A stretch of DNA of 64,000 nucleotides, from assembly GCA_945875845.1 (NCBI GenBank), contig CAMCMB010000004.1, forward strand, positions 1 through 64,000. Direction: 5' to 3'. Numbering within the stretch: the first letter of the stretch is position 1; every line of letters begins with the position of its first letter. Positions 1 to 64,000 of this stretch are shown piece by piece. The translations under genes were made by a program, and so were the position numbers. Origin of the DNA: Pirellula staleyi DSM 6068. Its GTDB lineage: Bacteria; Planctomycetota; Planctomycetia; Pirellulales; Pirellulaceae. The notes beneath the pieces were generated by a model. The model was given only the letters and a program-made list of their open reading frames with translations, was not told where the DNA came from and searched no databases.

Positions 1-2
1 TT

Positions 3-113
3 CGGGAGTATCGAATAGCGGAATCCCGCCAAAAAGAGGATCGCAAGCAAATCACGCGAGCCCGTCGCATCGTGGCTGCCAAGCTAAAGCGAGAGCAAAC
101 CGCAAGCCAGTAA
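3..113 (+). CDS. C-terminal fragment of an unidentified basic protein (partial)
   Basis: One forward frame is open from the window edge to a TAA at 111-113. It encodes about 36 residues that are very rich in Arg, Lys and Gln, ending in REQTASQ. Such a basic, probably helical tail is plausible for the end of a real gene whose body lies outside the window. Nothing recognisable remains, and a second forward frame is also open here, so the assignment is tentative. Confidence 0.35.
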   Translation, partial: REYRIAESRQKEDRKQITRARRIVAAKLKREQTASQ

Positions 114-195
114 CCATCGGCCGACTCACTGGTTGTCGTGGACGCTTACAGTTTTGTTGCACTGTGCAATCTAGTTATCAGGCTCTGCCAAACGT

Positions 196-298
196 GACAC
201 AGCCGACAAAAGTAGCAGGCACGCTCCGCCGTGCCGTTCGCAATCAAGCTTTTGCCAGGATTCTTGGTGAACGGCACATGGAATGTGCCTACTACTTT
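196..298. repeat. Dispersed palindromic repeat, family A (copy 1, right end missing)
   Basis: The element begins CACAGCCGACAAAAGTAGCA. Its two arms (AGTAGCAGGCACGCTCCGCC and, inverted, the arm ending GGAATGTGCCTACTACTTT) form a long imperfect hairpin. Related copies lie at 9773-9928, 13126-13210 and 42704-42885. The copy ends exactly at the stop codon of the beta-propeller gene that follows on the minus strand, so it lies in that gene's 3' untranslated region. Confidence 0.8.
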
Positions 299-1549
299 CT
301 ACCCCTTGATGTCAAAGCACCAAATATCACCTTGATCGCGAATATAAAGCCGACCATTCGAAATGACGGGATGCGTCCAAGCCTTTGCGTTGCCGTGATC
401 CGTTGTACCCGGTGGTGTGCACTTGCCTAACAATTTGTAGCCATCAGGCGATGCTTCGATCATCGCCAGCTCGTTTTTGGTGCTGTGCAAATACAATCGG
501 CCGTCCGCGAAACAGATGGCGGAGGAACCGATTCCGCGATCCTGCCACTTGATGCTTCCTGTCAAATAATCGATGCAAGCCATCGTCTCACCGATGGAAC
601 CAAAGAGATTGCCCTCGATCAAAACGCTTCCACCCATTCCTGCAGGGAGCGACTTTGCAAAGTAGAGCTCTTTCGGCTCGCCTTTGGTTCCCGTCACTTT
701 GACTAACCCACCACCGACGCGACTTGCTGCCGAGTAGACATAGTTTCCGCTCACGATCGGGGTTGCAATATTGGCTTGAGCGTCCGATGTTTTCGTATAC
801 CTCCAAAGCAACTCGCCTGTGTCGGCCTTAAGCCCTACGATACCCTTGCCCAAGTAAAGGATGTACTGTTTCACTCCATCAACGTTGGCAATCACCGGTG
901 ATGCATAGCTAGCAGCATCGGCCTCGGACAACGGCGATTTCCAAACAAGAGCGCCGGTGGATTTTTGGAGAGCGACGACCGTTGCCGACGCACCGCCTGG
1001 AGAGCAAATCAAGACGTCGCCATCAATCAACGGCGATTCCGTGTAAGCCCACATGCCCGGCACACCGCCGAAGTCGCTCTTTAGGTTTTTGCCCCAGGTC
1101 TTTTGGCCCGACTTGATATCGAGGCACACCAGATCTCCATCGGAACCGAGAGCAAAAACAAAACCACCCGACACGGTGGGCGTAGCTCTTGTGCCTGGAT
1201 ACTGCGGTCCTTGATTGGTGCCTACTTTTCCGATGGGTGTTGACCAGAGTTTGTTTCCGTTAGACGTCGAGAGCGCTTGGACTTCTTCTTTTTCGTTTCC
1301 TTGATTAGAAATCACAAAGAGTTGTTCGCCGACAATAGACGGAGTCGAGTAACCGCTGCCGATGTTTTTTGCTTGCCAAAGAAGCTTTGGACCGGCATCG
1401 GGCCATTTCGCCAAAAGACCTTTCTCGGCGGATTTACCATCTCGCTGAGAACCTCGCCACTGAGACCAGTCCTCCGCCATCGCAGCGGAAACAATCATGG
1501 ATAGCGAAACGAAAGCTAAAGCAACTTGTTTTCCGAATGTCCAATTCAC
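299..1549 (-). CDS. Exported PQQ-like beta-propeller repeat protein
   Basis: A 416-residue exported protein. After a hydrophobic signal peptide ending near SAAMA comes the motif DWSQWRGSQRDG, which opens most planctomycete 'PQQ-binding-like' proteins. The rest has repeated blades with W-containing strands (LLWQAKN, KLWSTP, KTWGKN, LVWKSP, LLWRYT, IKWQDR) typical of the BamB/quinoprotein fold. The family binds PQQ in alcohol dehydrogenases, but most planctomycete members have no demonstrated cofactor; here a periplasmic scaffold or sugar-related role is only inferred. I chose the GTG at 1547-1549 because it is preceded by a strong GGGGAG ribosome binding site and immediately precedes the signal peptide. 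A longer reading from 1600 would put a polar 17-residue extension in front. No partner gene is adjacent. A paralogue lies at 14412-15698. Confidence 0.85.
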   Translation of the reverse strand: MNWTFGKQVALAFVSLSMIVSAAMAEDWSQWRGSQRDGKSAEKGLLAKWPDAGPKLLWQAKNIGSGYSTPSIVGEQLFVISNQGNEKEEVQALSTSNGNKLWSTPIGKVGTNQGPQYPGTRATPTVSGGFVFALGSDGDLVCLDIKSGQKTWGKNLKSDFGGVPGMWAYTESPLIDGDVLICSPGGASATVVALQKSTGALVWKSPLSEADAASYASPVIANVDGVKQYILYLGKGIVGLKADTGELLWRYTKTSDAQANIATPIVSGNYVYSAASRVGGGLVKVTGTKGEPKELYFAKSLPAGMGGSVLIEGNLFGSIGETMACIDYLTGSIKWQDRGIGSSAICFADGRLYLHSTKNELAMIEASPDGYKLLGKCTPPGTTDHGNAKAWTHPVISNGRLYIRDQGDIWCFDIKG

Positions 1550-1557
1550 GTTCAAAT

Positions 1558-1563
1558 CTCCCC
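1558..1563 (-). promoter_or_regulatory. Ribosome binding site that sets a GTG start
   Basis: The minus strand reads GGGGAG, eight bases before the GTG at 1549. It supports the GTG over the upstream ATG at 1600 for the beta-propeller gene. Confidence 0.6.
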
Positions 1564-1643
1564 GTGGTGTTGATTTCTCATTGGATGAGTCAATGCTCAA
1601 AGTATACCAGTTTCTGGGGGTGCCGTATGATGACTGAGCCCTT

Positions 1644-1712
1644 AGTTGTACGACGCTCGGCGTCGTAAATCACGACGTCTCAGGAATCACAACGGCAGAG
1701 CGTCGCGCAACT
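1644..1712. repeat. Palindromic repeat, family C (copy 1)
   Basis: The outer arms AGTTGTACGACGCTC and GAGCGTCGCGCAACT are inverted repeats, with an inner ACGACG/CGTCGT hairpin. The same sequence in a cleaner form is at 17231-17283. It fills the gap between two minus-strand genes. Confidence 0.75.
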
Positions 1713-1727
1713 ATTTCAAGGATTCTT

Positions 1728-2303
1728 CTAGAACAATTCGCACAACGCAAGTTCAATCGTTTTGTCCCCGATGGTAGTACGGATAGTTTCCTTGCACGAA
1801 TAAATCCTTAGCGAATCAGGTGCATCATTCAGATAGCATTCTAGATGTTTTTCTTCGAGATTTAAGATCCAGTACTCTTCGACTCCGGCTGAAAGATAGA
1901 TTTCCACTTTGGCCCGATCCTTTTGCAAGGATGAATCGGAAACTTCGACAACCAATCGACAGTCGCTACCAGATGGATGTCGATCACGAAAGTCAGTGAT
2001 ACACCCGCGAACCACTGCCAAATCGGGCTCCGGTTCACTGCGATGAGTCGTGATGGGAAGTTGACACTGACATATCCAACCCGCAGGTACATGATTCTGG
2101 AGCCAATTGGTCAAAAAGCGGACTGCAAATCCATGAGCTGGGCCGTGATTCATTTTTTCTACGATCCATCCTTCTAGAAGCTCGACGCGATCGTCTGGCG
2201 TTAGCACACCCAACTCACCCAACTGATGATACTGGGCGACCGTAAACTTGCGGAGCGACAGTGGAGGAGCAAGTTCCGAATTCAGATTGATTACCGATGA
2301 CAT
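1728..2303 (-). CDS. Uma2-family (DUF820) PD-(D/E)XK nuclease-like protein
   Basis: A 191-residue protein with the Uma2 layout: an N-terminal helix (FTVAQYHQLGELGVL), then DDRVELLEGWIVEKM, a conserved PEPDLAVVRG strand, and LVVEVSDSSLQKDRAKVEIYLSAGVEEYWILNLEEK. The acidic residues of PEPDLAV and the E of VVEVSD plus K of KDRAK match the nuclease-fold core of the family. The biological role of Uma2 proteins is unknown; they are abundant in cyanobacteria and planctomycetes and are often called putative restriction endonucleases. The gene is monocistronic and followed by a palindromic repeat. The family call is firm, the nuclease activity is not shown. Confidence 0.9.
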   Translation of the reverse strand: MSSVINLNSELAPPLSLRKFTVAQYHQLGELGVLTPDDRVELLEGWIVEKMNHGPAHGFAVRFLTNWLQNHVPAGWICQCQLPITTHRSEPEPDLAVVRGCITDFRDRHPSGSDCRLVVEVSDSSLQKDRAKVEIYLSAGVEEYWILNLEEKHLECYLNDAPDSLRIYSCKETIRTTIGDKTIELALCELF

Positions 2304-2632
2304 TAGAACCGACCAAAATGGGGTTGTGCCTTAGACCTTAGACAGAATCCAAGACCCGATCGTACCTTTTTCCATCTTACCTCGCCATCGAATAACGGCC
2401 ACGACAATGAGAGTTTTGCACATGCGAGTCAAAAAGGCACACTTCCGTGTCTCGCTTTCTGGCGTTATGTAGGAGTTTAAAACGACACTAGGGCGAATTC
2501 GAATAATGGAGCCATTTTATTCTAGTTGGCACCCCGATTGCGTATCAGTCGTCCGTTGCGAGAAATTGTCGGCGGAATCCTTCGCAAAGGCAATTTGAAA
2601 CACAGACATGAAACACAGAAAAGGAAAATTGG
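2304..2632. other. Divergent intergenic region
   Basis: This 329-bp gap separates the minus-strand Uma2 gene from the plus-strand cytochrome gene and must carry both promoters. I see no convincing sigma-70 boxes, repeats or RNA structure in it. An AGGAAAA ribosome binding site precedes the ATG at 2633. Confidence 0.5.
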
Positions 2633-3073
2633 ATGAATCGTAAAATTGTTTCTGCGGCAATGGTGATTCCCGCTGCTTTGGTTGTCTCGCTTACTTTCGG
2701 GGCGATGCAGCTCAGTGGGAACCAACAAAAAATCAAGGATGCTTCCAGTTTAGACCCATTCATGCAATTAAAACTCGTGCATTCCAAAGACATTTTGGAG
2801 GGGCTTGCGACAGAAGATTTTGAGATGATCGCGAAGGGGGCGCAGTCGCTCACGGCGTTGAGCCTGGAGAGTAGCTGGAATGTATACACCACTGAAAAAT
2901 ACCTCCAGCAAAGCTCCGATTTTCGACAATCGCTGAAAATTATCAAGGAAGGTGCTTACGAGAAAAATATCGATCGAGCGGCTTTGGGTTATCTCAACAT
3001 GACCGTTCAGTGTCTAGAGTGCCATCGCTACCTGAAATCGGCAAAAACGACCGACAAAGATCTTATCAAGTAG
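2633..3073 (+). CDS. Small exported c-type cytochrome with one CXXCH near the C-terminus
   Basis: A 146-residue protein with a hydrophobic signal or anchor segment at residues 5-25, then a mostly helical body and a single haem-binding motif CLECH at about 127-131, 15 residues from the end. A C-terminal CXXCH after four predicted helices resembles the cytochrome c'/c-556 arrangement, with a Met or other ligand expected near the N-terminal helix. The protein would act in the periplasm, probably as a small electron carrier or gas/redox sensor. It lies 108 bp upstream of a metal-exporting P-type ATPase on the same strand, which may be coincidence. The haem motif is seen; the cytochrome c' fold is inferred. 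Confidence 0.75.
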   Translation: MNRKIVSAAMVIPAALVVSLTFGAMQLSGNQQKIKDASSLDPFMQLKLVHSKDILEGLATEDFEMIAKGAQSLTALSLESSWNVYTTEKYLQQSSDFRQSLKIIKEGAYEKNIDRAALGYLNMTVQCLECHRYLKSAKTTDKDLIK

Positions 3074-3181
3074 AGAGACGACGGAGTCGTCGCATACCCT
3101 TGCCATTTTCGTCGGCATGTGAGATTCTTCTGGATTAAAACGTGTTGACGAAACGCTTTTCATGATTGAGCAAGGAATCCA

Positions 3182-5164
3182 ATGGATTCAAGACGGACCG
3201 ACAGTACTGAATCCGCATCCGAAAAAAGGCCATCGTTCAATGCATCAACGCCACCTGTGGCGAGTGCAGTTGCAACGACCGCCTGCGCAGTGCTTGGCGT
3301 GACGGGTGCCATCTTGCATCAAATGCCGTTTTCGTCCGCTCAGCTTTGGTCGATTACGGCTTGCATGGGTGCCTACGTTGCAGGCGGCTACGGGCCGACA
3401 TTGAATGCGTTTGTTTCTCTCTTAAACAAGAAACTGAACGTTGACTTGTTGATGGTGATCGCAGCCATCGGTGCAGCGATCATCGGCGACTGGATCGAAG
3501 GGGTCGTGTTGCTGTTCTTGTTCTCATTGAGTGGGACACTTGAAGCTTTCGCAATTTTTCGAACCAATCAATCGATCGAATCGCTGGTGCAGCTTCGTCC
3601 TCGTGAAGCGTGGCTGGTGCTAGGTGGGAACAGAGAAGACAAGCGAATCCCGGTTGAGTCGCTTCAGATCGATGACGTGATCCGGATCCGGTCCGGGGAG
3701 CGTTTTTCGGTGGATGGTGTTGTCACGGAAGGAGAAACGTGGGTGGATGAAGCCACGTTGACAGGCGAAAGTGAACTCATTCCTAAGCAGGTTGGCGATA
3801 CGGTGTTTTCTGGAACTATCAATGGGCCGGGGAGCGTACTTGTTCGAATGACCAAAGCCGTCAACGACACCACCTTGGAACGAATTGTTCACATGGTACA
3901 AGAGGCTCAAGCCCAGAAAACTCCAGGCCAGCGATTCGTCGAATCGTGGCAGCAACCTTATGTAATCGGAGTTCTGACGGCCGCAAGTTTGGTTTTCTTT
4001 GGAGCCCGTATCATCCATACTTCGAGCTGGTACGACGCATTCTATCACTCGATGGTATTGCTCGTGGCGGCCTCACCTTGCGCGGTCGTTGTCGGCGCGC
4101 CGGCTGTTTTGCTTTCTGCTATTGCCCGAGCCGGCCGACAGGGTGTGCTTTTTAAGGGTGGCGTGCATCTCGAATCTTTGGGAACGGTCGATACCATCGC
4201 TTTTGACAAAACTGGGACTGTAACGTTAGGTAAACCAAGTGTTACGGAAATTTGGACTCCGGCTGGAATCGATCAAGCGAAATTGCTTGGTTTGGCGGCA
4301 ACGGTAGAACACAAAAGCGAACATCCCCTCGGAATCCCTGTGATGGCAGAAGCTCGATCGCGTCAAATAGCCATTTCCAAGGAGCCCATCGACGACTTTC
4401 ATAGTCACACAGGCTTAGGCATTCACGCTCGTGTAGGTGGAACATGGGTCGGAGTGGGCCGCGAAGGGCTTTTTGCATCGCATGAGATCGGTATACCACA
4501 ATCGATAGTTGAGCAATCGCAACGCATCCGCGAACGAGGCGAAACATCGCTCATGGTGATCACCGATGACCCCTTGCTGTTCGGTGTTATTGCAGTCGCA
4601 GATCAACTTCGGCCTGAATCGACTGCGACCATGGTGACACTGAAGAAACTTGGTATTAAAACTCTTGTTATGCTCACCGGAGATCATGAACGGGTCGCAA
4701 AATCCATAGCCCAAACATTATGTATTGACGAGGTGCGAGCAGGCCTTTTGCCGGATCAAAAGGTGATCGAGATTACTCGGCTTGAGGATCGGGGTTCAAA
4801 TGTCGCGATGGTAGGCGATGGAGTCAACGATGCACCCGCACTTGCCGCTGCTGGAGTTGGAATTGCGATGGGTGGTGCTGGTACGGATGTCGCATTGGAG
4901 GTTGCGGACGTAGTTCTCATGCGAGACGGTTTGAGAGCATTGCCTTTTGCAGTTTGGATCAGTCGCCTCGCACGCAAACGTGTCAGGCAGAATATGATCT
5001 TCGCTTTTGCCATGATCGCCATTCTCGTCATTTCAACGTTTTTTAGTCTTCCATTGTGGCTCGGCGTGCTCGGTCACGAGGGGAGCACTGTGCTTGTCGT
5101 ATTTAATGGCCTTAGGATTCTTTGGATGAAAACGCCGGATTTTGCCAAGATTGGACGTGAATGA
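3182..5164 (+). CDS. Heavy-metal translocating P-type ATPase, P1B-4 type
   Basis: A 660-residue metal exporter of the inner membrane. The actuator motif TGES is at about residue 197, the phosphorylation motif DKTGT near 342, the HP motif in SEHPLG and the hinge GDGVNDAPA. The transport-site motifs are SPC in membrane helix 6 (ASPCAVVV, near 297) and HEGST in helix 8 (near 632). SPC plus HEGGT-like is the signature of P1B-4 pumps (CoaT, CtpD, PfeT), which export Co, Fe(II) or Zn, whereas Cu pumps have CPC and Zn/Cd/Pb pumps have CPC plus a helix-8 Asp. There is no N-terminal metal-binding domain, also usual for P1B-4. AAGGAA precedes the ATG. No regulator gene is adjacent. Confidence 0.9.
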   Translation: MDSRRTDSTESASEKRPSFNASTPPVASAVATTACAVLGVTGAILHQMPFSSAQLWSITACMGAYVAGGYGPTLNAFVSLLNKKLNVDLLMVIAAIGAAIIGDWIEGVVLLFLFSLSGTLEAFAIFRTNQSIESLVQLRPREAWLVLGGNREDKRIPVESLQIDDVIRIRSGERFSVDGVVTEGETWVDEATLTGESELIPKQVGDTVFSGTINGPGSVLVRMTKAVNDTTLERIVHMVQEAQAQKTPGQRFVESWQQPYVIGVLTAASLVFFGARIIHTSSWYDAFYHSMVLLVAASPCAVVVGAPAVLLSAIARAGRQGVLFKGGVHLESLGTVDTIAFDKTGTVTLGKPSVTEIWTPAGIDQAKLLGLAATVEHKSEHPLGIPVMAEARSRQIAISKEPIDDFHSHTGLGIHARVGGTWVGVGREGLFASHEIGIPQSIVEQSQRIRERGETSLMVITDDPLLFGVIAVADQLRPESTATMVTLKKLGIKTLVMLTGDHERVAKSIAQTLCIDEVRAGLLPDQKVIEITRLEDRGSNVAMVGDGVNDAPALAAAGVGIAMGGAGTDVALEVADVVLMRDGLRALPFAVWISRLARKRVRQNMIFAFAMIAILVISTFFSLPLWLGVLGHEGSTVLVVFNGLRILWMKTPDFAKIGRE

Positions 5165-5182
5165 GCCCAACCCCCATGATGG

Positions 5183-5299
5183 GCTAGCCACAAAAAAACA
5201 CAAAGGGCACAAAATAGAACCAGTTTAAAGGTACAAAGCTCGGAAACCAAATCGATTTACTTTCTCCCTTTTGTGAACTCTGTGCTATTTGGTGGCTAG
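5183..5299. repeat. Inverted repeat flanking the GxxExxY gene on its 5' side
   Basis: 5183-5217 reads GCTAGCCACAAAAAAACACA and onward, the reverse complement of the type at 5269-5299 (TTTTGTGAACTCTGTGCTAT then TTGGTGGCTAG). The right arm runs directly into the ATG of the gene. Direct copies of the right-arm sequence follow the gene. Confidence 0.75.
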
Positions 5300-5301
5300 A
5301 A

Positions 5302-5718
5302 ATGACCGAACCCCATTCTCAATTCATTCGTCCACGATCCGACTTGCCTGATTCAGACGTCAATAAAATCTGTGATGTAATTCGTGAGGCAGGCTTTGGG
5401 TTGCATAAGTATCTTGGACCTGGATTCAGGGAGAAAGTTTATGAACGCGGCATGGTTCATCGACTTAGGAAAGCGGGTCTTTTGGTCAGAGTGCAGCCAT
5501 CCGTGATGATTTATGACGAGGATGGAACAGAACTCATCGAGGAGACGATGGATGTTATTGTTGAGGACGTTTTGATACTCGAACTAAAAGCGGTACGCGA
5601 AACGTCCGACGCAGATATCGCGCAGTTATTGGGATACCTCAAGGCAACTAAGTTTCGTCACGGGCTTCTCGTCAACTTTGGAGCCCCCAAGTTTTATATC
5701 AAGAAATACGTCCTTTAA
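5302..5718 (+). CDS. GxxExxY protein
   Basis: A 138-residue protein with the family hallmark GFREKVYE (G-x-x-E-x-x-Y) near residues 40-47, preceded by the helix GFGLHKYLGP and followed by the strand MDVIVEDVLILELKAV, where E-L-K forms the likely PD-(D/E)XK catalytic half. The C-terminal part (QLLGYLKATKFRHGLLVNFGAPK) is also typical. The family is widespread and often multicopy in planctomycetes and related bacteria; no function has been proved. It is tightly flanked on both sides by copies of one repeat, which suggests gene and repeats travel together. Confidence 0.9.
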   Translation: MTEPHSQFIRPRSDLPDSDVNKICDVIREAGFGLHKYLGPGFREKVYERGMVHRLRKAGLLVRVQPSVMIYDEDGTELIEETMDVIVEDVLILELKAVRETSDADIAQLLGYLKATKFRHGLLVNFGAPKFYIKKYVL

Positions 5719-5720
5719 AT

Positions 5721-5934
5721 CAATTTTTGTGATCTATGTGCCTTTTTGTGGCTAGCCCTAAATGACCGCCAACCTCCACGCCGCCCCGCAGAGGATTTCG
5801 AAGCCACGAAAAGCCACAAAAAACACAAGAAGTGAGGGTACTACTACATGACATGTTGTGTTTCTTGTGCGTAGCACGGGCGTAAACCAATTTTTGTGAT
5901 CTATGTGCTTTTTGGTGGCTAGCCCTAAATGACC
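5721..5934. repeat. Direct and inverted repeats 3' of the GxxExxY gene
   Basis: Two near-identical 47-bp copies, 5721-5767 and 5888-5934, each read AATTTTTGTGATCTATGTGC then TTTTTGTGGCTAGCCCTAAATGACC with small changes. An inverted A-rich partner (GCCACGAAAAGCCACAAAAA) lies between them around 5802-5826. The same sequence in weaker form precedes the gene at 5269-5299. The second copy ends on the stop codon of the aminotransferase. Confidence 0.8.
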
Positions 5935-7157
5935 TAAGCCTTTTGAAGCTCGGGCGTACTCTTGCGATCCAGGCAAGCGCCGATTTGACGGACGGCTTGC
6001 CTCAATCTCGATTCGTTTTCGACCAGCGACATGCGCAGGTAGCCTTCGCCTACTGGACCAAAGCCAGCACCAGGACTGACAGCCACGTTGCCGTGCTCCA
6101 GCAAATGCATCGCGAAGTCGACCGAGTTCATTTGCGATGCCCATGGCTCCGGGATCTTGGCCCAAACGAACATGCCCGCTTTCGGAACCGTCGCCGTCCA
6201 ACCCAATCGGCGAAGTCCGTCGATTAGGACATCGCGGCGGCCTTGATAGATCATCGATTGTTTTTCCACGGTGGCTTCGGTGTCGCGCAACGCAACAATC
6301 GCGGCAATCTGGATCGCTTGGAACATGCCGTAATCGTAGTAGCCCTTGATCGTCGCAAGCCCTTTGATCATGTCGGCATTGCCCGAACAGAATCCGACAC
6401 GCCAGCCTGCCATGTTGTAGCCCTTGCTCATCGTGGTGAACTCTACGCCCACGTCTTTGGCGCCAGGAGCGGATAGAAACGAAGGGGGGACATAACCATC
6501 GTATGCGACATCCGCGTACGCGAAGTCGCTGATTACCATCAGTCCATAGCGTTTAGCAAGCTTAACCACGTCGACAAAGAACTCCGGCTCCACGGTCACC
6601 GAGGAAGGGTTGTGTGGATAGTTAATGATGAGAAGCTTGGGCCGAGGATAAAAATGCTCGCAAGTGTAAGCGATGTTCGACAGATACTTTTCCGTATCCG
6701 ACACATCCAATGCCACCACATTCCCAGAAGCGAGCACGACCGCAAACATGTGGGCGGGGAAGTATGGGGCTGGAATGATGGCCGTATCGCCCGCTCCCAT
6801 GAGAGCCAAGCACATATGCGAAAATCCCTCTTTGGATCCCAAACAAACGATGGTTTCGGTTTCCGGATCCAACCGAACGCCATACTTGCGAAGGTATTTA
6901 CTGGTTAACTCTCGGCGAAGATTGAGGATTCCGTTGGCTTTGGAATAACCATGGTTGCCCAGATCGCTGGCCGCTTCGGAGAGCTTTGCTATGACTTGGG
7001 GATCCGGCGGGTCGGATGGATTTCCCATCCCCATATCGATCACGTCCTGACCCGCTCGCCTTTTTTGGTAGAGCAAGGCATTGATACGCCCAAAAAGGTA
7101 AGGGGGGAGGCGGTGGACTCGAGGAGCCCACTCCACTTTGAAGTTGCTATTAGTCAT
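5934..7157 (-). CDS. PLP-dependent aminotransferase class I/II, AlaC / DapL-like
   Basis: A 407-residue fold-type I aminotransferase. The N-terminus ([16 protein letters not shown]...[16 protein letters not shown]) is characteristic of the group containing glutamate-pyruvate aminotransferase AlaC and LL-diaminopimelate aminotransferases. The PLP-binding lysine is in [13 protein letters not shown] near residue 242, with the substrate-carboxylate arginine in the C-terminal [15 protein letters not shown]. Likely donors are glutamate/alanine or LL-diaminopimelate; the sequence alone does not separate them. It is cytosolic and appears to be a single-gene unit, with the repeat nest on its 3' side and a 215-bp gap to the divergent SEFIR gene. 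Confidence 0.88.
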
Positions 7158-7372
7158 AAGGATTGCACAGATTCAACGCAAACGTGTTTTTTACTGGACC
7201 GAGATCGACTCGCTTAACAGATAGGATACGGGAGTAATGGGTTCGAATAAAGGACACTTCTGGCTGGTTGCACGCATCGACGACCCAAAGTCGTACTCAA
7301 TGAAATGGTACCCCGCAAATCAACCCCGCGCTGCCAAAATCTAACCCCGGTCATGGAGGGCGCTTACAAATA

Positions 7373-8701
7373 TTGAGAGTGACATACTGGTCAACTAGGA
7401 ATAATTGCGATCAAATCCGAGGTGGTAGCGTGCCAAGACCATTGGTGTCACAATCTGTTCTGTTGAGTAAATTAACACCTGGATTTTTTCGCGATTGGGC
7501 AGTAGCGTTGTTGCAGAATGTTTTCATAAGCTATTGCCAAGAGAGCCCAGAACATACCCGCGCGGTTCGTCTCCTGGGCGAATTGCTTCGCCGATCAGGT
7601 CTACCGGTCGAGTTGGATCAATTTTATTTGGAACAGAATCCTGGTGGCCCAGACGAAGGTGGTTGGCCGAAGTGGTGCGCAGATCGGGCGGAAAAGTCCG
7701 CCTGCGTGCTTGTGATTCCGTCTGCGGGCTGGTTTGCAGCCTATGAAGGCACCACCATTGCTCGAGGAGGTTACGGTGTAGCAACGGAAGCCGCACTCTT
7801 TCGACAATATTTGTACAACGAAAAACAAGTCAATTCACGGATACGTTTGTCCTTCGTCGATTCGCCATCGGCGAAGGTCGTTCCCCTGGCGCTACAAGCT
7901 TGGCATCAGTTCCATCCACTGACCTCGAGTCCTGATCTGGACAGGCTCGTCGCGTGGATTGCCGGCGTATTGAATTTGAAAGGCATTCAGTCGCCGACCG
8001 TTAGTTGGCCCGAGCCTTTGGATAGCTTTCAGCCCGACCTCGCCAACCGCCACATCCACGAGTGGCCAGCCATCTTGGACCTCCTCGCTGGACGCGGACC
8101 GCATCGGATCCTCATGATCAAGGGGGAAAGCGGGTTTGGGAAATCGGAACTTGTCCACCAAACGACCAAATACGCTACCGATCTCGGAATTCCAGTGGCC
8201 CGACTTGATTTCAAGGCGTCCTATGAGAACGAGACTGGACTACTTGGCCAAATCGACCTTGAACTGGGCGCGCACTTGCCTAATTTCACCCGTGAGGGGG
8301 GCATCAAAAACCACTTACTACTCAAAGACCTTCGCGCCCTGCGCCGTCCCGTTTTGGTCATTGTCGACAGTTATGAAAAGGCAGGGGCGCTGGTCGACTG
8401 GGTCTGTTCGCACTTGTTGCCAGAAGTTGAGAAGTCGTTGGGCTTGGCGGTGCTCGTCGCCGGTACAAGTTGCCCGGACGCAGATGACATTCGATGGCGG
8501 AACGTTGCTCGCCACCTGCCGCTAGGACCTATATCCGATGCCGCCCATTGGGAGCCTTGGTTGGAGCGCCGTTATCCCAATTTTCGGGACCGCAAGATCG
8601 ATGTTCAAACACTTGTCCTTGCAACGCAGGGCGTCCCAAAAACCTTTGCCGAAATGTGCAGAGCGATCGATGGTTCCTTGCGATCAGGAACTACATCATG
8701 A
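7373..8701 (+). CDS. SEFIR-domain STAND NTPase, N-terminal half of a split NLR-like protein
   Basis: A 442-residue protein. Residues about 49-180 start with NVFISYCQESPEHTRAVRLL, the first strand and helix of SEFIR/TIR domains. After a linker comes an NTPase domain with Walker A GESGFGKSE near 251-258, Walker B PVLVIVDSYE near 326 and a GLPL-like motif TQGVPKTFAEMCRA close to the end. This is the order of NLR/STAND proteins, but the protein stops before the winged helix, which is encoded by the next gene (ATGA overlap). The start is uncertain: a TTG at 7373 has GGAGGG 12 bp upstream, while TTG at 7508 or 7511 would begin the protein right at the SEFIR domain. SEFIR-STAND proteins occur in bacterial immunity; that role is inferred here. 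Confidence 0.75.
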   Translation: MRVTYWSTRNNCDQIRGGSVPRPLVSQSVLLSKLTPGFFRDWAVALLQNVFISYCQESPEHTRAVRLLGELLRRSGLPVELDQFYLEQNPGGPDEGGWPKWCADRAEKSACVLVIPSAGWFAAYEGTTIARGGYGVATEAALFRQYLYNEKQVNSRIRLSFVDSPSAKVVPLALQAWHQFHPLTSSPDLDRLVAWIAGVLNLKGIQSPTVSWPEPLDSFQPDLANRHIHEWPAILDLLAGRGPHRILMIKGESGFGKSELVHQTTKYATDLGIPVARLDFKASYENETGLLGQIDLELGAHLPNFTREGGIKNHLLLKDLRALRRPVLVIVDSYEKAGALVDWVCSHLLPEVEKSLGLAVLVAGTSCPDADDIRWRNVARHLPLGPISDAAHWEPWLERRYPNFRDRKIDVQTLVLATQGVPKTFAEMCRAIDGSLRSGTTS

Positions 8702-9729
8702 CCACATTTGACGACATACTCCGTAAACTTCAGGATGCCAAGGGGGACGTACGCGCTCAAGCAGTTATTACGGCGGACTTTGCGCTCTCTGTGCAGTCCC
8801 CTCAAGACAGAGACAAATTAACGTACACTCTTGACGCTGCGGCGGTGCTCCACTGGTTCGATCTACCGATAATGACCCATATGTTGCAAGTGGATGAGTC
8901 CGAGGCTCGCCGACTCTTGGAATTACTATGTCACTTCCCTTTCGTTGAGTCGTTTCCTCTTCGAGGCAAAAACGCGAGCAATATACACGATGCGACACGA
9001 TTCGGCTGGCGTGCGCGACTTGCCCGTGAGCAACCCAACCTTTGGCGACAATTGTCTGCCCAAGCTGCCGAATGGTTCGCAGGTCGCGACGAAATTTCAT
9101 CGCGGATCGAATACGCTTACCACCTACTCTGCGCCGATCCAATCCGCGGCGCACGACATCTCGAAGAATTAGATCGGCATTGGTCCGGTTCAGCTCACCC
9201 TGAACATCGTCAGTCGCTGGCGCAGGCCCTTTGGGAATTGGAGACACATGGCTTGGTTGAGGGCGTTGCGAGGCTCGAGGTACTTGTCTGTGCTGGCGAG
9301 TCTCGCTCCGCTCGCGGTGAAACGGCCCAACTCGGCGATTTAGCAAGTCGCTCGGTAGCCCTTGCTCGAACGCTAGATCATCCCTCCGGATTGGCGCGGG
9401 CATGGTGTCTCCATGGGGACGTGCTTCAATCGCAGGGCAAGCTGGAGGGGGCGCGGGCAGCGTTTGACGAGGTTCTAACGATCAGCCGTCGACTTGCGGA
9501 ACAGGATCCGAGCAACGCGGGTTGGCAGCGTGGCTTGGCGCTGGCGATTCACAGGACAGCAAGAATGGCAAGCAGTTCAGGTGCGCACAAAAGGGCGGCT
9601 GAACTTTTGAGTGAAGCAAATCAAATCTTCGAACGATTGGTTGAAAAATCGCCGGAACAAGTCGTTTGGAAAACAGAACTAGAGCAGATCTCCAAAGAGC
9701 TTTTCGCGATAGTGAGTCACCTTCAATAA
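8698..9729 (+). CDS. Winged-helix and TPR-like protein, C-terminal half of a split NLR-like protein
   Basis: A 343-residue protein starting at the ATG whose last bases form the stop of the previous gene (ATGA), so translation is likely coupled. Residues about 35-125 (DAAAVLHWFDLPIMTHMLQV, then EARRLLELLCHFPFVESF and RARLAREQPNLWRQLSAQAAEWF) match the winged helix that follows the NTPase in STAND proteins. The remainder is all-helical with TPR-like repeats, e.g. ARAWCLHGDVLQSQGKLEGA and the next helix. The frame stays open back to 8494, but that extension is Cys/Pro/Arg-rich and overlaps the first gene. Together the two genes would make one SEFIR-NTPase-WH-TPR receptor. The TPR half would be the ligand-sensing part. 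Confidence 0.7.
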   Translation: MTTFDDILRKLQDAKGDVRAQAVITADFALSVQSPQDRDKLTYTLDAAAVLHWFDLPIMTHMLQVDESEARRLLELLCHFPFVESFPLRGKNASNIHDATRFGWRARLAREQPNLWRQLSAQAAEWFAGRDEISSRIEYAYHLLCADPIRGARHLEELDRHWSGSAHPEHRQSLAQALWELETHGLVEGVARLEVLVCAGESRSARGETAQLGDLASRSVALARTLDHPSGLARAWCLHGDVLQSQGKLEGARAAFDEVLTISRRLAEQDPSNAGWQRGLALAIHRTARMASSSGAHKRAAELLSEANQIFERLVEKSPEQVVWKTELEQISKELFAIVSHLQ

Positions 9730-9772
9730 GGGCGAAACATGGGACACTACACTTTCATATGTTCGGTCTCGA

Positions 9773-9928
9773 CACAGCCGACCTTAACTCCAAGCAGTTG
9801 AGCGACAACTGCTCTACAATATAAGGTGCAGGCACGTGTAGCCGTGCCGTTCGCAGTCTAACTTTTGTCAAGATTCTAGATGGACGGCACATGGAATGTG
9901 CCTACTACTTTGACTTTTGTCGGCTGTG
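9773..9928. repeat. Dispersed palindromic repeat, family A (copy 2, longest)
   Basis: The copy is bounded by inverted termini CACAGCCGAC (9773) and GTCGGCTGTG (9928). It includes the arm GCAGGCACGTGTAGCCGTGC and the opposite arm GGACGGCACATGGAATGTGC. An extra hairpin AGCAGTTG/CAACTGCT sits at 9792-9812. It occupies most of the 430-bp gap (9730-10158) after the split STAND pair; the rest of the gap shows nothing I recognise. Confidence 0.8.
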
Positions 9929-10158
9929 CGGTCTCGATTTCCCGAATTTCGATTTGAGATAATCTCGGCACGAACCGCTCGCGAAATGGAATACTGCTTC
10001 TCTATTGCTATTCAACTTCTATTCAACGCCGATTTCCGCAGGCCCTAATTAGCTCACATTTTTTGCATTGGCCCATCTCCCTGTTGACGGGCACTATAAT
10101 CAACGCGGCCCGAACCGAGATCCGGGGAGTTGAACGCAGTTGAAAGAGTGCCTGAATC

Positions 10159-11409
10159 ATGGGAATCACAATTCACTATCGCGGAAAGATGGATGACGTT
10201 CGTCAAGTCGAAACTCTGGAAGATCGTGTCCTTGATTTCGTCTATGCGATGGGTGGCCGCGCAACACTCTGGCGATCCTTTGATGATCATGATTCGTCGC
10301 GAGTCGTACGTGGCTTGATGATCGAATTGGTACCGGGGCATGACACGTTCAGTTTGTTGATTTCACCCGAAGGAGACCTGACGCCACTGTTTCAAATCGA
10401 GGAGGCGGAGAAAGCACCATTCGACGAACCGCCTTATTGCTTTGTTAAAACGCAATTCGGATCGCTGGAGGGTCACGTTGCCATTGTTCATTTGCTCGAC
10501 GCGATCCAACAACGGTTCTGTTCCAACTTGAAAGTGACCGATGAAGGCGAATACTATGAGAAACGCGACATTCATCAACTTGCTCAAAAGATGCAATTCC
10601 TACGTACCGCAATCCGCTCGCTGGGCGAAGGCCTACAAGAATACGGACTGAACGAAGAGGCCGCTGAAGACCCGAATATTCTGGCCACTCGCATCGAACG
10701 CATCACAGCACTTATCCACGAAAAACTATCGACGGAACAGGACCAGGCGTCAGGTATCGTTGAGAGCACGGCCGACGTCAACTGGAGCGAACCAACATTG
10801 GAAGATGAAGTCCATGTGATGGATAGGCTGGAGCGTCAGAATCAATTGCGTGGCGAACGCATGACTCGGCGAATTGCCGAATGCACCGCAGACGGAATGT
10901 CAGCCAACGAAGCATTCGAGTTGGCGATGCAAGAAGAAGGTTTGCCAATCCCTGAGCACGACAAAACCAGCGAAATGGAACCCATTGAACCGTGGTTGCA
11001 CAGTCTACCATGCCATTCCTTTGATGCTGCCAACGAACCTTCCGATTGCAAAAACAACGCAACGGTCGAGCAAGCCCAATCACTTCTGATGGCCGCGATC
11101 GAACTTGCCAACAACGATTCGAAAAAATCGTCATTTGCAACGGTACTCACGAGAGCCTGCATGGACATCATGGGAGGCCTTGTCCAGGCCACTTGCCTCG
11201 ATTGGGACGACGTCACTAGCCGAGCCCTCGCGATCACGCAGCTCAAACGCGCCCTCACTGGCCACGCCTACGCTCGAGGAGCCGTTTTCGGTCTTCGCGC
11301 CGAACAAGCGATTACTCAAGTGCAATCAACCGAGCTCCACGCACAGCTCAAAGCGCTACTAGCCAAGATCCATGAGCTTGCCGAAAGCGCATGGTCATCG
11401 AACGACTGA
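10159..11409 (+). CDS. Conserved planctomycete protein of unknown function
   Basis: A 416-residue soluble protein without signal peptide. The N-terminal 160 residues (GITIHYRGKMDD..., then EPPYCFVKTQFGSLEGHVAIVHLLDAI) look like a compact mixed alpha/beta domain that I remember as conserved in planctomycetes without assigned function. The middle and C-terminal parts are helical, acidic and variable (coiled-coil-like around 150-200; VMDRLERQNQLRGERMTRRIAECTA near 220). It stands alone between a repeat and an exported oxidoreductase gene. No catalytic motif is visible, so no function is proposed. Confidence 0.8.
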   Translation: MGITIHYRGKMDDVRQVETLEDRVLDFVYAMGGRATLWRSFDDHDSSRVVRGLMIELVPGHDTFSLLISPEGDLTPLFQIEEAEKAPFDEPPYCFVKTQFGSLEGHVAIVHLLDAIQQRFCSNLKVTDEGEYYEKRDIHQLAQKMQFLRTAIRSLGEGLQEYGLNEEAAEDPNILATRIERITALIHEKLSTEQDQASGIVESTADVNWSEPTLEDEVHVMDRLERQNQLRGERMTRRIAECTADGMSANEAFELAMQEEGLPIPEHDKTSEMEPIEPWLHSLPCHSFDAANEPSDCKNNATVEQAQSLLMAAIELANNDSKKSSFATVLTRACMDIMGGLVQATCLDWDDVTSRALAITQLKRALTGHAYARGAVFGLRAEQAITQVQSTELHAQLKALLAKIHELAESAWSSND

Positions 11410-11665
11410 ATTGAGCGGAATGTTTATGCCGTACTCACATCGCCATGCGTTCCAATGCCGAAGATGTCGCGGTTATCAGCCGATTTTGGGACAGCATGTA
11501 GACGTCCCCACAAAAAACAGAGTAAACTGCATGCCCACCAACAATGGCACGCACTTTTTGGCGAGTCGCGTCTCTCCTCTGCGGGTAGACTCGTTCGAAC
11601 CGAACGTGGTTGCCATTCGTCTCACGCATCCCGCACTTGTTACCTCCTAATAGCACCTCTCAATC

Positions 11666-13108
11666 ATGAAACCAATCTCTCGCCGCCATTTCGTTAAAAC
11701 GACAGCCGTCCTCGGTGTTGCAGCCACGACACGACACGCTGCTGCATATTCATTAGCCAACGACGACGTGCGACTCGGCTTCGTCGGCTGTGGCGGCCGC
11801 GCGGGTGAACACTTGCAGGTTTTCGAAAAAATGAATGGCGTCAAGATTGCCGGCCTATGCGATCCGGATCAAGGCAAGGTGGCCGCCGCAAAAGAGCGAT
11901 TCAGCCCTGATGCGAAGACTTGGACCGACCTGCGCTCGATGATCGATGACAAAAATATCGACGCCGTTGTGATCGCGTCGTGCAATCATTGGCATTGTTT
12001 AGCTGCGATTTGGGCCATGCAGGCGGGTAAAGATGTCTATGTCGAAAAGCCGTTGTCCCATAGCCAATGGGAAGGCAAACAGACAGTTGCCGCAGCACGC
12101 AAGTACAACCGCGTCTGCCAAGTAGGGACCCAGCAACGCTCCGATCCGATGCAAGTCGAGATCAAGAATTTTCTACACGAAGAAAAAGGGATCGGCAAAA
12201 TACTCTCCGCTCGTGTGAATCGATATGGCGTGCGCAACTCGATCGGACTGCGAACGACTCCGCTCAACATCGACCCCAAAATTGACTACAACCTTTGGCT
12301 TGGACCTGCTCAACAAAAACCGATCTTTCGAGAGAAATTGCATTACGATTGGCACTGGGATTGGAATACGGGCTCAGGCGAAATGGGCAACTGGGGAGTC
12401 CACGTTTTAGACGACCTTCGCAACAATGTGTTCCTGGACAAAGTTTCGTTGCCGCAGCGAATCTTCGGCGGTGGTGGTCGAGTCGTTTGGAAGGATGCAG
12501 GCGAAACACCCAATGTTCATTTTGTCTATTTTGACACTGGGTCCATTCCAGTGGTTATCGGCCTCACCAATTTGCCGGCCAGTCCAACCGACAACAAATC
12601 CCCCAAGTGCCCCGGCCCAGGCAGTGGTTATGTCGCTTATTGCGAGGGGGGCCGGTTCGAAGGTCAACGGGGCTCGGGTACAGCCTTTGACCTCGATGGC
12701 AAGGTTATCAAAAAGTTTAAAGGCAATTCTGGCGGTCGCCTGCATCAACAGAACTTCGTGGAAGCCGTTCGCAAACGCGATCCGTCCATGTTGAACACCG
12801 ATGTCGAAGTTGGGCATCACTCCACCGGATGGTGCAATTTGGCCAACGTCGCTTTCCGTACGGGGACGAAATATTCACAAGAAAAAACGGAGAGCATCAA
12901 GTCAAAGGAGTGGTCTGAACTCTTGGCAGAGATGAAGCAATTGATGACGGCACATGGGTTGACGATGGAATCTGAAGGAATGTTGTTGGGGCCAATGTTG
13001 ACCGTTGACCCCAATACAGAATTGTTCACTGGGGAGCATGCCGAACAGGCCAATCCGTTCCTGAAGCGGCAGTATCGTGCACCATTCGTCGTACCAGAAA
13101 GCGTCTAG
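11666..13108 (+). CDS. Tat-exported Gfo/Idh/MocA-family oxidoreductase
   Basis: A 480-residue protein with a twin-arginine signal (SRRHFVKTTAVLGVAA, residues 5-20), an NAD(P)-binding Rossmann motif GFVGCGGRAGEH near 38-49 and the family's EKPLSH motif near 130. The C-terminal beta-sheet domain has the WHWDWNTGSGEMGNWGVHVLDD signature of the planctomycete group. Family members oxidise or reduce sugars and inositols with tightly bound NAD(P); a Tat signal implies folding with cofactor before export to the periplasm. The substrate cannot be told from sequence. Transcribed alone, with a 256-bp upstream gap without features and a palindromic repeat just after the stop. Confidence 0.92.
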   Translation: MKPISRRHFVKTTAVLGVAATTRHAAAYSLANDDVRLGFVGCGGRAGEHLQVFEKMNGVKIAGLCDPDQGKVAAAKERFSPDAKTWTDLRSMIDDKNIDAVVIASCNHWHCLAAIWAMQAGKDVYVEKPLSHSQWEGKQTVAAARKYNRVCQVGTQQRSDPMQVEIKNFLHEEKGIGKILSARVNRYGVRNSIGLRTTPLNIDPKIDYNLWLGPAQQKPIFREKLHYDWHWDWNTGSGEMGNWGVHVLDDLRNNVFLDKVSLPQRIFGGGGRVVWKDAGETPNVHFVYFDTGSIPVVIGLTNLPASPTDNKSPKCPGPGSGYVAYCEGGRFEGQRGSGTAFDLDGKVIKKFKGNSGGRLHQQNFVEAVRKRDPSMLNTDVEVGHHSTGWCNLANVAFRTGTKYSQEKTESIKSKEWSELLAEMKQLMTAHGLTMESEGMLLGPMLTVDPNTELFTGEHAEQANPFLKRQYRAPFVVPESV

Positions 13109-13125
13109 CCCGTTGAGCATGCCGC

Positions 13126-13210
13126 GTAGCAGGCACGTTCCATGTGCCGTCCGCAATGCAAAAGCCTTTGGTTTTTGAGGCTACGGCACACGGAGTGTGC
13201 CTGCTACTTT
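13126..13210. repeat. Dispersed palindromic repeat, family A (copy 3, variant)
   Basis: Arms GTAGCAGGCACGTTCCATGT and, inverted, ACGGCACACGGAGTGTGCCT frame a loop containing a second hairpin (AAAGCC...GGCTTT-like). It lies 18 bp after the oxidoreductase stop codon and may act as its transcript end. Confidence 0.7.
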
Positions 13211-13305
13211 CCCAGCGATTCAATAGGTTCACAGCCTAGGAGCGATGGGCGAGGGGAGCGTGGCAAATGGTTCTGGCGAATCAACCGCCCTTCGTACCTC
13301 AGGGC

Positions 13306-13339
13306 GTGCCACCCGTATCCAGGTGCCACCCGTATCCAG
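13306..13339. repeat. 17-bp unit repeated twice in tandem
   Basis: GTGCCACCCGTATCCAG occurs at 13306-13322 and again at 13323-13339. The preceding bases (CGCCCTTCGTACCTCAGGGC) resemble, in inverted form, the sequence near 54018-54050, so this is part of another dispersed repeat. Confidence 0.75.
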
Positions 13340-13361
13340 GTGGTTGAAAGCGAAAACGATT

Positions 13362-14222
13362 TTACGAAGGGTTCCGCAGCACCCAGGCGATCAGCGCTGC
13401 CCCGGCTACGACACGGTAGAGGGCAAACGGAGCAAAGCCGTGTTTTCGAACCCATTGCATGAACCAGGCGATGACGAGGAATGCGACAACAAAGCTCGTC
13501 GCAAAACCAGCCGCAAGTGCGATCCAACGGTCCATTTCTGGAAGCGGTTCTTTCATCAAATACTTAAGCAATTTAAAACCACTCGCTGCAAACATGACCG
13601 GGATGGAAAGAAAGAAACTAAACTCCAGGGCTGCGCTGCGAGAAAGCCCCATCAGTTGTCCCCCCGCAATCGTGGACATGGAGCGACTCGTCCCCGGGAA
13701 TACCGCTGCTACGATTTGCGCCAAACCAATAACGATCGCTTGTTTCAGACTAATCTCTTCGATTTGTGTGGTCGTCGCACGGTTGCTGGCGTAACGGTCG
13801 ATGAAGAACATCGCAATACCGCCAACGACCAATGCGATCCCGATGAACAGCAACGATTCCATGTTGTCGTCAATCAATTTATCGATCAAGAAACAGGGAA
13901 TTGCGGTAACGACAAAGCTTATCATCACCAGCGGCAATGGGTGCGACAGCCATATTGACTTGCCGCCGGCTTGACGATCTTTACTTGTGAGTGCCTGTTG
14001 AAACGAAGCCACGAAACCTACCAATCGCTTCCAGAAGTAAGCGACGACCGCCAATATTGCACCCAGTTGAATGAACACAGCAAACATTTTCCAAAAGCTG
14101 TCTGTGCGGTCTATGGAAAGAAGCTCCTGAGTGATCAGGATGTGGGCAGTCGAGCTGACAGGTAGGAATTCGGTGAGTCCTTCGACGACGCCTTGGATAA
14201 TTGCTGCAATCAGATCAGTCAT
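13362..14222 (-). CDS. uppP: Undecaprenyl-diphosphate phosphatase UppP (BacA family)
   Basis: A 286-residue polytopic inner-membrane enzyme. The two family motifs are present: EGLTEFLPVSSTAHILI near residues 13-29 (catalytic Glu and Ser) and PGTSRSMSTIAGG near 175, with the catalytic Arg. Seven to eight hydrophobic helices fit the UppP fold. It dephosphorylates undecaprenyl diphosphate to recycle the lipid carrier for peptidoglycan and other surface glycans, and overexpression gives bacitracin resistance. Its presence agrees with planctomycetes having peptidoglycan. It forms a single-gene unit. Confidence 0.95.
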   Translation of the reverse strand: MTDLIAAIIQGVVEGLTEFLPVSSTAHILITQELLSIDRTDSFWKMFAVFIQLGAILAVVAYFWKRLVGFVASFQQALTSKDRQAGGKSIWLSHPLPLVMISFVVTAIPCFLIDKLIDDNMESLLFIGIALVVGGIAMFFIDRYASNRATTTQIEEISLKQAIVIGLAQIVAAVFPGTSRSMSTIAGGQLMGLSRSAALEFSFFLSIPVMFAASGFKLLKYLMKEPLPEMDRWIALAAGFATSFVVAFLVIAWFMQWVRKHGFAPFALYRVVAGAALIAWVLRNPS

Positions 14223-14233
14223 GGGGTTTCATT

Positions 14234-14302
14234 CGTTGTGCGACGCACTGCGTCGTTCGGCAAACTCCATTGACGGCGCGGAGCATCGTTGCACGATGGA
14301 GT
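14234..14302. repeat. Pair of short hairpins related to family C
   Basis: CGACGCACTGCGTCG at 14241-14255 and CATCGTTGCACGATG at 14284-14298 are each perfect or near-perfect palindromes, made of the same ACGACGC/GCGTCGT words as the repeats at 1644 and 17231. They lie between the uppP start and the beta-propeller gene's 3' end. Confidence 0.5.
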
Positions 14303-14411
14303 GATAGAGTTTGCAGTTTAATAGCTTGCGGTGTCGTGGCTAGTGCTCTTCCGTTTACGATCACGAGAAACATTCGCCAAATGGAGGTGGATTTCTGGAC
14401 TTCCGCACCGC

Positions 14412-15698
14412 TCATTTCTTTGTTGAGGGTGAAGCGATGCAAAACAAGTGTTTTTCGCCACGCAGGAAGATTCGGTTTGCCGAAGGTACGGGCGAACCGA
14501 TCACGGGTTCCGCCATGTCGTTTTCGGACAAAAGCTCGAACTTGTTGTTCGCCACGCTGGCTACGAAAACAACTCCATCTTCACGCGGTGCGTACAAGGT
14601 GTCACCTGCAATCAACGGCGATGCATAAAACAAGGCCCGCCCTTTTGGAAACGAATCGCTCCATAGCGTTTTGCCTGTCGCGGGGTCGATGCACTCGACT
14701 TCGCCTCGATCTCGCAGGAGAATCACATGGCCTTTGTATACTATGGGAGTGGGCACGAAAGTCCCAATGTCTTCGCGTTTCCAAATATGATTCGTCTTGG
14801 TTACGTCGCCATCCCCGGTGATTCGAATCCCGTGAAGTCTTGGAATGCCACGATCGTTGCGGCCATAAGCGATGATAGCAATGTCCTTTACGATGACAGG
14901 CGTAGCGATAGCAGGCCAAAGTTTGCTGGCATCGGGGTTGAAGTTTCCGCACGACCAAAGGAGCTTTCCATCCGTCGAGTCGTGAATGGTGATGTGTTCC
15001 GCTCCCCAAACGAGAAGCGCTTCTTTTCCATTGTGCTGAATCACCAAAGGAGTGGTATAGCCGTGATCGCATTCCATTGGAGTCGTGTAGTTGCGAGCGA
15101 CCTTCCATGCGATTTCCCCGCTGGTTTTGTCAAAAGCTGCCAGCCATGATTCCCCCGCATGCATGCGAGCCATGATGACATGCTTCTCGGTGAGTACAGG
15201 AGAGGTACCGTGATCCCAAAACAAGGTGTCTTTCCCAAATCGTTCGACGAGATTGGTTTGCCATCGGACCGTCCCGTTCAACTCGACGGCCGCTAGTGTT
15301 CCGCTCTTGAAGTACGCGAAGACGGCCGTTCCATCTGTTGTAGGCGAAGCGTTGCTGCCCGAGCCGTTTCGATGCTTGCCAGCATCTTCCTTTCCGAAAA
15401 CCGTCTGCCATTTCTTGGCACCGTCAAAGTCGAAACAGAGCACGGCGTCGGTGTCGCCGACGGGTGCCGTTAGATAAATCTTTTGGTTCAATACGATGGG
15501 AGTCGAACATCCCTTTCCTGGTAATTCCGCTCGCCACAAGTAATTTTTGGCATCAAATTTTGCCGGGTAGGAACCGAGTTCTGTGCTCCCGTTCCCAAGC
15601 GGGCCACGCCAACTCAGCCAGTTCGACTGGTCCTCACCAAATGCATGCCCCGCCACACAGAAAAGAACTAACGAAGCATGAATTGACTTTATGAACAT
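14412..15698 (-). CDS. Exported PQQ-like beta-propeller repeat protein (second copy)
   Basis: A 428-residue protein with a signal peptide (residues 1-21, ending HAFGE), then NWLSWRGPLGNGSTELG, which parallels the start of the protein encoded at 299-1549. Blade-like repeats follow (YLWRAELPGKGCSTPIV, RWQTNLVERFG, IAWKVARN, LLWSCGNF, HIWKRED, TLWSDSF). A cytoplasmic role is unlikely given the signal. As for the first paralogue, binding of PQQ is not shown. The two proteins differ strongly, so they are not a recent duplication. Confidence 0.87.
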   Translation of the reverse strand: MFIKSIHASLVLFCVAGHAFGEDQSNWLSWRGPLGNGSTELGSYPAKFDAKNYLWRAELPGKGCSTPIVLNQKIYLTAPVGDTDAVLCFDFDGAKKWQTVFGKEDAGKHRNGSGSNASPTTDGTAVFAYFKSGTLAAVELNGTVRWQTNLVERFGKDTLFWDHGTSPVLTEKHVIMARMHAGESWLAAFDKTSGEIAWKVARNYTTPMECDHGYTTPLVIQHNGKEALLVWGAEHITIHDSTDGKLLWSCGNFNPDASKLWPAIATPVIVKDIAIIAYGRNDRGIPRLHGIRITGDGDVTKTNHIWKREDIGTFVPTPIVYKGHVILLRDRGEVECIDPATGKTLWSDSFPKGRALFYASPLIAGDTLYAPREDGVVFVASVANNKFELLSENDMAEPVIGSPVPSANRIFLRGEKHLFCIASPSTKK

Positions 15699-15770
15699 AA
15701 CGAGTAAGACCTATCGAGTAATGTTGTGGGATTGCCTAAACAATAGCATACCAAAAAGCAAGCCAATCAT

Positions 15771-15826
15771 CGCGTGGCACGAGCGCGCTCGTGATTCCAT
15801 GGGCGAGACGCCCATGCCACTTTCGA
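15771..15826. repeat. Palindromic repeat, family D (copy 1)
   Basis: CGCGTGGCACGAGCGCGCTC followed by CATGGGCGAGACGCCCATG (a perfect hairpin with a 5-base loop) and CCACTTTCGAA. The inverted copy is at 43205-43264. It lies in the promoter region between two divergent genes. Confidence 0.8.
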
Positions 15827-15995
15827 ACACCCCGTGTCGGATCGAACGATAGAACCAGGGCCGGCCATTGAGCAAAAAAAGCATAATTTGCAAGCCAGCT
15901 CCTTTCCTTCTTACGCTAAGCTGGTATCGCTGGCTACAATGATATTCCCTCCGTTCTTTCGAAGCCATGGCTCCCCTCTTACCCACCTCAATCTT

Positions 15996-17021
15996 ATGAA
16001 ATCAATTCTATGCCTACTGACGTCTACTCTTGTTGCATGCACCCCCTTTGGAACCGCGTTGGCTCAGGAATCGAAAACCCTTCGCGCCGGAATCATAGGC
16101 CTTGATACGTCTCACGCGATTGCATTCACCAAGGCACTCAATAAGGGGCCTTCAAAACCCGAGGATAAAGAAAAGGTTGCTGGCGTCGTTGTCACCGCTG
16201 CCTATCCACAGGGGAGTCGCGACATCGTTAGTAGCACCGAAAGAGTTCCTGCCTACATCGAACAAGTCAAGGCGCTCGGTGTTGAAATCGTTGACTCCAT
16301 TGACTCCCTGCTTCAACGCGTCGATGTCGTTTTTCTTGAATCCAATGACGGTCGGGTCCATTTGGAACAACTCGGTCCTGTACTCGCTGCGGGCAAACCG
16401 GTGTTCATCGACAAACCGATCGCAGGCAACTTAGTGGACACCATCCGTATCCTGGATGCCGTCAAAAAAGCCAACGTTCCTTGCTTTTGCTCATCGTCCT
16501 TGCGATATGGTAAATCAACGCAAGCGGTCCGAAATGGGTCGATCGGCAAAGTCAAGAGCGCAGAGACATTCAGTCCCGCGTCGATTGAACCAACCCACGT
16601 TGACTTGTATTGGTACGGCATTCATGGATGCGAAGCTCTTTTTGCGGTGATGGGAACAGGATGCGTGTCCGTCAAGCGAGGGATGACGGCCGATGGGAAA
16701 ATCGAAGTGATAGGTACTTGGCCGAATGGCCGTACTGGAATCTTTCGAGAATCCAACACCACGGATCGCAAAGGCTACGGAGGACGTGCGGTTGGAGAAA
16801 AGGGAGAGTCCGATGTCGGTAGCTACGAGGGCTATGACGTCTTGCTCATCGAGATCGTCAAAATGTTCCGTGGCAATGCCGTCCCCGTAAGTGCGGATGA
16901 AACGCTCGAACTGTACGCATTCATGGAGGCGGCGGACGAAAGCAAACGTCGCGGTGGCGCAGAAGTCACCCTCAAGGAAGTGATCGAAAAAGCAAGAGCC
17001 ACGATCGCGTCCAGTAAGTAA
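15996..17021 (+). CDS. Exported Gfo/Idh/MocA-family oxidoreductase
   Basis: A 341-residue protein. I start it at the ATG of MKSILCLLTSTLVACTPFG because this begins a clear Sec signal peptide; the frame is open further upstream but that extension is not signal-like and covers a repeat. The Rossmann segment LRAGIIGLDTSHAIAF lacks the usual GxGxxG but retains the family's GLDTSH variant seen in planctomycete members. A DKPIAG motif replaces EKP (about residue 130), and GIHGCEALFAVMG belongs to the C-terminal domain. The substrate is unknown. This variant is common in planctomycetes next to sulfatases and glycosidases, but none is adjacent here. Confidence 0.85.
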   Translation: MKSILCLLTSTLVACTPFGTALAQESKTLRAGIIGLDTSHAIAFTKALNKGPSKPEDKEKVAGVVVTAAYPQGSRDIVSSTERVPAYIEQVKALGVEIVDSIDSLLQRVDVVFLESNDGRVHLEQLGPVLAAGKPVFIDKPIAGNLVDTIRILDAVKKANVPCFCSSSLRYGKSTQAVRNGSIGKVKSAETFSPASIEPTHVDLYWYGIHGCEALFAVMGTGCVSVKRGMTADGKIEVIGTWPNGRTGIFRESNTTDRKGYGGRAVGEKGESDVGSYEGYDVLLIEIVKMFRGNAVPVSADETLELYAFMEAADESKRRGGAEVTLKEVIEKARATIASSK

Positions 17022-17230
17022 CGATTGTGGTAGCGGAGCGACACGAGCAGATGGTTGAAATAGTGGTTTCCGCTTGGCGCCTCGCTTACCGGTTTGTTTC
17101 TTTCATGGATTGTGAGATGGGTTACCCTATGTGCCCTCGAAGAAGATCACTCTCCCACCGTCTTGGTCAAAATACGACGTGGATGTGCTTCTAGTGAACT
17201 GTCCAAAGTAAAAACGTCGGTTGCAAACTT

Positions 17231-17283
17231 AGTTGCACGACGCTCCGCGTCGTGATTCCTGCGGCGCAGAGCGTCGTGCAACT
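17231..17283. repeat. Palindromic repeat, family C (copy 2, best preserved)
   Basis: AGTTGCACGACGCTC at 17231-17245 is repeated inverted as GAGCGTCGTGCAACT at 17269-17283, a perfect 15-bp stem; an inner CGACGCTCCGCGTCG hairpin lies in the left arm. It sits between the convergent oxidoreductase and SRPBCC genes. The remaining part of the gap carries a fragment of the GCCTCGCTTACCGG repeat also found at 43141-43332. Confidence 0.8.
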
Positions 17284-17314
17284 TAACGCATCCATAACGC
17301 TCCTTTGGTACTCG

Positions 17315-17761
17315 CTAGACGGTAGGCGACTCCAACATCTTCCTGAGGTTTTTGGCGGCTTCGCGAGTTTGCTTTCCCAATCCGAATCGGATCAGCGGCG
17401 ACATCAGTTTGGCGATCCATTTTTTGGGTGTAATTTCGATAATGTGCGTCGTCAAGCTCCCCTCGGGGGATGCGGCAACATGCAAATCGACCGACACGTC
17501 GAACATGCTATCAAAGTACTTGCAGTGCAACCGTTTTCCATCCGTGCGTGCTATGATCTCGCCTGCCATATTAGCTGTCTTGCCCCCTTGCTTGTAGACG
17601 TAGCTCAATTTGTCACCCACCGCGTTCGGACCTTCGCCCATTTTTTCGAGACTTACGCAGGGAGGCAACCATTTGGACGTCAGTGGCAGGTCGTCGATGG
17701 CAGCAAAGACCCGTTCCGGAGTTGTTCGGATAGGTTCAAGGTGCTGGTATCGTATCGACAT
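17315..17761 (-). CDS. SRPBCC-family (START/Bet v1-like) protein
   Basis: A 148-residue protein of the helix-grip fold. It begins SIRYQHLEPIRTTPERVFAAIDDLPLTSKWLPPCVSLEKMGEG, the typical first strand and helices of polyketide-cyclase/SRPBCC proteins, has alternating strands in the middle (LHCKYFDSMFDVSVDLHV, SLTTHIIEITP) and ends with a long C-terminal helix. These proteins bind hydrophobic ligands; no specific ligand can be assigned. It is a single-gene unit 100 bp from the DUF1501 gene. Confidence 0.8.
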   Translation of the reverse strand: MSIRYQHLEPIRTTPERVFAAIDDLPLTSKWLPPCVSLEKMGEGPNAVGDKLSYVYKQGGKTANMAGEIIARTDGKRLHCKYFDSMFDVSVDLHVAASPEGSLTTHIIEITPKKWIAKLMSPLIRFGLGKQTREAAKNLRKMLESPTV

Positions 17762-17861
17762 AGTGACAACCTCCGAAGAAACAATGATCGTTCAATCAAC
17801 AATACGCAATTCGTTTTGGGATAGATTTCCATCGCTTCCGGACAGTCATTTTCTGCACGTC

Positions 17862-19298
17862 CTAACCAACGATATCGTGAATGACGTGCCCTTTGACATC
17901 GGTCAGTCGCATGTCTCGTCCGCCGAAGCGAAACGTCGAACGCGTGTGATCGACTCCAAGTAGATGCAGAATGGTCGCATGCAAATCATGTATTTCTAGT
18001 CTATTCTCGATCGCTTTGTATCCCCATTCGTCTGTCGCACCATAAATGGTTCCGGGCTTAACACCACCCCCTGCCATCCAAATCGTGAAGCCGAAAGGAT
18101 TGTGGTCCCGTCCGTCGTTGCCTTGTGCAAAGGGGGTGCGGCCAAATTCTCCAGCCCAAACGACCAACGTTTCGTCCAGAAGTCCTTGTTGGCGCAGGTC
18201 GGTCAGCAAAGCAGCGATGGGTTGATCGACGGCCCTCGCATTATTTTCGTGTCCCTTTCGCAAATTGCTGTGCTGATCCCAACGATCGCCATCGACCGAT
18301 GGGCAAGTGAGTTCGATAAATCGAACGCCGCGTTGCACTAGTCTCCTGGCGATCAGGCATTGGGAAGCATAAATTCGAGTCTGAGGATACTCTGCATTCA
18401 TGCCGTACAGCTCGTGAATATGCTTAGGTTCTTGAGACACGTCCATTAAGTCGGGTACGGACATCTGCATCTGGTAGGCTAATTCATAGTTGGATATGGC
18501 GGATTCGATGGCGTCATGTTCCCCATAAGCATCGATAGCTTGCCGATCCAACTCCCTAACCAAATCTAGTTTTTCCTTTTGCAGTTGTTGCGAAGCTTCC
18601 GTTCTCGCAATGTTTGCAACCGCAGTTCCTTTAGGCTTGAACACGGACCCCTGAAATGCTGCCGGCAAAAAGCCGCTTCCGAAACAATCCAAACCACCCG
18701 GTGGAATCAGGCCTCCATTGAGTACCACGAATCCGGGTAAATTCTCACATGCACTCCCCAAACCATAGTTCACCCAAGCTCCCATGCTTGGCCGTCCTTG
18801 GACGCCACTACCCGTGTGAAGAAAGTAGTTTGCAAAAGTGTGTTCCGGAAATTCAGAAACCATCGACCGGACGATCGCCAGCTCATCGACGCATTTGGCG
18901 ACATTCGGAAACAAATCACTTACAGGAATGCCAGACTGCCCGTACTGATTGAATTTCCATGGGCTGGCCAAGACAGAGCCGACGTTATTGAACTGCGTGG
19001 GTTCAACCTTAAATAATTGGCTTGGATTTTTTCCGTTGTATTTTTCGAGAAACGGTTTCGGATCGAATGTATCGACTTGAGAGGGGCCACCGTCCATATA
19101 CAAGAAGATGACGTTCTTCGCCTTGGCAGGAAAATGGAGGCCGTGCGTCTCGGCACTGCCCCAACTGCGGTCGTGTAGCAGAGCGTTGAGCGCCAAAGCA
19201 CCGAACCCGCCGGCAACTTGGCCAAGCATTTCACGCCTGGAATACGGCTTAGATCGGAACCCGCAACAATCGTTTGACTCTCGCTTGAATTGGCTCAT
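17862..19298 (-). CDS. DUF1501 protein with Tat-like signal (sulfatase-fold)
   Basis: A 478-residue protein. I start at MSQFKRESNDC: its ATG overlaps the TGA of the upstream gene as ATGA, and it is followed by the Tat-like signal SRREMLGQVAGGFGALALNALL. The segment KNVIFLYMDGGPSQVDTFDPKP is the DUF1501 hallmark and resembles the metal-binding start of alkaline phosphatase/sulfatase folds. The C-terminus has WAGEFGRTPFAQGNDGRDHNPFGFTIWMAGGGVKPG, also family-specific. DUF1501 genes are nearly always paired with DUF1549/DUF1553 cytochrome proteins in planctomycetes, as here. The pair is thought to act in the periplasm on polysaccharide or a similar substrate; no activity is established. Confidence 0.92.
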   Translation of the reverse strand: MSQFKRESNDCCGFRSKPYSRREMLGQVAGGFGALALNALLHDRSWGSAETHGLHFPAKAKNVIFLYMDGGPSQVDTFDPKPFLEKYNGKNPSQLFKVEPTQFNNVGSVLASPWKFNQYGQSGIPVSDLFPNVAKCVDELAIVRSMVSEFPEHTFANYFLHTGSGVQGRPSMGAWVNYGLGSACENLPGFVVLNGGLIPPGGLDCFGSGFLPAAFQGSVFKPKGTAVANIARTEASQQLQKEKLDLVRELDRQAIDAYGEHDAIESAISNYELAYQMQMSVPDLMDVSQEPKHIHELYGMNAEYPQTRIYASQCLIARRLVQRGVRFIELTCPSVDGDRWDQHSNLRKGHENNARAVDQPIAALLTDLRQQGLLDETLVVWAGEFGRTPFAQGNDGRDHNPFGFTIWMAGGGVKPGTIYGATDEWGYKAIENRLEIHDLHATILHLLGVDHTRSTFRFGGRDMRLTDVKGHVIHDIVG

Positions 19299-22200
19299 CG
19301 TAGAAACACAAACTCCTTGAGATTGATCAGCACGTGCGCAAAATCGGACCACACACCTATGTCTCCGGCAGCAGCACCACGCTGTCGAGTCTGTTCCTGA
19401 ATAAACTGGGTTGCTGTTTGCAATTCCCGGTTGGTGGGAGGCCTCGCAAAGGCGGTTTTGTACATCCATTGAATTCGATCCATGTCGGTCCCAAACTCTT
19501 TCTTGAGCGTTCGTACCGCCCAATTGTGTGCTTCCGCACTCACGAAGGGATCGTTCATCAAGATGAGCGATTGTGCAGGCACATTGGATACATTCCGCCT
19601 GCCCATCGTACTGAAGGGGTTCGGCGTATCAAACGTCAACATGAATGGAGACAAAAAATTGCGACGGATAGCAACATAAATGGAGCGTCGTTTGCTACCA
19701 TCCAATGGCCCGCTAGCGGAAGGGCGTCCTCGGCCCTCCATAAAGGGCGAAAGAAAGACAGGAACGGAAGGCCCATACATTCGCGAATCCAACTCGCCGG
19801 ATATCGCAAGAAGACTGTCGCGTATCGCTTCGCCCGATAATCGCTTCGGTGCAACATGTTGCCATAGGATGTTCTTTGGGTCGATCGCCAACGATTGTTC
19901 GGACACTTGGCTGCTCATTTGGTACGTCTGAGAAAGCACAATGTAGCGAATCAGTCCCTTGATCGATTTGCCGTTCTGGTTAAACCATACGGTGAGATGA
20001 TCAAGCAATTCCGGATGGGACGGCATCTGCCCAAGGACACCGAAATCGTCGACCGTAGGCACTATCCCACGCCCAAATAGATGGTGCCACACTCGATTGA
20101 CAATGACCCTTGATGTCAATGGGTTGGAAGGATCGTTCATCCGATCGGCCAACTGCAATCGACCGCTGCCGCTCTCGATTTTCAGAGGCAAATCGCCATC
20201 GATCGCTTCGAGAAACCGTCGAGGAGTCACATCTCCAGGGGCCGCTGAGTTTCCGCGAATAAGAACACGATCATCTTCGCCTGTTGAATCGATCATTGCT
20301 ACCGCAATTGCGGATTCGTTCGGAAGTCGACTTCGCAGTTCCTTTCGAGCGTCTGCCCATCGTATTGCAATGCGATCGATTTCCGATTTGCCATCTGGAT
20401 CGCTCGCGAAAAGGAGTTTGCTATTGCTGAGAAGCCAGTTGGTTGCGCCCAAGCAATCGGCATCCGTCGCTTCGCTAGCAAGGCTACTGTCGGTCCATGC
20501 TGCAATCGCTTTGTCGATTGTTTTCGCGATTTTCTCGACCGTCTCATTTGAGTCGGGAAATTGAGCCGTTTCGGTTTTGGTCGCAACAACTGATTCCGCT
20601 TTTTTGCCGTCGCGCACCCCCAAGATTTCGAGCGTTTGATTTTCGGCCGGCGTGAATTCCAAGTGAATTCGATGTCCAACGTATCGCGTTAGGTTCATTG
20701 CAATCCATCCGACTTGATCGTTTTCACGCTTGATGTCCTGAATCGTCCCACCGTGCAACGGACCCGCTACGAGCCGGTGCGAATCAACACAAGCAACGAC
20801 AAACCCGTTGCCACGCACTAGGCATGAAATGGTTCCATGCTTGACTTCAAAAGTGGGTGTCAATAACGTCCGACCGGGTCTGGGCATGGATTCGATGCGA
20901 GAATTTGTACCGATTGGTTTTTCCCCTCTCGCAATGAGACCGTTCCAAAACGCATCATTGCGGACGGAGGAGAAAAGAGTCGATTGAACGGCTGGGGCCG
21001 CTTCAACCTCTCGTAGGACAAGCTGGGCTGGACGAGGAATGCTAGTACCGAAAATGAAACCGTCCTGGTTCAGCAAACTGGGGTTGTCGGACATGTAGTC
21101 GACAACGAGCTCAGAGGAGTCGTCGCTCGAAGCAAGTGTTGGGATCGCTAGACGAGGCCAAGGGAGCTCCACTTTGCCCGCCGCCGATGTGACTTTGGCT
21201 CGCAATTGTTCGATTGTCTCCTGCCGATTCCGAGACCAATTTTCCGCGATGGCTTTTTTGACCTGAGAGGCGTAATCTGCGTCGAGTCTGTCAAGCTCCG
21301 TGGCGTTGCTGCGTTCTTGCTCCATCGTCTGGAATCGCACTTGTCGATACTGAGAGCCTTGGAGGAAACCCGTCATCGAGTAGTAGTCACGAGCGGAGAT
21401 CGCATCGAATTTATGGTCGTGGCATCGAGCACATGTGACGGTCACCCCCAGGAACGCTTTGGTCGCAACATCGACCATGTTGTCAAAGCGATCCGACTCA
21501 TCCTTGCGAATGTCGACTGGCGAGTGGACCCATTCACCCAAATACCAAAAGCCAGTTCCCAGCACCGACTCGTTGATTTTGCTATCAGGATTAACACGAG
21601 GATTGGGCAACAAATCGCCGGCAATATGCTCTCGCACAAATTGGTCATAAGGCACATCGGCATTGAAGGCTCGAATGACGTAGTCGCGATATTGATAGGC
21701 GTTGGGGGTGTCTGCATCAAACTCATGTCCTCTCGACTCGGCATAGCGAACCAAATCCAGCCAATGTCGTCCCCACCGTTCACCAAACTGAGGAGATTTC
21801 AGCAGGGTATCCACCAATACCTCCGTCGAGTTGCTCGCACCATCCTCCGCAAATCGATCCGTCTCTTCGGCGGACGGCGGCAACCCTAACAAATCGAACG
21901 ATAGCCGCCGAAGCAACCCACGCCGATCGATGGGTGGTGCTGGTTTCAGATCGGATGACTCGAGCTTCGAGAGGATAAATCGATCTAGAGGTTGCAAAGG
22001 CCAATTGCCATTCGACACCGTCGGCAGCGATGGTTCACGGACGGGTTGCCACATCCAATGGGATTGCTTTCGAGCATTGAGGTCAAAAATGTTTTTCTTT
22101 TCAGCGGGGGTCGGTTCGGCTTCCTCTGGCCAGGGTGCTCCCATGTTCACCCATTTGATCAGGTTTTCGATGTCCTCATCCGGAAGTTTGCCTTTGGGTG

Positions 22201-22564
22201 GCATTTCATTGGAAGTGTATTTGACCGCTTCAATGATGGGGCTTTCGTCCGCCTTGGATGGAACGAGCGCTGTTCCGGAATCGCCACCCTTTAGCATTCG
22301 CTGCCGGCTGTCCAACATCAAACTTGCCTTCAGTTTGGTCGCGTTAGCGCTGTGGCATTCGTAGCAATGGGTGGCGAGAAGAGGGCGTATGCTCTTTTCG
22401 AAAAAAACGATGTCGGCTTCGTTTGTAGGCTTGGTTGCTAGCTCTCGTTGGGGCTCGTCGGCGTACGAGTGAGCCTGAATCAGCAAAGCCTGAGTCAGCA
22501 ACCATGCAATTGCCAACACGCTTACCAACCTGCGACTGCCAAAATAGATAGAGAATTCAAGCAT
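19295..22564 (-). CDS. Planctomycete cytochrome C / DUF1549 / DUF1553 (PSD1) protein
   Basis: A 1089-residue exported protein. Signal peptide at residues 10-35; PSCyt1 domain around 50-140 with the single haem motif CYECH; DUF1549 (PSCyt2) starting PLQPLDRFILSKLESSDL near 185 and including RRLSFDLLGLPPS and the second haem-type motif CARCHDHKFD near 385; an inserted beta-rich carbohydrate-binding-like region in the middle; then DUF1553 (PSD1) with DRMNDPSNPLTSRVIVNRVWHHLFGRGIVPTVDDFG and ending near FVFLR. It forms a translationally coupled two-gene operon with the DUF1501 gene. Two haems suggest an electron-transfer role next to a catalytic partner, but this is inference. Length is normal for the family. 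Confidence 0.95.
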   Translation of the reverse strand: MLEFSIYFGSRRLVSVLAIAWLLTQALLIQAHSYADEPQRELATKPTNEADIVFFEKSIRPLLATHCYECHSANATKLKASLMLDSRQRMLKGGDSGTALVPSKADESPIIEAVKYTSNEMPPKGKLPDEDIENLIKWVNMGAPWPEEAEPTPAEKKNIFDLNARKQSHWMWQPVREPSLPTVSNGNWPLQPLDRFILSKLESSDLKPAPPIDRRGLLRRLSFDLLGLPPSAEETDRFAEDGASNSTEVLVDTLLKSPQFGERWGRHWLDLVRYAESRGHEFDADTPNAYQYRDYVIRAFNADVPYDQFVREHIAGDLLPNPRVNPDSKINESVLGTGFWYLGEWVHSPVDIRKDESDRFDNMVDVATKAFLGVTVTCARCHDHKFDAISARDYYSMTGFLQGSQYRQVRFQTMEQERSNATELDRLDADYASQVKKAIAENWSRNRQETIEQLRAKVTSAAGKVELPWPRLAIPTLASSDDSSELVVDYMSDNPSLLNQDGFIFGTSIPRPAQLVLREVEAAPAVQSTLFSSVRNDAFWNGLIARGEKPIGTNSRIESMPRPGRTLLTPTFEVKHGTISCLVRGNGFVVACVDSHRLVAGPLHGGTIQDIKRENDQVGWIAMNLTRYVGHRIHLEFTPAENQTLEILGVRDGKKAESVVATKTETAQFPDSNETVEKIAKTIDKAIAAWTDSSLASEATDADCLGATNWLLSNSKLLFASDPDGKSEIDRIAIRWADARKELRSRLPNESAIAVAMIDSTGEDDRVLIRGNSAAPGDVTPRRFLEAIDGDLPLKIESGSGRLQLADRMNDPSNPLTSRVIVNRVWHHLFGRGIVPTVDDFGVLGQMPSHPELLDHLTVWFNQNGKSIKGLIRYIVLSQTYQMSSQVSEQSLAIDPKNILWQHVAPKRLSGEAIRDSLLAISGELDSRMYGPSVPVFLSPFMEGRGRPSASGPLDGSKRRSIYVAIRRNFLSPFMLTFDTPNPFSTMGRRNVSNVPAQSLILMNDPFVSAEAHNWAVRTLKKEFGTDMDRIQWMYKTAFARPPTNRELQTATQFIQEQTRQRGAAAGDIGVWSDFAHVLINLKEFVFLR

Positions 22565-22644
22565 TCGTTGCTAGCCCTTGTTGTTCCGGGAAACGCAATT
22601 GTTGAGTTGGAGCATAGCATAGCATAGTCGCAAGCAAACGCTCC

Positions 22645-22699
22645 GTCACTATCTGGCAGTCACTATCTGGCAGTCACTATCTGGCAAGTCACTATCTGG
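22645..22699. repeat. 14-bp tandem repeat, three and a fraction units
   Basis: GTCACTATCTGGCA occurs three times head to tail at 22645-22686, followed after one extra A by a partial fourth unit GTCACTATCTGG at 22688-22699. It is placed between the DHPS-like gene's stop and the start of the PSD1 gene. Immediately before it lies ATAGCATAGCATAG, a second short repetition. Confidence 0.9.
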
Positions 22700-22707
22700 G
22701 CTTCTCA

Positions 22708-24165
22708 TTAGGATGGATTTTCGGATTTGATGATTTTCGAATTTGGTTTACGAGCGAGACGGTGATGCTTTTCCGGTCGGGTATGCATGCCCCAATTCAG
22801 CGATTCGTCTTGTTCGTAGCGTTTTCCCAAAGTCAAGGCAGTCAGTGCCTTGTTTAACTCGAATCCAAGGTAAAAAGCGTGCGATGCATCGACATTTCTT
22901 GATTGTGGCAAACGCATTAGTTCTTCCATGATGACGAAAGGGTCCATTCCATGCAGGTGCACACCTGCGCTGAGTAAGTGGATTTCCTGTTGATCGATCA
23001 AGATGCGATAGTTGTTGTCCTTGATACCGGCGCCCAAAGCCGAAATCGCTTCGGCCGAAAAAACCGGAGTAGCAGGGTCACGCAACATCACGAGCCGATC
23101 TTCAAAATGCTTCGGCGGGATCTTGTGCCGCACGGCATAATTGACCAACCGACGAGCAAGGTCGCATTCCCTCACACTCGTTTTGGCCCAAGGAATCACC
23201 TGCGTTGTCAAAACACTTCCGATTTGCAGTTCCTCACAAAAACCTAGCAGCATCGTGTTGAGGCCCGCCGAATCGCAATCGGTCAGCTCAGTCAAGTTCC
23301 CAATCCCCATCAGCATCGAAGCGTCTGGAAACAGGGCACGCGTGGTTAGATAGCGTCCGAGTGAAGCCGCAAAGCCACACCCTATCGGCTCTAGAATCGG
23401 GTCAAGCCGAAAAGGGACCGAAAACTTCGTTAAGTATTCCACCGTTTCAATCATGCCGGGAATAAAATCAACCGTCTCATCCGGAACCACGACGACTTCA
23501 CAGCCCCAATCGACAGACTCTTCGCGATTGGTTTTGTTCACGGACAGCACGAGCGATGCACCTGCGGTGATAGCTTCACTCGCTTCCCAAGAGTCGAACG
23601 TGTCGATCGATAGCAAAATTCCCTCCCCCCTCAGAGCCTTCACCGCATCTGCAACGTTGGTCCATCGAATTCCAGGCTCGCAACCCAAGTCAATTCGGTC
23701 CGCGCCATCGCTCACGAGTTGCTTCGCTTGTTGGAGGAGCGAGTCAATCGTAAGTCTTGGGGCATAATTGATCTCGGCAAGAATCTCGATCGAGAATTGC
23801 CCGTAGTCATCCCCTTTGAATCGCTTACGGCCAAAGAGCGTGGGCAAGTCGCGAACGTCCTTGGGGCCACATTCGATTGGGGTTTTCACGGCCGAACGAA
23901 TCGCTTCGATGCCTGTCTGGAGATAGCCTGGCAATATCACTCGCGAAGCATTATCAGGAATGCGCATATGCCGGAGCAACCAAGTGGGGGTCATCAAGGC
24001 CGCTACGGTGATGGGCAGAACATCAATGCTATAGTCGAAGCCTTGTTTGCTTGCCAACGATGAGACGATCTCACGAAGGGCCGGTTCGGCAAGCTTACCC
24101 GTTACAAAATGAATTGACTCTCGCATATCAGCGGACGACATAGGTTGTTGCTTTGGTGTAAGCAT
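22708..24165 (-). CDS. DUF6513 / dihydropteroate-synthase-like protein (tetrahydromethanopterin-linked)
   Basis: About 485 residues. The N-terminal domain (IHFVTGKLAEPALREIVSSLA...YSIDVLPITVAALMTPTWLLRHM) is DUF6513; the middle is a pterin-binding TIM barrel related to dihydropteroate synthase (ISIEILAEINYAPRL, GADRIDLGCEPG, LSIDTFDSWEASEAI, PFRLDPILEPIGCGF). This architecture belongs to the archaeal-type tetrahydromethanopterin pathway, which planctomycetes carry for C1 transfer. It probably makes the pterin-aryl bond of that cofactor in the cytosol. No other methanopterin gene is in the window. Three in-frame ATGs (24165, 24141, 24126) could be the start; none has a good ribosome binding site, and homology starts at the IHFVTGKLAE segment. 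Confidence 0.82.
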   Translation of the reverse strand: MLTPKQQPMSSADMRESIHFVTGKLAEPALREIVSSLASKQGFDYSIDVLPITVAALMTPTWLLRHMRIPDNASRVILPGYLQTGIEAIRSAVKTPIECGPKDVRDLPTLFGRKRFKGDDYGQFSIEILAEINYAPRLTIDSLLQQAKQLVSDGADRIDLGCEPGIRWTNVADAVKALRGEGILLSIDTFDSWEASEAITAGASLVLSVNKTNREESVDWGCEVVVVPDETVDFIPGMIETVEYLTKFSVPFRLDPILEPIGCGFAASLGRYLTTRALFPDASMLMGIGNLTELTDCDSAGLNTMLLGFCEELQIGSVLTTQVIPWAKTSVRECDLARRLVNYAVRHKIPPKHFEDRLVMLRDPATPVFSAEAISALGAGIKDNNYRILIDQQEIHLLSAGVHLHGMDPFVIMEELMRLPQSRNVDASHAFYLGFELNKALTALTLGKRYEQDESLNWGMHTRPEKHHRLARKPNSKIIKSENPS

Positions 24166-24236
24166 CCAATAACTTTTATGGTGCGACTTCGGTTTACCAC
24201 TTGACCGCCATCGCACAAATACTAGAACATAAATGT

Positions 24237-24305
24237 AACGAGAAGCACAACGAGCTCGTAGTCATGATGACTCGAATTCGTGGCCGGTGCTTCTCGTTTT
24301 TTTTT
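24237..24305 (+). terminator. Intrinsic-terminator-like hairpin in the leader of the pseudouridine synthase gene
   Basis: AACGAGAAGCAC (24237-24248) pairs perfectly with GTGCTTCTCGTT (24287-24298). Nine T residues follow at 24297-24305. The 38-nt loop itself contains the palindrome AGTCATGATGACT. It points in the plus direction and ends 37 bp before the ATG at 24343. No plus-strand gene precedes it, so it is more likely a leader attenuator or the end of a small RNA than a conventional terminator. Confidence 0.65.
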
Positions 24306-24342
24306 GCACCGATAGAAACACGCTGAGCGCAGCCAATCAACC

Positions 24343-25053
24343 ATGATCGAAATCCTCTTGGAGCATGCATGGTTTCTCGTCATTAACAAGCCGTCGGGCA
24401 TGCTGACTCAAGCCGTTCCTGGCATCGAAAGCGTTCAAACCACACTGATAGAGCAACTTTCGAATCGGGATCTGAGCTCGCCAAGAGCGTTTATCGGAAT
24501 GCCTCATCGGTTGGATCGAGTCACATCCGGTGCCATGGTGGTTGCCCGCAACCAACGGGCACTGCGTCGACTCGGCGACCAATTCGCTGCGAGAAAAGTC
24601 AAAAAAATTTATCACGCACTCGTTCCGCAAATGATCGAATGCGAATCGAAATGGCATGACTATCTTCGGAAAGTGCCTGATGAAGCTCGCGCCGAACTTG
24701 TGTCGCGCGAAACGGAAGGGGCAAAAGAGGCAATTCTGAGCTACCGCGTCTTATCCCAACATGAGCTTCGTCGCGACGACACAATGAAACGCGTTAGTTT
24801 GGTTGAGATTGAACTGGAAACGGGTCGAATGCACCAAATCCGATTGCAGTTTGGTTCTCGCGGGTTGCCAATTCTCGGCGACCTATTGTACGGGAGCGAT
24901 TGGAAATGGATGGAAAGTGAGCCTGGCGAGCGCGATTCACCCATCGCTTTGCATGCTGGAAAGATCGAGTTCAACAATCCGCAAAATGCCGAACGCGTCT
25001 CGATGGTCGCACCCTTGCCAAAGGGTTGGCCCGAACTACATGTCCAACCGTAA
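24343..25053 (+). CDS. RluA-family RNA pseudouridine synthase
   Basis: A 236-residue protein lacking an S4 domain. The catalytic motif HRLDRVTSG (Asp near residue 59) is that of the RluA/RluC/RluD family; VINKPSGMLTQ near the N-terminus, ARKVKKIYHALV and GRMHQIRLQFGSRGLPILGD are the other conserved blocks. It isomerises uridine to pseudouridine in rRNA or tRNA; the target cannot be read from the sequence, though single-domain proteins of this size resemble RluA/TruC and similar types. It starts 37 bp after a terminator-like hairpin, suggesting control at the leader. Confidence 0.92.
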   Translation: MIEILLEHAWFLVINKPSGMLTQAVPGIESVQTTLIEQLSNRDLSSPRAFIGMPHRLDRVTSGAMVVARNQRALRRLGDQFAARKVKKIYHALVPQMIECESKWHDYLRKVPDEARAELVSRETEGAKEAILSYRVLSQHELRRDDTMKRVSLVEIELETGRMHQIRLQFGSRGLPILGDLLYGSDWKWMESEPGERDSPIALHAGKIEFNNPQNAERVSMVAPLPKGWPELHVQP

Positions 25054-25094
25054 TTGGTGGTGAACGCCTAAGCAAATGCGTTGAAAAAATGGAC

Positions 25095-25148
25095 CAACGG
25101 ACATCCTTGTCCGTTGAAGACTCGACGGACTTCGAAGTCCGTCGCACG
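25095..25148. repeat. Palindromic repeat, family E (copy 1)
   Basis: Two adjacent hairpins: CAACGGACATCCTTGTCCGTTG at 25095-25116 and CGACGGACTTCGAAGTCCGTCG at 25123-25144. Closely related hairpins are at 43360-43412. Located between convergent genes, it may also serve as a two-way transcript end. Confidence 0.75.
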
Positions 25149-25240
25149 GTACTTTAATTACTTTAATTTCGAGCGGTTGCCTAATGCCGACCAAGCCCGG
25201 AGGGCCGATAGATTCTATGCCGGCTTGCAAAAACGTTTCT

Positions 25241-25525
25241 CTATTCTTTGCTGCAAGAACTGCAACCGGCGCATGCTTTTTCGGTCGGAGCGGCGACCAG
25301 TTTGGTCCCCTTAGACGTTTCCGCACAACAATCGCATGGGCAAGTGCAATCAACGCATTCGCAGACTCCTGTTTCGCAGCAGCAGCTTCCGTCTTGACAA
25401 CACGAGTCGCAGGGACACACGATCGCATCTGCGACGCCTTTCCGCGGAACGGAACGCGTGGATGCCCAGACGGTCCCAAAAGCGACAACCAACAACAAAC
25501 AACTAGCAACGACAAATCTGTTCAT
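25241..25525 (-). CDS. Small exported, extremely cysteine-rich protein
   Basis: A 94-residue protein. Residues 1-22 form a Sec signal peptide (MNRFVVASCLLLVVAFGTVWAS). The mature part has 14 cysteines within about 30 residues, arranged as CPC, CC, CCC, C-x-C, C-x2-C-x-C-x-C and CC, then a short Lys/Ala stretch and a last group CAGCSSC near the C-terminus. Such density recalls metallothioneins or disulfide-rich peptides, but the signal peptide is unusual for a metallothionein. Metal (Zn, Cu, Fe) or redox buffering outside the cytoplasm is an inference. It is a single gene, with the cadherin gene divergent upstream. Confidence 0.7.
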   Translation of the reverse strand: MNRFVVASCLLLVVAFGTVWASTRSVPRKGVADAIVCPCDSCCQDGSCCCETGVCECVDCTCPCDCCAETSKGTKLVAAPTEKACAGCSSCSKE

Positions 25526-25855
25526 TTTTCACCCCTTAACGAAACACGGTAATCAAAAAACATCAGTCAACTCTCAAGGCGACTGCAGCCTCGACGAATT
25601 CGATGCATCTCGCCCCTCTTTTCTTCGCAGGAAACTTAGTTCATGGCAAGAAGAAAAGTCCGACCAAGAATCGAACTTGAACGGGTTCCGAGCGGATGTC
25701 CAACGTCCGTGCTCGAATGAATCCCTCCGTTGCGAAGTTTTACAGGCAAAACTAGACTGGATTCCCCTGGATTCCCCTGGATTCCCAACCGGCTGGCAGA
25801 CTGAAGATGCATTTTTTCCTCCGATCTGATTTCATTTTACTAGAGTTGATTCGCT
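25526..25855. other. Divergent upstream region of the cysteine-rich and cadherin genes
   Basis: A 330-bp gap. Apart from the three 10-bp tandem units at 25757-25786 I see no repeat or RNA structure. Forward frames cross it but have no recognisable protein content. Promoters for both genes must lie here, but I cannot place them. Confidence 0.5.
25757..25786. repeat. 10-bp tandem repeat, three units
   Basis: CTGGATTCCC is repeated exactly three times, 70 bp before the start of the cadherin gene. Confidence 0.9.
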
Positions 25856-28800
25856 ATGCATGCAAAGGCACCATTTTTCGGCAACTCAAAACAGGGGAAA
25901 AGCAAAAGGTCGCAACGACTCGCGTTTAAGAATTCGCGTGACCGCAGACTGAGGTTCGAGGCGTTGGAATCGCGCCGAGTTCTCGCTTCTTTCATTAGTG
26001 AGATCCATGTTGAGCCATTGTTTGGGAGCAATGAAAGGGATCAGTTTGTAGAATTCCGTGGAACTCCCAATTCTACCGTCAAGGATGGAACCTACTTTGT
26101 CGTTGTCGAAGGCTGGGGCGCTGTTCCCGGTGGTATGGGATACGTCCATTCCTACATCAATCTTTCGGGCTTGAAATTCGGTAGCGGAGGCTTCTTGGTC
26201 ATCGCCCAAGCGGGCAATCCCTATCAGATAGACGCCGCGGCAACGTCTGTCATTGCAACGGGCCCCGGATTTGCTGGTTTGCCTGCAAACCGTTGGAGTG
26301 ATGCGTCAACTACTTCCGACCGGTTCGCATCTATTTTCAACTCCGGCACCTTTATGCTTGTCGAAGCACCGACAGCACCTGTGCCTGCTTCCGACGCTGA
26401 CGCCAACGACGACGGGACTCTAGATGGTGCTGCGGCGAATTGGAAGATCATCGATTCGGTCGGCTTACTAAACACAACCGCTTCGTTATCTCGCTCCTAC
26501 GGCAAGATTACATTTTCGGAGGAGCCAAACTACCTGTTTCCGGCAGGCACGGTTCTGATCGATACGGATGGGGAAGGGTACGTCGGGCGAATCGGTGCAT
26601 CAACTGGTTGGGGGGCCAACGATTGGGTCTCGGGAACCACCATTGATGGCGACAGTTCCTCTGCAATCAACTATCGCTTTACGTTTGGCACATTCGGTGA
26701 CCCACGACCCCTCGTTTACTCCGGTCGATCGATAGACCATTTGGGTACTTATAACTTTGACGGAGGCGTTCAAGGGACGGTAGCCAAGGACTCGAATCTC
26801 GATGGGCAAATCACGGACGCAGACACGCTCATTCCGCATGTTCGAATTCTTGCGGACCAAAACCAAAACGGTGTGCGAGATAATGTCCTCACAACGGTGA
26901 TTGCAAACAACTACGTAGAGGGAACGGAACTGACAAATCGATTTCCGAATACCACCCTGACGATCGCGGATGCCAACAATAAAAACATTGGGTTCGTTGT
27001 CCGTACCAAGAAAGTAAACACGGATAACGTGCTTTCTAGTGAGGGAACTGCCTGGTTTGATGCCTCCAGTCGGCTTAAGGTCTTGTTCTATCAAGAAGCC
27101 AACTCCGTTTCGGTTCTTGCGATCGGTGCTGAAACGCTCCGAGATTCCTATGGTCGAATGGAAGTCTACAATCGCAACGATCAGCTTTTAGGCTTCGTAC
27201 AAACGGGTCCGATGCGAAGTTCACAACGAATACCGCTGGATATCGTGCGGGCCACTGCGGACATTAAATACGCCATCATTTACACCAACAACAACTTCGC
27301 TAGCTCAAGTCCGTTTGGTTCGTTTGATCAGCTTTCCTATACTTATCCGGAGTTCGAAAGTGTTACGGACGCGCAGGGCCGTTTCGTAATCGAAGAGCTT
27401 CCGAAAGGGAACTATTCCATTCGCACTACCGGTGTGCCAGTTGGAATTCCATTGTCCAATATCCCTACCAACTATCCTTTGTCCGTGACCAAAGCAGAGC
27501 ATCTCCTTAGCAGCGACTTTGGATTCCGAGACAATCTCCCTCCGACCTTTACAACAACAGCCTTTGATGTTCCCGAGAATTCCACTGTGGGTACTACCGT
27601 CGGTCAAATCGATGGTAGCGACCCAGACAATCGTCAAACGGTGAGCTATGAGTTTCTTGGGAATGCTGGCTCTTTTGCTATGGATCCCTTCACCGGGACA
27701 ATCACGGTTCTGAGTTCTACCAATCTGGACTTTGAGACGACGCCACCGCTCGTTGTCCAGGTTAAGGTGTCAGATAGTTTTTCGCCTTCGGCGTCGATCA
27801 CCAAGAATGTCACTTTGTCACTTACGGATGTCAACGAGCCCCCTGTTATTGCCGCGGGCGGTTTTAGTATTCCTGAGAATTCTACGAATGGAACATTTGT
27901 TGGTTCCGTCATCGCTACCGACCCAGATGCCGGTTCAAATGGCGTCCTTCGGTATTCGATAAGTAGTGGTGGCCCGACAAGCGTTTTTTTGGTCGACCCG
28001 ACAAATGGTTCATTGACCGTAAAAGCCAGTTCCAGCCTCGATTTTGAAACCAAGTCGACGTGGACCATCCCTATCACCGTGACTGACCAAGGCATACCCG
28101 CTTTATCCAGCCAACGGACCGTCACTGTGAATTTGACAGATGTCAATGAAGCGCCTTCGAGTATTCGCTTTTCGAATGTTGTTTCCGTCGCGGAATCCGT
28201 TAGCAATTCTGTTACGACGACTGTCGCAACGATTCAGATCGCAGATGATAAACTAGGTACCAACGTTCTTACCTTGAGCGGTCCCGACAGCGATTCTTTC
28301 TCCATCGTAAGTGGACAACTGAGGTTCAAGAGCACGACCCGTCTTGACTTTGAAACAAAGCCGACTTTTTCAGTGGCAGTCAACGTTGACGATCCTTCGG
28401 TAGGTCTTACCCCAGACGTCTCGATTCCCTTTGTACTTCAAATCACCGATGTGAACGAACCTCCCACTGGGTTGCTTTTCAGCAACCTGGTCCAAAACAT
28501 TCCGGAATCGACCAATACGGCAACTGCTCTCCGAATTGCTAGTTTGCAAGTGGTTGACGACGCTTTGGGCAGCAACGCGATTAGTCTTTCCGGAACAGAT
28601 GCGAACCGATTTTTCATCTTAAATAAAGAGCTGTTCCTCAAGGCAAACACGCTGCTAGATTTTGAAACACAAAACACATATCGTATCAATGTCAACGTCG
28701 ATGATAATACGGTCGGACTATCGCCAGATGTGCTGGTCCCGTTGACCGTTAATGTGACGGATGTCAATGAGCCACCGACAGCCGTTTTTCTCAATCCAAT

Positions 28801-30487
28801 CACATCAAGTGTGTTCGAATCCACTGAGCCGTCCGCGGGTTTCGTTGTCGCAAATCTTGATGTTATCGACGATGCATTAGGAACCAATACGTTCTCACTG
28901 AGCGGTGCATACGCATCCACGTTTGAGATTTTCGGAAACCAATTGAGAGTCAGGCCAGGCGTGGTTTTCGATTTCGAATCCAAAAACATTTTTGAAGTTA
29001 CCATACGTGCCGAGGATGCAAGCTTACCCGGAAGCACGTTTCCAGAAATTATTGGCGGTGTCAATGTGCAAAACCGCACAGAAGTTGCCTCGATCACGGA
29101 CAATAATGGCCAGTTGCTTGTACCTGGTTCAAAAAGCATTCGAATCCATTTTGACTCCATTGCAATATTAGCCCCAGGCGCAATCACGCTTCATAAGACA
29201 GATGTGGGAGGTGCGATCCTACCCACGACTGCCACGACATCGGTCATCAATGGTCGAACCTATGCGGATCTCGGTTTTTCAGGTCCATTCTCGAATGGCG
29301 ATTGGATCACGGACGGCAAATACATGGTCACGGTCGATGGCGAAAAGGTGACGGAATCGGGTTCGCTCGTTAAAGGATTGAGCTTTGTTTCAACCCGTTA
29401 TTTATTTCTTGCTCCAGCATTGCCGGGCAGCCTTGAACTAACAGGGCCGCGAACGGTGCTCAAGGGAAAAGACTTTTCGGTCAATGCGAAACTTACGGTC
29501 CCCAATACCCCAATTCCCGGAAACGTCGATTTTCAAATCGATTTCGATGGGGACGGAGTCGTTGATCGTACCGACTCAGGGCCGCTCACAACGACACTTA
29601 CCAACATCAAGTATGCGTCCGCAGGAAGCTATACGTTTGTCGTGACCGCCACGCAGAATAGTGCTGTGCTTGCCAAAAGTAGTATGGTTATCGATGTGTC
29701 GCCCGCAACAACCGCTTCAGAAAACTGGCTGTCTGCATTGGATACCGATCGCGATAACACGATTTCGCCTCTCGATGTATTGCTCGTCATCAACAACATC
29801 AATCGTCTGCCAAGCGGTTTACCTGTTCAGTACTTCTTGAACCAGGACGTCGATCGCGACGGAACGATTTCGCCGCTTGATGTATTGTCGATTATCAACG
29901 CACTTAACGTCGGTGTGTCGAACGCGGTCCAAACGTTTGGTTCGCTATCGATGGCCCAATCCGGGACCGCGAACGGCCTCACGAACGACGCCTCGATTGC
30001 CGGCACAATCCTGACGGAATCTCGCACTTTGTTTGTGTCGCTCGACGGACCCGGCAAGAAAGACGCATCCAGCTTTGTGAAAGCGGATGGGACATTTGCT
30101 ATTTCGGACGCCGCGATTGTGCAGCTCTTTGGTGCGATTCCGGATGGCGAACACACAATCTCCGTGATGACGCGGACCAATAATCAATACTCAAAAGCCA
30201 TGGATCGGCGGTTTAAGCGTGTGATTAGCCTACCTAACGACTTTGGCATCCTCTCTGTTTTGGATGTCGAAGGCACGACTCGCGTTCGTTGGTCAAATTC
30301 GACATCGGGATCTCGTTACAAAGTGTACGCGTCTGCAAACGGGGGAACACCCACAATTCTCGCGTCGTCGATCGCCAACAACGAGGCACGATTGAATTTG
30401 CCCACAGGAAATTACTCCCTGTTTATTGAAGCTGTGGATGGCGCTGGAAACACAAAACGTTCCGCCGCCGTCTCAATTGAGATTTGA
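25856..30487 (+). CDS. Giant surface protein: LEPR-XLL N-terminus, five cadherin-like repeats, dockerin
   Basis: A 1543-residue protein. Residues 32-45 (LRFEALESRRVLAS) match the LEPR-XLL segment that opens many large planctomycete surface proteins. Next comes a lamin-tail-like domain (EIHVEPLFGSNERDQFVEFRG), a long beta-rich region to about 540, and from about 561 to 1070 five cadherin-like repeats, several joined by DVNEPP linkers. A PKD-like domain follows (FQIDFDGDGVVDRTDSG). A dockerin type I pair, DTDRDNTISPLD and DVDRDGTISPLD, lies near 1296-1355; a last Ig/FN3-like domain ends the protein. Calcium binding is expected in cadherin and dockerin parts. No cohesin partner is seen. It probably works at the cell surface in adhesion or biofilm structure. 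Confidence 0.9.
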   Translation: MHAKAPFFGNSKQGKSKRSQRLAFKNSRDRRLRFEALESRRVLASFISEIHVEPLFGSNERDQFVEFRGTPNSTVKDGTYFVVVEGWGAVPGGMGYVHSYINLSGLKFGSGGFLVIAQAGNPYQIDAAATSVIATGPGFAGLPANRWSDASTTSDRFASIFNSGTFMLVEAPTAPVPASDADANDDGTLDGAAANWKIIDSVGLLNTTASLSRSYGKITFSEEPNYLFPAGTVLIDTDGEGYVGRIGASTGWGANDWVSGTTIDGDSSSAINYRFTFGTFGDPRPLVYSGRSIDHLGTYNFDGGVQGTVAKDSNLDGQITDADTLIPHVRILADQNQNGVRDNVLTTVIANNYVEGTELTNRFPNTTLTIADANNKNIGFVVRTKKVNTDNVLSSEGTAWFDASSRLKVLFYQEANSVSVLAIGAETLRDSYGRMEVYNRNDQLLGFVQTGPMRSSQRIPLDIVRATADIKYAIIYTNNNFASSSPFGSFDQLSYTYPEFESVTDAQGRFVIEELPKGNYSIRTTGVPVGIPLSNIPTNYPLSVTKAEHLLSSDFGFRDNLPPTFTTTAFDVPENSTVGTTVGQIDGSDPDNRQTVSYEFLGNAGSFAMDPFTGTITVLSSTNLDFETTPPLVVQVKVSDSFSPSASITKNVTLSLTDVNEPPVIAAGGFSIPENSTNGTFVGSVIATDPDAGSNGVLRYSISSGGPTSVFLVDPTNGSLTVKASSSLDFETKSTWTIPITVTDQGIPALSSQRTVTVNLTDVNEAPSSIRFSNVVSVAESVSNSVTTTVATIQIADDKLGTNVLTLSGPDSDSFSIVSGQLRFKSTTRLDFETKPTFSVAVNVDDPSVGLTPDVSIPFVLQITDVNEPPTGLLFSNLVQNIPESTNTATALRIASLQVVDDALGSNAISLSGTDANRFFILNKELFLKANTLLDFETQNTYRINVNVDDNTVGLSPDVLVPLTVNVTDVNEPPTAVFLNPITSSVFESTEPSAGFVVANLDVIDDALGTNTFSLSGAYASTFEIFGNQLRVRPGVVFDFESKNIFEVTIRAEDASLPGSTFPEIIGGVNVQNRTEVASITDNNGQLLVPGSKSIRIHFDSIAILAPGAITLHKTDVGGAILPTTATTSVINGRTYADLGFSGPFSNGDWITDGKYMVTVDGEKVTESGSLVKGLSFVSTRYLFLAPALPGSLELTGPRTVLKGKDFSVNAKLTVPNTPIPGNVDFQIDFDGDGVVDRTDSGPLTTTLTNIKYASAGSYTFVVTATQNSAVLAKSSMVIDVSPATTASENWLSALDTDRDNTISPLDVLLVINNINRLPSGLPVQYFLNQDVDRDGTISPLDVLSIINALNVGVSNAVQTFGSLSMAQSGTANGLTNDASIAGTILTESRTLFVSLDGPGKKDASSFVKADGTFAISDAAIVQLFGAIPDGEHTISVMTRTNNQYSKAMDRRFKRVISLPNDFGILSVLDVEGTTRVRWSNSTSGSRYKVYASANGGTPTILASSIANNEARLNLPTGNYSLFIEAVDGAGNTKRSAAVSIEI

Positions 30488-30708
30488 CAGCTATCGAAGC
30501 ACACTTCATAGATCCCACTCTCTCTCAATTGCCTGCGTCGCCCAATTCAACAATCGAGATTCGAAAGGAAAATGGCAACCGAACCGAGTTCCTGAAATAT
30601 CCGCAGTGATTTGCTTTATTTCAAAGGAGAACTAGCCGAATTAGCCGACACACTTTTCAGGGGTGACTATCAGGTAAAAGATTTCATGCGATGCGAGGGA
30701 TAGGATCA

Positions 30709-30966
30709 ATGCGACGAAAACTCTATTTTGCTGTTGCAACCCTTCTTTTGGCCTCCCTGTCGCAAGCCGACGACAATCTTGCCAATGCAGGCCAAATTCG
30801 CCGCGAGAACTCGACGCAGGTCGCAAATGCTAGTCAAATCGCGAAGCAAAAAGCAATGGTCGACAGTCCAGCTCCCGTCCAATCGCAATCCTTTTTTGGG
30901 CGCATCATGGAGCTGGAGCGACGCAAGAATGCGTGGCTCCGAAAGACATTCTTGGGACGCGAGTAG
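30709..30966 (+). CDS. Small exported protein of unknown function
   Basis: An 85-residue protein from the ATG at 30709 (a second ATG at 30691 would add six residues). Residues 1-20 form a signal peptide ending LASLSQADD. The mature part is Gln/Asn/Ala-rich and ends with a conserved-looking basic amphipathic segment, FFGRIMELERRKNAWLRKTF. No family is recognised. It follows the cadherin gene by 221 bp on the same strand and precedes another exported protein gene. Confidence 0.55.
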   Translation: MRRKLYFAVATLLLASLSQADDNLANAGQIRRENSTQVANASQIAKQKAMVDSPAPVQSQSFFGRIMELERRKNAWLRKTFLGRE

Positions 30967-31179
30967 GCCCAGTTTTTAAAAAGCTTCCTGCCAAATGAAG
31001 TTGTTGCTGCCCGGTTCGCAGCGATCCTCTCCGTTCCGAAAAAGGATTTCGCGTCCTTGTCTGGCAAAGGAATGTGTGCAAGTTATCATGAATTGCTATA
31101 CTTGTATCGAGATAAGTCGATTTTACGGATCGACTCGTATCAAGATCGGTCAAACAACTGAGGAGCCAACATATTCATC

Positions 31180-32166
31180 ATGACTTCCACCAAAATTAAT
31201 TCATCGCATCGCAAACGACTCAACTCGCTCGCAGCCACTTCGTTGTTGGTTTTGTTCGGTGGTTGGGGCCAAGCCCATGAGTGGACGGACAACACCGGCA
31301 GTTACAAAGTGACCGGAGCACTCATCGCGCTGGACGACAAGGAAGTTGTAATCAAGCTCGATAAGCCAACCAAGGGGCGAGAGTTGCTCGCGTTTCCAAT
31401 CGACAAGCTTTCGGAAGCGGATCTCAAGTACATCCAATCCGAGGAGGTCACCAACAAGATCAAAGGGGATGGAGATAAGCACTCTTGGAAATTGCGAAAC
31501 GGGTTGACGGTTCTCGGCAAAGTCGTTGATTTTGCCAGGAAAGATGTGACGATCCAACGGCGTAGAGGTAAAGTCTATGTGAATGATCGACCATTGGAAA
31601 ACCTGCCTGAGATCTATCGAAAACTAATTCCTCACATTGTCGAATACTTCGAAGGCAAAAAATTTGTCGATGATCGCCAGTTCACGACTTGGTTAGCAAG
31701 TCTCAGAGGAGAATCCAAAACATTCAAATGCGAAGGCGTACTGTTTGAGCTTTCCAATGGCGACGAATACGCTCTACCCTTCTTTATTTTTGTCGACGAA
31801 GATTTAAAGACGTTGCAACCGTCCTGGGATAAGTGGGTAGCCGCCCAGGGCCCTCAGGAGAACACGCAAGAACAACAGCGTCAGCATGCACTCTATCTTC
31901 AGTCTCAAGCATCGGCCTATCAGCAACAGCAGCAGCAATTCGAAATGATGCAAATCGCTAGATTGCAACTCCAGCTCTCAGCGGTTCAGTCGGGGATTGT
32001 CGATATTTGGGAAGTCTATCTTTATCCACCCAATGGAGTCGCAGCGTATCCAATGTCGGTGGTTGTCACGGCAGCCAACAGCGATCTTGCTTCGGGCATT
32101 GCCATGCAAAACAACCCTGGCTACATCGCCGGTCCTGTTCGCAAGGTCTCGTCGCGACTCTTTTAG
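31180..32166 (+). CDS. Exported SHD1 (SLA1 homology domain 1)-like protein
   Basis: A 328-residue protein with a signal peptide (residues 10-32, ending GQAHE). The mature N-terminus HEWTDNTGSYKVTGALIALDDKEVVIKLDKPTKGRELLAFPIDKLSEADLKYI is an SHD1-type module, abundant in planctomycete exported proteins. A second related beta-rich unit follows (LRNGLTVLGKVVDFARKDVTIQRRRGKVYVND). From about 225 a Gln-rich coiled segment (QQQRQHALYLQSQASAYQQQ) leads to a C-terminal domain without a name. Protein-protein binding in the periplasm is a guess from the domain type. Confidence 0.75.
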   Translation: MTSTKINSSHRKRLNSLAATSLLVLFGGWGQAHEWTDNTGSYKVTGALIALDDKEVVIKLDKPTKGRELLAFPIDKLSEADLKYIQSEEVTNKIKGDGDKHSWKLRNGLTVLGKVVDFARKDVTIQRRRGKVYVNDRPLENLPEIYRKLIPHIVEYFEGKKFVDDRQFTTWLASLRGESKTFKCEGVLFELSNGDEYALPFFIFVDEDLKTLQPSWDKWVAAQGPQENTQEQQRQHALYLQSQASAYQQQQQQFEMMQIARLQLQLSAVQSGIVDIWEVYLYPPNGVAAYPMSVVVTAANSDLASGIAMQNNPGYIAGPVRKVSSRLF

Positions 32167-32241
32167 ACCAACTCCTCGCCTAAAATAAAGGTCGCTTCAT
32201 CGAAGGAAACTCATGCGACTCGTTTGTCAAAGATCAGATCC

Positions 32242-33351
32242 ATGCACGCGGTTGATGAAATGCCTCTTCGCAAAATCGATCACGTTCGATTTTTTGTCGG
32301 TAACGCTCGCCAGTCTGCCTATTTCTATCGAAATGCCTATGGATTCGATGTTGTAGCCTACGCGGGGCTAGAAACAAAAGTCAAACACGAAGCGGGTTAT
32401 GTCGTTCAACAAGGCGGAATCACGTTTGTCTTGATGTCACCCTTGAGAGCAAATCATCCGGATTCATCCCGATTGATTTTGCATGGGGATGGGGTCTCGG
32501 ATATTGCATTACAAGTCGATGATGTGAAACTCGCTTACAATCTAGCAGTGGAACGCGGAGCGGTCGGCGTGATCGGTCCTCGCAAAATCGAAGATAAATA
32601 CGGGCTATACGAATACGCATCGATTCGTGCCTACGGAGACACGACACACACTTTCGTCAATCGGGACAACTACAAGGGAGCGTTTGCACCGGGATTCGAT
32701 CCAATCGATCCGTCGCGATACAATCCCGCAACATATCATGCGACCGGATTGCTTGCCATCGATCATATCGTCGGCAATGTCGAGGAAGGTCGCATGAACG
32801 AATGGGTCGAATTTTATCGTCGTGTCTTAGGTTTTGAGCAATTGGTATCCTTCGATGACCAAGATATCTCAACCGAGTATTCGGCGTTGATGTCCAAGGT
32901 GGTTCAAAGCGGGCGGGGCAAAATCAAATTCCCGATCAATGAACCGGCCCATGGTCGCCGCAAAAGCCAGATCGAGGAATACATCGATTTCTATGGCGGA
33001 GCAGGAGTTCAGCATATCGCGTTGGCCACGAATGACATCATCAAAACGGTTCGGGCACTGAAGGCAAATGATGTTTCGTTTCTTCGTGTTCCAAAGACCT
33101 ACTACGAAACGCTTGGCGACCGCATTGGCAACATCAAGGAGGATATCCAAGAGCTGGCTGACCTCGGAATTCTCGTCGATCGAGATGACGAAGGGTACAT
33201 GCTGCAAATTTTTACCAAGCCAGTACAAGATCGTCCCACCTTATTCTTCGAAATCATTCAACGCGTAGGTTCTAAGAGTTTTGGCAAAGGGAATTTCAAA
33301 GCCTTGTTCGAAGCGATTGAACGCGAGCAGGATTCGCGAGGAACGCTGTGA
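32242..33351 (+). CDS. hppD: 4-hydroxyphenylpyruvate dioxygenase
   Basis: A 369-residue Fe(II) dioxygenase with two vicinal-oxygen-chelate halves, first gene of a tyrosine-degradation operon. The Fe ligands are seen as His in LLAIDHIVGN (near 174), His in GAGVQHIAL (near 259) and Glu in TLFFEIIQR (near 336). It converts 4-hydroxyphenylpyruvate to homogentisate with loss of CO2. I prefer the ATG at 32242 to the TTG at 32224, since homologues start within a few residues of MPLRKIDHVRFFVGNA. It is followed after 34 bp by the FAH-family gene, then by homogentisate dioxygenase. Confidence 0.95.
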   Translation: MHAVDEMPLRKIDHVRFFVGNARQSAYFYRNAYGFDVVAYAGLETKVKHEAGYVVQQGGITFVLMSPLRANHPDSSRLILHGDGVSDIALQVDDVKLAYNLAVERGAVGVIGPRKIEDKYGLYEYASIRAYGDTTHTFVNRDNYKGAFAPGFDPIDPSRYNPATYHATGLLAIDHIVGNVEEGRMNEWVEFYRRVLGFEQLVSFDDQDISTEYSALMSKVVQSGRGKIKFPINEPAHGRRKSQIEEYIDFYGGAGVQHIALATNDIIKTVRALKANDVSFLRVPKTYYETLGDRIGNIKEDIQELADLGILVDRDDEGYMLQIFTKPVQDRPTLFFEIIQRVGSKSFGKGNFKALFEAIEREQDSRGTL

Positions 33352-33385
33352 CGGTTTTTTTGGATAACGGGAAAGGGGCTTGATC

Positions 33386-34102
33386 ATGCCATTGCCCATT
33401 CCACCGATACGAACTATTCGTGATTTCTATGCCTTTGAGCAGCATGTGAAAACATGCCGCGCACAGCGTGGACTTGCGATGGTGGCACAGTGGTATGAAA
33501 TTCCCGTGTTTTACTTTTCCAACCCAGCCTCGGTGATTGGGCACGGCGACCTGGTTTACACGCCACGCAGTACACAGGAGTTGGATTTCGAATTGGAAAT
33601 TGCGGCCATCATCGGAACCGAAGTGAGCGATCTTCGAGCGGACGATTCGGCCATGGATTGTGTCGCGGGGTTCACGATTTACAACGATTGGTCGGCGCGC
33701 GATTTGCAGCGTAATGAAATGGCGGTTGGCTTGGGGCCAAGCAAAGGAAAGGACTTCGCCAATTCGTTCGGACCACACATGATCCCATTGGAAGAGCTTC
33801 GAGATTGCTACGATCAAGGACGATTAAAGCTCGAAATGTCCGCTTCGATCAATGGCAAAGTAGTCTCGCGTGGCAACGCAGCGAGTATGTACTGGACTTG
33901 GCCGCAATTGCTTGCGCATGCCAGTCGAGACACGCGGTTGATGCCGGGCGACGTCATCGGTTCAGGAACGGTAGGCTCCGGCTGCATTCTGGAGCTGACG
34001 CCAGCCGTGACGGGTGGGTGGCTCAAGCCAAACGATGTTGTCCAATTGGAGATCGAACGCATTGGTGTTTTGGAAAATCGTATCGCGTCGCGATTGCCAT
34101 GA
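33386..34102 (+). CDS. Fumarylacetoacetate hydrolase family protein
   Basis: A 238-residue FAH-fold hydrolase, second in the tyrosine operon. The metal-binding triad is seen in DFELEIAAIIGTE; GFTIYNDWSARDLQ, GPSKGKDFANSFGP and the SxGTVGSGCILEL end are family motifs. In this context it most likely hydrolyses fumarylacetoacetate to fumarate and acetoacetate. It is shorter than eukaryotic fumarylacetoacetase, as usual for bacterial members. A GAAAGGGG ribosome binding site supports the ATG at 33386 over the TTG six bases earlier. The isomerase that would convert maleylacetoacetate to its substrate is not in the window. Confidence 0.9.
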   Translation: MPLPIPPIRTIRDFYAFEQHVKTCRAQRGLAMVAQWYEIPVFYFSNPASVIGHGDLVYTPRSTQELDFELEIAAIIGTEVSDLRADDSAMDCVAGFTIYNDWSARDLQRNEMAVGLGPSKGKDFANSFGPHMIPLEELRDCYDQGRLKLEMSASINGKVVSRGNAASMYWTWPQLLAHASRDTRLMPGDVIGSGTVGSGCILELTPAVTGGWLKPNDVVQLEIERIGVLENRIASRLP

Positions 34103-34132
34103 CAAAAGAACTCGGTTTAAAAGGATATTCCA

Positions 34133-35305
34133 ATGCCAAAGTACATGCAGCTTGGTTCCATTCCACCCAAGCGTCACACGATCCATCCAAACGTTCCTGG
34201 TTACCGAAATGAAGGACTCTATTACGAAGAAGTCATCACGACACAAGGATTCAGCCGAGCCTACAGTATCGTCTACCATTTGAAGCCCCCTACGCGTGTC
34301 GTGCGTATCGAATCCGCTGGAAATTCTAAAGTCGAACTGGCCGATTGGAAAACGTTGCGGCATGTTCATTTGAAATCGTCGCAATTGGAGCCGTTCGGTG
34401 ATCCCGTGACGGGTCGGGTTCCAATGCTGATCAACTCGGATGTTATTTTGTATCGGTGTCGACCTGCGCAAAACCAAGCAGAGCTCTATCGAAATGCGAA
34501 AGCCGATGAATTGTTATTTATACATCGAGGCAGTGGCCGCTTGGTAACGATGTTTGGTTCCTTGTCGTTTCGACCCATGGACTATATCGTCGTTCCCAAG
34601 TGCACTACCTACCGCATGGATTTCGATCTGGAACTCGAGTCTCCTCAGATATTGGTTGTCGAAGCGGTGGGTGATATCGGATTTCCTCCGCGTTATTTGA
34701 ATCCCGATGGTCAGTTTCGATTGGGGGCTCCGTTTTGCGAGCGGGATTTACACGGCCCTTCCGAACTGCTGACTGAGGACGAGGAAGGTGAGTTTCCGAT
34801 TCGCATCAAGGATGGCGATGATTGGACGCGTTACATCATGGCGCATCATCCGTTTGACGTCGTCGGTTGGGACGGAATGGTATATCCGTACACGTTCAAC
34901 GCCGATGACTTCGAGCCGATCACGGGCACGATCCATCAGCCCCCGCCCATTCATCAGACATTTCAAGCGACTGGTTTCGTGGTCTGCACTTTTGCACCGC
35001 GAATGCTTGACACGCATCCTCAGGCGATCAAGGTGCCCTACGCGCACAGCAATGTCGAGTCGGATGAAGTGCTCTATTATGTTCGAGGGCAGTTCGGGAG
35101 CCGCCGAGGTGTGGAGATCGGTTCCCTGACATTGCATCCACATGGAATCCCACACGGGCCGCATCCTGGAACGATCGTAACCAGTCGACCGGCCAAATCG
35201 ACCGATGAACTGGCGGTGATGGTTGACACGTTTCGTCCATTGCATGTCGCAGCGGCAGCAGTTTCATTGGATGACCCAAATTACCCTTACTCCTGGTTGG
35301 AATAA
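34133..35305 (+). CDS. hmgA: Homogentisate 1,2-dioxygenase
   Basis: A 390-residue cupin dioxygenase that opens the ring of homogentisate to maleylacetoacetate. The C-terminal cupin carries the likely Fe ligands in YAHSNVESDEVLYYVRG (His/Glu) and LHPHGIPHGPHPG (His). The N-terminus YMQLGSIPPKRHTIHP and the end YPYSWLE are typical of the shorter bacterial form, about 40 residues less than the human enzyme. It is third in the operon, 30 bp after the FAH-family gene and 3 bp before a flavin reductase gene, so all four are surely cotranscribed. Confidence 0.95.
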   Translation: MPKYMQLGSIPPKRHTIHPNVPGYRNEGLYYEEVITTQGFSRAYSIVYHLKPPTRVVRIESAGNSKVELADWKTLRHVHLKSSQLEPFGDPVTGRVPMLINSDVILYRCRPAQNQAELYRNAKADELLFIHRGSGRLVTMFGSLSFRPMDYIVVPKCTTYRMDFDLELESPQILVVEAVGDIGFPPRYLNPDGQFRLGAPFCERDLHGPSELLTEDEEGEFPIRIKDGDDWTRYIMAHHPFDVVGWDGMVYPYTFNADDFEPITGTIHQPPPIHQTFQATGFVVCTFAPRMLDTHPQAIKVPYAHSNVESDEVLYYVRGQFGSRRGVEIGSLTLHPHGIPHGPHPGTIVTSRPAKSTDELAVMVDTFRPLHVAAAAVSLDDPNYPYSWLE

Positions 35306-35308
35306 CAA

Positions 35309-35917
35309 ATGAGGATCGATGTCTCGCAGACTCCTGTAATGGATGTCTACCATATGCTGGTAGGCTTGGTTACTCCACGCCCGATCGCTTGGGTGACAAC
35401 GATTTCAGAATCGGGCGTCGTGAATCTAGCACCGTTCAGCTTCTTTAATGCTTTCGGGGCAAATCCACCTGTCGTCGTCTTTTCGCCAACGCTCAAACGC
35501 GATGGAGGCAAGAAAGATACGCTTGTCAACATTGAGGCCAACGGCGAGTTTGTGATCAATGCCTCGACCGAGAAGCATGCGGACTGGATCAATCTGTCGA
35601 GCAAACCGCTTGCGACGGACGAGAGCGAAATTGATTTGACAGGTCAAGCGACGATTCCATCGACGAGCGTTCGGCCACCTCGACTTGCGGATGTGCCGTT
35701 TGCATTGGAGTGCAAGTTGATGCAAATCATCCCGGTTGGAAGTGGTCCTATCTCAGCCAATTTGATCATCGGCCAGATTGTGACAATGCATGTGCAGGAT
35801 GACGTTTTGGACAGCCAGGGGATGCCCGACCCGAGGAAAATCCATGCGATTGCAAGGTTGGGTGGCGAGTACTGGTGTCGAACGCAGGATTTGTTTCAGT
35901 TGGAGCGCCCCCAATAG
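35309..35917 (+). CDS. Flavin reductase family protein (FMN-binding split barrel)
   Basis: A 202-residue protein of the flavin-reductase-like family. Conserved blocks: LVTPRPIAWVTTISESGVVNLAPFSFFNAFGANPPVVVFSP (FMN binding), KDTLVNIEANGEFVINASTE and an ending GGEYWCRTQDLFQLERP. Members bind FMN and reduce flavins or supply reduced flavin to monooxygenases. It begins 3 bp after the homogentisate dioxygenase stop, last in the operon; its step in tyrosine breakdown is unclear. No maleylacetoacetate isomerase gene accompanies it. Confidence 0.88.
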   Translation: MRIDVSQTPVMDVYHMLVGLVTPRPIAWVTTISESGVVNLAPFSFFNAFGANPPVVVFSPTLKRDGGKKDTLVNIEANGEFVINASTEKHADWINLSSKPLATDESEIDLTGQATIPSTSVRPPRLADVPFALECKLMQIIPVGSGPISANLIIGQIVTMHVQDDVLDSQGMPDPRKIHAIARLGGEYWCRTQDLFQLERPQ

Positions 35918-36006
35918 ATGGCTTCGGAAACATCGTACTGAACTCCGCGTCTCTTCTGGTTTAAGAATGATTAATGTTGGGGAAATGGATTTTAAAACAG
36001 CAAAAA

Positions 36007-36702
36007 TCAATCCTTGGTTTCGAACACAAAGTTGCGGTACCAAACTTCGCTCCCGTGATCGGTTAGCATCAGCTTACCTCTCGGATTGAGACTGAACTCA
36101 GGCGCATCGTTGAACTTGCTCGCCTCCACCCTTTTTTTCCATTCTTCATCGCCAATCGTGGCTGCGACTATCTGTTTGCCGTTGAGCCAGTGTTCGACAC
36201 GTTTTCCTTGAACAACGATTTTGGCATGGTTCCACTCGCCCGCTGGATTCACTTGCTTAGCTGAATTCGGCTCATAAAGATCGTAAAGCGATCCCACACT
36301 ATTCTTCGGAGCCACCTTGTTCTTTGCTCCTAAGTCATCGTAAATCTGATACTCAAGTCCAAGTACTTTGTTGCCATAGGAGCGGACTCGGTACTTCAGG
36401 CCGCTATTGCCTGCCACCGCAATCTTCCAATCGAATTCAAGCGTGAAATCACCGTACTCAGCACGCGTGACAAGGTGCCCACTTCGTCCCTTTTCTTTCT
36501 TTAGGTGTATCACTCCATCGGTTATTTCCCAACCTCCTGAAACGGGCTTGCCATCGAGGGTCGTCCACGCGGCAAAGGTCTTTCCATCAAATGGCGACGT
36601 GGGATCGGCAACTCGCAAATCTGGATCCGTGAAAAACAGACTCGTCGCGGTCGACAGAATGATCAATGCAAGTTGAGCCAAAGAGTTAGAAGTGAAATTC
36701 AC
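36007..36702 (-). CDS. Exported DUF1080 (3-keto-disaccharide hydrolase family) protein
   Basis: A 231-residue protein. I start at the GTG at 36702, which follows AAGGAAA and begins a signal-like segment (NFTSNSLAQLALIILSTATSLFF); a longer frame upstream has no ribosome binding site. The mature part is one concanavalin-like beta-sandwich: SPFDGKTFAAWTTLDGKPV, GHLVTRAEYGDFTLEFDWKIA, GNSGLKYRVRS, GEWNHAKIVVQGKRVEHWLNGK. In the annotated family some members cleave 3-keto-glycosides; others may only bind sugars. Another DUF1080 gene is at 46967-47734. It is convergent with the tyrosine operon end. Confidence 0.88.
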   Translation of the reverse strand: MNFTSNSLAQLALIILSTATSLFFTDPDLRVADPTSPFDGKTFAAWTTLDGKPVSGGWEITDGVIHLKKEKGRSGHLVTRAEYGDFTLEFDWKIAVAGNSGLKYRVRSYGNKVLGLEYQIYDDLGAKNKVAPKNSVGSLYDLYEPNSAKQVNPAGEWNHAKIVVQGKRVEHWLNGKQIVAATIGDEEWKKRVEASKFNDAPEFSLNPRGKLMLTDHGSEVWYRNFVFETKD

Positions 36703-36707
36703 AGAAA

Positions 36708-36714
36708 TTTTCCT
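36708..36714 (-). promoter_or_regulatory. Ribosome binding site that sets a GTG start
   Basis: The minus strand reads AAGGAAA some 5-10 bases before the GTG at 36702 and supports that start for the DUF1080 protein. Confidence 0.5.
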
Positions 36715-36804
36715 TGAGCAAGCAGCACAACATAATAGCAGAGCACTAGCGAACGCCATCGGGCGAACGCCATTATGGACTCCATCGACTTTGTTTGCCA
36801 CTGG

Positions 36805-38115
36805 CTAGCGGATGGGGTGTACGCTTTTCGGCAATTCAATGGACTCGCCCATCACGATGGCATCCCTCTCTAGCTGGGCTAGCAAATCGTCATCCAACGT
36901 ATGTTCGGTGTAGTCCGCTGCTCGGTCGATGGCATCCGGTGTCAAATCTGCCCAGCGTGAAAAGTAGAGTTCGAGCAAACGGTGCTTTCGGATGGCTCGC
37001 ATGGATTGCTGGATCCCGCTGGCGGTCAAAACCGCATTTCCTTCGGAGTTGATTGCAGCCCATCCTTGTCCCTGAATCTTGCGGACGGCCGATTTCAACC
37101 GCGACGGCGACCAAGCTCGCATAAGAACCAATTCCGATAGATTCGCGGGCTCAGAACGCATTTGAGCATGCCCCTGTGGCGCGAGCCCCTTCGATTCCAG
37201 CAGTTCGTAAATCGCCCGCAACACGTGGACTTGGTCTGTCTTCGATCGCTGTTGACCAAGACGCCATACTCTCCACAGCAACCCTCGTTCAAAACCGAAC
37301 ACTAGGCTGATGCAAAAACATCCGCTGGCTGCGAGCACAACGGCAGCCCCGGAAGGTACTCGATCGATTAAGAGACTACTGAGTGCTCCGATGATCCCGG
37401 CGCAGGCACCAAAAAAACCGCTGAGCAAAATGGTCTTGGGCAACGAGTGGGTCCAAAACCTTGCAGACGCGGGTGGGATAACGATCAATGCAATGACCAG
37501 TATGACACCGACGATATTCGCGCCGACGATGACAACGATCAGAACGGACCCAAGAAGCACAAAATCGATTGCAAGCACCGGCCATCCCTGTGCAGATGCG
37601 AGCAGGCTATCGAAGCACAGCAACTGGAGTTCTTTGCGAAAAAGCAAAAGTGCACCGACAACGAGCAGTGCTGCCACAATCAACATCTTTGCATCGGTGG
37701 CAACAATCGAAGCTGTCTTGCCGAGAATGAAGTTTTCTAGACCGGCAGCATTGCCTTGAGGAAACTGCTGAACAACACTAAATAGTGCCATGCCTAACCC
37801 AAAGAAAACGCTAAGCACGATTCCCAGCGCCGCGTCCTCTTTCAAGTTCGTCCAGCGACGCAGTACCAGGATTGCGAGCGAACCAGCAGTGCCCGACAAC
37901 CCTGCTCCAAGCAGCAACCAGCCAAGGTTCTTACCATCTCCTCCCAGCGAAACCTGAATCAAGAACGCAACCGCAAGCCCTGGCAACGCAGCATGGCAAA
38001 CTGCATCCCCAATCAACGAGCGTTTGCGGAGAATCAAATAGACCCCCACCATTCCCGAGATCACGCCGAGCAAGCCAGCGCAGAGAATTACCAAACGCGT
38101 GTTGTAGTCAATCAT
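36805..38115 (-). CDS. Metal-type ABC permease fused to a DtxR-like C-terminal domain
   Basis: A 436-residue protein. Residues 1-290 form eight or more membrane helices of the ZnuB/MntB family (LLGVISGMVGVYLILRKRSLIGDAVCHAALPGLAVAFL; VILVIALIVIPPASARFW). Residues about 305-436 are soluble: a winged-helix-like part (SELVLMRAWSPSRLKSAVRKIQGQGWAAI) and HRLLELYFSRWADLTPDAIDRAADYTEHTL, which is the DtxR/MntR metal-sensing dimerisation helix with its DxxxEH-type metal residues. Such fused permeases usually sit in Fe/Mn uptake operons with an ATPase and a binding protein; here those genes are missing and the neighbours are unrelated. It overlaps the upstream gene by 8 bp, so it is translationally coupled to it. 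Confidence 0.85.
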   Translation of the reverse strand: MIDYNTRLVILCAGLLGVISGMVGVYLILRKRSLIGDAVCHAALPGLAVAFLIQVSLGGDGKNLGWLLLGAGLSGTAGSLAILVLRRWTNLKEDAALGIVLSVFFGLGMALFSVVQQFPQGNAAGLENFILGKTASIVATDAKMLIVAALLVVGALLLFRKELQLLCFDSLLASAQGWPVLAIDFVLLGSVLIVVIVGANIVGVILVIALIVIPPASARFWTHSLPKTILLSGFFGACAGIIGALSSLLIDRVPSGAAVVLAASGCFCISLVFGFERGLLWRVWRLGQQRSKTDQVHVLRAIYELLESKGLAPQGHAQMRSEPANLSELVLMRAWSPSRLKSAVRKIQGQGWAAINSEGNAVLTASGIQQSMRAIRKHRLLELYFSRWADLTPDAIDRAADYTEHTLDDDLLAQLERDAIVMGESIELPKSVHPIR

Positions 38116-39466
38116 GTATTACCTGGTTCGCTCGTAGACTACTGTTCCAACGAAACATACTCACCGCTAACATCACCGGTAGCGATGAAATGAAAACAGC
38201 CGCCGGTCCACAATAGCGAGAAATGGGTGTTTCGACCAAAATCACCAGCATTAAATTGCACATCGCATAACCGATCCCCAACCAAACAATGGTCTGATAA
38301 GCTTGATCCGAGCGAATGTCCTCCATTGCTGTCGCCGAAGTTTTGCTTTTACGCAACTGCCAGCGAAACGAATGCAGTAGCAACATGGCAAACATCGACA
38401 GAGTGACCATCGGGTTGAGAATCGTTAACTCCAAGCACTGCTTAAACGCATTGTTGGCGGCGAGCGCAAGCCAAATAAGGTAGCTCACCGGCTTGGTCGC
38501 AATGACTTCTTTAGAAAAGCGTGACAACTCAAAGTTCATCGCACGCGAGTCGTTGCCATACAGTTTCGAGGCGGCCGGTACGGCTATCTCCCAGACCATG
38601 GGGTTGTACTGCGACTCATAGGTAGAGTAACTGATCTTGCTGCTCCAATCCTTTCGCTGCTCGCGCCGCTCCAGAATCTCCCGGGCTAACTGTTGAACGT
38701 CTGCTGTAAGCTCATCCACCCATTCCCTTTGCAGCAATTGTCCCGCAATACCGACAATGTTGTATCCACCAAACGCAACCAAACCGAAATGCCCTACAAG
38801 TACCCATCGCAACGTACACCAGCCCAAGAACGGAACGAAACTCGCAATCGCCAACTTGACCCCTAAAACCAAACTATCTCTTTGTTCTGCAAATAACCAC
38901 CAACGGGCAATTGCACCCCCAACCGGCACGAAGACTAATAAAAATAAATAGGCGGGTTTGGTTTGATACGCAAAAAAGATCCAGGTGCCTAACAATACCC
39001 ACTGCAACAATCCACCTCCCTTGTGCAGGATCGACAGCCATGAGGAAACCGCAAGTATCGCGAACGATTGCGCAACCAGATCGGGCGTTACCAAGTGGGT
39101 ATAGTCCAACACCATTAAGCTTGTCATCATCGGGAGCGTCGCCCCCAATGCCAAACCGGGTTGCCAACCGCACCGCATGAGCGTACGCATGAATGTTCCA
39201 CTCGCCAGTGCAGATACGGAATACTGGAAAAACGGAAGCAACGCATTCGAACCGAACAGCCACTGGAAGGCTTTGAGAATCAGTGGATAAACAAAGGTCC
39301 TCTGACTGTTGAGAGCGTTATCCAATCGATCGACAGGGAAATCGCGGTACCCTGCCGTGTCGAGTTGTGCTACTGGCTCAAATCGACCAAGCAAGCTCAT
39401 CGAGCCCGCGATGAATATCACCAATCCTAAGAATATCGACCAGACTCGAAAATACGAATCTTGCAT
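38108..39466 (-). CDS. Polytopic membrane protein, possibly GT-C glycosyltransferase-like
   Basis: A 452-residue inner-membrane protein with about ten hydrophobic helices. I start at MQDSYFRVWSIFLGLVIFI, 11 bp after the ABC-2 permease stop; the longer frame would overlap that gene by more than 100 bp. The first large loop (GRFEPVAQLDTAGYRDFPVDRLDNALNSQRTFVYPLILKA) has acidic residues in the place where GT-C enzymes (ArnT/PMT type) keep catalytic Asp, and the layout is similar, but no family motif is certain. It would use a lipid-linked sugar if this is right. It overlaps the metal permease gene by 8 bp. Confidence 0.6.
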   Translation of the reverse strand: MQDSYFRVWSIFLGLVIFIAGSMSLLGRFEPVAQLDTAGYRDFPVDRLDNALNSQRTFVYPLILKAFQWLFGSNALLPFFQYSVSALASGTFMRTLMRCGWQPGLALGATLPMMTSLMVLDYTHLVTPDLVAQSFAILAVSSWLSILHKGGGLLQWVLLGTWIFFAYQTKPAYLFLLVFVPVGGAIARWWLFAEQRDSLVLGVKLAIASFVPFLGWCTLRWVLVGHFGLVAFGGYNIVGIAGQLLQREWVDELTADVQQLAREILERREQRKDWSSKISYSTYESQYNPMVWEIAVPAASKLYGNDSRAMNFELSRFSKEVIATKPVSYLIWLALAANNAFKQCLELTILNPMVTLSMFAMLLLHSFRWQLRKSKTSATAMEDIRSDQAYQTIVWLGIGYAMCNLMLVILVETPISRYCGPAAVFISSLPVMLAVSMFRWNSSLRANQVIHD

Positions 39467-39477
39467 AAGACGGCTTT

Positions 39478-41160
39478 CTAACCAAGACCAGTGAGTTTCC
39501 ACCGCCGAGTAAACATCCACATGGTAATCAGCATTAACATTAACGTGGAGCATATGGTCACGAGGAAGTACCCAACCACCAAAATCCACGAACCTACCTT
39601 GGCTGAAACGCCTTCGCTCCCGGAATCGAGCGCCGAGAACGGCGTGCTATCGGCGGCCATCAGGGGACTCGCTATGCCAAGGAATCGATAATTCTCGACG
39701 CTGTCATACGCAAGTTTCGCTGTTTTAGGATCGAGATCAGGCGAAAAACTCCAAACAAGGAAATAGATCGCAATCGGTAAGCAATACAGAACGAGCAACA
39801 CAATGTAGCTCATCATCATCGCGGTACTGGTCTTGCGAAGCAGTGTCGACATGAACAACGCCAGCACGGAGTTAAAGATGGATGCCGCCACGCAGATCAA
39901 TGCGAACACAATCAAGGCTTTCCAATTGCTCGTGACCATCGGAAAATTCAGACAAGAAAGCAACAATGGGAACATCAAAAAACCAGTCAATACCGCCGAT
40001 ACCCGATAACCTGCCAACAGTTTTCCCCACATGATTTGCCATGACGAAATGGTCGTTGTCAAAAGCAAGTCCAGGGTTTGCCGCTCGCGTTCGCTCGAAA
40101 TGCTCCCCCCCGTGAACACCGGGGCAGCCAAGATGTTGAAGATCAACACAAACCCAACGTAGTACGACGCTCGGCTTGGCCAAATAAACAGCAGAACGGC
40201 CATCAACGGAATTGCCAACACCATGCTGAGCTGAATCACCAATCGGAGCATCAAGGTCCCTTGGCTAAATAGCTCCGCGTGCATCTCCTTGTCATAAACC
40301 GGATTTGTGCCGTCTGCCATCAACGACTTGCGGCGCGGTGGTGCGAATAGGTTGTCAGGGAACTGGTCGCGCTGAATGACGAGCCCCACCGCTTCGCGCT
40401 GTTCCTGCTCCAAATCGACCACTTCGCTCCCCTGACTGCCAACGTCCGGCGGATACAGTAATCGGCGAGCGGTAACGGCCAACATGGTAAAGCTAGCCGC
40501 CAAGCATACCACCGGCACAATGGTAACGGTCAGGAGCAATCGTAACTCTGCTTGCTGCGCCAAGAGGAGCCACATCACAACTCCCGTAATGAGAATCGGC
40601 AAGATCAGAACGTAGCTGACAACCAACGATGCGCTGGTTCGTTTGAAATAACTAGAACAGAATATGCTGATCGAACCGAACAGAAAGATAGCCGACAGCA
40701 GTCCGATATAGGCAGCCAACAACTCAAAGATAGACACACCCCCAAGCGGCAAGCAAAGCATAATGATGGGGAGCGAACCAGACACCAGCACAACCAGGTG
40801 CGCAAGTGCCGCGATGAGCTTGCCGGTCACGATCGCCCACGGTCGCAACGGGCTAGCCAAAAGCATCTCATAAGTCTTGCGCTCTTTTTCTCCAGTGATC
40901 GCCCCGGCAGTGAAACTGGGAGCCATGAGCGAAGCAATTGCAAATTGACCGACAAAAAAGAAGTCGACCAATCGCTGGGCCGAAGCGGACTCTCGACTCA
41001 AGTCGATCTTGACGTCACGTGGATAGGCGATCAGGACCACTGCTGCCAATGCAACTTGGTACACAAGCATCAAAAGGAATGCGCGTGGAGCTCTCAGGTT
41101 TGAGATCAATTCGCGTTGCAGAACCGGGTTGTCGAATAGAAACATTGACCGAACAAACAA
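39478..41160 (-). CDS. ABC-2-type permease, two permease halves in one chain
   Basis: A 560-residue protein with about 12 membrane helices in two similar halves. Each half has the same signature: SFTAGAITGEKERKTYEMLLASPLRPWAIVTGKLIA near residue 85-120, and GGSISSERERQTLDLLLTTTISSWQIMWGKLLAG near 350. This ITGEKERxTxxxLLxSPL pattern is that of ABC-2/NatB-like exporters. An ATPase partner is expected but absent from the neighbourhood; in planctomycetes it is often encoded just upstream, and here upstream is a divergent gene. The start at 41160 is uncertain, as MFLFDNPVLQREL, five residues on, is also plausible. Confidence 0.85.
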   Translation of the reverse strand: MFVRSMFLFDNPVLQRELISNLRAPRAFLLMLVYQVALAAVVLIAYPRDVKIDLSRESASAQRLVDFFFVGQFAIASLMAPSFTAGAITGEKERKTYEMLLASPLRPWAIVTGKLIAALAHLVVLVSGSLPIIMLCLPLGGVSIFELLAAYIGLLSAIFLFGSISIFCSSYFKRTSASLVVSYVLILPILITGVVMWLLLAQQAELRLLLTVTIVPVVCLAASFTMLAVTARRLLYPPDVGSQGSEVVDLEQEQREAVGLVIQRDQFPDNLFAPPRRKSLMADGTNPVYDKEMHAELFSQGTLMLRLVIQLSMVLAIPLMAVLLFIWPSRASYYVGFVLIFNILAAPVFTGGSISSERERQTLDLLLTTTISSWQIMWGKLLAGYRVSAVLTGFLMFPLLLSCLNFPMVTSNWKALIVFALICVAASIFNSVLALFMSTLLRKTSTAMMMSYIVLLVLYCLPIAIYFLVWSFSPDLDPKTAKLAYDSVENYRFLGIASPLMAADSTPFSALDSGSEGVSAKVGSWILVVGYFLVTICSTLMLMLITMWMFTRRWKLTGLG

Positions 41161-41255
41161 GACGAGGCGTTTTTGGTAGAGTAGTTTGGCTGAACCCTAG
41201 TTTATCCTGGTTGCAAATAAATGTTTCAAGCTGCGAACTCCAACCCGACAAATCC

Positions 41256-42683
41256 ATGCAAAAATTTCCGATGATTTTGGCAGGCCGCTGCCTGACTCCA
41301 AACCAAGATCTTGTTGTCACCAACAAGTACTCTCGGGAGACATTCGCAACGGTTTCGTTGGCAAACGCGGATCATTTCGATCGCGCCATCGACGCGGGAT
41401 GCCAAGCCAAGCATGCCATGCAGCGTTTGTCCGCAGCAGAAAAAAAACGAATTTTGATTCATTGTGCTTCGAGACTCAAGCAATCGAAAGAGGATTTTGT
41501 TGGGACTCTGGTTCAGGAAGCGGGCAAACCTATCCTCGCCGCACGACTCGAAGTCGATCGGTGCATTGAAACCTTTGAATTGGCCTCGGAAGAAGTTTCT
41601 CGACTCCACGGCGAAGTTCTTCCGATGGACGGTTCCATGCGAGGAAACGGATTCACCGGTATGACTCGCCGATTTCCCATTGGACTTTGCAGCTTGATCA
41701 CGCCCTTTAACTTTCCACTCAATCTCGTTGCCCACAAAGTGGCGCCCGCCATTGCCGCCGGTTGCCCTTTCATTCTCAAACCCGCTTCTTGGACGCCGGT
41801 TTGTGCGCTCATGCTCGGAGATATCTTGATCGATAGCGGGATGCCCGACGGCTCGTTCTCGATCTTGCCCTCGTCGCGTCAAGCGGCTGCGTCCATGGTT
41901 ACGGACGATCGAATTGGAATGTTATCTTTTACCGGTTCGGACCAAGTTGGCTGGCAAATGAAACGAGACTGCGGCCGCAAACGAATATGTCTTGAGCTGG
42001 GGGGTAACGCATGTTGCATCGTCGACAAAGACTATCCGTATAAGTCCATCGTGCCACGCTTGATCACCGCCGCCTTTGGGCAAAGCGGCCAAAGTTGCAT
42101 CAGTCTCCAACGGCTTCTCATCCACCGATCCATCTATCAAGAGCTCCTGGATGAGCTTGTGAAACAAGCGTCCATGGTACAAACGGGTTCTCCCTCGGAC
42201 GAACAGAATTTAGTGGGACCCATGATCGACGATACCGAAGCCGATCGGATCATGCGATGGATCGAACAAGCCAAAGCAGCCGGGGCTTGCGAACTGCTTG
42301 CTGCAAAGCGGATTCCGGGCACATCGGTCGTGACACCATCGATCTTGGTTAATGTTCCGGAAGATCAAGCATTGTGTTGCGACGAAGCGTTTGGGCCAGT
42401 CCTGATCGCGGAACCCTTTGACGATTTCGATGAAGTTTTGTTGCGAGTAAACCGTTCGAAGTTTGGTTTGCAAACGGGTTTGTTCACCGACAGTTTGAAT
42501 CATACTTGGCAAGCATGGGAGACGCTCGAGGTAGGTGGAGTCATCGTCAATGACACGCCCAACACGCGTTTTGATTCGATGCCCTATGGGGGAGTTAAAG
42601 CCAGCGGACTTGGTCGCGAAGGAGTCAAGTACGCAATCGATGAAATGACCTATGAACGGCTTCTCTTAAACTTTCACGGTTAG
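41256..42683 (+). CDS. Aldehyde dehydrogenase family protein
   Basis: A 475-residue NAD(P)-dependent dehydrogenase. I start at MQKFPMILAG, since the open frame upstream runs through the divergent permease gene. Seen motifs: TPFNFPLNLVAHKVAPAIAAGCPFILKPA (cofactor), LSFTGSD, LELGGNACCIVD with the general-base Glu, GQSGQSCISLQR with the catalytic Cys near 283, and DEAFGPVL. This subgroup resembles non-phosphorylating glyceraldehyde-3-phosphate or lactaldehyde/succinate-semialdehyde dehydrogenases; the substrate is undetermined. It is a single gene, followed by the densest repeat patch of the window. Confidence 0.9.
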   Translation: MQKFPMILAGRCLTPNQDLVVTNKYSRETFATVSLANADHFDRAIDAGCQAKHAMQRLSAAEKKRILIHCASRLKQSKEDFVGTLVQEAGKPILAARLEVDRCIETFELASEEVSRLHGEVLPMDGSMRGNGFTGMTRRFPIGLCSLITPFNFPLNLVAHKVAPAIAAGCPFILKPASWTPVCALMLGDILIDSGMPDGSFSILPSSRQAAASMVTDDRIGMLSFTGSDQVGWQMKRDCGRKRICLELGGNACCIVDKDYPYKSIVPRLITAAFGQSGQSCISLQRLLIHRSIYQELLDELVKQASMVQTGSPSDEQNLVGPMIDDTEADRIMRWIEQAKAAGACELLAAKRIPGTSVVTPSILVNVPEDQALCCDEAFGPVLIAEPFDDFDEVLLRVNRSKFGLQTGLFTDSLNHTWQAWETLEVGGVIVNDTPNTRFDSMPYGGVKASGLGREGVKYAIDEMTYERLLLNFHG

Positions 42684-42703
42684 CGAGTTTGCTCCCAGCC
42701 AGC

Positions 42704-42885
42704 CAAAGTAGCAGGCACGCTCCGCCGTGCCGTTCGCCACCAAAGTAGCAGGCACGCTCCGCCGTGCCGTTCGCCACCAAAGTAGCAGGCACGCTCCGCC
42801 GTGCCGTTCGCCGTCGACATATAGCTGGGATTCTAGGTGGACGGCACATGGAATGTGCCTACTTCATTGACTTTTGTCGGCTGTG
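42704..42885. repeat. Dispersed palindromic repeat, family A (copy 4) with its left arm triplicated
   Basis: A 37-bp unit starting CAAAGTAGCAGGCACGCTCC and ending GTGCCGTTCGCCA is repeated three times head to tail from 42704, 42741 and 42778. The single right arm (GGACGGCACATGGAATGTGC) and the terminus GACTTTTGTCGGCTGTG follow, ending at 42885. The three units are almost identical and contiguous, so the expansion is recent. Confidence 0.9.
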
Positions 42886-43140
42886 TCGTAAAGAGCAAAC
42901 GCGTATCTGGTTTGAGGATAAAGCGAAATCGCATTGATCGCATAAGACGCGATAGCGGACTATATCGTCATCGATCGTGACAGGCTCGGCTTTCCATGTG
43001 GGCGTCGACAAAAAAACATGTTCTTGTCTGCATGCGGTATCTTGGAAACCGTGACACCGGCGGACGCTAGTGCGCACAATAGTGTGCACTAGTGCGCAAA
43101 AATGTTGCGCATTTGGCAATTATAACCCGATACGTAAGTG

Positions 43141-43332
43141 AGGGACCGGCGAAATTGTCCCTCGCTTACCGGCCCGTTGCTTTAATGGATTGTGAGAAGG
43201 GGTATTCGAAAGTGGCATGGGCGTCTCGCCCATGGATTCACGAGCACGCGCGCTAGTGCCACGCAATGGTAACCCGTGCCCGTAAGCGAGGTGCCAACTG
43301 CAATCCCTCGCTTACCGGCTTGTTGCTTTAGT
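43141..43332. repeat. Repeat family F, two copies around family D
   Basis: AGTGAGGGACCGGC... CTCGCTTACCGGCCCGTTGC at 43137-43175 and TAAGCGAGGTGCC... CTCGCTTACCGGCTTGTTGC at 43278-43327. A third fragment is near 17080-17105. Each copy can fold by pairing its GCGAGG and CCTCGC-type words. Confidence 0.55.
43205..43264. repeat. Palindromic repeat, family D (copy 2, inverted)
   Basis: TTCGAAAGTGGCATGGGCGT, then the hairpin CATGGGCGTCTCGCCCATG and GTGCCACGC. It is the inverted version of 15771-15826, with a few changes. Confidence 0.8.
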
Positions 43333-43359
43333 GAAGTCGTTATTGAGTAAGGGCTACAC

Positions 43360-43412
43360 GACGGACTTCCAAGTCCGTCAATGGGGAATTCGACGGACTT
43401 GGAAGTCCGTCG
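43360..43412. repeat. Palindromic repeat, family E (copy 2)
   Basis: GACGGACTTCCAAGTCCGTC at 43360-43379 and CGACGGACTTGGAAGTCCGT (from 43391) are two perfect palindromic stems. Related to 25095-25148. Confidence 0.8.
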
Positions 43413-43491
43413 TACCATTAAAGCAACAAGCCCTTACGCATCGGGTTACCAAACTGCCGCCAAAAAAGTGGTCGAGCCGTAGGTCAAGGCA

Positions 43492-44595
43492 TTAAGATAC
43501 GTCTACGACCACCGGGCCAAGGGTATCTTGTTTTGGTTTGATTCCAAGCCCTGCGTCGGTGCTTGCAGACATGAATCCATTGACTCGCTCAGGAGCTCCG
43601 TGGGCGGTACTTACCGTAACATAGCTATTGAAGTCTGTACTGGTGAAGCGGTACTCTTCGGGCGTGCTGTGGGCAAGATGTGCGATAGCAGCCGTTGTGA
43701 TGTCCCCACCCCAACTATCTTCTAGGGTCATGGCGATTCCCATGCTCACACATAAATCGCGAGCCTGCTTCGTTTTGGTGAGTCCACCAAGCTTGCTTAT
43801 TTTTAAATTGACCACATCCATCGCAAGATCTGCCTTTGCTTGAAGCAGCATTTCCAGGCTGTCCACGTTTTCATCCAACACAAACGGATGATCTGTATTA
43901 CGTCGAACGGATAGGCATTCGCTGTACGTCAAGCAAGGTTGTTCGATATACACATCTACATCTCGAACGGCTCGGACCACTCGCATGGCTTCATGCTGCG
44001 TCCAGCCGGTATTTGCATCTGCAACCAATCGATCGCTAGCAAGCAACATCCCTCGCACTGCGTGAATTCGCTCGATATCCAGGTCGGGATCGCCCCCCAC
44101 CTTCAATTGAAAACGGGTATAGCCTTGGGCGCGATATCCGGCGACTTTGGCAGCCATCTGTTCCGGAGCCTCTTGAGATATCGCGCGATAAAGCCGCACG
44201 TTTTCGCCGAACCGACCACCCATTAATACGCAAACAGGCAGTCCGGTGGACAGGCCCAGCAAATCCCAGCAAGCGATATCGATTCCGGATTTGACGTACG
44301 GATGGCCCTTGAGGGCGGCGTCCATTCGGTGATTTAGTTTGGCCAGCTCCCTAGGGTCATAGCCGATCAAATGCGGTGCCAACTCCCGAAGGCCGCTTCG
44401 AACTCCCTCCGCGTACGCTGGCAGATAGAAGGGCCCTAGCGGACAGACTTCGCCATATCCGATCAATCCCGTATCTGTTTCGACACCGACAATGGTGCTG
44501 TCGAACACGGAAACGGATTTGCCACCAGACCATTTGTAGGTTCCCTCGACAAGTGGGAGTTCAATGCGGTGGGCAAAAATTCGTTTGATTTTCAT
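43492..44595 (-). CDS. Enolase-superfamily dehydratase, cis-3-hydroxy-L-proline dehydratase-like
   Basis: A 367-residue mandelate racemase/muconate lactonising enzyme. The start [43 protein letters not shown] and [19 protein letters not shown] are, from memory, close to the cis-3-hydroxy-L-proline dehydratase group. Catalytic residues are visible: Lys in FQLKVGG, metal ligands Asp in ADANTGW, Glu in IEQPC and Asp/Glu in LDENVD, and a second Lys in LKISKLGG. The frame is open for 101 residues upstream, overlapping the DJ-1 gene, without homology. It is last in a minus-strand group with DJ-1, Gfo/Idh and DUF1080 genes. Other possibilities are muconate cycloisomerase or betaine epimerase. Confidence 0.8.
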
Positions 44596-44636
44596 AGTGC
44601 TCGATAGTGCTTGTTCGCCGCTTCCTAGCCGGCTTA

Positions 44637-45326
44637 TTAACTTTTTCGACCAACCGATTCGTCCAAGGCTTTGATCCAAGGTCCAACAAAGTAGCCGCTG
44701 TCGTGATAGGTCCGTCCACTGTACATATGCTTGTCTATAACGCAAGGTTCGTTGACGTAGATACCGCCGCAAACCTCGAGATCGAATTTGCACTTGGCGA
44801 CCGTCGCCATACGCAATCCTTTGACGATGCCGGCTCGGGCTGGGATTTCGACTCCATGGCAGACACTCGCACATGGCTTTTTGTTGTCCCAAAACCATCG
44901 GGTCATGCGCAACAGGTCCTGGTCTTCCCGAATGTACTCCGGCGCACGGCCGCCGCTAAAGAAGATGCCAGCGTACTCCTCCGGTTTTACATCCTTGAAT
45001 GCAATCTCCGCTTCGATCGAGTAGCCTTCCCACTCCTTGGTGATCGTCCAACCGGGTTTCACTTCGTGAAGAACCATTTGATAACGGCGCTTTTCTGGAG
45101 CAGCCACCACAGGTTGGTAGCCACCTTCGATCAATCGATAAAATGGGTAAAGCGTGTCAACCGTTTCGGTGGCATCACCGACAATAACCAGGACTTTGGG
45201 TTGCGACATAGTTTTGGATTCGGTTCGAGGTTGAGGGGAAGTGGTGGCTATCGCTTGCGTCGTTGCCAGCAGGGCCGCAGTTGTGGCGCTGGAGGCAGCA
45301 AGAAAGTTTCGACGGTCAATGGTCAT
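44637..45326 (-). CDS. Exported DJ-1/PfpI-family protein
   Basis: A 229-residue protein with a Tat-like N-terminus ([20 protein letters not shown]), then the DJ-1/PfpI fold from about residue 43 ([26 protein letters not shown]). The nucleophilic elbow is [15 protein letters not shown] near residue 150, with [11 protein letters not shown] before it. Family members are proteases, deglycases or amidases; without the signal it would look like a normal cytosolic member. There is an internal ATG at [11 protein letters not shown] that would make a cytosolic protein. It is 41 bp upstream of the dehydratase gene, same strand. Confidence 0.85.
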
Positions 45327-45420
45327 ACAAACAGTTCTTTTCGAAGGAAAGGATTTTATGCAACATCTCGCGGAGAGCTAGGCCACCCTTATCAACATTA
45401 TTGAAACCTGTAATGGTTTA

Positions 45421-45615
45421 GCAATCAATGGGAGAGCGAGGCTCCTGCCGAGCTTACGACGCCATGGTTCGGCAGGAGCCTCACCCTCCCAAGCAAGCAA
45501 TGGATTGGGCAAAGTCGAGAAAAATATGTTTAGAGGGGTGGCCTCACCCTCCCGAGCAATCAATTGGTCCGGCTGGTCCGGCAAAGTCGAGGAAGTCACG
45601 TTGAAAGGGGTGAGA
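45421..45615. repeat. Long palindromic repeat, family B (copy 1)
   Basis: Contains GCGAGGCTCCTGCCGAGCTT, a short loop, and GGTTCGGCAGGAGCCTCACC, a stem of about 20 bp, then ATGGATTGGGCAAAGTCGAG and GGCCTCACCCTCCCGAG. The copy at 61461-61655 is about 90 percent identical by eye over 130 bp. It abuts the stop codon of the oxidoreductase at 45622. Confidence 0.9.
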
Positions 45616-45621
45616 GGGAGA

Positions 45622-46953
45622 TCAAACATCCGTTTCATAGCCTTTCCGTTGGTCACGGCGAAGCCACTGGTTTGCTTGAGCGTCATCAATAAACTGCTCT
45701 TGGTCCGGATTCCATTTGAGCGATCGGCCCAACCGCAGCGCAATGTTCGCAAGGTGGCATGTCGAAACGCTGCGATGTTGACTAACAATGTCCGAGATGG
45801 GTGCTTTTCGTGACTCCACGCAATCGAAAAAGTTTCCCATGTGGTTGATGATCGCGTCCAATTTGCCAGATCGCGGCGGTCGGTCGAGGTTGTCAAAGGG
45901 GTAGAGCGTCCATTTGTCTCTTGGCAAGGGATTGCTTTCGAGTGCTTCCACGGGTGCACCTGCAATTTTGCCTCGATTGACAAAGATCCGTCCAGCATCG
46001 CCTGTAAACAGGATGCCATTCTCGCCGTTATCTTTGATTGTCAGGACGACGCCGTTCGCATATTGACACGCGACCTCGAAATCGATTGGTACGTTGAATC
46101 CATTTTCGACGCTGGGGAACTTCGCGGTTCCAGCGATTTCGATCGGCAACGAATGGATGGCCCATTGCGCGATGTCAATATGATGGGCACCCCAATCGGT
46201 CATCTGTCCTCCGGAATATTCGTACCACCAGCGAAAGGTATAGTGTGAACGCTCTTCGATATAGGGAACAGCAGGTGTTTGTCCTTGCCACAAATCCCAG
46301 TTCAAATGCTTGGGAGGCGTCCGGGGTAGGAACGACTGGCTCACGGCGTTCTTGCCCAGAACCACGTCGACTTTCTTCAGTTTACCGATTCGACCCGCTC
46401 GCACCATTTCTACCGCGAGTCGAAATCGCTCATCGCTTCGTTGCCAGGAACCTACCTGGACGATACGGCCTGTTTCCTTCACCACCTTCACTAATTGTTC
46501 CCCTTCTGCAACGGTCAGTGTTAGCGGCTTCTCGCAGTAGACATCTTTGCCTGCTCGGCAAGCATCGATCACCATCTTGGTATGCCAATGATCGGGTGTT
46601 CCGATCGTGATGACATCCACGTTTTTGCGTTTGATCAAATCGCGGTAATCGGCGCAACTGAAAGGAGTGCTGCCAAACGCGGCTTTGGCTTGATCGCATA
46701 CATTTTGATCGACGTCGCAGACCGCAACGATGTCACCGTACAACTGTGCTTTGTTGGCAATGACGCTCCCTTGATAACGAAGGCCAATCGCTCCGACCCC
46801 AAGCCTCTCATTGGCGGATCGAGTTGGTTGTGCTCTCGCAAGCGACGAATGAATTCCTGTGACCATTCCCGCTCCAGCCAACGCCGCGCCCGCTGCGGTC
46901 GAAGCTTGAAGGAACTTTCGACGAAGTTGAGTTTCATTTCTGCTATTGGACAT
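45622..46953 (-). CDS. Tat-exported Gfo/Idh/MocA-family oxidoreductase
   Basis: A 443-residue protein started at MSNSRNETQLRRKFLQASTAAGAALAGAG, a twin-arginine-type signal; the start lies 13 bp after the stop of the DUF1080 gene. The Rossmann part is LGVGAIGLRYQGSVIA, with EKPLTLTVAEGEQLV and DHWHTKMVIDACRAGKDVYC typical of the family. The C-terminal domain includes WWYEYSGGQMTDWGAHHIDIAQW. It is probably periplasmic and NAD(P)-dependent. Its place between DUF1080 and the DJ-1 gene suggests action on a sugar or a derivative; the substrate is unknown. Confidence 0.92.
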   Translation of the reverse strand: MSNSRNETQLRRKFLQASTAAGAALAGAGMVTGIHSSLARAQPTRSANERLGVGAIGLRYQGSVIANKAQLYGDIVAVCDVDQNVCDQAKAAFGSTPFSCADYRDLIKRKNVDVITIGTPDHWHTKMVIDACRAGKDVYCEKPLTLTVAEGEQLVKVVKETGRIVQVGSWQRSDERFRLAVEMVRAGRIGKLKKVDVVLGKNAVSQSFLPRTPPKHLNWDLWQGQTPAVPYIEERSHYTFRWWYEYSGGQMTDWGAHHIDIAQWAIHSLPIEIAGTAKFPSVENGFNVPIDFEVACQYANGVVLTIKDNGENGILFTGDAGRIFVNRGKIAGAPVEALESNPLPRDKWTLYPFDNLDRPPRSGKLDAIINHMGNFFDCVESRKAPISDIVSQHRSVSTCHLANIALRLGRSLKWNPDQEQFIDDAQANQWLRRDQRKGYETDV

Positions 46954-46966
46954 GATGATTCCGTAT

Positions 46967-47734
46967 CTACTTATCAACGGCATTGTACTGAAACTCACTG
47001 TTATGCTCGTCGAGCGGACGAATCCAGACGCTCCGATATCGGACCGGGCTTTGATGGTCTTGCAAATACAACGGCCCCGAATCCGTTCGCTTGAGGCTTT
47101 CTAGAATTTTCAGTGTGTAGGGAGTTTTGTTGTAGACGTAAGGCGTATACGGCGAACGCGGCTCGGTGAACGATACTTGGTTCTGGACCAGCACTCCGTT
47201 CAAGAGTGCAGTCACGGTGCCAGGTTCGATAATCTTGCCATCCTTGTAGCGAGGAGCACGGTAGATGACGTCATACGACTGCCATTCGTTGGCGGGCCTG
47301 CCAGCATTCACCAAAGGCAATTCATACCTATAAAGCGAACCGATGACTTCTTTGCTCGGCTCGGTGGAGCCAGCTGTGTTGGAAATCTGCATTTCATAAT
47401 GCCCATGAATATACAGTCCGCTGTTGCCGTGGCCATTCGCGGGTACCGAAAACTCGACGTGAATTTGGGCATCTCGAAAGTGCAGCTTTGAGACGATAAA
47501 GCTAGTTCCAACAGTCATAACTCCGTCCTTGACTGGCCAAGTGCATGGCTTTCCATCCACGCCAACAAAAGCATCGACGGAGTGTCCATCGAATAGAACA
47601 ATGGCATCCGACGGTGCTTTTCCTTGGGAGGCATCAATCACTTTAATGGGAGGCTCATCGCTCTTTGCCATCGACAGATCGAAGGCCAACACAACAGTGG
47701 AAACGAGGATAGCGCAGCGCAGTGTTTTGTACAT
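46967..47734 (-). CDS. Exported DUF1080 (3-keto-disaccharide hydrolase family) protein
   Basis: A 255-residue protein with a signal peptide (residues 1-24, VVLAFDLSMAKS). The beta-sandwich signs are IVLFDGHSVDAFVGVDGKPCTWPVKDGVMTVG, DAQIHVEFSVPANGHGNSGLYIHGHYEMQI, WQSYDVIYRAPRY and the end PVRYRSVWIRPLDE. It heads a group of four minus-strand genes. Family members have been linked to hydrolysis of 3-keto-glycosides formed by Gfo/Idh-type oxidoreductases, which fits the next gene, though no activity is shown here. Confidence 0.9.
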   Translation of the reverse strand: MYKTLRCAILVSTVVLAFDLSMAKSDEPPIKVIDASQGKAPSDAIVLFDGHSVDAFVGVDGKPCTWPVKDGVMTVGTSFIVSKLHFRDAQIHVEFSVPANGHGNSGLYIHGHYEMQISNTAGSTEPSKEVIGSLYRYELPLVNAGRPANEWQSYDVIYRAPRYKDGKIIEPGTVTALLNGVLVQNQVSFTEPRSPYTPYVYNKTPYTLKILESLKRTDSGPLYLQDHQSPVRYRSVWIRPLDEHNSEFQYNAVDK

Positions 47735-47893
47735 GGAGAGGTATCTTGGCTAGGTAGAATTCGCCGGAATGGGGATGAAGTCTAATTGAAACCCGCTCTA
47801 ATTCTAAACGATGTGGGCTACGCATGTTATGCCACCCCTCGGATTTGGGCTATAATGTCGGCCTCTCATTTTGGAAATCAATAGGAATAGGCG

Positions 47894-48946
47894 ATGATTG
47901 ACCCAGAAGCCCCAAAGAATCCGATTCAGTCTGAAGCGTTAGGCGAAGACGAAAAGGCAAGACCTCAACCGGCCGACGAGCCCCCGTTTTCGCTTGAGAG
48001 CGACGACTTAATCGATATGATGCGGCGGACAGTCGACCGACTTCACGTGGATGGAACGACCCGCGGCGATTTGAAAATTCTAAGTCGGACGCTTCGCGAA
48101 CTGCGTTACGCGTTCAAGGTTTTCCAGCCATTTCGTCGTCGTCGCAAGGTCACGGTTTTCGGTTCTGCTAGAACTCATCCGGACAATCCTGCATACATCC
48201 AAACGGTAGAGTTTGGACGGCGCATGACCGAGCATGGCTGGATGACGATCACGGGGGCAGGTGGTGGAATCATGGAGGCCGGCCACAAAGGTGCTGGACG
48301 TGAAATGTCGATGGGGCTGAACATCATGCTCCCTTTCGAGCAGTCCGCCAACCCTTATATCGATGGAGACCCAAAACTTGTCACACTGAAATACTTCTTC
48401 ACCCGCAAACTGATGTTCATCAAAGAGTGTAGCGCAGTCGTTTGTTGTCCTGGCGGCTTCGGGACGCTGGACGAAACCCTCGAAGTGCTGACGCTGTTGC
48501 AAACGGGAAAGCAGACGATGCTCCCGCTGATTTTGCTCGACGAACCGGGTGGGACTTTTTGGTCGGGGCTTGAGACGTTTTTTCGGGAGCAGCTATTGAG
48601 ACAGAAGCTGATTAGCCCTGAGGATATCCATCTGTATCGTGTTACCCATAGCAACGATGAGGCCATTGAAGAGATCCTGACGTTTTACAGGAACTACCAC
48701 AGCCTGCGATACGTGAAAGATATGTTGGTTATTCGAATGAATTCGAAATTGACCCCCGACAAACTAACTGCTTTGAATGATGAGTTCTCGGCGATAGTGG
48801 TGTCTGGAAAAATTGAGCAACGCGATGCATTGCCGGAGGAGTTGAATGAACCCGAGATCGAGTGCCTTCCTAGACTCATTCTGCATTTCAATCGACGAAA
48901 CCTAGGACGACTAAGACAACTAATCAATCGGATCAACGACTTGTAA
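47894..48946 (+). CDS. LOG-family protein (Rossmann fold, PGGxGTxxE)
   Basis: A 350-residue protein. Residues about 75-260 hold the LOG core: KVTVFGSARTHPDNPAY, TGAGGGIMEAGHKGAG and the catalytic CPGGFGTLDETLEVLTLLQTGK. Members with this motif are nucleotide 5'-monophosphate phosphoribohydrolases (cytokinin-activating LOG) or PpnN-type enzymes that cleave nucleotide N-glycosidic bonds. Compared with the 190-residue LOG proteins, extra N-terminal (60) and C-terminal (90) residues are present, as in the larger group related to YgdH/PpnN. It is a single gene facing away from the DUF1080 gene. Confidence 0.85.
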   Translation: MIDPEAPKNPIQSEALGEDEKARPQPADEPPFSLESDDLIDMMRRTVDRLHVDGTTRGDLKILSRTLRELRYAFKVFQPFRRRRKVTVFGSARTHPDNPAYIQTVEFGRRMTEHGWMTITGAGGGIMEAGHKGAGREMSMGLNIMLPFEQSANPYIDGDPKLVTLKYFFTRKLMFIKECSAVVCCPGGFGTLDETLEVLTLLQTGKQTMLPLILLDEPGGTFWSGLETFFREQLLRQKLISPEDIHLYRVTHSNDEAIEEILTFYRNYHSLRYVKDMLVIRMNSKLTPDKLTALNDEFSAIVVSGKIEQRDALPEELNEPEIECLPRLILHFNRRNLGRLRQLINRINDL

Positions 48947-49160
48947 TTGCAAAACAGGGTTGCCTTGTGCTCCGTTAGTGCTTTTGTGCCGGCGATACGC
49001 GACGCCCCGTAGCGATGGGTGGGCCTAGTTATTCCGCTCATTTGGTATTTTGCCACCGCGTTTGCATTTCGCCCCGAATGGCCGAATGGGCTACCCAAGC
49101 CTTTAGCCCTGCGGGCTACAGAAAATACGAGCGTCAGGAAACATTTCGGATCGATCGATT

Positions 49161-49865
49161 CTACTCACGCGTCATTTCCATTCTGTCGCTTGCTTTTTCA
49201 CCCAAGGTCCCGTCACTCGAAGGTTTTTGATTGATCAACGCTACGGAAATGAAGAAACTGGCCAGGAGCAGTACCCACACAATATCTAAGAAATGCCAGT
49301 AGAGGGTACAAAATCGAAGGCCAAAATGTCGCTCATGGTCATACTTTTCACGATTGGCATTGAACAGAGTGCTTATCAGTCCCACAATCCCGCCCACGAC
49401 ATGTAGTGCGTGAAGCAGCGCAAGGACGAATGTTAGCGCATAGGCACTGTTCCGTAATGACGAGGCTTGATTAGCCGCGTAAATCAATCGATACATGCCT
49501 TCGGATTGAATGGCCATGAAGAGCATTCCCATAATGAAAGCCGAAAGGGTGGCTCGCTTAACCTCTTGGACGCGGTCTCTTTGCGCCGACCTCAAGGCCC
49601 ATTCAAGAGCGCCCGACACACCAACCAACAGCAATGTGGACGGCAAAAAGCTCTTTGGCAAAAAGAACGAGTGAGGCTTCATCCCCGAATCCGGCGCAAT
49701 TCGCATCGCAATATAAACGACATACAATAAAATGCTCGAAACGAAGAAAATGCTAAGGGAGCCCAATAGCAGCCAAACGCCTTGAGCAGCGCGAGCATCC
49801 TGAGGCAAAACGATGACGTTACCTACCCGATTTTTTTTCACAGACACTGACCTTGTCCATTCCAC
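49161..49865 (-). CDS. Cytochrome c oxidase subunit III-like protein
   Basis: A 234-residue membrane protein with seven likely helices. Helix-3 to helix-6 motifs of subunit III are present: LPSTLLLVGVSGALEWALRSAQRD, FMAIQSEGMYRLIYAANQA, TFVLALLHALHVVGGIVGL and FGLRFCTLYWHFLDIVWVLLLASFF. The His-His pair (LHALHVVGG) and the YWHFLDIVW ending are diagnostic of the CtaE/CyoC family. Subunit III helps the proton pump's stability but has no redox centre. No subunit I, II or IV gene is adjacent. GTG at VSVKKNR, six residues in, is an alternative start. Confidence 0.85.
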   Translation of the reverse strand: MEWTRSVSVKKNRVGNVIVLPQDARAAQGVWLLLGSLSIFFVSSILLYVVYIAMRIAPDSGMKPHSFFLPKSFLPSTLLLVGVSGALEWALRSAQRDRVQEVKRATLSAFIMGMLFMAIQSEGMYRLIYAANQASSLRNSAYALTFVLALLHALHVVGGIVGLISTLFNANREKYDHERHFGLRFCTLYWHFLDIVWVLLLASFFISVALINQKPSSDGTLGEKASDRMEMTRE

Positions 49866-50089
49866 AAACGCTTCCCTAGTACTTCAAAATAGCTCCACGA
49901 GCAGTATAGCGGACGGGAGCAATCAAGAAACGTACGAATTTCATGTCCGATCCGTTGCGCTAGTATGTCTACAGACCGCAACGCGGAAAGTCGTTTAACA
50001 TCGCCCCATTTATCGGTCCGATTTCTAGCGAGCCTCGCCGCCTGAATTTTGAACCTATCTCTTGTTGGCGGAACCATTTAGTAAGCAAT

Positions 50090-53000
50090 CTAGGTGGAGA
50101 GCCCCCCCCCGAGCTTCGTGTGCCAGCGATGCAACGTGTCCTTGGCCTTCTGAGGGTCGGCTTTGGTATCCGTTGAAAAGTAACTTTTCTCCAGCTCTGA
50201 GATTTCGGCAAGCAAACGGCCTCGATCTTCCTGTGTCATCTTGGTCGCATAGTTTTTGGCAAAGCGTTGCAAGGTGATCACCGCCGAGAAAGGAGTGATC
50301 TCCTTGGGCAACCGCAATCCATCCTCTTGTGGATGGGTGCCTTTGCTCGTACGTCGCACGAGTACCCAGGCTAACGCGGTCAGAGCGAGGCAACCAAAAA
50401 TCAAACCCCAGATAAGTGCTCCGGACGACTTTGCGACAGCTTGGATTGGGATTGTCTTCGAATCGATAGCGACAAGATCCATGTCGACGAATTGCTCGGA
50501 TTTGAGGGAACCCTCTAGAGCATCATTGAGCGTAGGCACGAGAATCTTATTGTTGTTGGTGACAGAAGTTGGCTCGAATTTGGCGATCCACTTGCGAGTC
50601 GTGGGCAAGCGAAACAACCCATCGGAGTCGGCTTCGACGTAGGTGTCGGACGACTCCGCTGCTTGCGGGCCGTACAAACCGCCACGGCCATCTGCTGCAA
50701 TTCCAAGGACTTGAATTGGCTCGGAGACAGTCTTGTCTCGATTCCACGTGTAACCATCGACCGCACTTCCGAATCCTTTGAGCAATTGCTCGAGCTCCGG
50801 AAGAACGCCGCGACCGGTAGCCGTTATTTCCACCGTGACACCTTTGTCTTTGGCGGACTTGACCGCGCGCGTGTCGATGGTCTGCATCACTTCTAAATCA
50901 TGGATCGGGCGTTGGACCTTGGTCGACTTGCTGCTCGATTTGATTGTGGTCGCATCGATGGCCACGTTATTGGAGACAACGGGCAAGACCACCATTCCGG
51001 ACTCATCCATGGTGTTCACGTCCAACTGAAGCGTCGGCAATCGATCCACACTTGGATCTTTGGCTTTCAGGACGAGGTAACAAAGCGGCTTCTCTTCCCA
51101 GCCACTTTTACCCTCTACTTGAATCGATCGAGCCGGATTCATCGAGTCGAAGAAACCGATGTTGATCAGCTCGATGTCTTCCGCGAAAGATTGTTCGATG
51201 GTTTTTCGCATTCGATCCCGAAAGTTGATGGGTTGATAACGCCCAGCAACAACGCTGTAAACATTGTTTTGCAAGTATTGATTGAAGCCACCTAGTTCGC
51301 GACCGATTGCGGCTGTGTAGCGGAGCGAAAGAACAGCACCGAACTCTTTCGTTCCAACTTGATCCGTTCCATCGATGGACAACTGCAAGTGAATTTCATT
51401 CCGTAATAAATCTTCGTAGAGGTCGAGCGTCTGTCGGAGAAGTGCTCCGGCGGGATGGTCCCCAACGATTTCGTTTGCTCGACGAACGACGCCCGGTTTC
51501 ACCTCGGGAGTTAGACTCGGCAGCTTATCGATGATGCGTCGAGCAAACTCCCCAAGATGCGATGCGGCCATTTCTGCAGGCATCTCAAGCAATTGCTGGC
51601 GGATCAGCTTAATCTGTTCCGTGTTCTCCGCACCCTCGGTGAGCAAGTCCTCCGCTTTGAGCCCTCCCAAATCGCTTGATCCAAGCGAGATGCTGAACCA
51701 AGTCACATAAACGCCTGGATCCTCACGCAACTCACCCCGTATCACGGCTGCCTGATACTGTTTGGCGGCTTCTCCAAATGCTCGAAAGAGTTCTTGACGG
51801 GATGCGTTGTGGGTGGCGGCATCTTGGTCGTGTTGCCGTCGAAACTGCATATGATCATAAGCCAATGCGGCTTTGGTCATCGCATAACGCCACGTGTTCG
51901 GTTCTTTGTGAGTCGCCGAGTGGATCATGTCGAGAGCCAGTTGATAGCCTTCTTCGATCAGTGCCTCAATTTCCGAGTCGCTGCGTTGGTTACCAGCCGC
52001 TTTCTGAACGTCGCGAGATCGCCAATCGCCATTGAGGCCAGTCCGCATCGATTCTGCAAGACGAGCTGAAATGGAAGGTAATAGGTCGGGGATCGGCCCC
52101 AAAACAGTCGTCACACTTTCACGACGAAACGTTTCGGCTTTCCCATGACACAACGCAAAGGCACTCACGACTCGTTCCAGGGATCGACCGTTGGCGTTGA
52201 TTTTGTCGAGCAGATCCAAGAGTTGTTGCAGGCGATCGAGATTCCGATCTTGACGACCTCGCGTTAACGGAGCGGACTGCTGTTGCTGTCGGCCTCCAAT
52301 AAAGAAGAATTGCTGAGGTCGTCTTGGATCGGGTTGTGGATTGAGCCTCAGCATCCAGATCTTGAGGAATTCGTCGGCCATTTCCATACTTTGGCCGGGA
52401 GCCCGCTCGATTCCTTTGGCCAAGAAATCGAGAGCCATATCGGTGTTGTCGGCGCTCAAGGCGATCCCAATGAAGGCCTTGAAAGCGCGAATGGCAAGGC
52501 TCGGTTCGATGAGGCTTCGCCATTTCTCGCTGGGTAGTGCCCGCAACAACAACGTGGTTTCGGGAGCCACCCCAGCCTTGGGCGCTTGCTTGGTAATGGT
52601 CTCTTCGGCAGCCGACACAAGGCTCATGGTGAGCAATCGCAAAGGGACTCGCATCTGAGCCAGCTCGATTGTCTCATCGTTGAGTAGGGCATCGACCGAA
52701 TCCTTCATCATCAAGATAGCCGAAGCACGTTCTTGAATCCCGATTTTTTCGTTACCGATCCGCATTGCTTTTAACGCAACGGCTTCCAACCCCGTTGGAG
52801 CGAGCGATTTGTTTGCAAATACACTTTGCAACCATTGCGTTGCTGGCCCGGGCGGAATGTTGGGCAACAACTCGATGGCTTGCCCCATTGCCTCGCGACG
52901 CGTAGCAAACTCCGCTTTATCCATCAGAGCGATCTCACAGTAGAGATCCCACGCAGTTCGCTGTTGCTGTTGAGCTTGAGGCGTATTCCCCATCGCCGCC

Positions 53001-53953
53001 GCTTGAGCCTCGTGATAACGCGCGTGAGCCGTGAGAGCTTGCGTATCTGATTTCTCACGCGCCTTCTCAAGGACAGGAAGGTAAGCATAAGCCTCGACGG
53101 CGAGTTTCGCATCGGATAAAAATTTTGCGGTGCGCTCGCGACGTCCATCCTCTTGTGGACCAAAGAATGTCGTCCCCTGCCGCATTTTTTCCAAGAAGGG
53201 ACCGGTGCTGGAACGGGAAGCAGCTGTCTTCAACAATTGCGCCAAGAGTGTGAGTTGCCACTCGGTGAGCTCTGCCGGACACGCTTCGGAAATTGCAAGG
53301 ATCTCCTCGGGCAATAGTCCAGGATCGCCTTGGTTGGTCGACTGCAGGACGTGAGCGTATATTTCCGCTGCGTCGTCGCCCGCTCGTTCTCGTAGGAACG
53401 TTTGGAGCGACTGCCATTCACCCGCGAGCACATTCAAGTGAAGCCAATTGGATTGTTCGTCGATCGGGGCCGATGCGCTTGGTAACGGAATCGCCTTGAG
53501 CCCCATCTGAGCCCGAGCTTCGAGAACCTTGTCAGCAGACCTGGCAAAATTCAGTTTCTTCACCGCCTTGAGCAAGTCGTTCTTGGGAGCAGTTGTTTTG
53601 GTAGCCGCGTTGACTTCGGACGCATCGACCTCGGGTTTGTTCAACCCCAGCGCCACCAGCAAATCGATGCCGAGATCTTTATACGTGGCCACCATCGCTT
53701 CCCGGTCTTCTGGCGAGAGCGATTCGTAATCTGCCTTGAGCAACGCGATCTCCTCATCCTTCAACGCAGCCCTGATGGATTTCGCGGGAGTCATTGCCCC
53801 AGGCTGCCCGGTCGCGGCTGTTCCATTCATGCCTTCAACTGGTCTCGATGATTGGGTGAGCCCTGCCCGCAGCGGAACCATTGGAACCTGCGCTTCGATT
53901 GGGCACTCAAGGATCAGGAAAAAAGCAATCGAACCATAAAAGCTAATTCGCAT
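50090..53953 (-). CDS. Very large exported protein with C-terminal membrane anchor, last gene of a Bat/MoxR operon
   Basis: A 1287-residue protein. I start at MRISFYGSIAFFLILECPIEAQV, a signal peptide after an AGAGAG ribosome-binding-like sequence; the frame is open 66 more codons. Residues about 60-900 are almost all helical, Ala/Glu/Leu-rich and TPR-like (for instance RYHEAQAAAMGNTPQAQQQQ). Residues about 930-1200 are beta-rich, with DRDKTVSEPIQVLGIAADGRGGLYGP-like strands. A single helix SGALIWGLIFGCLALTALAWVLV near 1220 ends in a cytosolic tail of about 50 residues. It takes the place of BatD (exported, one C-terminal helix) but is far larger; function unknown. Confidence 0.7.
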   Translation of the reverse strand: MRISFYGSIAFFLILECPIEAQVPMVPLRAGLTQSSRPVEGMNGTAATGQPGAMTPAKSIRAALKDEEIALLKADYESLSPEDREAMVATYKDLGIDLLVALGLNKPEVDASEVNAATKTTAPKNDLLKAVKKLNFARSADKVLEARAQMGLKAIPLPSASAPIDEQSNWLHLNVLAGEWQSLQTFLRERAGDDAAEIYAHVLQSTNQGDPGLLPEEILAISEACPAELTEWQLTLLAQLLKTAASRSSTGPFLEKMRQGTTFFGPQEDGRRERTAKFLSDAKLAVEAYAYLPVLEKAREKSDTQALTAHARYHEAQAAAMGNTPQAQQQQRTAWDLYCEIALMDKAEFATRREAMGQAIELLPNIPPGPATQWLQSVFANKSLAPTGLEAVALKAMRIGNEKIGIQERASAILMMKDSVDALLNDETIELAQMRVPLRLLTMSLVSAAEETITKQAPKAGVAPETTLLLRALPSEKWRSLIEPSLAIRAFKAFIGIALSADNTDMALDFLAKGIERAPGQSMEMADEFLKIWMLRLNPQPDPRRPQQFFFIGGRQQQQSAPLTRGRQDRNLDRLQQLLDLLDKINANGRSLERVVSAFALCHGKAETFRRESVTTVLGPIPDLLPSISARLAESMRTGLNGDWRSRDVQKAAGNQRSDSEIEALIEEGYQLALDMIHSATHKEPNTWRYAMTKAALAYDHMQFRRQHDQDAATHNASRQELFRAFGEAAKQYQAAVIRGELREDPGVYVTWFSISLGSSDLGGLKAEDLLTEGAENTEQIKLIRQQLLEMPAEMAASHLGEFARRIIDKLPSLTPEVKPGVVRRANEIVGDHPAGALLRQTLDLYEDLLRNEIHLQLSIDGTDQVGTKEFGAVLSLRYTAAIGRELGGFNQYLQNNVYSVVAGRYQPINFRDRMRKTIEQSFAEDIELINIGFFDSMNPARSIQVEGKSGWEEKPLCYLVLKAKDPSVDRLPTLQLDVNTMDESGMVVLPVVSNNVAIDATTIKSSSKSTKVQRPIHDLEVMQTIDTRAVKSAKDKGVTVEITATGRGVLPELEQLLKGFGSAVDGYTWNRDKTVSEPIQVLGIAADGRGGLYGPQAAESSDTYVEADSDGLFRLPTTRKWIAKFEPTSVTNNNKILVPTLNDALEGSLKSEQFVDMDLVAIDSKTIPIQAVAKSSGALIWGLIFGCLALTALAWVLVRRTSKGTHPQEDGLRLPKEITPFSAVITLQRFAKNYATKMTQEDRGRLLAEISELEKSYFSTDTKADPQKAKDTLHRWHTKLGGGLST

Positions 53954-54119
53954 GAACCATACTCTCTTGAAAATGTTTTTTTGCATGTGCGAATGAAATC
54001 GGAAAAACCGGAAATTGGGTGGCACGCTCTGAGGAACGAAGGGCGTTTGAAGCTTCAATTGCATTGGACTTTTCCATCGTCGCCTTTCGCTCCTAGTCTT
54101 TGAAAAAATGTTTGGAGCA

Positions 54120-54183
54120 TCACCGGAAGGCTCGCGCCCTGCCGCTAACATTTGGTAGCGGAACGGTGCGAGCCGTCCGGTGA
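54120..54183. repeat. Imperfect inverted repeat, family G
   Basis: TCACCGGAAGGCTCGCGCCC (from 54120) pairs with GGTGCGAGCCGTCCGGTGA (to 54183), with GCCGCTAAC/GTAGCGG making the inner stem. I see one copy only in the window. It lies between the last two genes of the Bat-type operon, together with a GGTGGCACGCTC element near 54018 related to 13290-13312. Confidence 0.75.
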
Positions 54184-54228
54184 GTCAACCAGAACAAAGT
54201 CACAGCCTATCCGCAAAGTACGCATTTA

Positions 54229-55101
54229 CTACCAACCGGCCCCTATTTCCATCATTCCCGAGGCACCATTGCCCGGTCGATCACCGCGAGGTGGACCGAC
54301 TCCCGGTCGTTTGCCCGGCTCGCCATCGCCAGGCCTGCGACCTCTCGGTGACTCTTTCGGAATCGGTCGCCCGATGAGCTCCGAACGGTCTTGTTGCTCC
54401 AAATCCAGCACGCGCTCCAAGTTGCGTTGAAGGTTGCTGGCCAATTCAGGCACCTTCTCTTTCGAGGTCTTTTCCGCCAAAAAGCGAAACTGCTGCCGGG
54501 ATGTCTCCGACACTTGCCGCCATACTTCGGTGGATCGTCCCTCTTCGCGCAGGAGTCTTGCACCGTAGTAATGTGCCGCCGCAAGTTCTTCGCGGGCGGC
54601 CGTGGCCAACGCCATTTCAGCTTGACCAGCATTTGTTTCCTGTTCGCGGGTTGCTTGGTCCAGGGTCGCTTGGAGCTCTTCGATGCCATTGAATACTTCA
54701 CCAGCTCGGACCAAGGCTCTTCCTCGCAACCATCGGATTTGGTTGGCTTGTGGGTTTCCTTCCAAAAGGGTTTCAACCTCTTGATACCGATCCGCTGTAT
54801 TTTTCCAAGCATCGCTCGCGGATGCATAAGCTTGTTGTTCTTCTTGAGAAGCCCGCTCCAACTGCTGCCGATGGAGTTCGTCATCGTTTAGCTCGAGTTG
54901 CTTTCGAGCCTCGAGCGTTTTGAATTGTGCTTCGTAGGCGACGATCTGCAATGCGTTGGCTTCCGCTTCGGTTTTCCGAGCGATCACCATTCGATCGGCG
55001 GCAATGTCTTTCTTGAGAAAGCCCTGGCCGGGTCCAAAATGAAACGCCAACAATAGTACCGGCGCTATTCCCCAAACGCTCCAGCCCAATTTGATCCACA
55101 T
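54229..55101 (-). CDS. Membrane-anchored coiled-coil / TPR-like protein of the Bat-type operon
   Basis: A 290-residue protein. An N-terminal hydrophobic helix (WIKLGWSVWGIAPVLLLAFHF) anchors it, followed by a charged, all-helical region of 200 residues rich in Glu, Gln and Ala (ELNDDELHRQQLERASQEEQQAYASASDAW). The tail is Pro/Gly/Arg-rich and probably disordered (ESPRGRRPGDGEPGKRPGVG). BatC proteins in this position carry TPRs, and AQMALATAAREELAAAHYYGARLL has a TPR-like look. Its start codon overlaps the previous gene's stop (TGATG). No catalytic role is seen. Confidence 0.65.
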   Translation of the reverse strand: MWIKLGWSVWGIAPVLLLAFHFGPGQGFLKKDIAADRMVIARKTEAEANALQIVAYEAQFKTLEARKQLELNDDELHRQQLERASQEEQQAYASASDAWKNTADRYQEVETLLEGNPQANQIRWLRGRALVRAGEVFNGIEELQATLDQATREQETNAGQAEMALATAAREELAAAHYYGARLLREEGRSTEVWRQVSETSRQQFRFLAEKTSKEKVPELASNLQRNLERVLDLEQQDRSELIGRPIPKESPRGRRPGDGEPGKRPGVGPPRGDRPGNGASGMMEIGAGW

Positions 55102-56159
55102 CAGGACACTCCAATCTTAGTCATAGTTGGCTTCACCCAGTCGTTTTTGGTGGGCGAATCATCCCTCCTTGGAGGTGATGGACCAACAAGCACAGCCGGC
55201 AGATGATCGATCCTCTTGCCGAACAGTAACAAGGCTGGTCCAAGAAAGCAAAGCGCAGTCCCTCCCAACGCGATGCAGGCTAGTGCCATCTCACGCAACC
55301 CAATACCCTCCGTTACTCTCGGACGCACCATGGTCAATTTGTTCACGATGTGGCTGGGGAGTTGTTTGTTGTTTCCCTGATGATAGACCCCATTGAGTTT
55401 ACTGGCTAGCAATTTCAAGGACGCGGTATCTTGAGTCGATCGATGTCCCGAAACCATCGTGGGCCGAATCGGGTCGCCGACCCCAATCACGATCGTATCC
55501 GCAATCGACGAGGGAATGGAACGAACATCGGTCTTCTCTTCGGAATCCCCATCGCTGATGATCACGAGCGTGGCGGATTTGGGTTGCCACTTGCGAGCGT
55601 AGTTCAATGCATCGGCGACACCCGTGGAAAGCTTGGTCGGCCCGGACTCAAAGGCAGCATAAAGAGGCAATCCATCTAGCAGATTCCTCACCACGTTCCG
55701 GTCGAATGTCTCTTCGATAACCGGAATCGATTTGGTGTAGACCGCAAAAACGGTGACTCGCGTGGTTTCGGTATCGAGTCGATCCAGGATGGCTTGGATG
55801 ACTTCACCCGCCCAAATCGCTCTCTTTATTTTCCCATTCGGTCCCGAATCTGCCACGAACATGCTCGGTGAAGCGTCGAGACAAACCAACAAGTGTTTCG
55901 ATGCCTCGAGTGTTGGCTCTTTCTCGATCGCCTTAGGCTCCATCCAAAAGAGCACCATCAATCCAAACGCCAATAACCCGCCAGCAATCACGCGGATGGC
56001 AGGTGCAAGAACCGCCCATCTTCGAGGGCGACCGCTTGCTCCAAACGCGAGATACGCAATGCGCGCGATCCGTCGATTGTGCAACCATTCGGCTAACGCA
56101 AGGCAAACGGCAACTGAGATCGCCGCCAGGCATCCAAGCAATGCGGGACTGGCTACCAT
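55101..56159 (-). CDS. VWA-domain membrane protein, BatB-like
   Basis: A 352-residue protein with two N-terminal membrane helices (ASPALLGCLAAISVAVCLALAE; VIAGGLLAFGLMVLFWM), a von Willebrand A domain with MIDAS motif DASPS in LLVCLDASPSMFVADS, followed by SKLSTGVADALNYARKW and TLVIISDGDSEEK, and a third helix near residue 300 (MALACIALGGTALCFLGPALLLFG). The start at MVASPALLG overlaps the upstream VWA gene by 7 bp. VWA proteins in Bat operons bind Mg2+ and partners; the operon is associated with stress and membrane-complex maturation in other bacteria. Confidence 0.85.
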   Translation of the reverse strand: MVASPALLGCLAAISVAVCLALAEWLHNRRIARIAYLAFGASGRPRRWAVLAPAIRVIAGGLLAFGLMVLFWMEPKAIEKEPTLEASKHLLVCLDASPSMFVADSGPNGKIKRAIWAGEVIQAILDRLDTETTRVTVFAVYTKSIPVIEETFDRNVVRNLLDGLPLYAAFESGPTKLSTGVADALNYARKWQPKSATLVIISDGDSEEKTDVRSIPSSIADTIVIGVGDPIRPTMVSGHRSTQDTASLKLLASKLNGVYHQGNNKQLPSHIVNKLTMVRPRVTEGIGLREMALACIALGGTALCFLGPALLLFGKRIDHLPAVLVGPSPPRRDDSPTKNDWVKPTMTKIGVS

Positions 56160-57058
56160 GGCGTAAACCTCAATCCAAAGGCACCAAGAGCGTATGCGGC
56201 GAGCAAGCACAAGCCGAGCAACGCAAACGGTTGAAAGTAATCCATCGGAATGGCTGCCGCTGGTTTGAACTGAGCCGGCTTCATGCGATCGATGTGCTTG
56301 AAGATGCGTTTGAGCCCACTTTCATCGGTTGCGACAAACGATTCTCCACCCGTGCTTTTGGCGATCTCCATCACGTCGGTTGGAACAGGATCTGTTCCCA
56401 CGTGAATATGATAGACGGTGATATTCGCCGCTTTCATTTCATCCGCATACTCAGACACATTTCCGCTGTTGACGTCAGCACTCACTCCATCGGATACCAA
56501 GAGCAGCAATCGATCCCCCTCGGTCGCTTCGGATACCATGTTGTCGCGACAGAATCGCAACGCTGCCCCGATCATGGTCCCTCCCATAAAGGGCGCCTGA
56601 TTGCGTGGGTTGGCAAACGGCAACGCCCGACGTATCGTCGCCAAGTCCTTCGTGAGCGGAGTCCATCGTATCTGCTGAGTACCAAACAAGGTGAATCCTA
56701 GGGCGTCTCCTTTTCGCGTATCAATAAAGTCCTCTATCGCGCGTTTTGCCATTTCATAGCGGTTGTCCGCCGTCATACTCGAAGAGACGTCAAAACAGAT
56801 CTGAATATTGTTGAGAATCCTCGTTTCACTCGGGACGCGTTGGACCTGTGGCTCAGCTAACACAGCGATGATCACTGCCAGCAGCATGGCTGGAATCAAT
56901 TCCCAGAGGCGGAGTAGACCACTCAACACGCGCCGCTGAGGGTGAATCTGATGATCGAAGGGAAGTGCAACCCCCCACGAGCGACGTTGTAACTGCCACA
57001 TGCACAACAACACGGGAATGATCATCAGCAAGAGTACCCACGGATACACGCACGTCAT
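56153..57058 (-). CDS. VWA-domain membrane protein, BatA-like
   Basis: A 301-residue protein with hydrophobic helices at the N-terminus (YPWVLLLMIIPVLLCMW), near 55 (IPAMLLAVIIAVLA) and at the C-terminus (PFALLGLCLLAAYALGAFGL). The VWA domain has its MIDAS in ICFDVSSSMTADNRYEMAKRAI, a later MGGTMIGAALRF and LLLLVSDGVSADVN. It overlaps genes on both sides (4 bp upstream as ATGA, 7 bp downstream), indicating coupled translation. Confidence 0.87.
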   Translation of the reverse strand: MTCVYPWVLLLMIIPVLLCMWQLQRRSWGVALPFDHQIHPQRRVLSGLLRLWELIPAMLLAVIIAVLAEPQVQRVPSETRILNNIQICFDVSSSMTADNRYEMAKRAIEDFIDTRKGDALGFTLFGTQQIRWTPLTKDLATIRRALPFANPRNQAPFMGGTMIGAALRFCRDNMVSEATEGDRLLLLVSDGVSADVNSGNVSEYADEMKAANITVYHIHVGTDPVPTDVMEIAKSTGGESFVATDESGLKRIFKHIDRMKPAQFKPAAAIPMDYFQPFALLGLCLLAAYALGAFGLRFTPW

Positions 57059-57978
57059 GATTCCATCCTTTGGGCGCTCGCCGTTTGCATGCGCTGCGAC
57101 GTCAAACCCTCTTCGGGTATCGGCGGTTCTTGGATCGCTGGCTGGCTACGATAGGGATTAAGCAGTTCGACGATTGTTTCAGGGGATCTACTTTGTGGGT
57201 CCTGAAGTGAATCCGATTCATGCAACCAACGTTCCAGCGTACCGATGAGCTGACCCGCCTCCGGATGGGAGCGAAGCTGCCTGATGACAAAGGCCATGTC
57301 GGTGGATTTGAGTTCGGCTCGTTCCCGCCAATGACGATAAAGGAGCAGTTCAAGTCTTGCTTTTTCCCGAATCGATAGGGATCGCGAAGCTGCCGCTTCT
57401 ACCAACGGATGAAGCTGCTCCGCTAGCGTCGGTGTTGAAACGCTGGGTTCAGGTTTCACAACGGGCTTCTTTCGCATGGCTCTTTGAACAAACAGGAAGA
57501 TCGGGATTGCGATCCAAGCCAGACCAAGCAACCCCATCGACAAACGATATCCTCCGAAGAGCGACGGCTTGAATGCGCCCGTTTCGAAAAGATCGCTTCG
57601 GTGATCGTTTGGGAGCGTCGAGAAAATCTGAACCAGCATGTTGCTCAGCCCGGAAGGGATCGAACCGTCTGCATGCTCCAAGTGCTCGCGGAGGTCGTAT
57701 GTCCCTTCCATAGTACCAATAAACTTCGCTTGATATGAGGTACCCTCGCGGGATGATCGAATCAAACGTATCGATATCGGAGCTTCGTTATCGCGCTCGA
57801 TCTTAGCTTGGAGTGGTTTTCCTGTATAATTGAATTCGTAAGAACCAGTCAACCCTCGCTCAGCCTTTGCAACGACCGATGAGCTCGATTGCTCCTGCCC
57901 GTACAGCCTTATCGAATCAAGGCTCGTGACGAATACGCATATTAGACATAACCGGCATACAACCCGGGCGACTCTCAT
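57055..57978 (-). CDS. Membrane protein of the Bat-type operon, DUF4381 position
   Basis: A 307-residue protein started at MRVARVVCRLCLICVFV, a signal peptide, 20 bp after the DUF58 gene; the frame is open further upstream through the DUF58 stop. The exported N-terminal half (about 110 residues) is beta-rich (GLTGSYEFNYTGKPLQAKIERD), then a helix LSMGLLGLAWIAIPIFLFVQRAM near 165-185, and a cytosolic helical half (LARLELLLYRHWRERAELKSTDMAFVIRQLRSHPEAGQLIGTLERWL). In Bat operons this slot is usually filled by a short DUF4381 membrane protein; the cytosolic helices resemble it, but this is weak. Confidence 0.65.
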   Translation of the reverse strand: MRVARVVCRLCLICVFVTSLDSIRLYGQEQSSSSVVAKAERGLTGSYEFNYTGKPLQAKIERDNEAPISIRLIRSSREGTSYQAKFIGTMEGTYDLREHLEHADGSIPSGLSNMLVQIFSTLPNDHRSDLFETGAFKPSLFGGYRLSMGLLGLAWIAIPIFLFVQRAMRKKPVVKPEPSVSTPTLAEQLHPLVEAAASRSLSIREKARLELLLYRHWRERAELKSTDMAFVIRQLRSHPEAGQLIGTLERWLHESDSLQDPQSRSPETIVELLNPYRSQPAIQEPPIPEEGLTSQRMQTASAQRMES

Positions 57979-57998
57979 TGTTCGGACGTTTTTATCGA

Positions 57999-58871
57999 TC
58001 ACTTGCTCAACCTCGACAACATGGCTCGCGAGGCAAGGAAGTGACGAAGTGGCGGAATGAACGGCACGTCGGATCGGAGTTTCAAATAGCTGATCCCTGC
58101 CCCAATGAGTTCTTGAACGATGCTGGGTTGCATTCGCCAACGACGCGTTCCACCGCCAAGAAACATCTTACCTGTCTCAGCTTCGAGTCCTCGATAGAAG
58201 CCGGCGCGCAATGGTGCTTGTTCCGCTGGATCTTCTAAATGCAGGACAATCACATCCTGTTTTTGGGCTGCATGTCGCAAACTTTTGCCAACGTCCGGGT
58301 CATGTAGATCGCTGAGAACAACGAGAATGCTCGATCGGGCAAGCCGGGGTTCAAGCGACCGAATACGATCACCGAGCAAAGTGGATTCGGCGCGAGCCTG
58401 CAACCGTAGGGGCTCCAAAGCTCGCCACAGATCGCCCTGCGAAAGACTTGGTTCAAGCCTGGTTTCACGCTCCCCGCCGCCAACAATTGCGACAGGACTG
58501 AGTCGCCGTTGTCCGACGAGCCCCAGTGCAGATGCGATCCAAATTGCCATATCGTGTTTGGAAATGCTGGTCGATGCAACGCTCATGGAAGATGACGTGT
58601 CGATCACAATGTACATTGCGATCCGCTTGAGCGTCTCATACTGCTTGACGAACGCTTTGCCCGTTTTCGCCGTCAGTCGCCAGTCGAGTTGCCGAACGGA
58701 GTCTCCTGGCTCGTACGGTCGCGATTGCGCATACTCCAAACCGCTTCCCACAAACATGGAGGCGTCGGATCCAAAGGCCAAATCGTCCGCTAATCGTCGG
58801 GCGACCAACTCGAAATCCGCGTGCACCAGTTCGCCAGGAGAGCGTAGTTTTTTTTGTTTGTCGATTCGCAT
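57999..58871 (-). CDS. DUF58-domain protein (VWA-like)
   Basis: A 290-residue cytosolic protein. The DUF58 core is clear: GSGLEYAQSRPYEPGDSVRQLDWRLTAKTGKAFVKQYETLKRIAMYIVIDTSSSMSVAS, where DTSSSM is a VWA-type metal site. It is the usual partner of MoxR ATPases, lying 27 bp after one here. It is thought to be a client or effector of the ATPase. TTG at 58874 could add one residue, but ATG at 58871 is more likely. Confidence 0.92.
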   Translation of the reverse strand: MRIDKQKKLRSPGELVHADFELVARRLADDLAFGSDASMFVGSGLEYAQSRPYEPGDSVRQLDWRLTAKTGKAFVKQYETLKRIAMYIVIDTSSSMSVASTSISKHDMAIWIASALGLVGQRRLSPVAIVGGGERETRLEPSLSQGDLWRALEPLRLQARAESTLLGDRIRSLEPRLARSSILVVLSDLHDPDVGKSLRHAAQKQDVIVLHLEDPAEQAPLRAGFYRGLEAETGKMFLGGGTRRWRMQPSIVQELIGAGISYLKLRSDVPFIPPLRHFLASRAMLSRLSK

Positions 58872-58898
58872 CAATACTCTATCACGCTATCGAATCCA

Positions 58899-59882
58899 TT
58901 AGGTCATCGACTCGAGAAGCTCCGTCAGGATATCGGACGGACTATGACCATCGGCAAGAGCTTCATAGGTTAATCGAATGCGATGGAGAATGACGTCCTC
59001 AGCCAATGCGAACAAGTCTTCGGGGACCGCGTAACTTCGACCGCAAAGAAACGCGCGAGCTCGCGAGGCTTGTACCAAAGCCAAAACCGCCCGCGGACTA
59101 CATCCCAACTCGATCCTTGGATGATGACGCGTTCGTTGAATGAGCTCAACACAATCGCGGATGAATACTTCACTGACATGGACCTCCTGAACCCGGCTCA
59201 TGGCTTCCGACAGATCGTTGACGTGTAAAAATCCGGATTCGGTGATTGCGTCAAACGCCGTCATAGGAACGGCTCCATCCCCTTGCCGCATCAGCTTCAG
59301 TTTCAAGCTCCGCCGAACCACTTCGGTCTCATCTTCGGGTGATGGATAGCTCAGCCGATGGCAGAGCATGAACCGATCCAACTGAGCCTCTGGCAGTTCG
59401 AAGGTGCCGGCTTGTTCCACCGGATTTTGGGTTGCAATGACCAAAAAAGGTGCAGGCAATACATAGGTTTGATCGCCGATGGATACCTTGCGCTCTTGCA
59501 TGGCTTCCAATAGAGCCGATTGAACCTTGGGACTTGCTCGATTGATCTCGTCGGCCAGTAATAGATTCGTAAAAACAGGGCCCTTATGGATACGAAACTC
59601 GCTCGAGCGTTGATCAAGAATCTCGGAACCAACGATGTCGGAAGGTAGCAAGTCGATGGTGAACTGAACACGTTTGAACTGCAGATCGATGGCTTTTCCA
59701 ACCGTTTGCACCAAAAGCGTCTTGGCGATCCCTGGCACTCCTTCGAGCAGCAAATGCCCGCCAGTCAACAAGGCGATCATCACGCGTTCCACCACTTCAT
59801 GTTGACCGACGACAGTCTTGGCAACATGCTCGCGAATGATTCGAGAGAACTCGGAGGGCTTCGTTTCAACGGCTTGAATCAT
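58899..59882 (-). CDS. MoxR-family AAA+ ATPase
   Basis: A 327-residue AAA+ protein. Walker A is GVPGIAKTLL near 45-54; Walker B is LLLADEINRASPKVQSALLEAMQERKVSI near 110; sensor 1 is VIATQNPVEQAGTFELPEAQLDRFM. The C-terminal lid has RHHPRIELGCSPRAVLALVQASRARAFL. MoxR ATPases act with DUF58 and VWA proteins as metal- or cofactor-inserting or complex-assembling chaperones. It is the second gene in a run of eight, 46 bp after the TlpA-like gene. Confidence 0.94.
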   Translation of the reverse strand: MIQAVETKPSEFSRIIREHVAKTVVGQHEVVERVMIALLTGGHLLLEGVPGIAKTLLVQTVGKAIDLQFKRVQFTIDLLPSDIVGSEILDQRSSEFRIHKGPVFTNLLLADEINRASPKVQSALLEAMQERKVSIGDQTYVLPAPFLVIATQNPVEQAGTFELPEAQLDRFMLCHRLSYPSPEDETEVVRRSLKLKLMRQGDGAVPMTAFDAITESGFLHVNDLSEAMSRVQEVHVSEVFIRDCVELIQRTRHHPRIELGCSPRAVLALVQASRARAFLCGRSYAVPEDLFALAEDVILHRIRLTYEALADGHSPSDILTELLESMT

Positions 59883-59928
59883 GTCGTGTCATCTCAAGGA
59901 ATAGGTCCGCGTGGTTGATACGGTAGGG

Positions 59929-61230
59929 TTATGAAGGCTTGGGCTCTGGTTTAGGCTCTGGTTTTGCGGATTCTGAATTGTCCGATGCGGGCTTCGGACG
60001 CGTTGCGGCTTCTTCAAAAATTTCTGCTTCGGTGGCAGATTCTTGAATCGGGATCACTTCGGCCAGAAGCTGATTCAGGACTTTGTCAAGGAATTCGGGT
60101 TTCAAGCCAGCGGCCCGTAAGGTGCCGGTTCGGTCGATTACTATTGTATTCGGGGCGAACTTGATTCCCATCGAATTTCCGGTCGCCCCGATCCCTTGGG
60201 CTGCATTTTCGGAGGGTTGATCCATCGCGATTGGAATGTCGATTCGTTTCTCCTCGGCAACCGCTTTCATGCGATCGACTGTGGCTCGCGAATCGCACAC
60301 CGCTAGAAAAACAACTCCTTGTTTGGTGAATCGCTCGGAAACCGCCTGCACCTTGGCTAACTGATCAATGGATGCAGTTAGTTCGGGACGCACAAATTGA
60401 ACCACTCGGACACGTTGATCCCAATTGTCCTTTTCTAACGCGTTTCCGATCCAATCGGCCAGGGAAAGTTTTGGAGTGGGCTTTCCAACAACGTTTTGCA
60501 ATGACTTTGGACGCTTCTCTCCGCCGAGAAACCATCGATCGGGAAAAGCGGCACTCGTACTGGCCGCGACACTATTTGTCGCTCCGGTGTTGCTGTCCAT
60601 TAGTTTGAGAACGGCCTCTTCGATCTTGTTAGGCTTTATTCCCGCGCCGCGCACGATGCCGTCGCGATCGATAATAAAATAGGTCGGCCAAAATTTTAGC
60701 GCATAGGCTTTCGTCGTTTCGCCTTGATCTTCTTTGGTTGCATCGAGCGCCACCGGATAGTTGATTCCTTTTTCGCTGATCACTTGATCGACCGTATCCC
60801 AACCTCCCTTGGCATCGTGAATACCGATCAGCGCGACCCCCTTATCTTTGTACTTTTCCACGAAAGCCACATTTTTAGGAATGGCGGCCATGCAAGGTCC
60901 GCACCAAGTAGCCCAGAAATCCAGGACGACAATCTTTCCCTTGAGTTGGGCAAGTGTTGTGGCCTCCCCCTTCCATTGGGCAATCGCAAGTTCTGTCGCA
61001 GGTTTGCCCTCAAGGTTGCGAAGCGACTCGAGCCCTTCCCCGTCGCGAACATACCAATCATTAGGGAAAGCTCCGTCGAGGGTTGTTCCAACCGTCGAAT
61101 CGCTGGATGGTTCGGCTTGCTGCCCCAACGAATGCTTTGCAATCCAACCGGTCAAGCCGAGTACCAGCATGCACATGCAAACCTTGCTTCGTCTTGTTGG
61201 ACTAAGAACTCTCAATAGATTCCTTGCCAT
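59929..61230 (-). CDS. Exported tandem thioredoxin-fold (TlpA/ResA-like) protein, second domain without CXXC
   Basis: A 433-residue protein with a signal peptide (SKVCMCMLVLGLTGWIAKHSLGQQ). The first thioredoxin-like domain (about 75-215) has KIVVLDFWATWCGPCMAAIPKNVAFVEKYKDKGVALIGIHD with the redox pair CGPC near residue 109 and the cis-Pro in KFWPTYFIIDRDG. A second, similar domain (about 260-400) has RVRVVQFVRPELTASIDQLAKV in the same place, without cysteines, but with NTIVIDRTGTLRAAGLKP matching the end of the first. The C-terminus is a Pro/Glu/Lys tail. A GAAAGGGAA ribosome binding site supports the ATG at 61230. It is head of the Bat-type gene run. Confidence 0.88.
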   Translation of the reverse strand: MARNLLRVLSPTRRSKVCMCMLVLGLTGWIAKHSLGQQAEPSSDSTVGTTLDGAFPNDWYVRDGEGLESLRNLEGKPATELAIAQWKGEATTLAQLKGKIVVLDFWATWCGPCMAAIPKNVAFVEKYKDKGVALIGIHDAKGGWDTVDQVISEKGINYPVALDATKEDQGETTKAYALKFWPTYFIIDRDGIVRGAGIKPNKIEEAVLKLMDSNTGATNSVAASTSAAFPDRWFLGGEKRPKSLQNVVGKPTPKLSLADWIGNALEKDNWDQRVRVVQFVRPELTASIDQLAKVQAVSERFTKQGVVFLAVCDSRATVDRMKAVAEEKRIDIPIAMDQPSENAAQGIGATGNSMGIKFAPNTIVIDRTGTLRAAGLKPEFLDKVLNQLLAEVIPIQESATEAEIFEEAATRPKPASDNSESAKPEPKPEPKPS

Positions 61231-61235
61231 ACCTG

Positions 61236-61244
61236 TTCCCTTTC
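61236..61244 (-). promoter_or_regulatory. Ribosome binding site of the tandem thioredoxin-fold gene
   Basis: The minus strand reads GAAAGGGAA 5-14 bases before the ATG at 61230, and supports this start over upstream in-frame ATGs (61257, 61332). Confidence 0.6.
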
Positions 61245-61460
61245 GATGCTTCGACATTTTCCTGGACGGTCCGAATGGTCCCAATTCTAACTGCCTCGAG
61301 CCTGGCAAATACCAAGATACTATCGGTGCCATCTAACTTCGATTCATTTTGTTGGGAAAAATTTCGCGTGTGTGCAGTGGAAGGACCCCCAAAGAGCCTC
61401 CGACATCGTACCGCCATCGGACCTGCAAATCATTGGGGAATACCGGTCATTGGGGAATAC

Positions 61461-61655
61461 GGGGAGAGCGAGGCCACCGCTCTAAACATTTTTAGCAATG
61501 TCGAATGCATTGGAAACCAATGGGAGGGCGAGGCTCCTGCCGAGCTTACGACGCAATGGTTCGGCAGGAGCCTCACCCTCCCAAGCAAGGAATGGATTGG
61601 GCAAAGTCGAGGAAAACATGTTTAGAGGGTTGGCCTCACCCTCCCGAGTCATCAA
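61461..61655. repeat. Long palindromic repeat, family B (copy 2)
   Basis: Same content and order as 45421-45615, including the stem AGGCTCCTGCCGAGC / GGTTCGGCAGGAGCC. It also starts with a short copy of its own motif (GGGGAGAGCGAGGCCACCGC) and ends two bases before the metallophosphoesterase stop codon. It fills most of the 427-bp gap 61231-61657; the first 200 bp of the gap show nothing else except a repeated CATTGGGGAATAC (at about 61430 and 61449). Confidence 0.9.
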
Positions 61656-61657
61656 TG

Positions 61658-62515
61658 CTAATCGCATTGCCCGGTTCGTACCGTTCGGCGGCGAAAAATG
61701 TGCCGACTGACAACTTCAAAGGCATCGCTTTCGTGAAAGTACATGTAGTGAATGACGGTGATGCTATCGTCGCTAATCTCAATCAGATTGAGGGTGTTCT
61801 TTTCTCGCTCGCGGCCGCGGCCACGTTGCGAGGTGGTTGTCCCGCATTGCACAATGATAATCCCGTGGTCGCGATGTTTGCCTGGATAGAAGTCCAGTGA
61901 GTTCCCGACGTACGCGCGATGAAGATGCCCGCCTAGGATCAATTCGACGTTCAGATCCGTAAAACGCTCCATGGCGCGCTTGGCCTTGGGCATAATGTGA
62001 TCGTTCAAATAGTCTGGGGCCGGGGCGAAATGGTGGTGCGCGACGACAATGCGAATCGCGTCCTCCGGTGCCTCGCAGAAGATTCTCTCGCAGGAATCTA
62101 GCTGCGATCGGAAGATACGACCGTTGCTGATGGCGGAACGTGGGGCTGTCGAGTCCAAACCCACAATCACGGCCCCGTCGATTTTCAAAACGGGGTTAAG
62201 CTCGGGCGAAATAATCTCGCGATACAAGCCGTGCGGATCCACCATGCGTTCGACAAATCGGTATAAAGGTACGTCGTGATTGCCCGGAATCACCAGCGTC
62301 GGCACGTCCGGAAGTCGAGAAATGTACTGCTTTGCGGCTTCGAACTGTTCCCTTTTTGCGCGCTGCGTCAAATCACCGTTCACAATGACGGCGTCCGGCT
62401 TCAATTGCGATGCCACCCGCAAGGCTGCTGCGCCGATCTTCTCGATGAAAGGGGGGCCGAAATGGAGGTCCGATATTTGCAGTAGTGTTAGTCGCTGATC
62501 TTTTGCCCCTACCAT
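61658..62515 (-). CDS. Calcineurin-like metallophosphoesterase
   Basis: A 285-residue protein started at MVGAKDQRLTLLQ, which directly precedes the first metal motif. All motifs of the family are present: QISDLHFG (D-x-H), VNGDLTQ (GD), IPGNHDVP (GNHD), VAHHHF and GGHLHRA (GHxH). Members of this CpdA-like group hydrolyse cyclic nucleotides or other phosphoesters with two metal ions; the substrate is not known. It has no signal, so it is probably cytosolic. Its stop is next to a family B repeat, and it is divergent from the next gene with only a 34-bp gap. Confidence 0.93.
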   Translation of the reverse strand: MVGAKDQRLTLLQISDLHFGPPFIEKIGAAALRVASQLKPDAVIVNGDLTQRAKREQFEAAKQYISRLPDVPTLVIPGNHDVPLYRFVERMVDPHGLYREIISPELNPVLKIDGAVIVGLDSTAPRSAISNGRIFRSQLDSCERIFCEAPEDAIRIVVAHHHFAPAPDYLNDHIMPKAKRAMERFTDLNVELILGGHLHRAYVGNSLDFYPGKHRDHGIIIVQCGTTTSQRGRGREREKNTLNLIEISDDSITVIHYMYFHESDAFEVVSRHIFRRRTVRTGQCD

Positions 62516-62549
62516 AAATCTCGAAATCCAATGAAAGCGAACGGTCGAA

Positions 62550-63224
62550 GTGAAACAAGTCCACCGAAGAATTTTGGCTTCAATGGCATTTGTGATTATC
62601 ATAGCGGCTTTGGGATTCGTCGCTCAGCAGTATTCGTCGATGGAATGGCTCGTCGATCATGAAACGCGGGTTCGAGAGTTCGTGCGAATGCAGCCTGTGA
62701 AGGCTTGGTTACTAGGTTTCTTGCTCTACACTTGCTTGTCTCTGGTACCGGGAACGGCTGGAAAAGCGCTCGTTTGCGGTTGGATCTACGGATTTTGGCC
62801 AGCAACCATCCTGGTCGATGGGGCTCTGACTATTGCTGCTATCGTCACTTTTTTTGCAAGCCGCTTTCTTTTTCGCGAGACCATCGAATCCTACTTTGGT
62901 GTCTATCTTGAGGTCTTTCGCCGCAACTCCGGCACCAACGTCGGATACTATTTGCTAATGTTGCGATTGCTTCATACTCCATTCAGTTTTGTAAACTATG
63001 TGGCGGGTGCGACCAACATCGCTTCGACGAAAACGTTTTGGTGGACAACGCAACTGGGGCTTTTGCCGGCGACCATGATTTTTGTTTACGCCGGAACCCA
63101 GATTCCATCGCTGGCAAAGATTGCGGAGCGGGGAATTTGGGCATTATTCGATGCGAAGTTGCTCGTCGCCTTAATGGCTCCTTCAATTCTGACGGTTCTC
63201 GTTCGGCAAGTCCTACCCAAGTAA
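62550..63224 (+). CDS. TVP38/TMEM64 (VTT-domain) membrane protein
   Basis: A 224-residue polytopic protein starting at GTG. Six or so hydrophobic helices; the VTT core is LYTCLSLVPGTAGKALVCGWIYGFWPATI, with RNSGTNVGYYLLMLRLLHTPFSFVNYVAGATNI matching the family's F/Y-x-x-x-x-R-x-x-P region and a glycine-rich reentrant segment. Members are thought to be lipid scramblases or transporters. It lies 19 bp upstream of a CDP-diglyceride synthase gene in the same direction, which makes a lipid-related role attractive. Confidence 0.85.
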   Translation: MKQVHRRILASMAFVIIIAALGFVAQQYSSMEWLVDHETRVREFVRMQPVKAWLLGFLLYTCLSLVPGTAGKALVCGWIYGFWPATILVDGALTIAAIVTFFASRFLFRETIESYFGVYLEVFRRNSGTNVGYYLLMLRLLHTPFSFVNYVAGATNIASTKTFWWTTQLGLLPATMIFVYAGTQIPSLAKIAERGIWALFDAKLLVALMAPSILTVLVRQVLPK

Positions 63225-63243
63225 CATTTTCATGGAGCTACGT

Positions 63244-64000
63244 ATGCTTTCTCTCAGTCCTCGGTTACTTGCAGTGCTTGCGGTGATGTTCGCAGCGCTC
63301 GCGGTTGGCACACTGATTCGGGTGGTTATGCTTCGTGGGGCTGCACCGGAATTGGTTCGGTCTCGTCTGGAAAGCTTACGAACGTGGTGGCTTTTAGCAT
63401 GTCTTTTTGCATTTGCTGTCGCAGTTGGAGAGTTGGGGGTTCTGCTTGCACTGACCATCGTCGCATTCCTTGGGGTCTGGGAGTATTTAAGTCTCCTGGG
63501 TTGGCAAAGTGTGGGTAGACCGATGGCCACAATTATGTGCGTGTTTGTCCCGTTGTACTACCTTTTGGCATTTGTGTTGACTGGCAAGCAAGACCTTGTT
63601 CTTCAGTTGTCTCCCGTAGTGTTTTTCGTTGTCATCGGAGGAATGAGATCGTGCCTAGGGCTTACGCAGGGCTATATCCGGACCACTGCAGCATTATTTT
63701 GGGGGCTGATTTTGCTGGTATATAGCCCGTCACATGCTTACATGTTGTACCAGCTAACGGGCGTTCCCGAACCTTGGGTGGGCAGAATAGGCTGGGTGCT
63801 TTATCTCGTGCTACTGACGGAAACCAACGACATCATGCAAGCGATTGTCGGGCGTCGTTTCGGAACGAGGAAGATCACACCCAAGGTATCTCCCAACAAG
63901 TCCTTGGAAGGTTTGCTGGGTGGCGTCGTAGCGACGTCAGTGCTAGGTGTGCTAACCGCGCCTTGGCTGACGAGCCTGACGCTGGACCGTTCCTTTGAGA
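63244..64000 (+). CDS. cdsA: Phosphatidate cytidylyltransferase (CDP-diglyceride synthase), 5' part only
   Basis: The reading frame starts at ATG 63244 after a TGGAG ribosome binding site (63233-63237) and runs without stop to the window edge: at least 252 codons. It encodes repeated hydrophobic helices and then TETNDIMQAIVGRRFGTRKITPKVSPNKSLEGLLGG, which is the CdsA catalytic signature (the usual D of NDxxAY-like, and SPKKTxEG as SPNKSLEG). The enzyme makes CDP-diacylglycerol from phosphatidate and CTP in the inner membrane, for phospholipid synthesis. It shares its operon with the TVP38-like gene. The C-terminus, with the remaining signature, lies beyond the window. Confidence 0.85.
   Translation, partial: MLSLSPRLLAVLAVMFAALAVGTLIRVVMLRGAAPELVRSRLESLRTWWLLACLFAFAVAVGELGVLLALTIVAFLGVWEYLSLLGWQSVGRPMATIMCVFVPLYYLLAFVLTGKQDLVLQLSPVVFFVVIGGMRSCLGLTQGYIRTTAALFWGLILLVYSPSHAYMLYQLTGVPEPWVGRIGWVLYLVLLTETNDIMQAIVGRRFGTRKITPKVSPNKSLEGLLGGVVATSVLGVLTAPWLTSLTLDRSFE

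Follow-up and report, generated by a model that had tools for sequence, protein, structure and literature searches.

We identified, in the 64,000-nucleotide stretch of DNA analysed here (the window), two adjacent genes whose products we take, with moderate confidence, to be a two-subunit NLR-like (STAND) receptor that assembles its ADP/ATP switch from two chains and works by the mechanism proposed below. The first gene encodes a SEFIR domain and a STAND-type NTPase, and the second encodes a winged helix, a helical region and TPR repeats (Table 1). Related pairs were found at five other loci, four of them alignable along both chains (L009, L010, L015 and L016) and one a more distant relative (L025, E=4.7e-5).

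Table 1. Positions of the features discussed (numbering of the window unless another contig is named)
Feature	Position	Strand	Basis or remark
Chain 1: SEFIR and STAND-type NTPase	7373..8701	+	442 aa from first TTG
SEFIR domain, residues 49-181	7517..7915	+	Pfam and PADLOC
Walker A, GESGFGKS	8123..8146	+	Direct reading
Walker B, VLVIVDSYE	8351..8377	+	Direct reading
GxP-like motif close to the chain 1 stop, TQGVPKTF	8624..8647	+	Direct reading
ATGA start/stop overlap at the NTPase/winged-helix border	8698..8701	+	Direct reading
Chain 2: winged helix, helical region, TPR	8698..9729	+	ATG start, 343 aa
Winged-helix domain, approximate	8809..9000	+	Aligned onto model of relative L009
NIHDATR, presumed MHD-like motif	8980..9000	+	Alignment
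TPR region	9391..9609	+	Pfam and signature pattern
Small protein of 104 aa, hydrophobic N-terminus	L006 3288-3602	-	5' of NTPase chain
Small protein of 104 aa, hydrophobic N-terminus	L010 1439-1753	+	5' of NTPase chain
Other operon at the pair's site	L041 about 1300-8970		L041 turned round
Other operon at the pair's site	L042 about 1800-9450		

Chain 1 begins with the SEFIR domain that an earlier note on this DNA had read there. The domain is recovered by the PADLOC bSEFIR model (E=9.3e-11, residues 49-203) and lies just under the Pfam cut-off (PF08357, E=2.9e-4, 21.6 bits against 23). The glutamate of its 'GVATEAAL' stretch is common to both other aligned SEFIR domains. The true start of the gene is uncertain, and direct reading places in-frame TTG codons at 7508 and 7511, just 5' of the domain. 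The NTPase that the note had assigned to the same gene is borne out by its Walker A and Walker B motifs, with Pfam matches below cut-off to AAA_16 (E=8.4e-4) and AAA_22 (E=1.6e-3); Gx4GK[ST] and hhhhD are kept in all five aligned chain 1 sequences. The GLPL-like motif proposed to precede the stop is present as GxP in the window, L009 and L010 and missing from L015 and L016 (three of five aligned pairs). A Pfam scan of chain 1 revealed no evident sensor of its own, and no promoter-like site was found upstream of gene 1 on the plus strand.

No sequence profile detects a winged helix in window chain 2. In a fold model of L009 (medium confidence), however, the start of chain 2 matches the winged-helix domains of STAND/NLR proteins, and alignment onto this model supports a predicted winged helix in window chain 2, where it had been expected. 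The NIHDATR motif, which we take to be MHD-like, falls within this region, and the pattern N-[IV]-H-[DE]-x-x-R is present in five of the six pairs. The C-terminal part matches TPR_12 (Pfam, E=1.3e-7, residues 232-304), in agreement with the TPR-like helices previously noted. By signature pattern, 48-residue TPR units number two in the window (one clear, one degenerate), three in L015 and six in L016. Pfam detected no P-loop NTPase in window chain 2, Foldseek, queried with the joined model, returned nothing at E<=0.001, and no terminator-like site was seen 3' of gene 2 on the plus strand.

Whole-genome searches for relatives covered one phylum, in draws that overlap; elsewhere short patterns or tblastn were used, and absence there is weakly tested. 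Window chain 1 (P0001) matched three of 392 phylum genomes: its own, G203 (SEFIR part only) and G382, the one other genome to match the NTPase part. The G382 contig encodes an NTPase chain (P0003, E=3e-16 to window chain 1) and a second chain (P0004, E=3e-14 to window chain 2; both single comparisons), with the TGA of P0003 followed at once by an ATG. Across the same number of genomes, profile A7 matched the window, G382, G100 and G353, the last by eye a sigma-factor gene. A two-row winged-helix profile (A1) matched only the window among 382 genomes, which may or may not have included G382. Profile A4 matched four of 149 family genomes (window, G428, G489 and G484, the last by eye an ABC-transporter ATPase). 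Profile A8 matched four of 241 family genomes (window, G489, G428 and G353), and a further match in G489 falls, judged by eye, in an unrelated repeat protein. The pair is thus rare, occurring in three of these 241 genomes. A joined-chain profile (A12) matched three of 294 genomes: the window, in two pieces, and two others through proteins that look by eye like a sigma-54-type activator and like a MoxR-type ATPase. Within the family of G100 (12 genomes), A8 matched G100 itself; within that of G382 (33 genomes), A12 matched G382, across one TGA, and G624, through a P-loop.

Among genome contigs, none of the 19 pattern matches to P0001 was a relative, and profile A3 gave 84 matches that include two relatives, L009 and L010. 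Five scans of viral contigs yielded no relative, and phages, searched with P0001 only, gave no match. Plasmids yielded one record for P0001 (SEFIR part only), none for window chain 2 (P0002), L009 chain 1 or the L010 winged helix, and seven for P0005 (TIR part only), with no pair in the three examined.

The effector part differs among the pairs. It is SEFIR in the window, TIR in L015 and L016 (above the Pfam cut-off) and CHAT in L025 (E=2e-14). L009 and L010 have no fused effector; a 104-residue protein, by eye a membrane protein, is encoded directly upstream of their NTPase chain. This protein contains the repeats IHQxGDRDEIQI and IKQKGxDNKINI, the second of which recurs inside the NTPase chain, and an IKQKGxxNxI stretch is common to both proteins in L009 and in L010. 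The stretch is possibly an amyloid-signalling motif, resembling by eye RHIM/BASS3, which are named as NLR-associated amyloid families in the accessible parts of PMC8086366 and PMC12261475; this likeness to BASS systems is confined to L009 and L010. The score of the shared motif was reached by 0 of 500 shuffles in L009 and by 21 of 500 in L010, and it is therefore suggestive only. Against window chain 1, the best alignment was no better than shuffles (99 of 500).

The L009 and L010 contigs are short and belong to MAGs that carry the names Ca. Brocadia and Paraglaciecola. We took L006 and L009 (each 5,985 bases) to be the same contig. The L006 contig includes a presumably TonB-associated carboxypeptidase-like gene, which would be unusual for the named host. 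This gene content makes mis-binning possible, and we therefore make no host claim for L009 or L010. Chain 2 of L010 runs off the contig end, and that of L025 extends past the stretch examined.

In all six pairs found, the break between the genes falls on the NTPase/winged-helix border, as the earlier note had proposed for the window, and this agreement exceeds chance. The position of the cut is identical in the five pairs whose NTPase and winged-helix parts were aligned (window, L009, L010, L015 and L016). For L025, the alignment covers the beginning of chain 2 (17% identity to the window), and an AAA-type NTPase forms the end of chain 1. Relatives keep the cut while the effector part is swapped, and it thus looks built in rather than erroneous. 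The earlier note had named single-chain homologues, together with a split confined to one strain, as signs of an error. The split recurs in the five relatives, and profile searches, broad within one phylum, found no single-chain homologue of the pair.

These observations also bear on the possibility that an ordinary receptor underwent an old fission, its products staying bound and acting like one chain, so that the split plays no mechanistic part. Fold order matches that of single-chain STAND proteins, and tight gene packing could yield near-equal amounts of the two products. We nevertheless consider this reading rather unlikely, as the cut has persisted in six of six pairs although these have diverged and exchanged effectors; if the fission were neutral, an occasional re-fusion might be anticipated.

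We identified two close relatives (G563 and G553) in which the aminotransferase adjoining the site is 98 and 99% identical to that of the window. In both, this site is occupied by a different operon of about 7.6 kb, whose order and direction agree between the two (L041 and L042); the main blocks on the flanks show 90-95.5% identity with the window. A third close relative, G557 (L043), has only the aminotransferase in common and is uninformative on the site. Genes of this region presumably encode DUF1501, DUF1553, a sigma factor and a FecR-like protein. GC content is 0.544 in the pair and 0.518 in the window. Six neighbouring window proteins were compared with PADLOC; five had no match and one a weak partial match, and none is a clear defence match.

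This lack of a defence island would suit a regulator of some other cell process, such as signalling or development, built from the same parts. SEFIR, TIR and CHAT effectors, sporadic occurrence and the presence of another occupant at the site all speak against such a regulator, which we judge improbable.

In the two-subunit receptor that we favour, chain 1 would contribute the effector together with the nucleotide-binding and HD1 parts of the switch, and chain 2 the winged-helix part and the TPR sensor. Both chains would be translated, in a coupled manner, from one mRNA. They would then pair, with the winged helix capping ADP on chain 1, probably via the histidine of NIHD; in NLRs, the winged-helix histidine contacts ADP. 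A trigger acting on the TPRs, possibly of phage origin, would move or release chain 2. Chain 1 would then bind ATP and oligomerise, and the clustered SEFIR domains would destroy NAD+ and stop the cell, presumably in defence. NAD+ depletion is the likely output; the accessible part of PMC11559045 places SEFIR among NAD+-depleting bacterial systems.

The same gene order might instead reflect an arrangement like a toxin and antitoxin, with chain 1 as a SEFIR/TIR NTPase active by itself and chain 2 as a separable inhibitor, lost or degraded on infection. The effector chain does come first, with the second close behind, and a separate winged-helix chain could serve as an inhibitor only. Chain 2, however, has kept a TPR array whose length varies, as in sensors, and chain 1 has no other evident sensor, which makes this arrangement quite unlikely in our view.

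The junctions themselves vary. ATGA overlaps are common in bacteria, and the overlap alone is thus little proof. That of the window begins gene 2 as the earlier note had read it; its expected conservation holds in part, with a start-to-stop spacing of -4 nt in the window, L010 and L025 but of 0 in L009, +1 in L016 and +4 in L015. The six junctions cover all three relative frames, and every pair has a separate ATG or GTG start, so one shared programmed frameshift is no explanation; nor would faulty assembly turn up six times at the same border. Both chains are kept as proteins by purifying selection in the two comparisons made: L015 against L016 (chain 1 dN 0.197, dS 0.711; chain 2 dN 0.266, dS 1.129) and L009 against L010 (chain 1 dN 0.186, dS 1.303; chain 2 dN 0.226, dS 1.095). 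We therefore rejected a frameshift, a sequencing error or a programmed frameshift whose usual product would be one long protein as highly improbable, even though in L009, and only there, the chains are separated by a single in-frame TGA.

Single-chain STAND/NLR proteins have the order NTPase, HD1, winged helix and helical, TPR or other sensor, and their activation is usually described as a rearrangement within one chain. The window pair has the P-loop with both Walker motifs, the winged helix after the NTPase and the repeat sensor, as well as the presumed MHD-like motif known from such proteins, and the L009 model shares its winged-helix fold with STAND/NLR proteins. In MalT, Apaf-1, CED-4, RPP1-type plant TIR-NLRs and Avs these parts form one polypeptide, whereas the pairs described here are all split between HD1 and winged helix. 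No Avs model was listed by PADLOC or NCBIfam for P0001 or P0002 up to E=1, and NF041815 (10 bits, E=0.086) appeared for L009 chain 1 only. The defence protein bSEFIR (PADLOC PDLC03957) likewise has an N-terminal SEFIR domain; only positions 40-187 of the 412 in its model are matched by window chain 1, which continues from SEFIR into a STAND-type NTPase and has a second chain after it.

A partial precedent for the two-protein plan is the CARD-NLR system LypA/LypB (Caulobacter, after L. enzymogenes), present in about 0.35% of genomes (PMC13236601, accessible part). LypA consists of an effector part and a C-terminal ATPase, LypB has TPR, and the killing parts are exchangeable. The window type shares this plan, the TPR second chain, the exchange of killing parts and the rarity. 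As far as the same source describes them, LypB brings an N-terminal domain and an ATPase of its own, and the LypA ATPase lacks Walker residues, whereas in the window pair chain 1 has the Walker motifs and chain 2 shows no NTPase. The contact described there joins the LypA CARD to the LypB N-terminal domain, not ATPase to winged helix. Pfam and NCBIfam gave no match in window chain 1 to the trypsin-like peptidase of CARD-NLR systems or to CARD, although bacterial CARDs may escape such profiles. An ATPase in the second protein is present in L025, whose chain 2 holds a second P-loop NTPase. With its plan of CHAT-ATPase and winged helix-ATPase-repeats, L025 looks nearer to CARD-NLR than the window does and is a possible link between the two. 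A split STAND/NLR of this architecture was not found described in the literature covered, which included few subscription papers, nor by term searches within the accessible parts of PMC7159879 and PMC8195603. The earlier note's statement that no two-gene SEFIR-STAND system had been described thus stands uncontradicted, with LypA/LypB as a system of related plan.

More tentatively, these pairs may represent a class of NLR-like receptors that is old and built of two subunits. In such receptors the nucleotide switch would lie between two proteins, binding or release of the lock chain would activate, and the cut would let effectors (SEFIR, TIR, CHAT or membrane/amyloid) and sensors swap as whole genes or gene halves. 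If the cut between NTPase and winged helix is natural, the lock could be supplied or withdrawn in vitro, and whether the winged helix pivots or leaves on activation would become directly testable. It would also provide a handle for further two-gene NLR-like systems missed by single-protein models.

Several other loci carry related parts. L025 (1-6194, minus strand) encodes the CHAT-NTPase gene, an ATGA overlap and then the winged-helix, second NTPase and repeat gene. When the four genomes in the genus of G489 were searched with profile A7, two matched: G489 and G400, which holds a decayed TIR-NTPase and winged-helix copy (L026 3867-4828, plus strand) that A8 did not report in the family search. 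L003 (1438-2874, plus strand), from another genome of the phylum, encodes a single-chain SEFIR-NTPase protein of 478 aa that matches the window only in SEFIR; by eye, its tail may hold a short winged helix without TPR, and it adjoins a gene that we take to be patatin-like. Finally, contig C53 of the window's own genome (L002 1-2286, plus strand) encodes a single-chain protein in which a long N-terminal part, presumably SIR2-like, precedes a C-terminal SEFIR domain.
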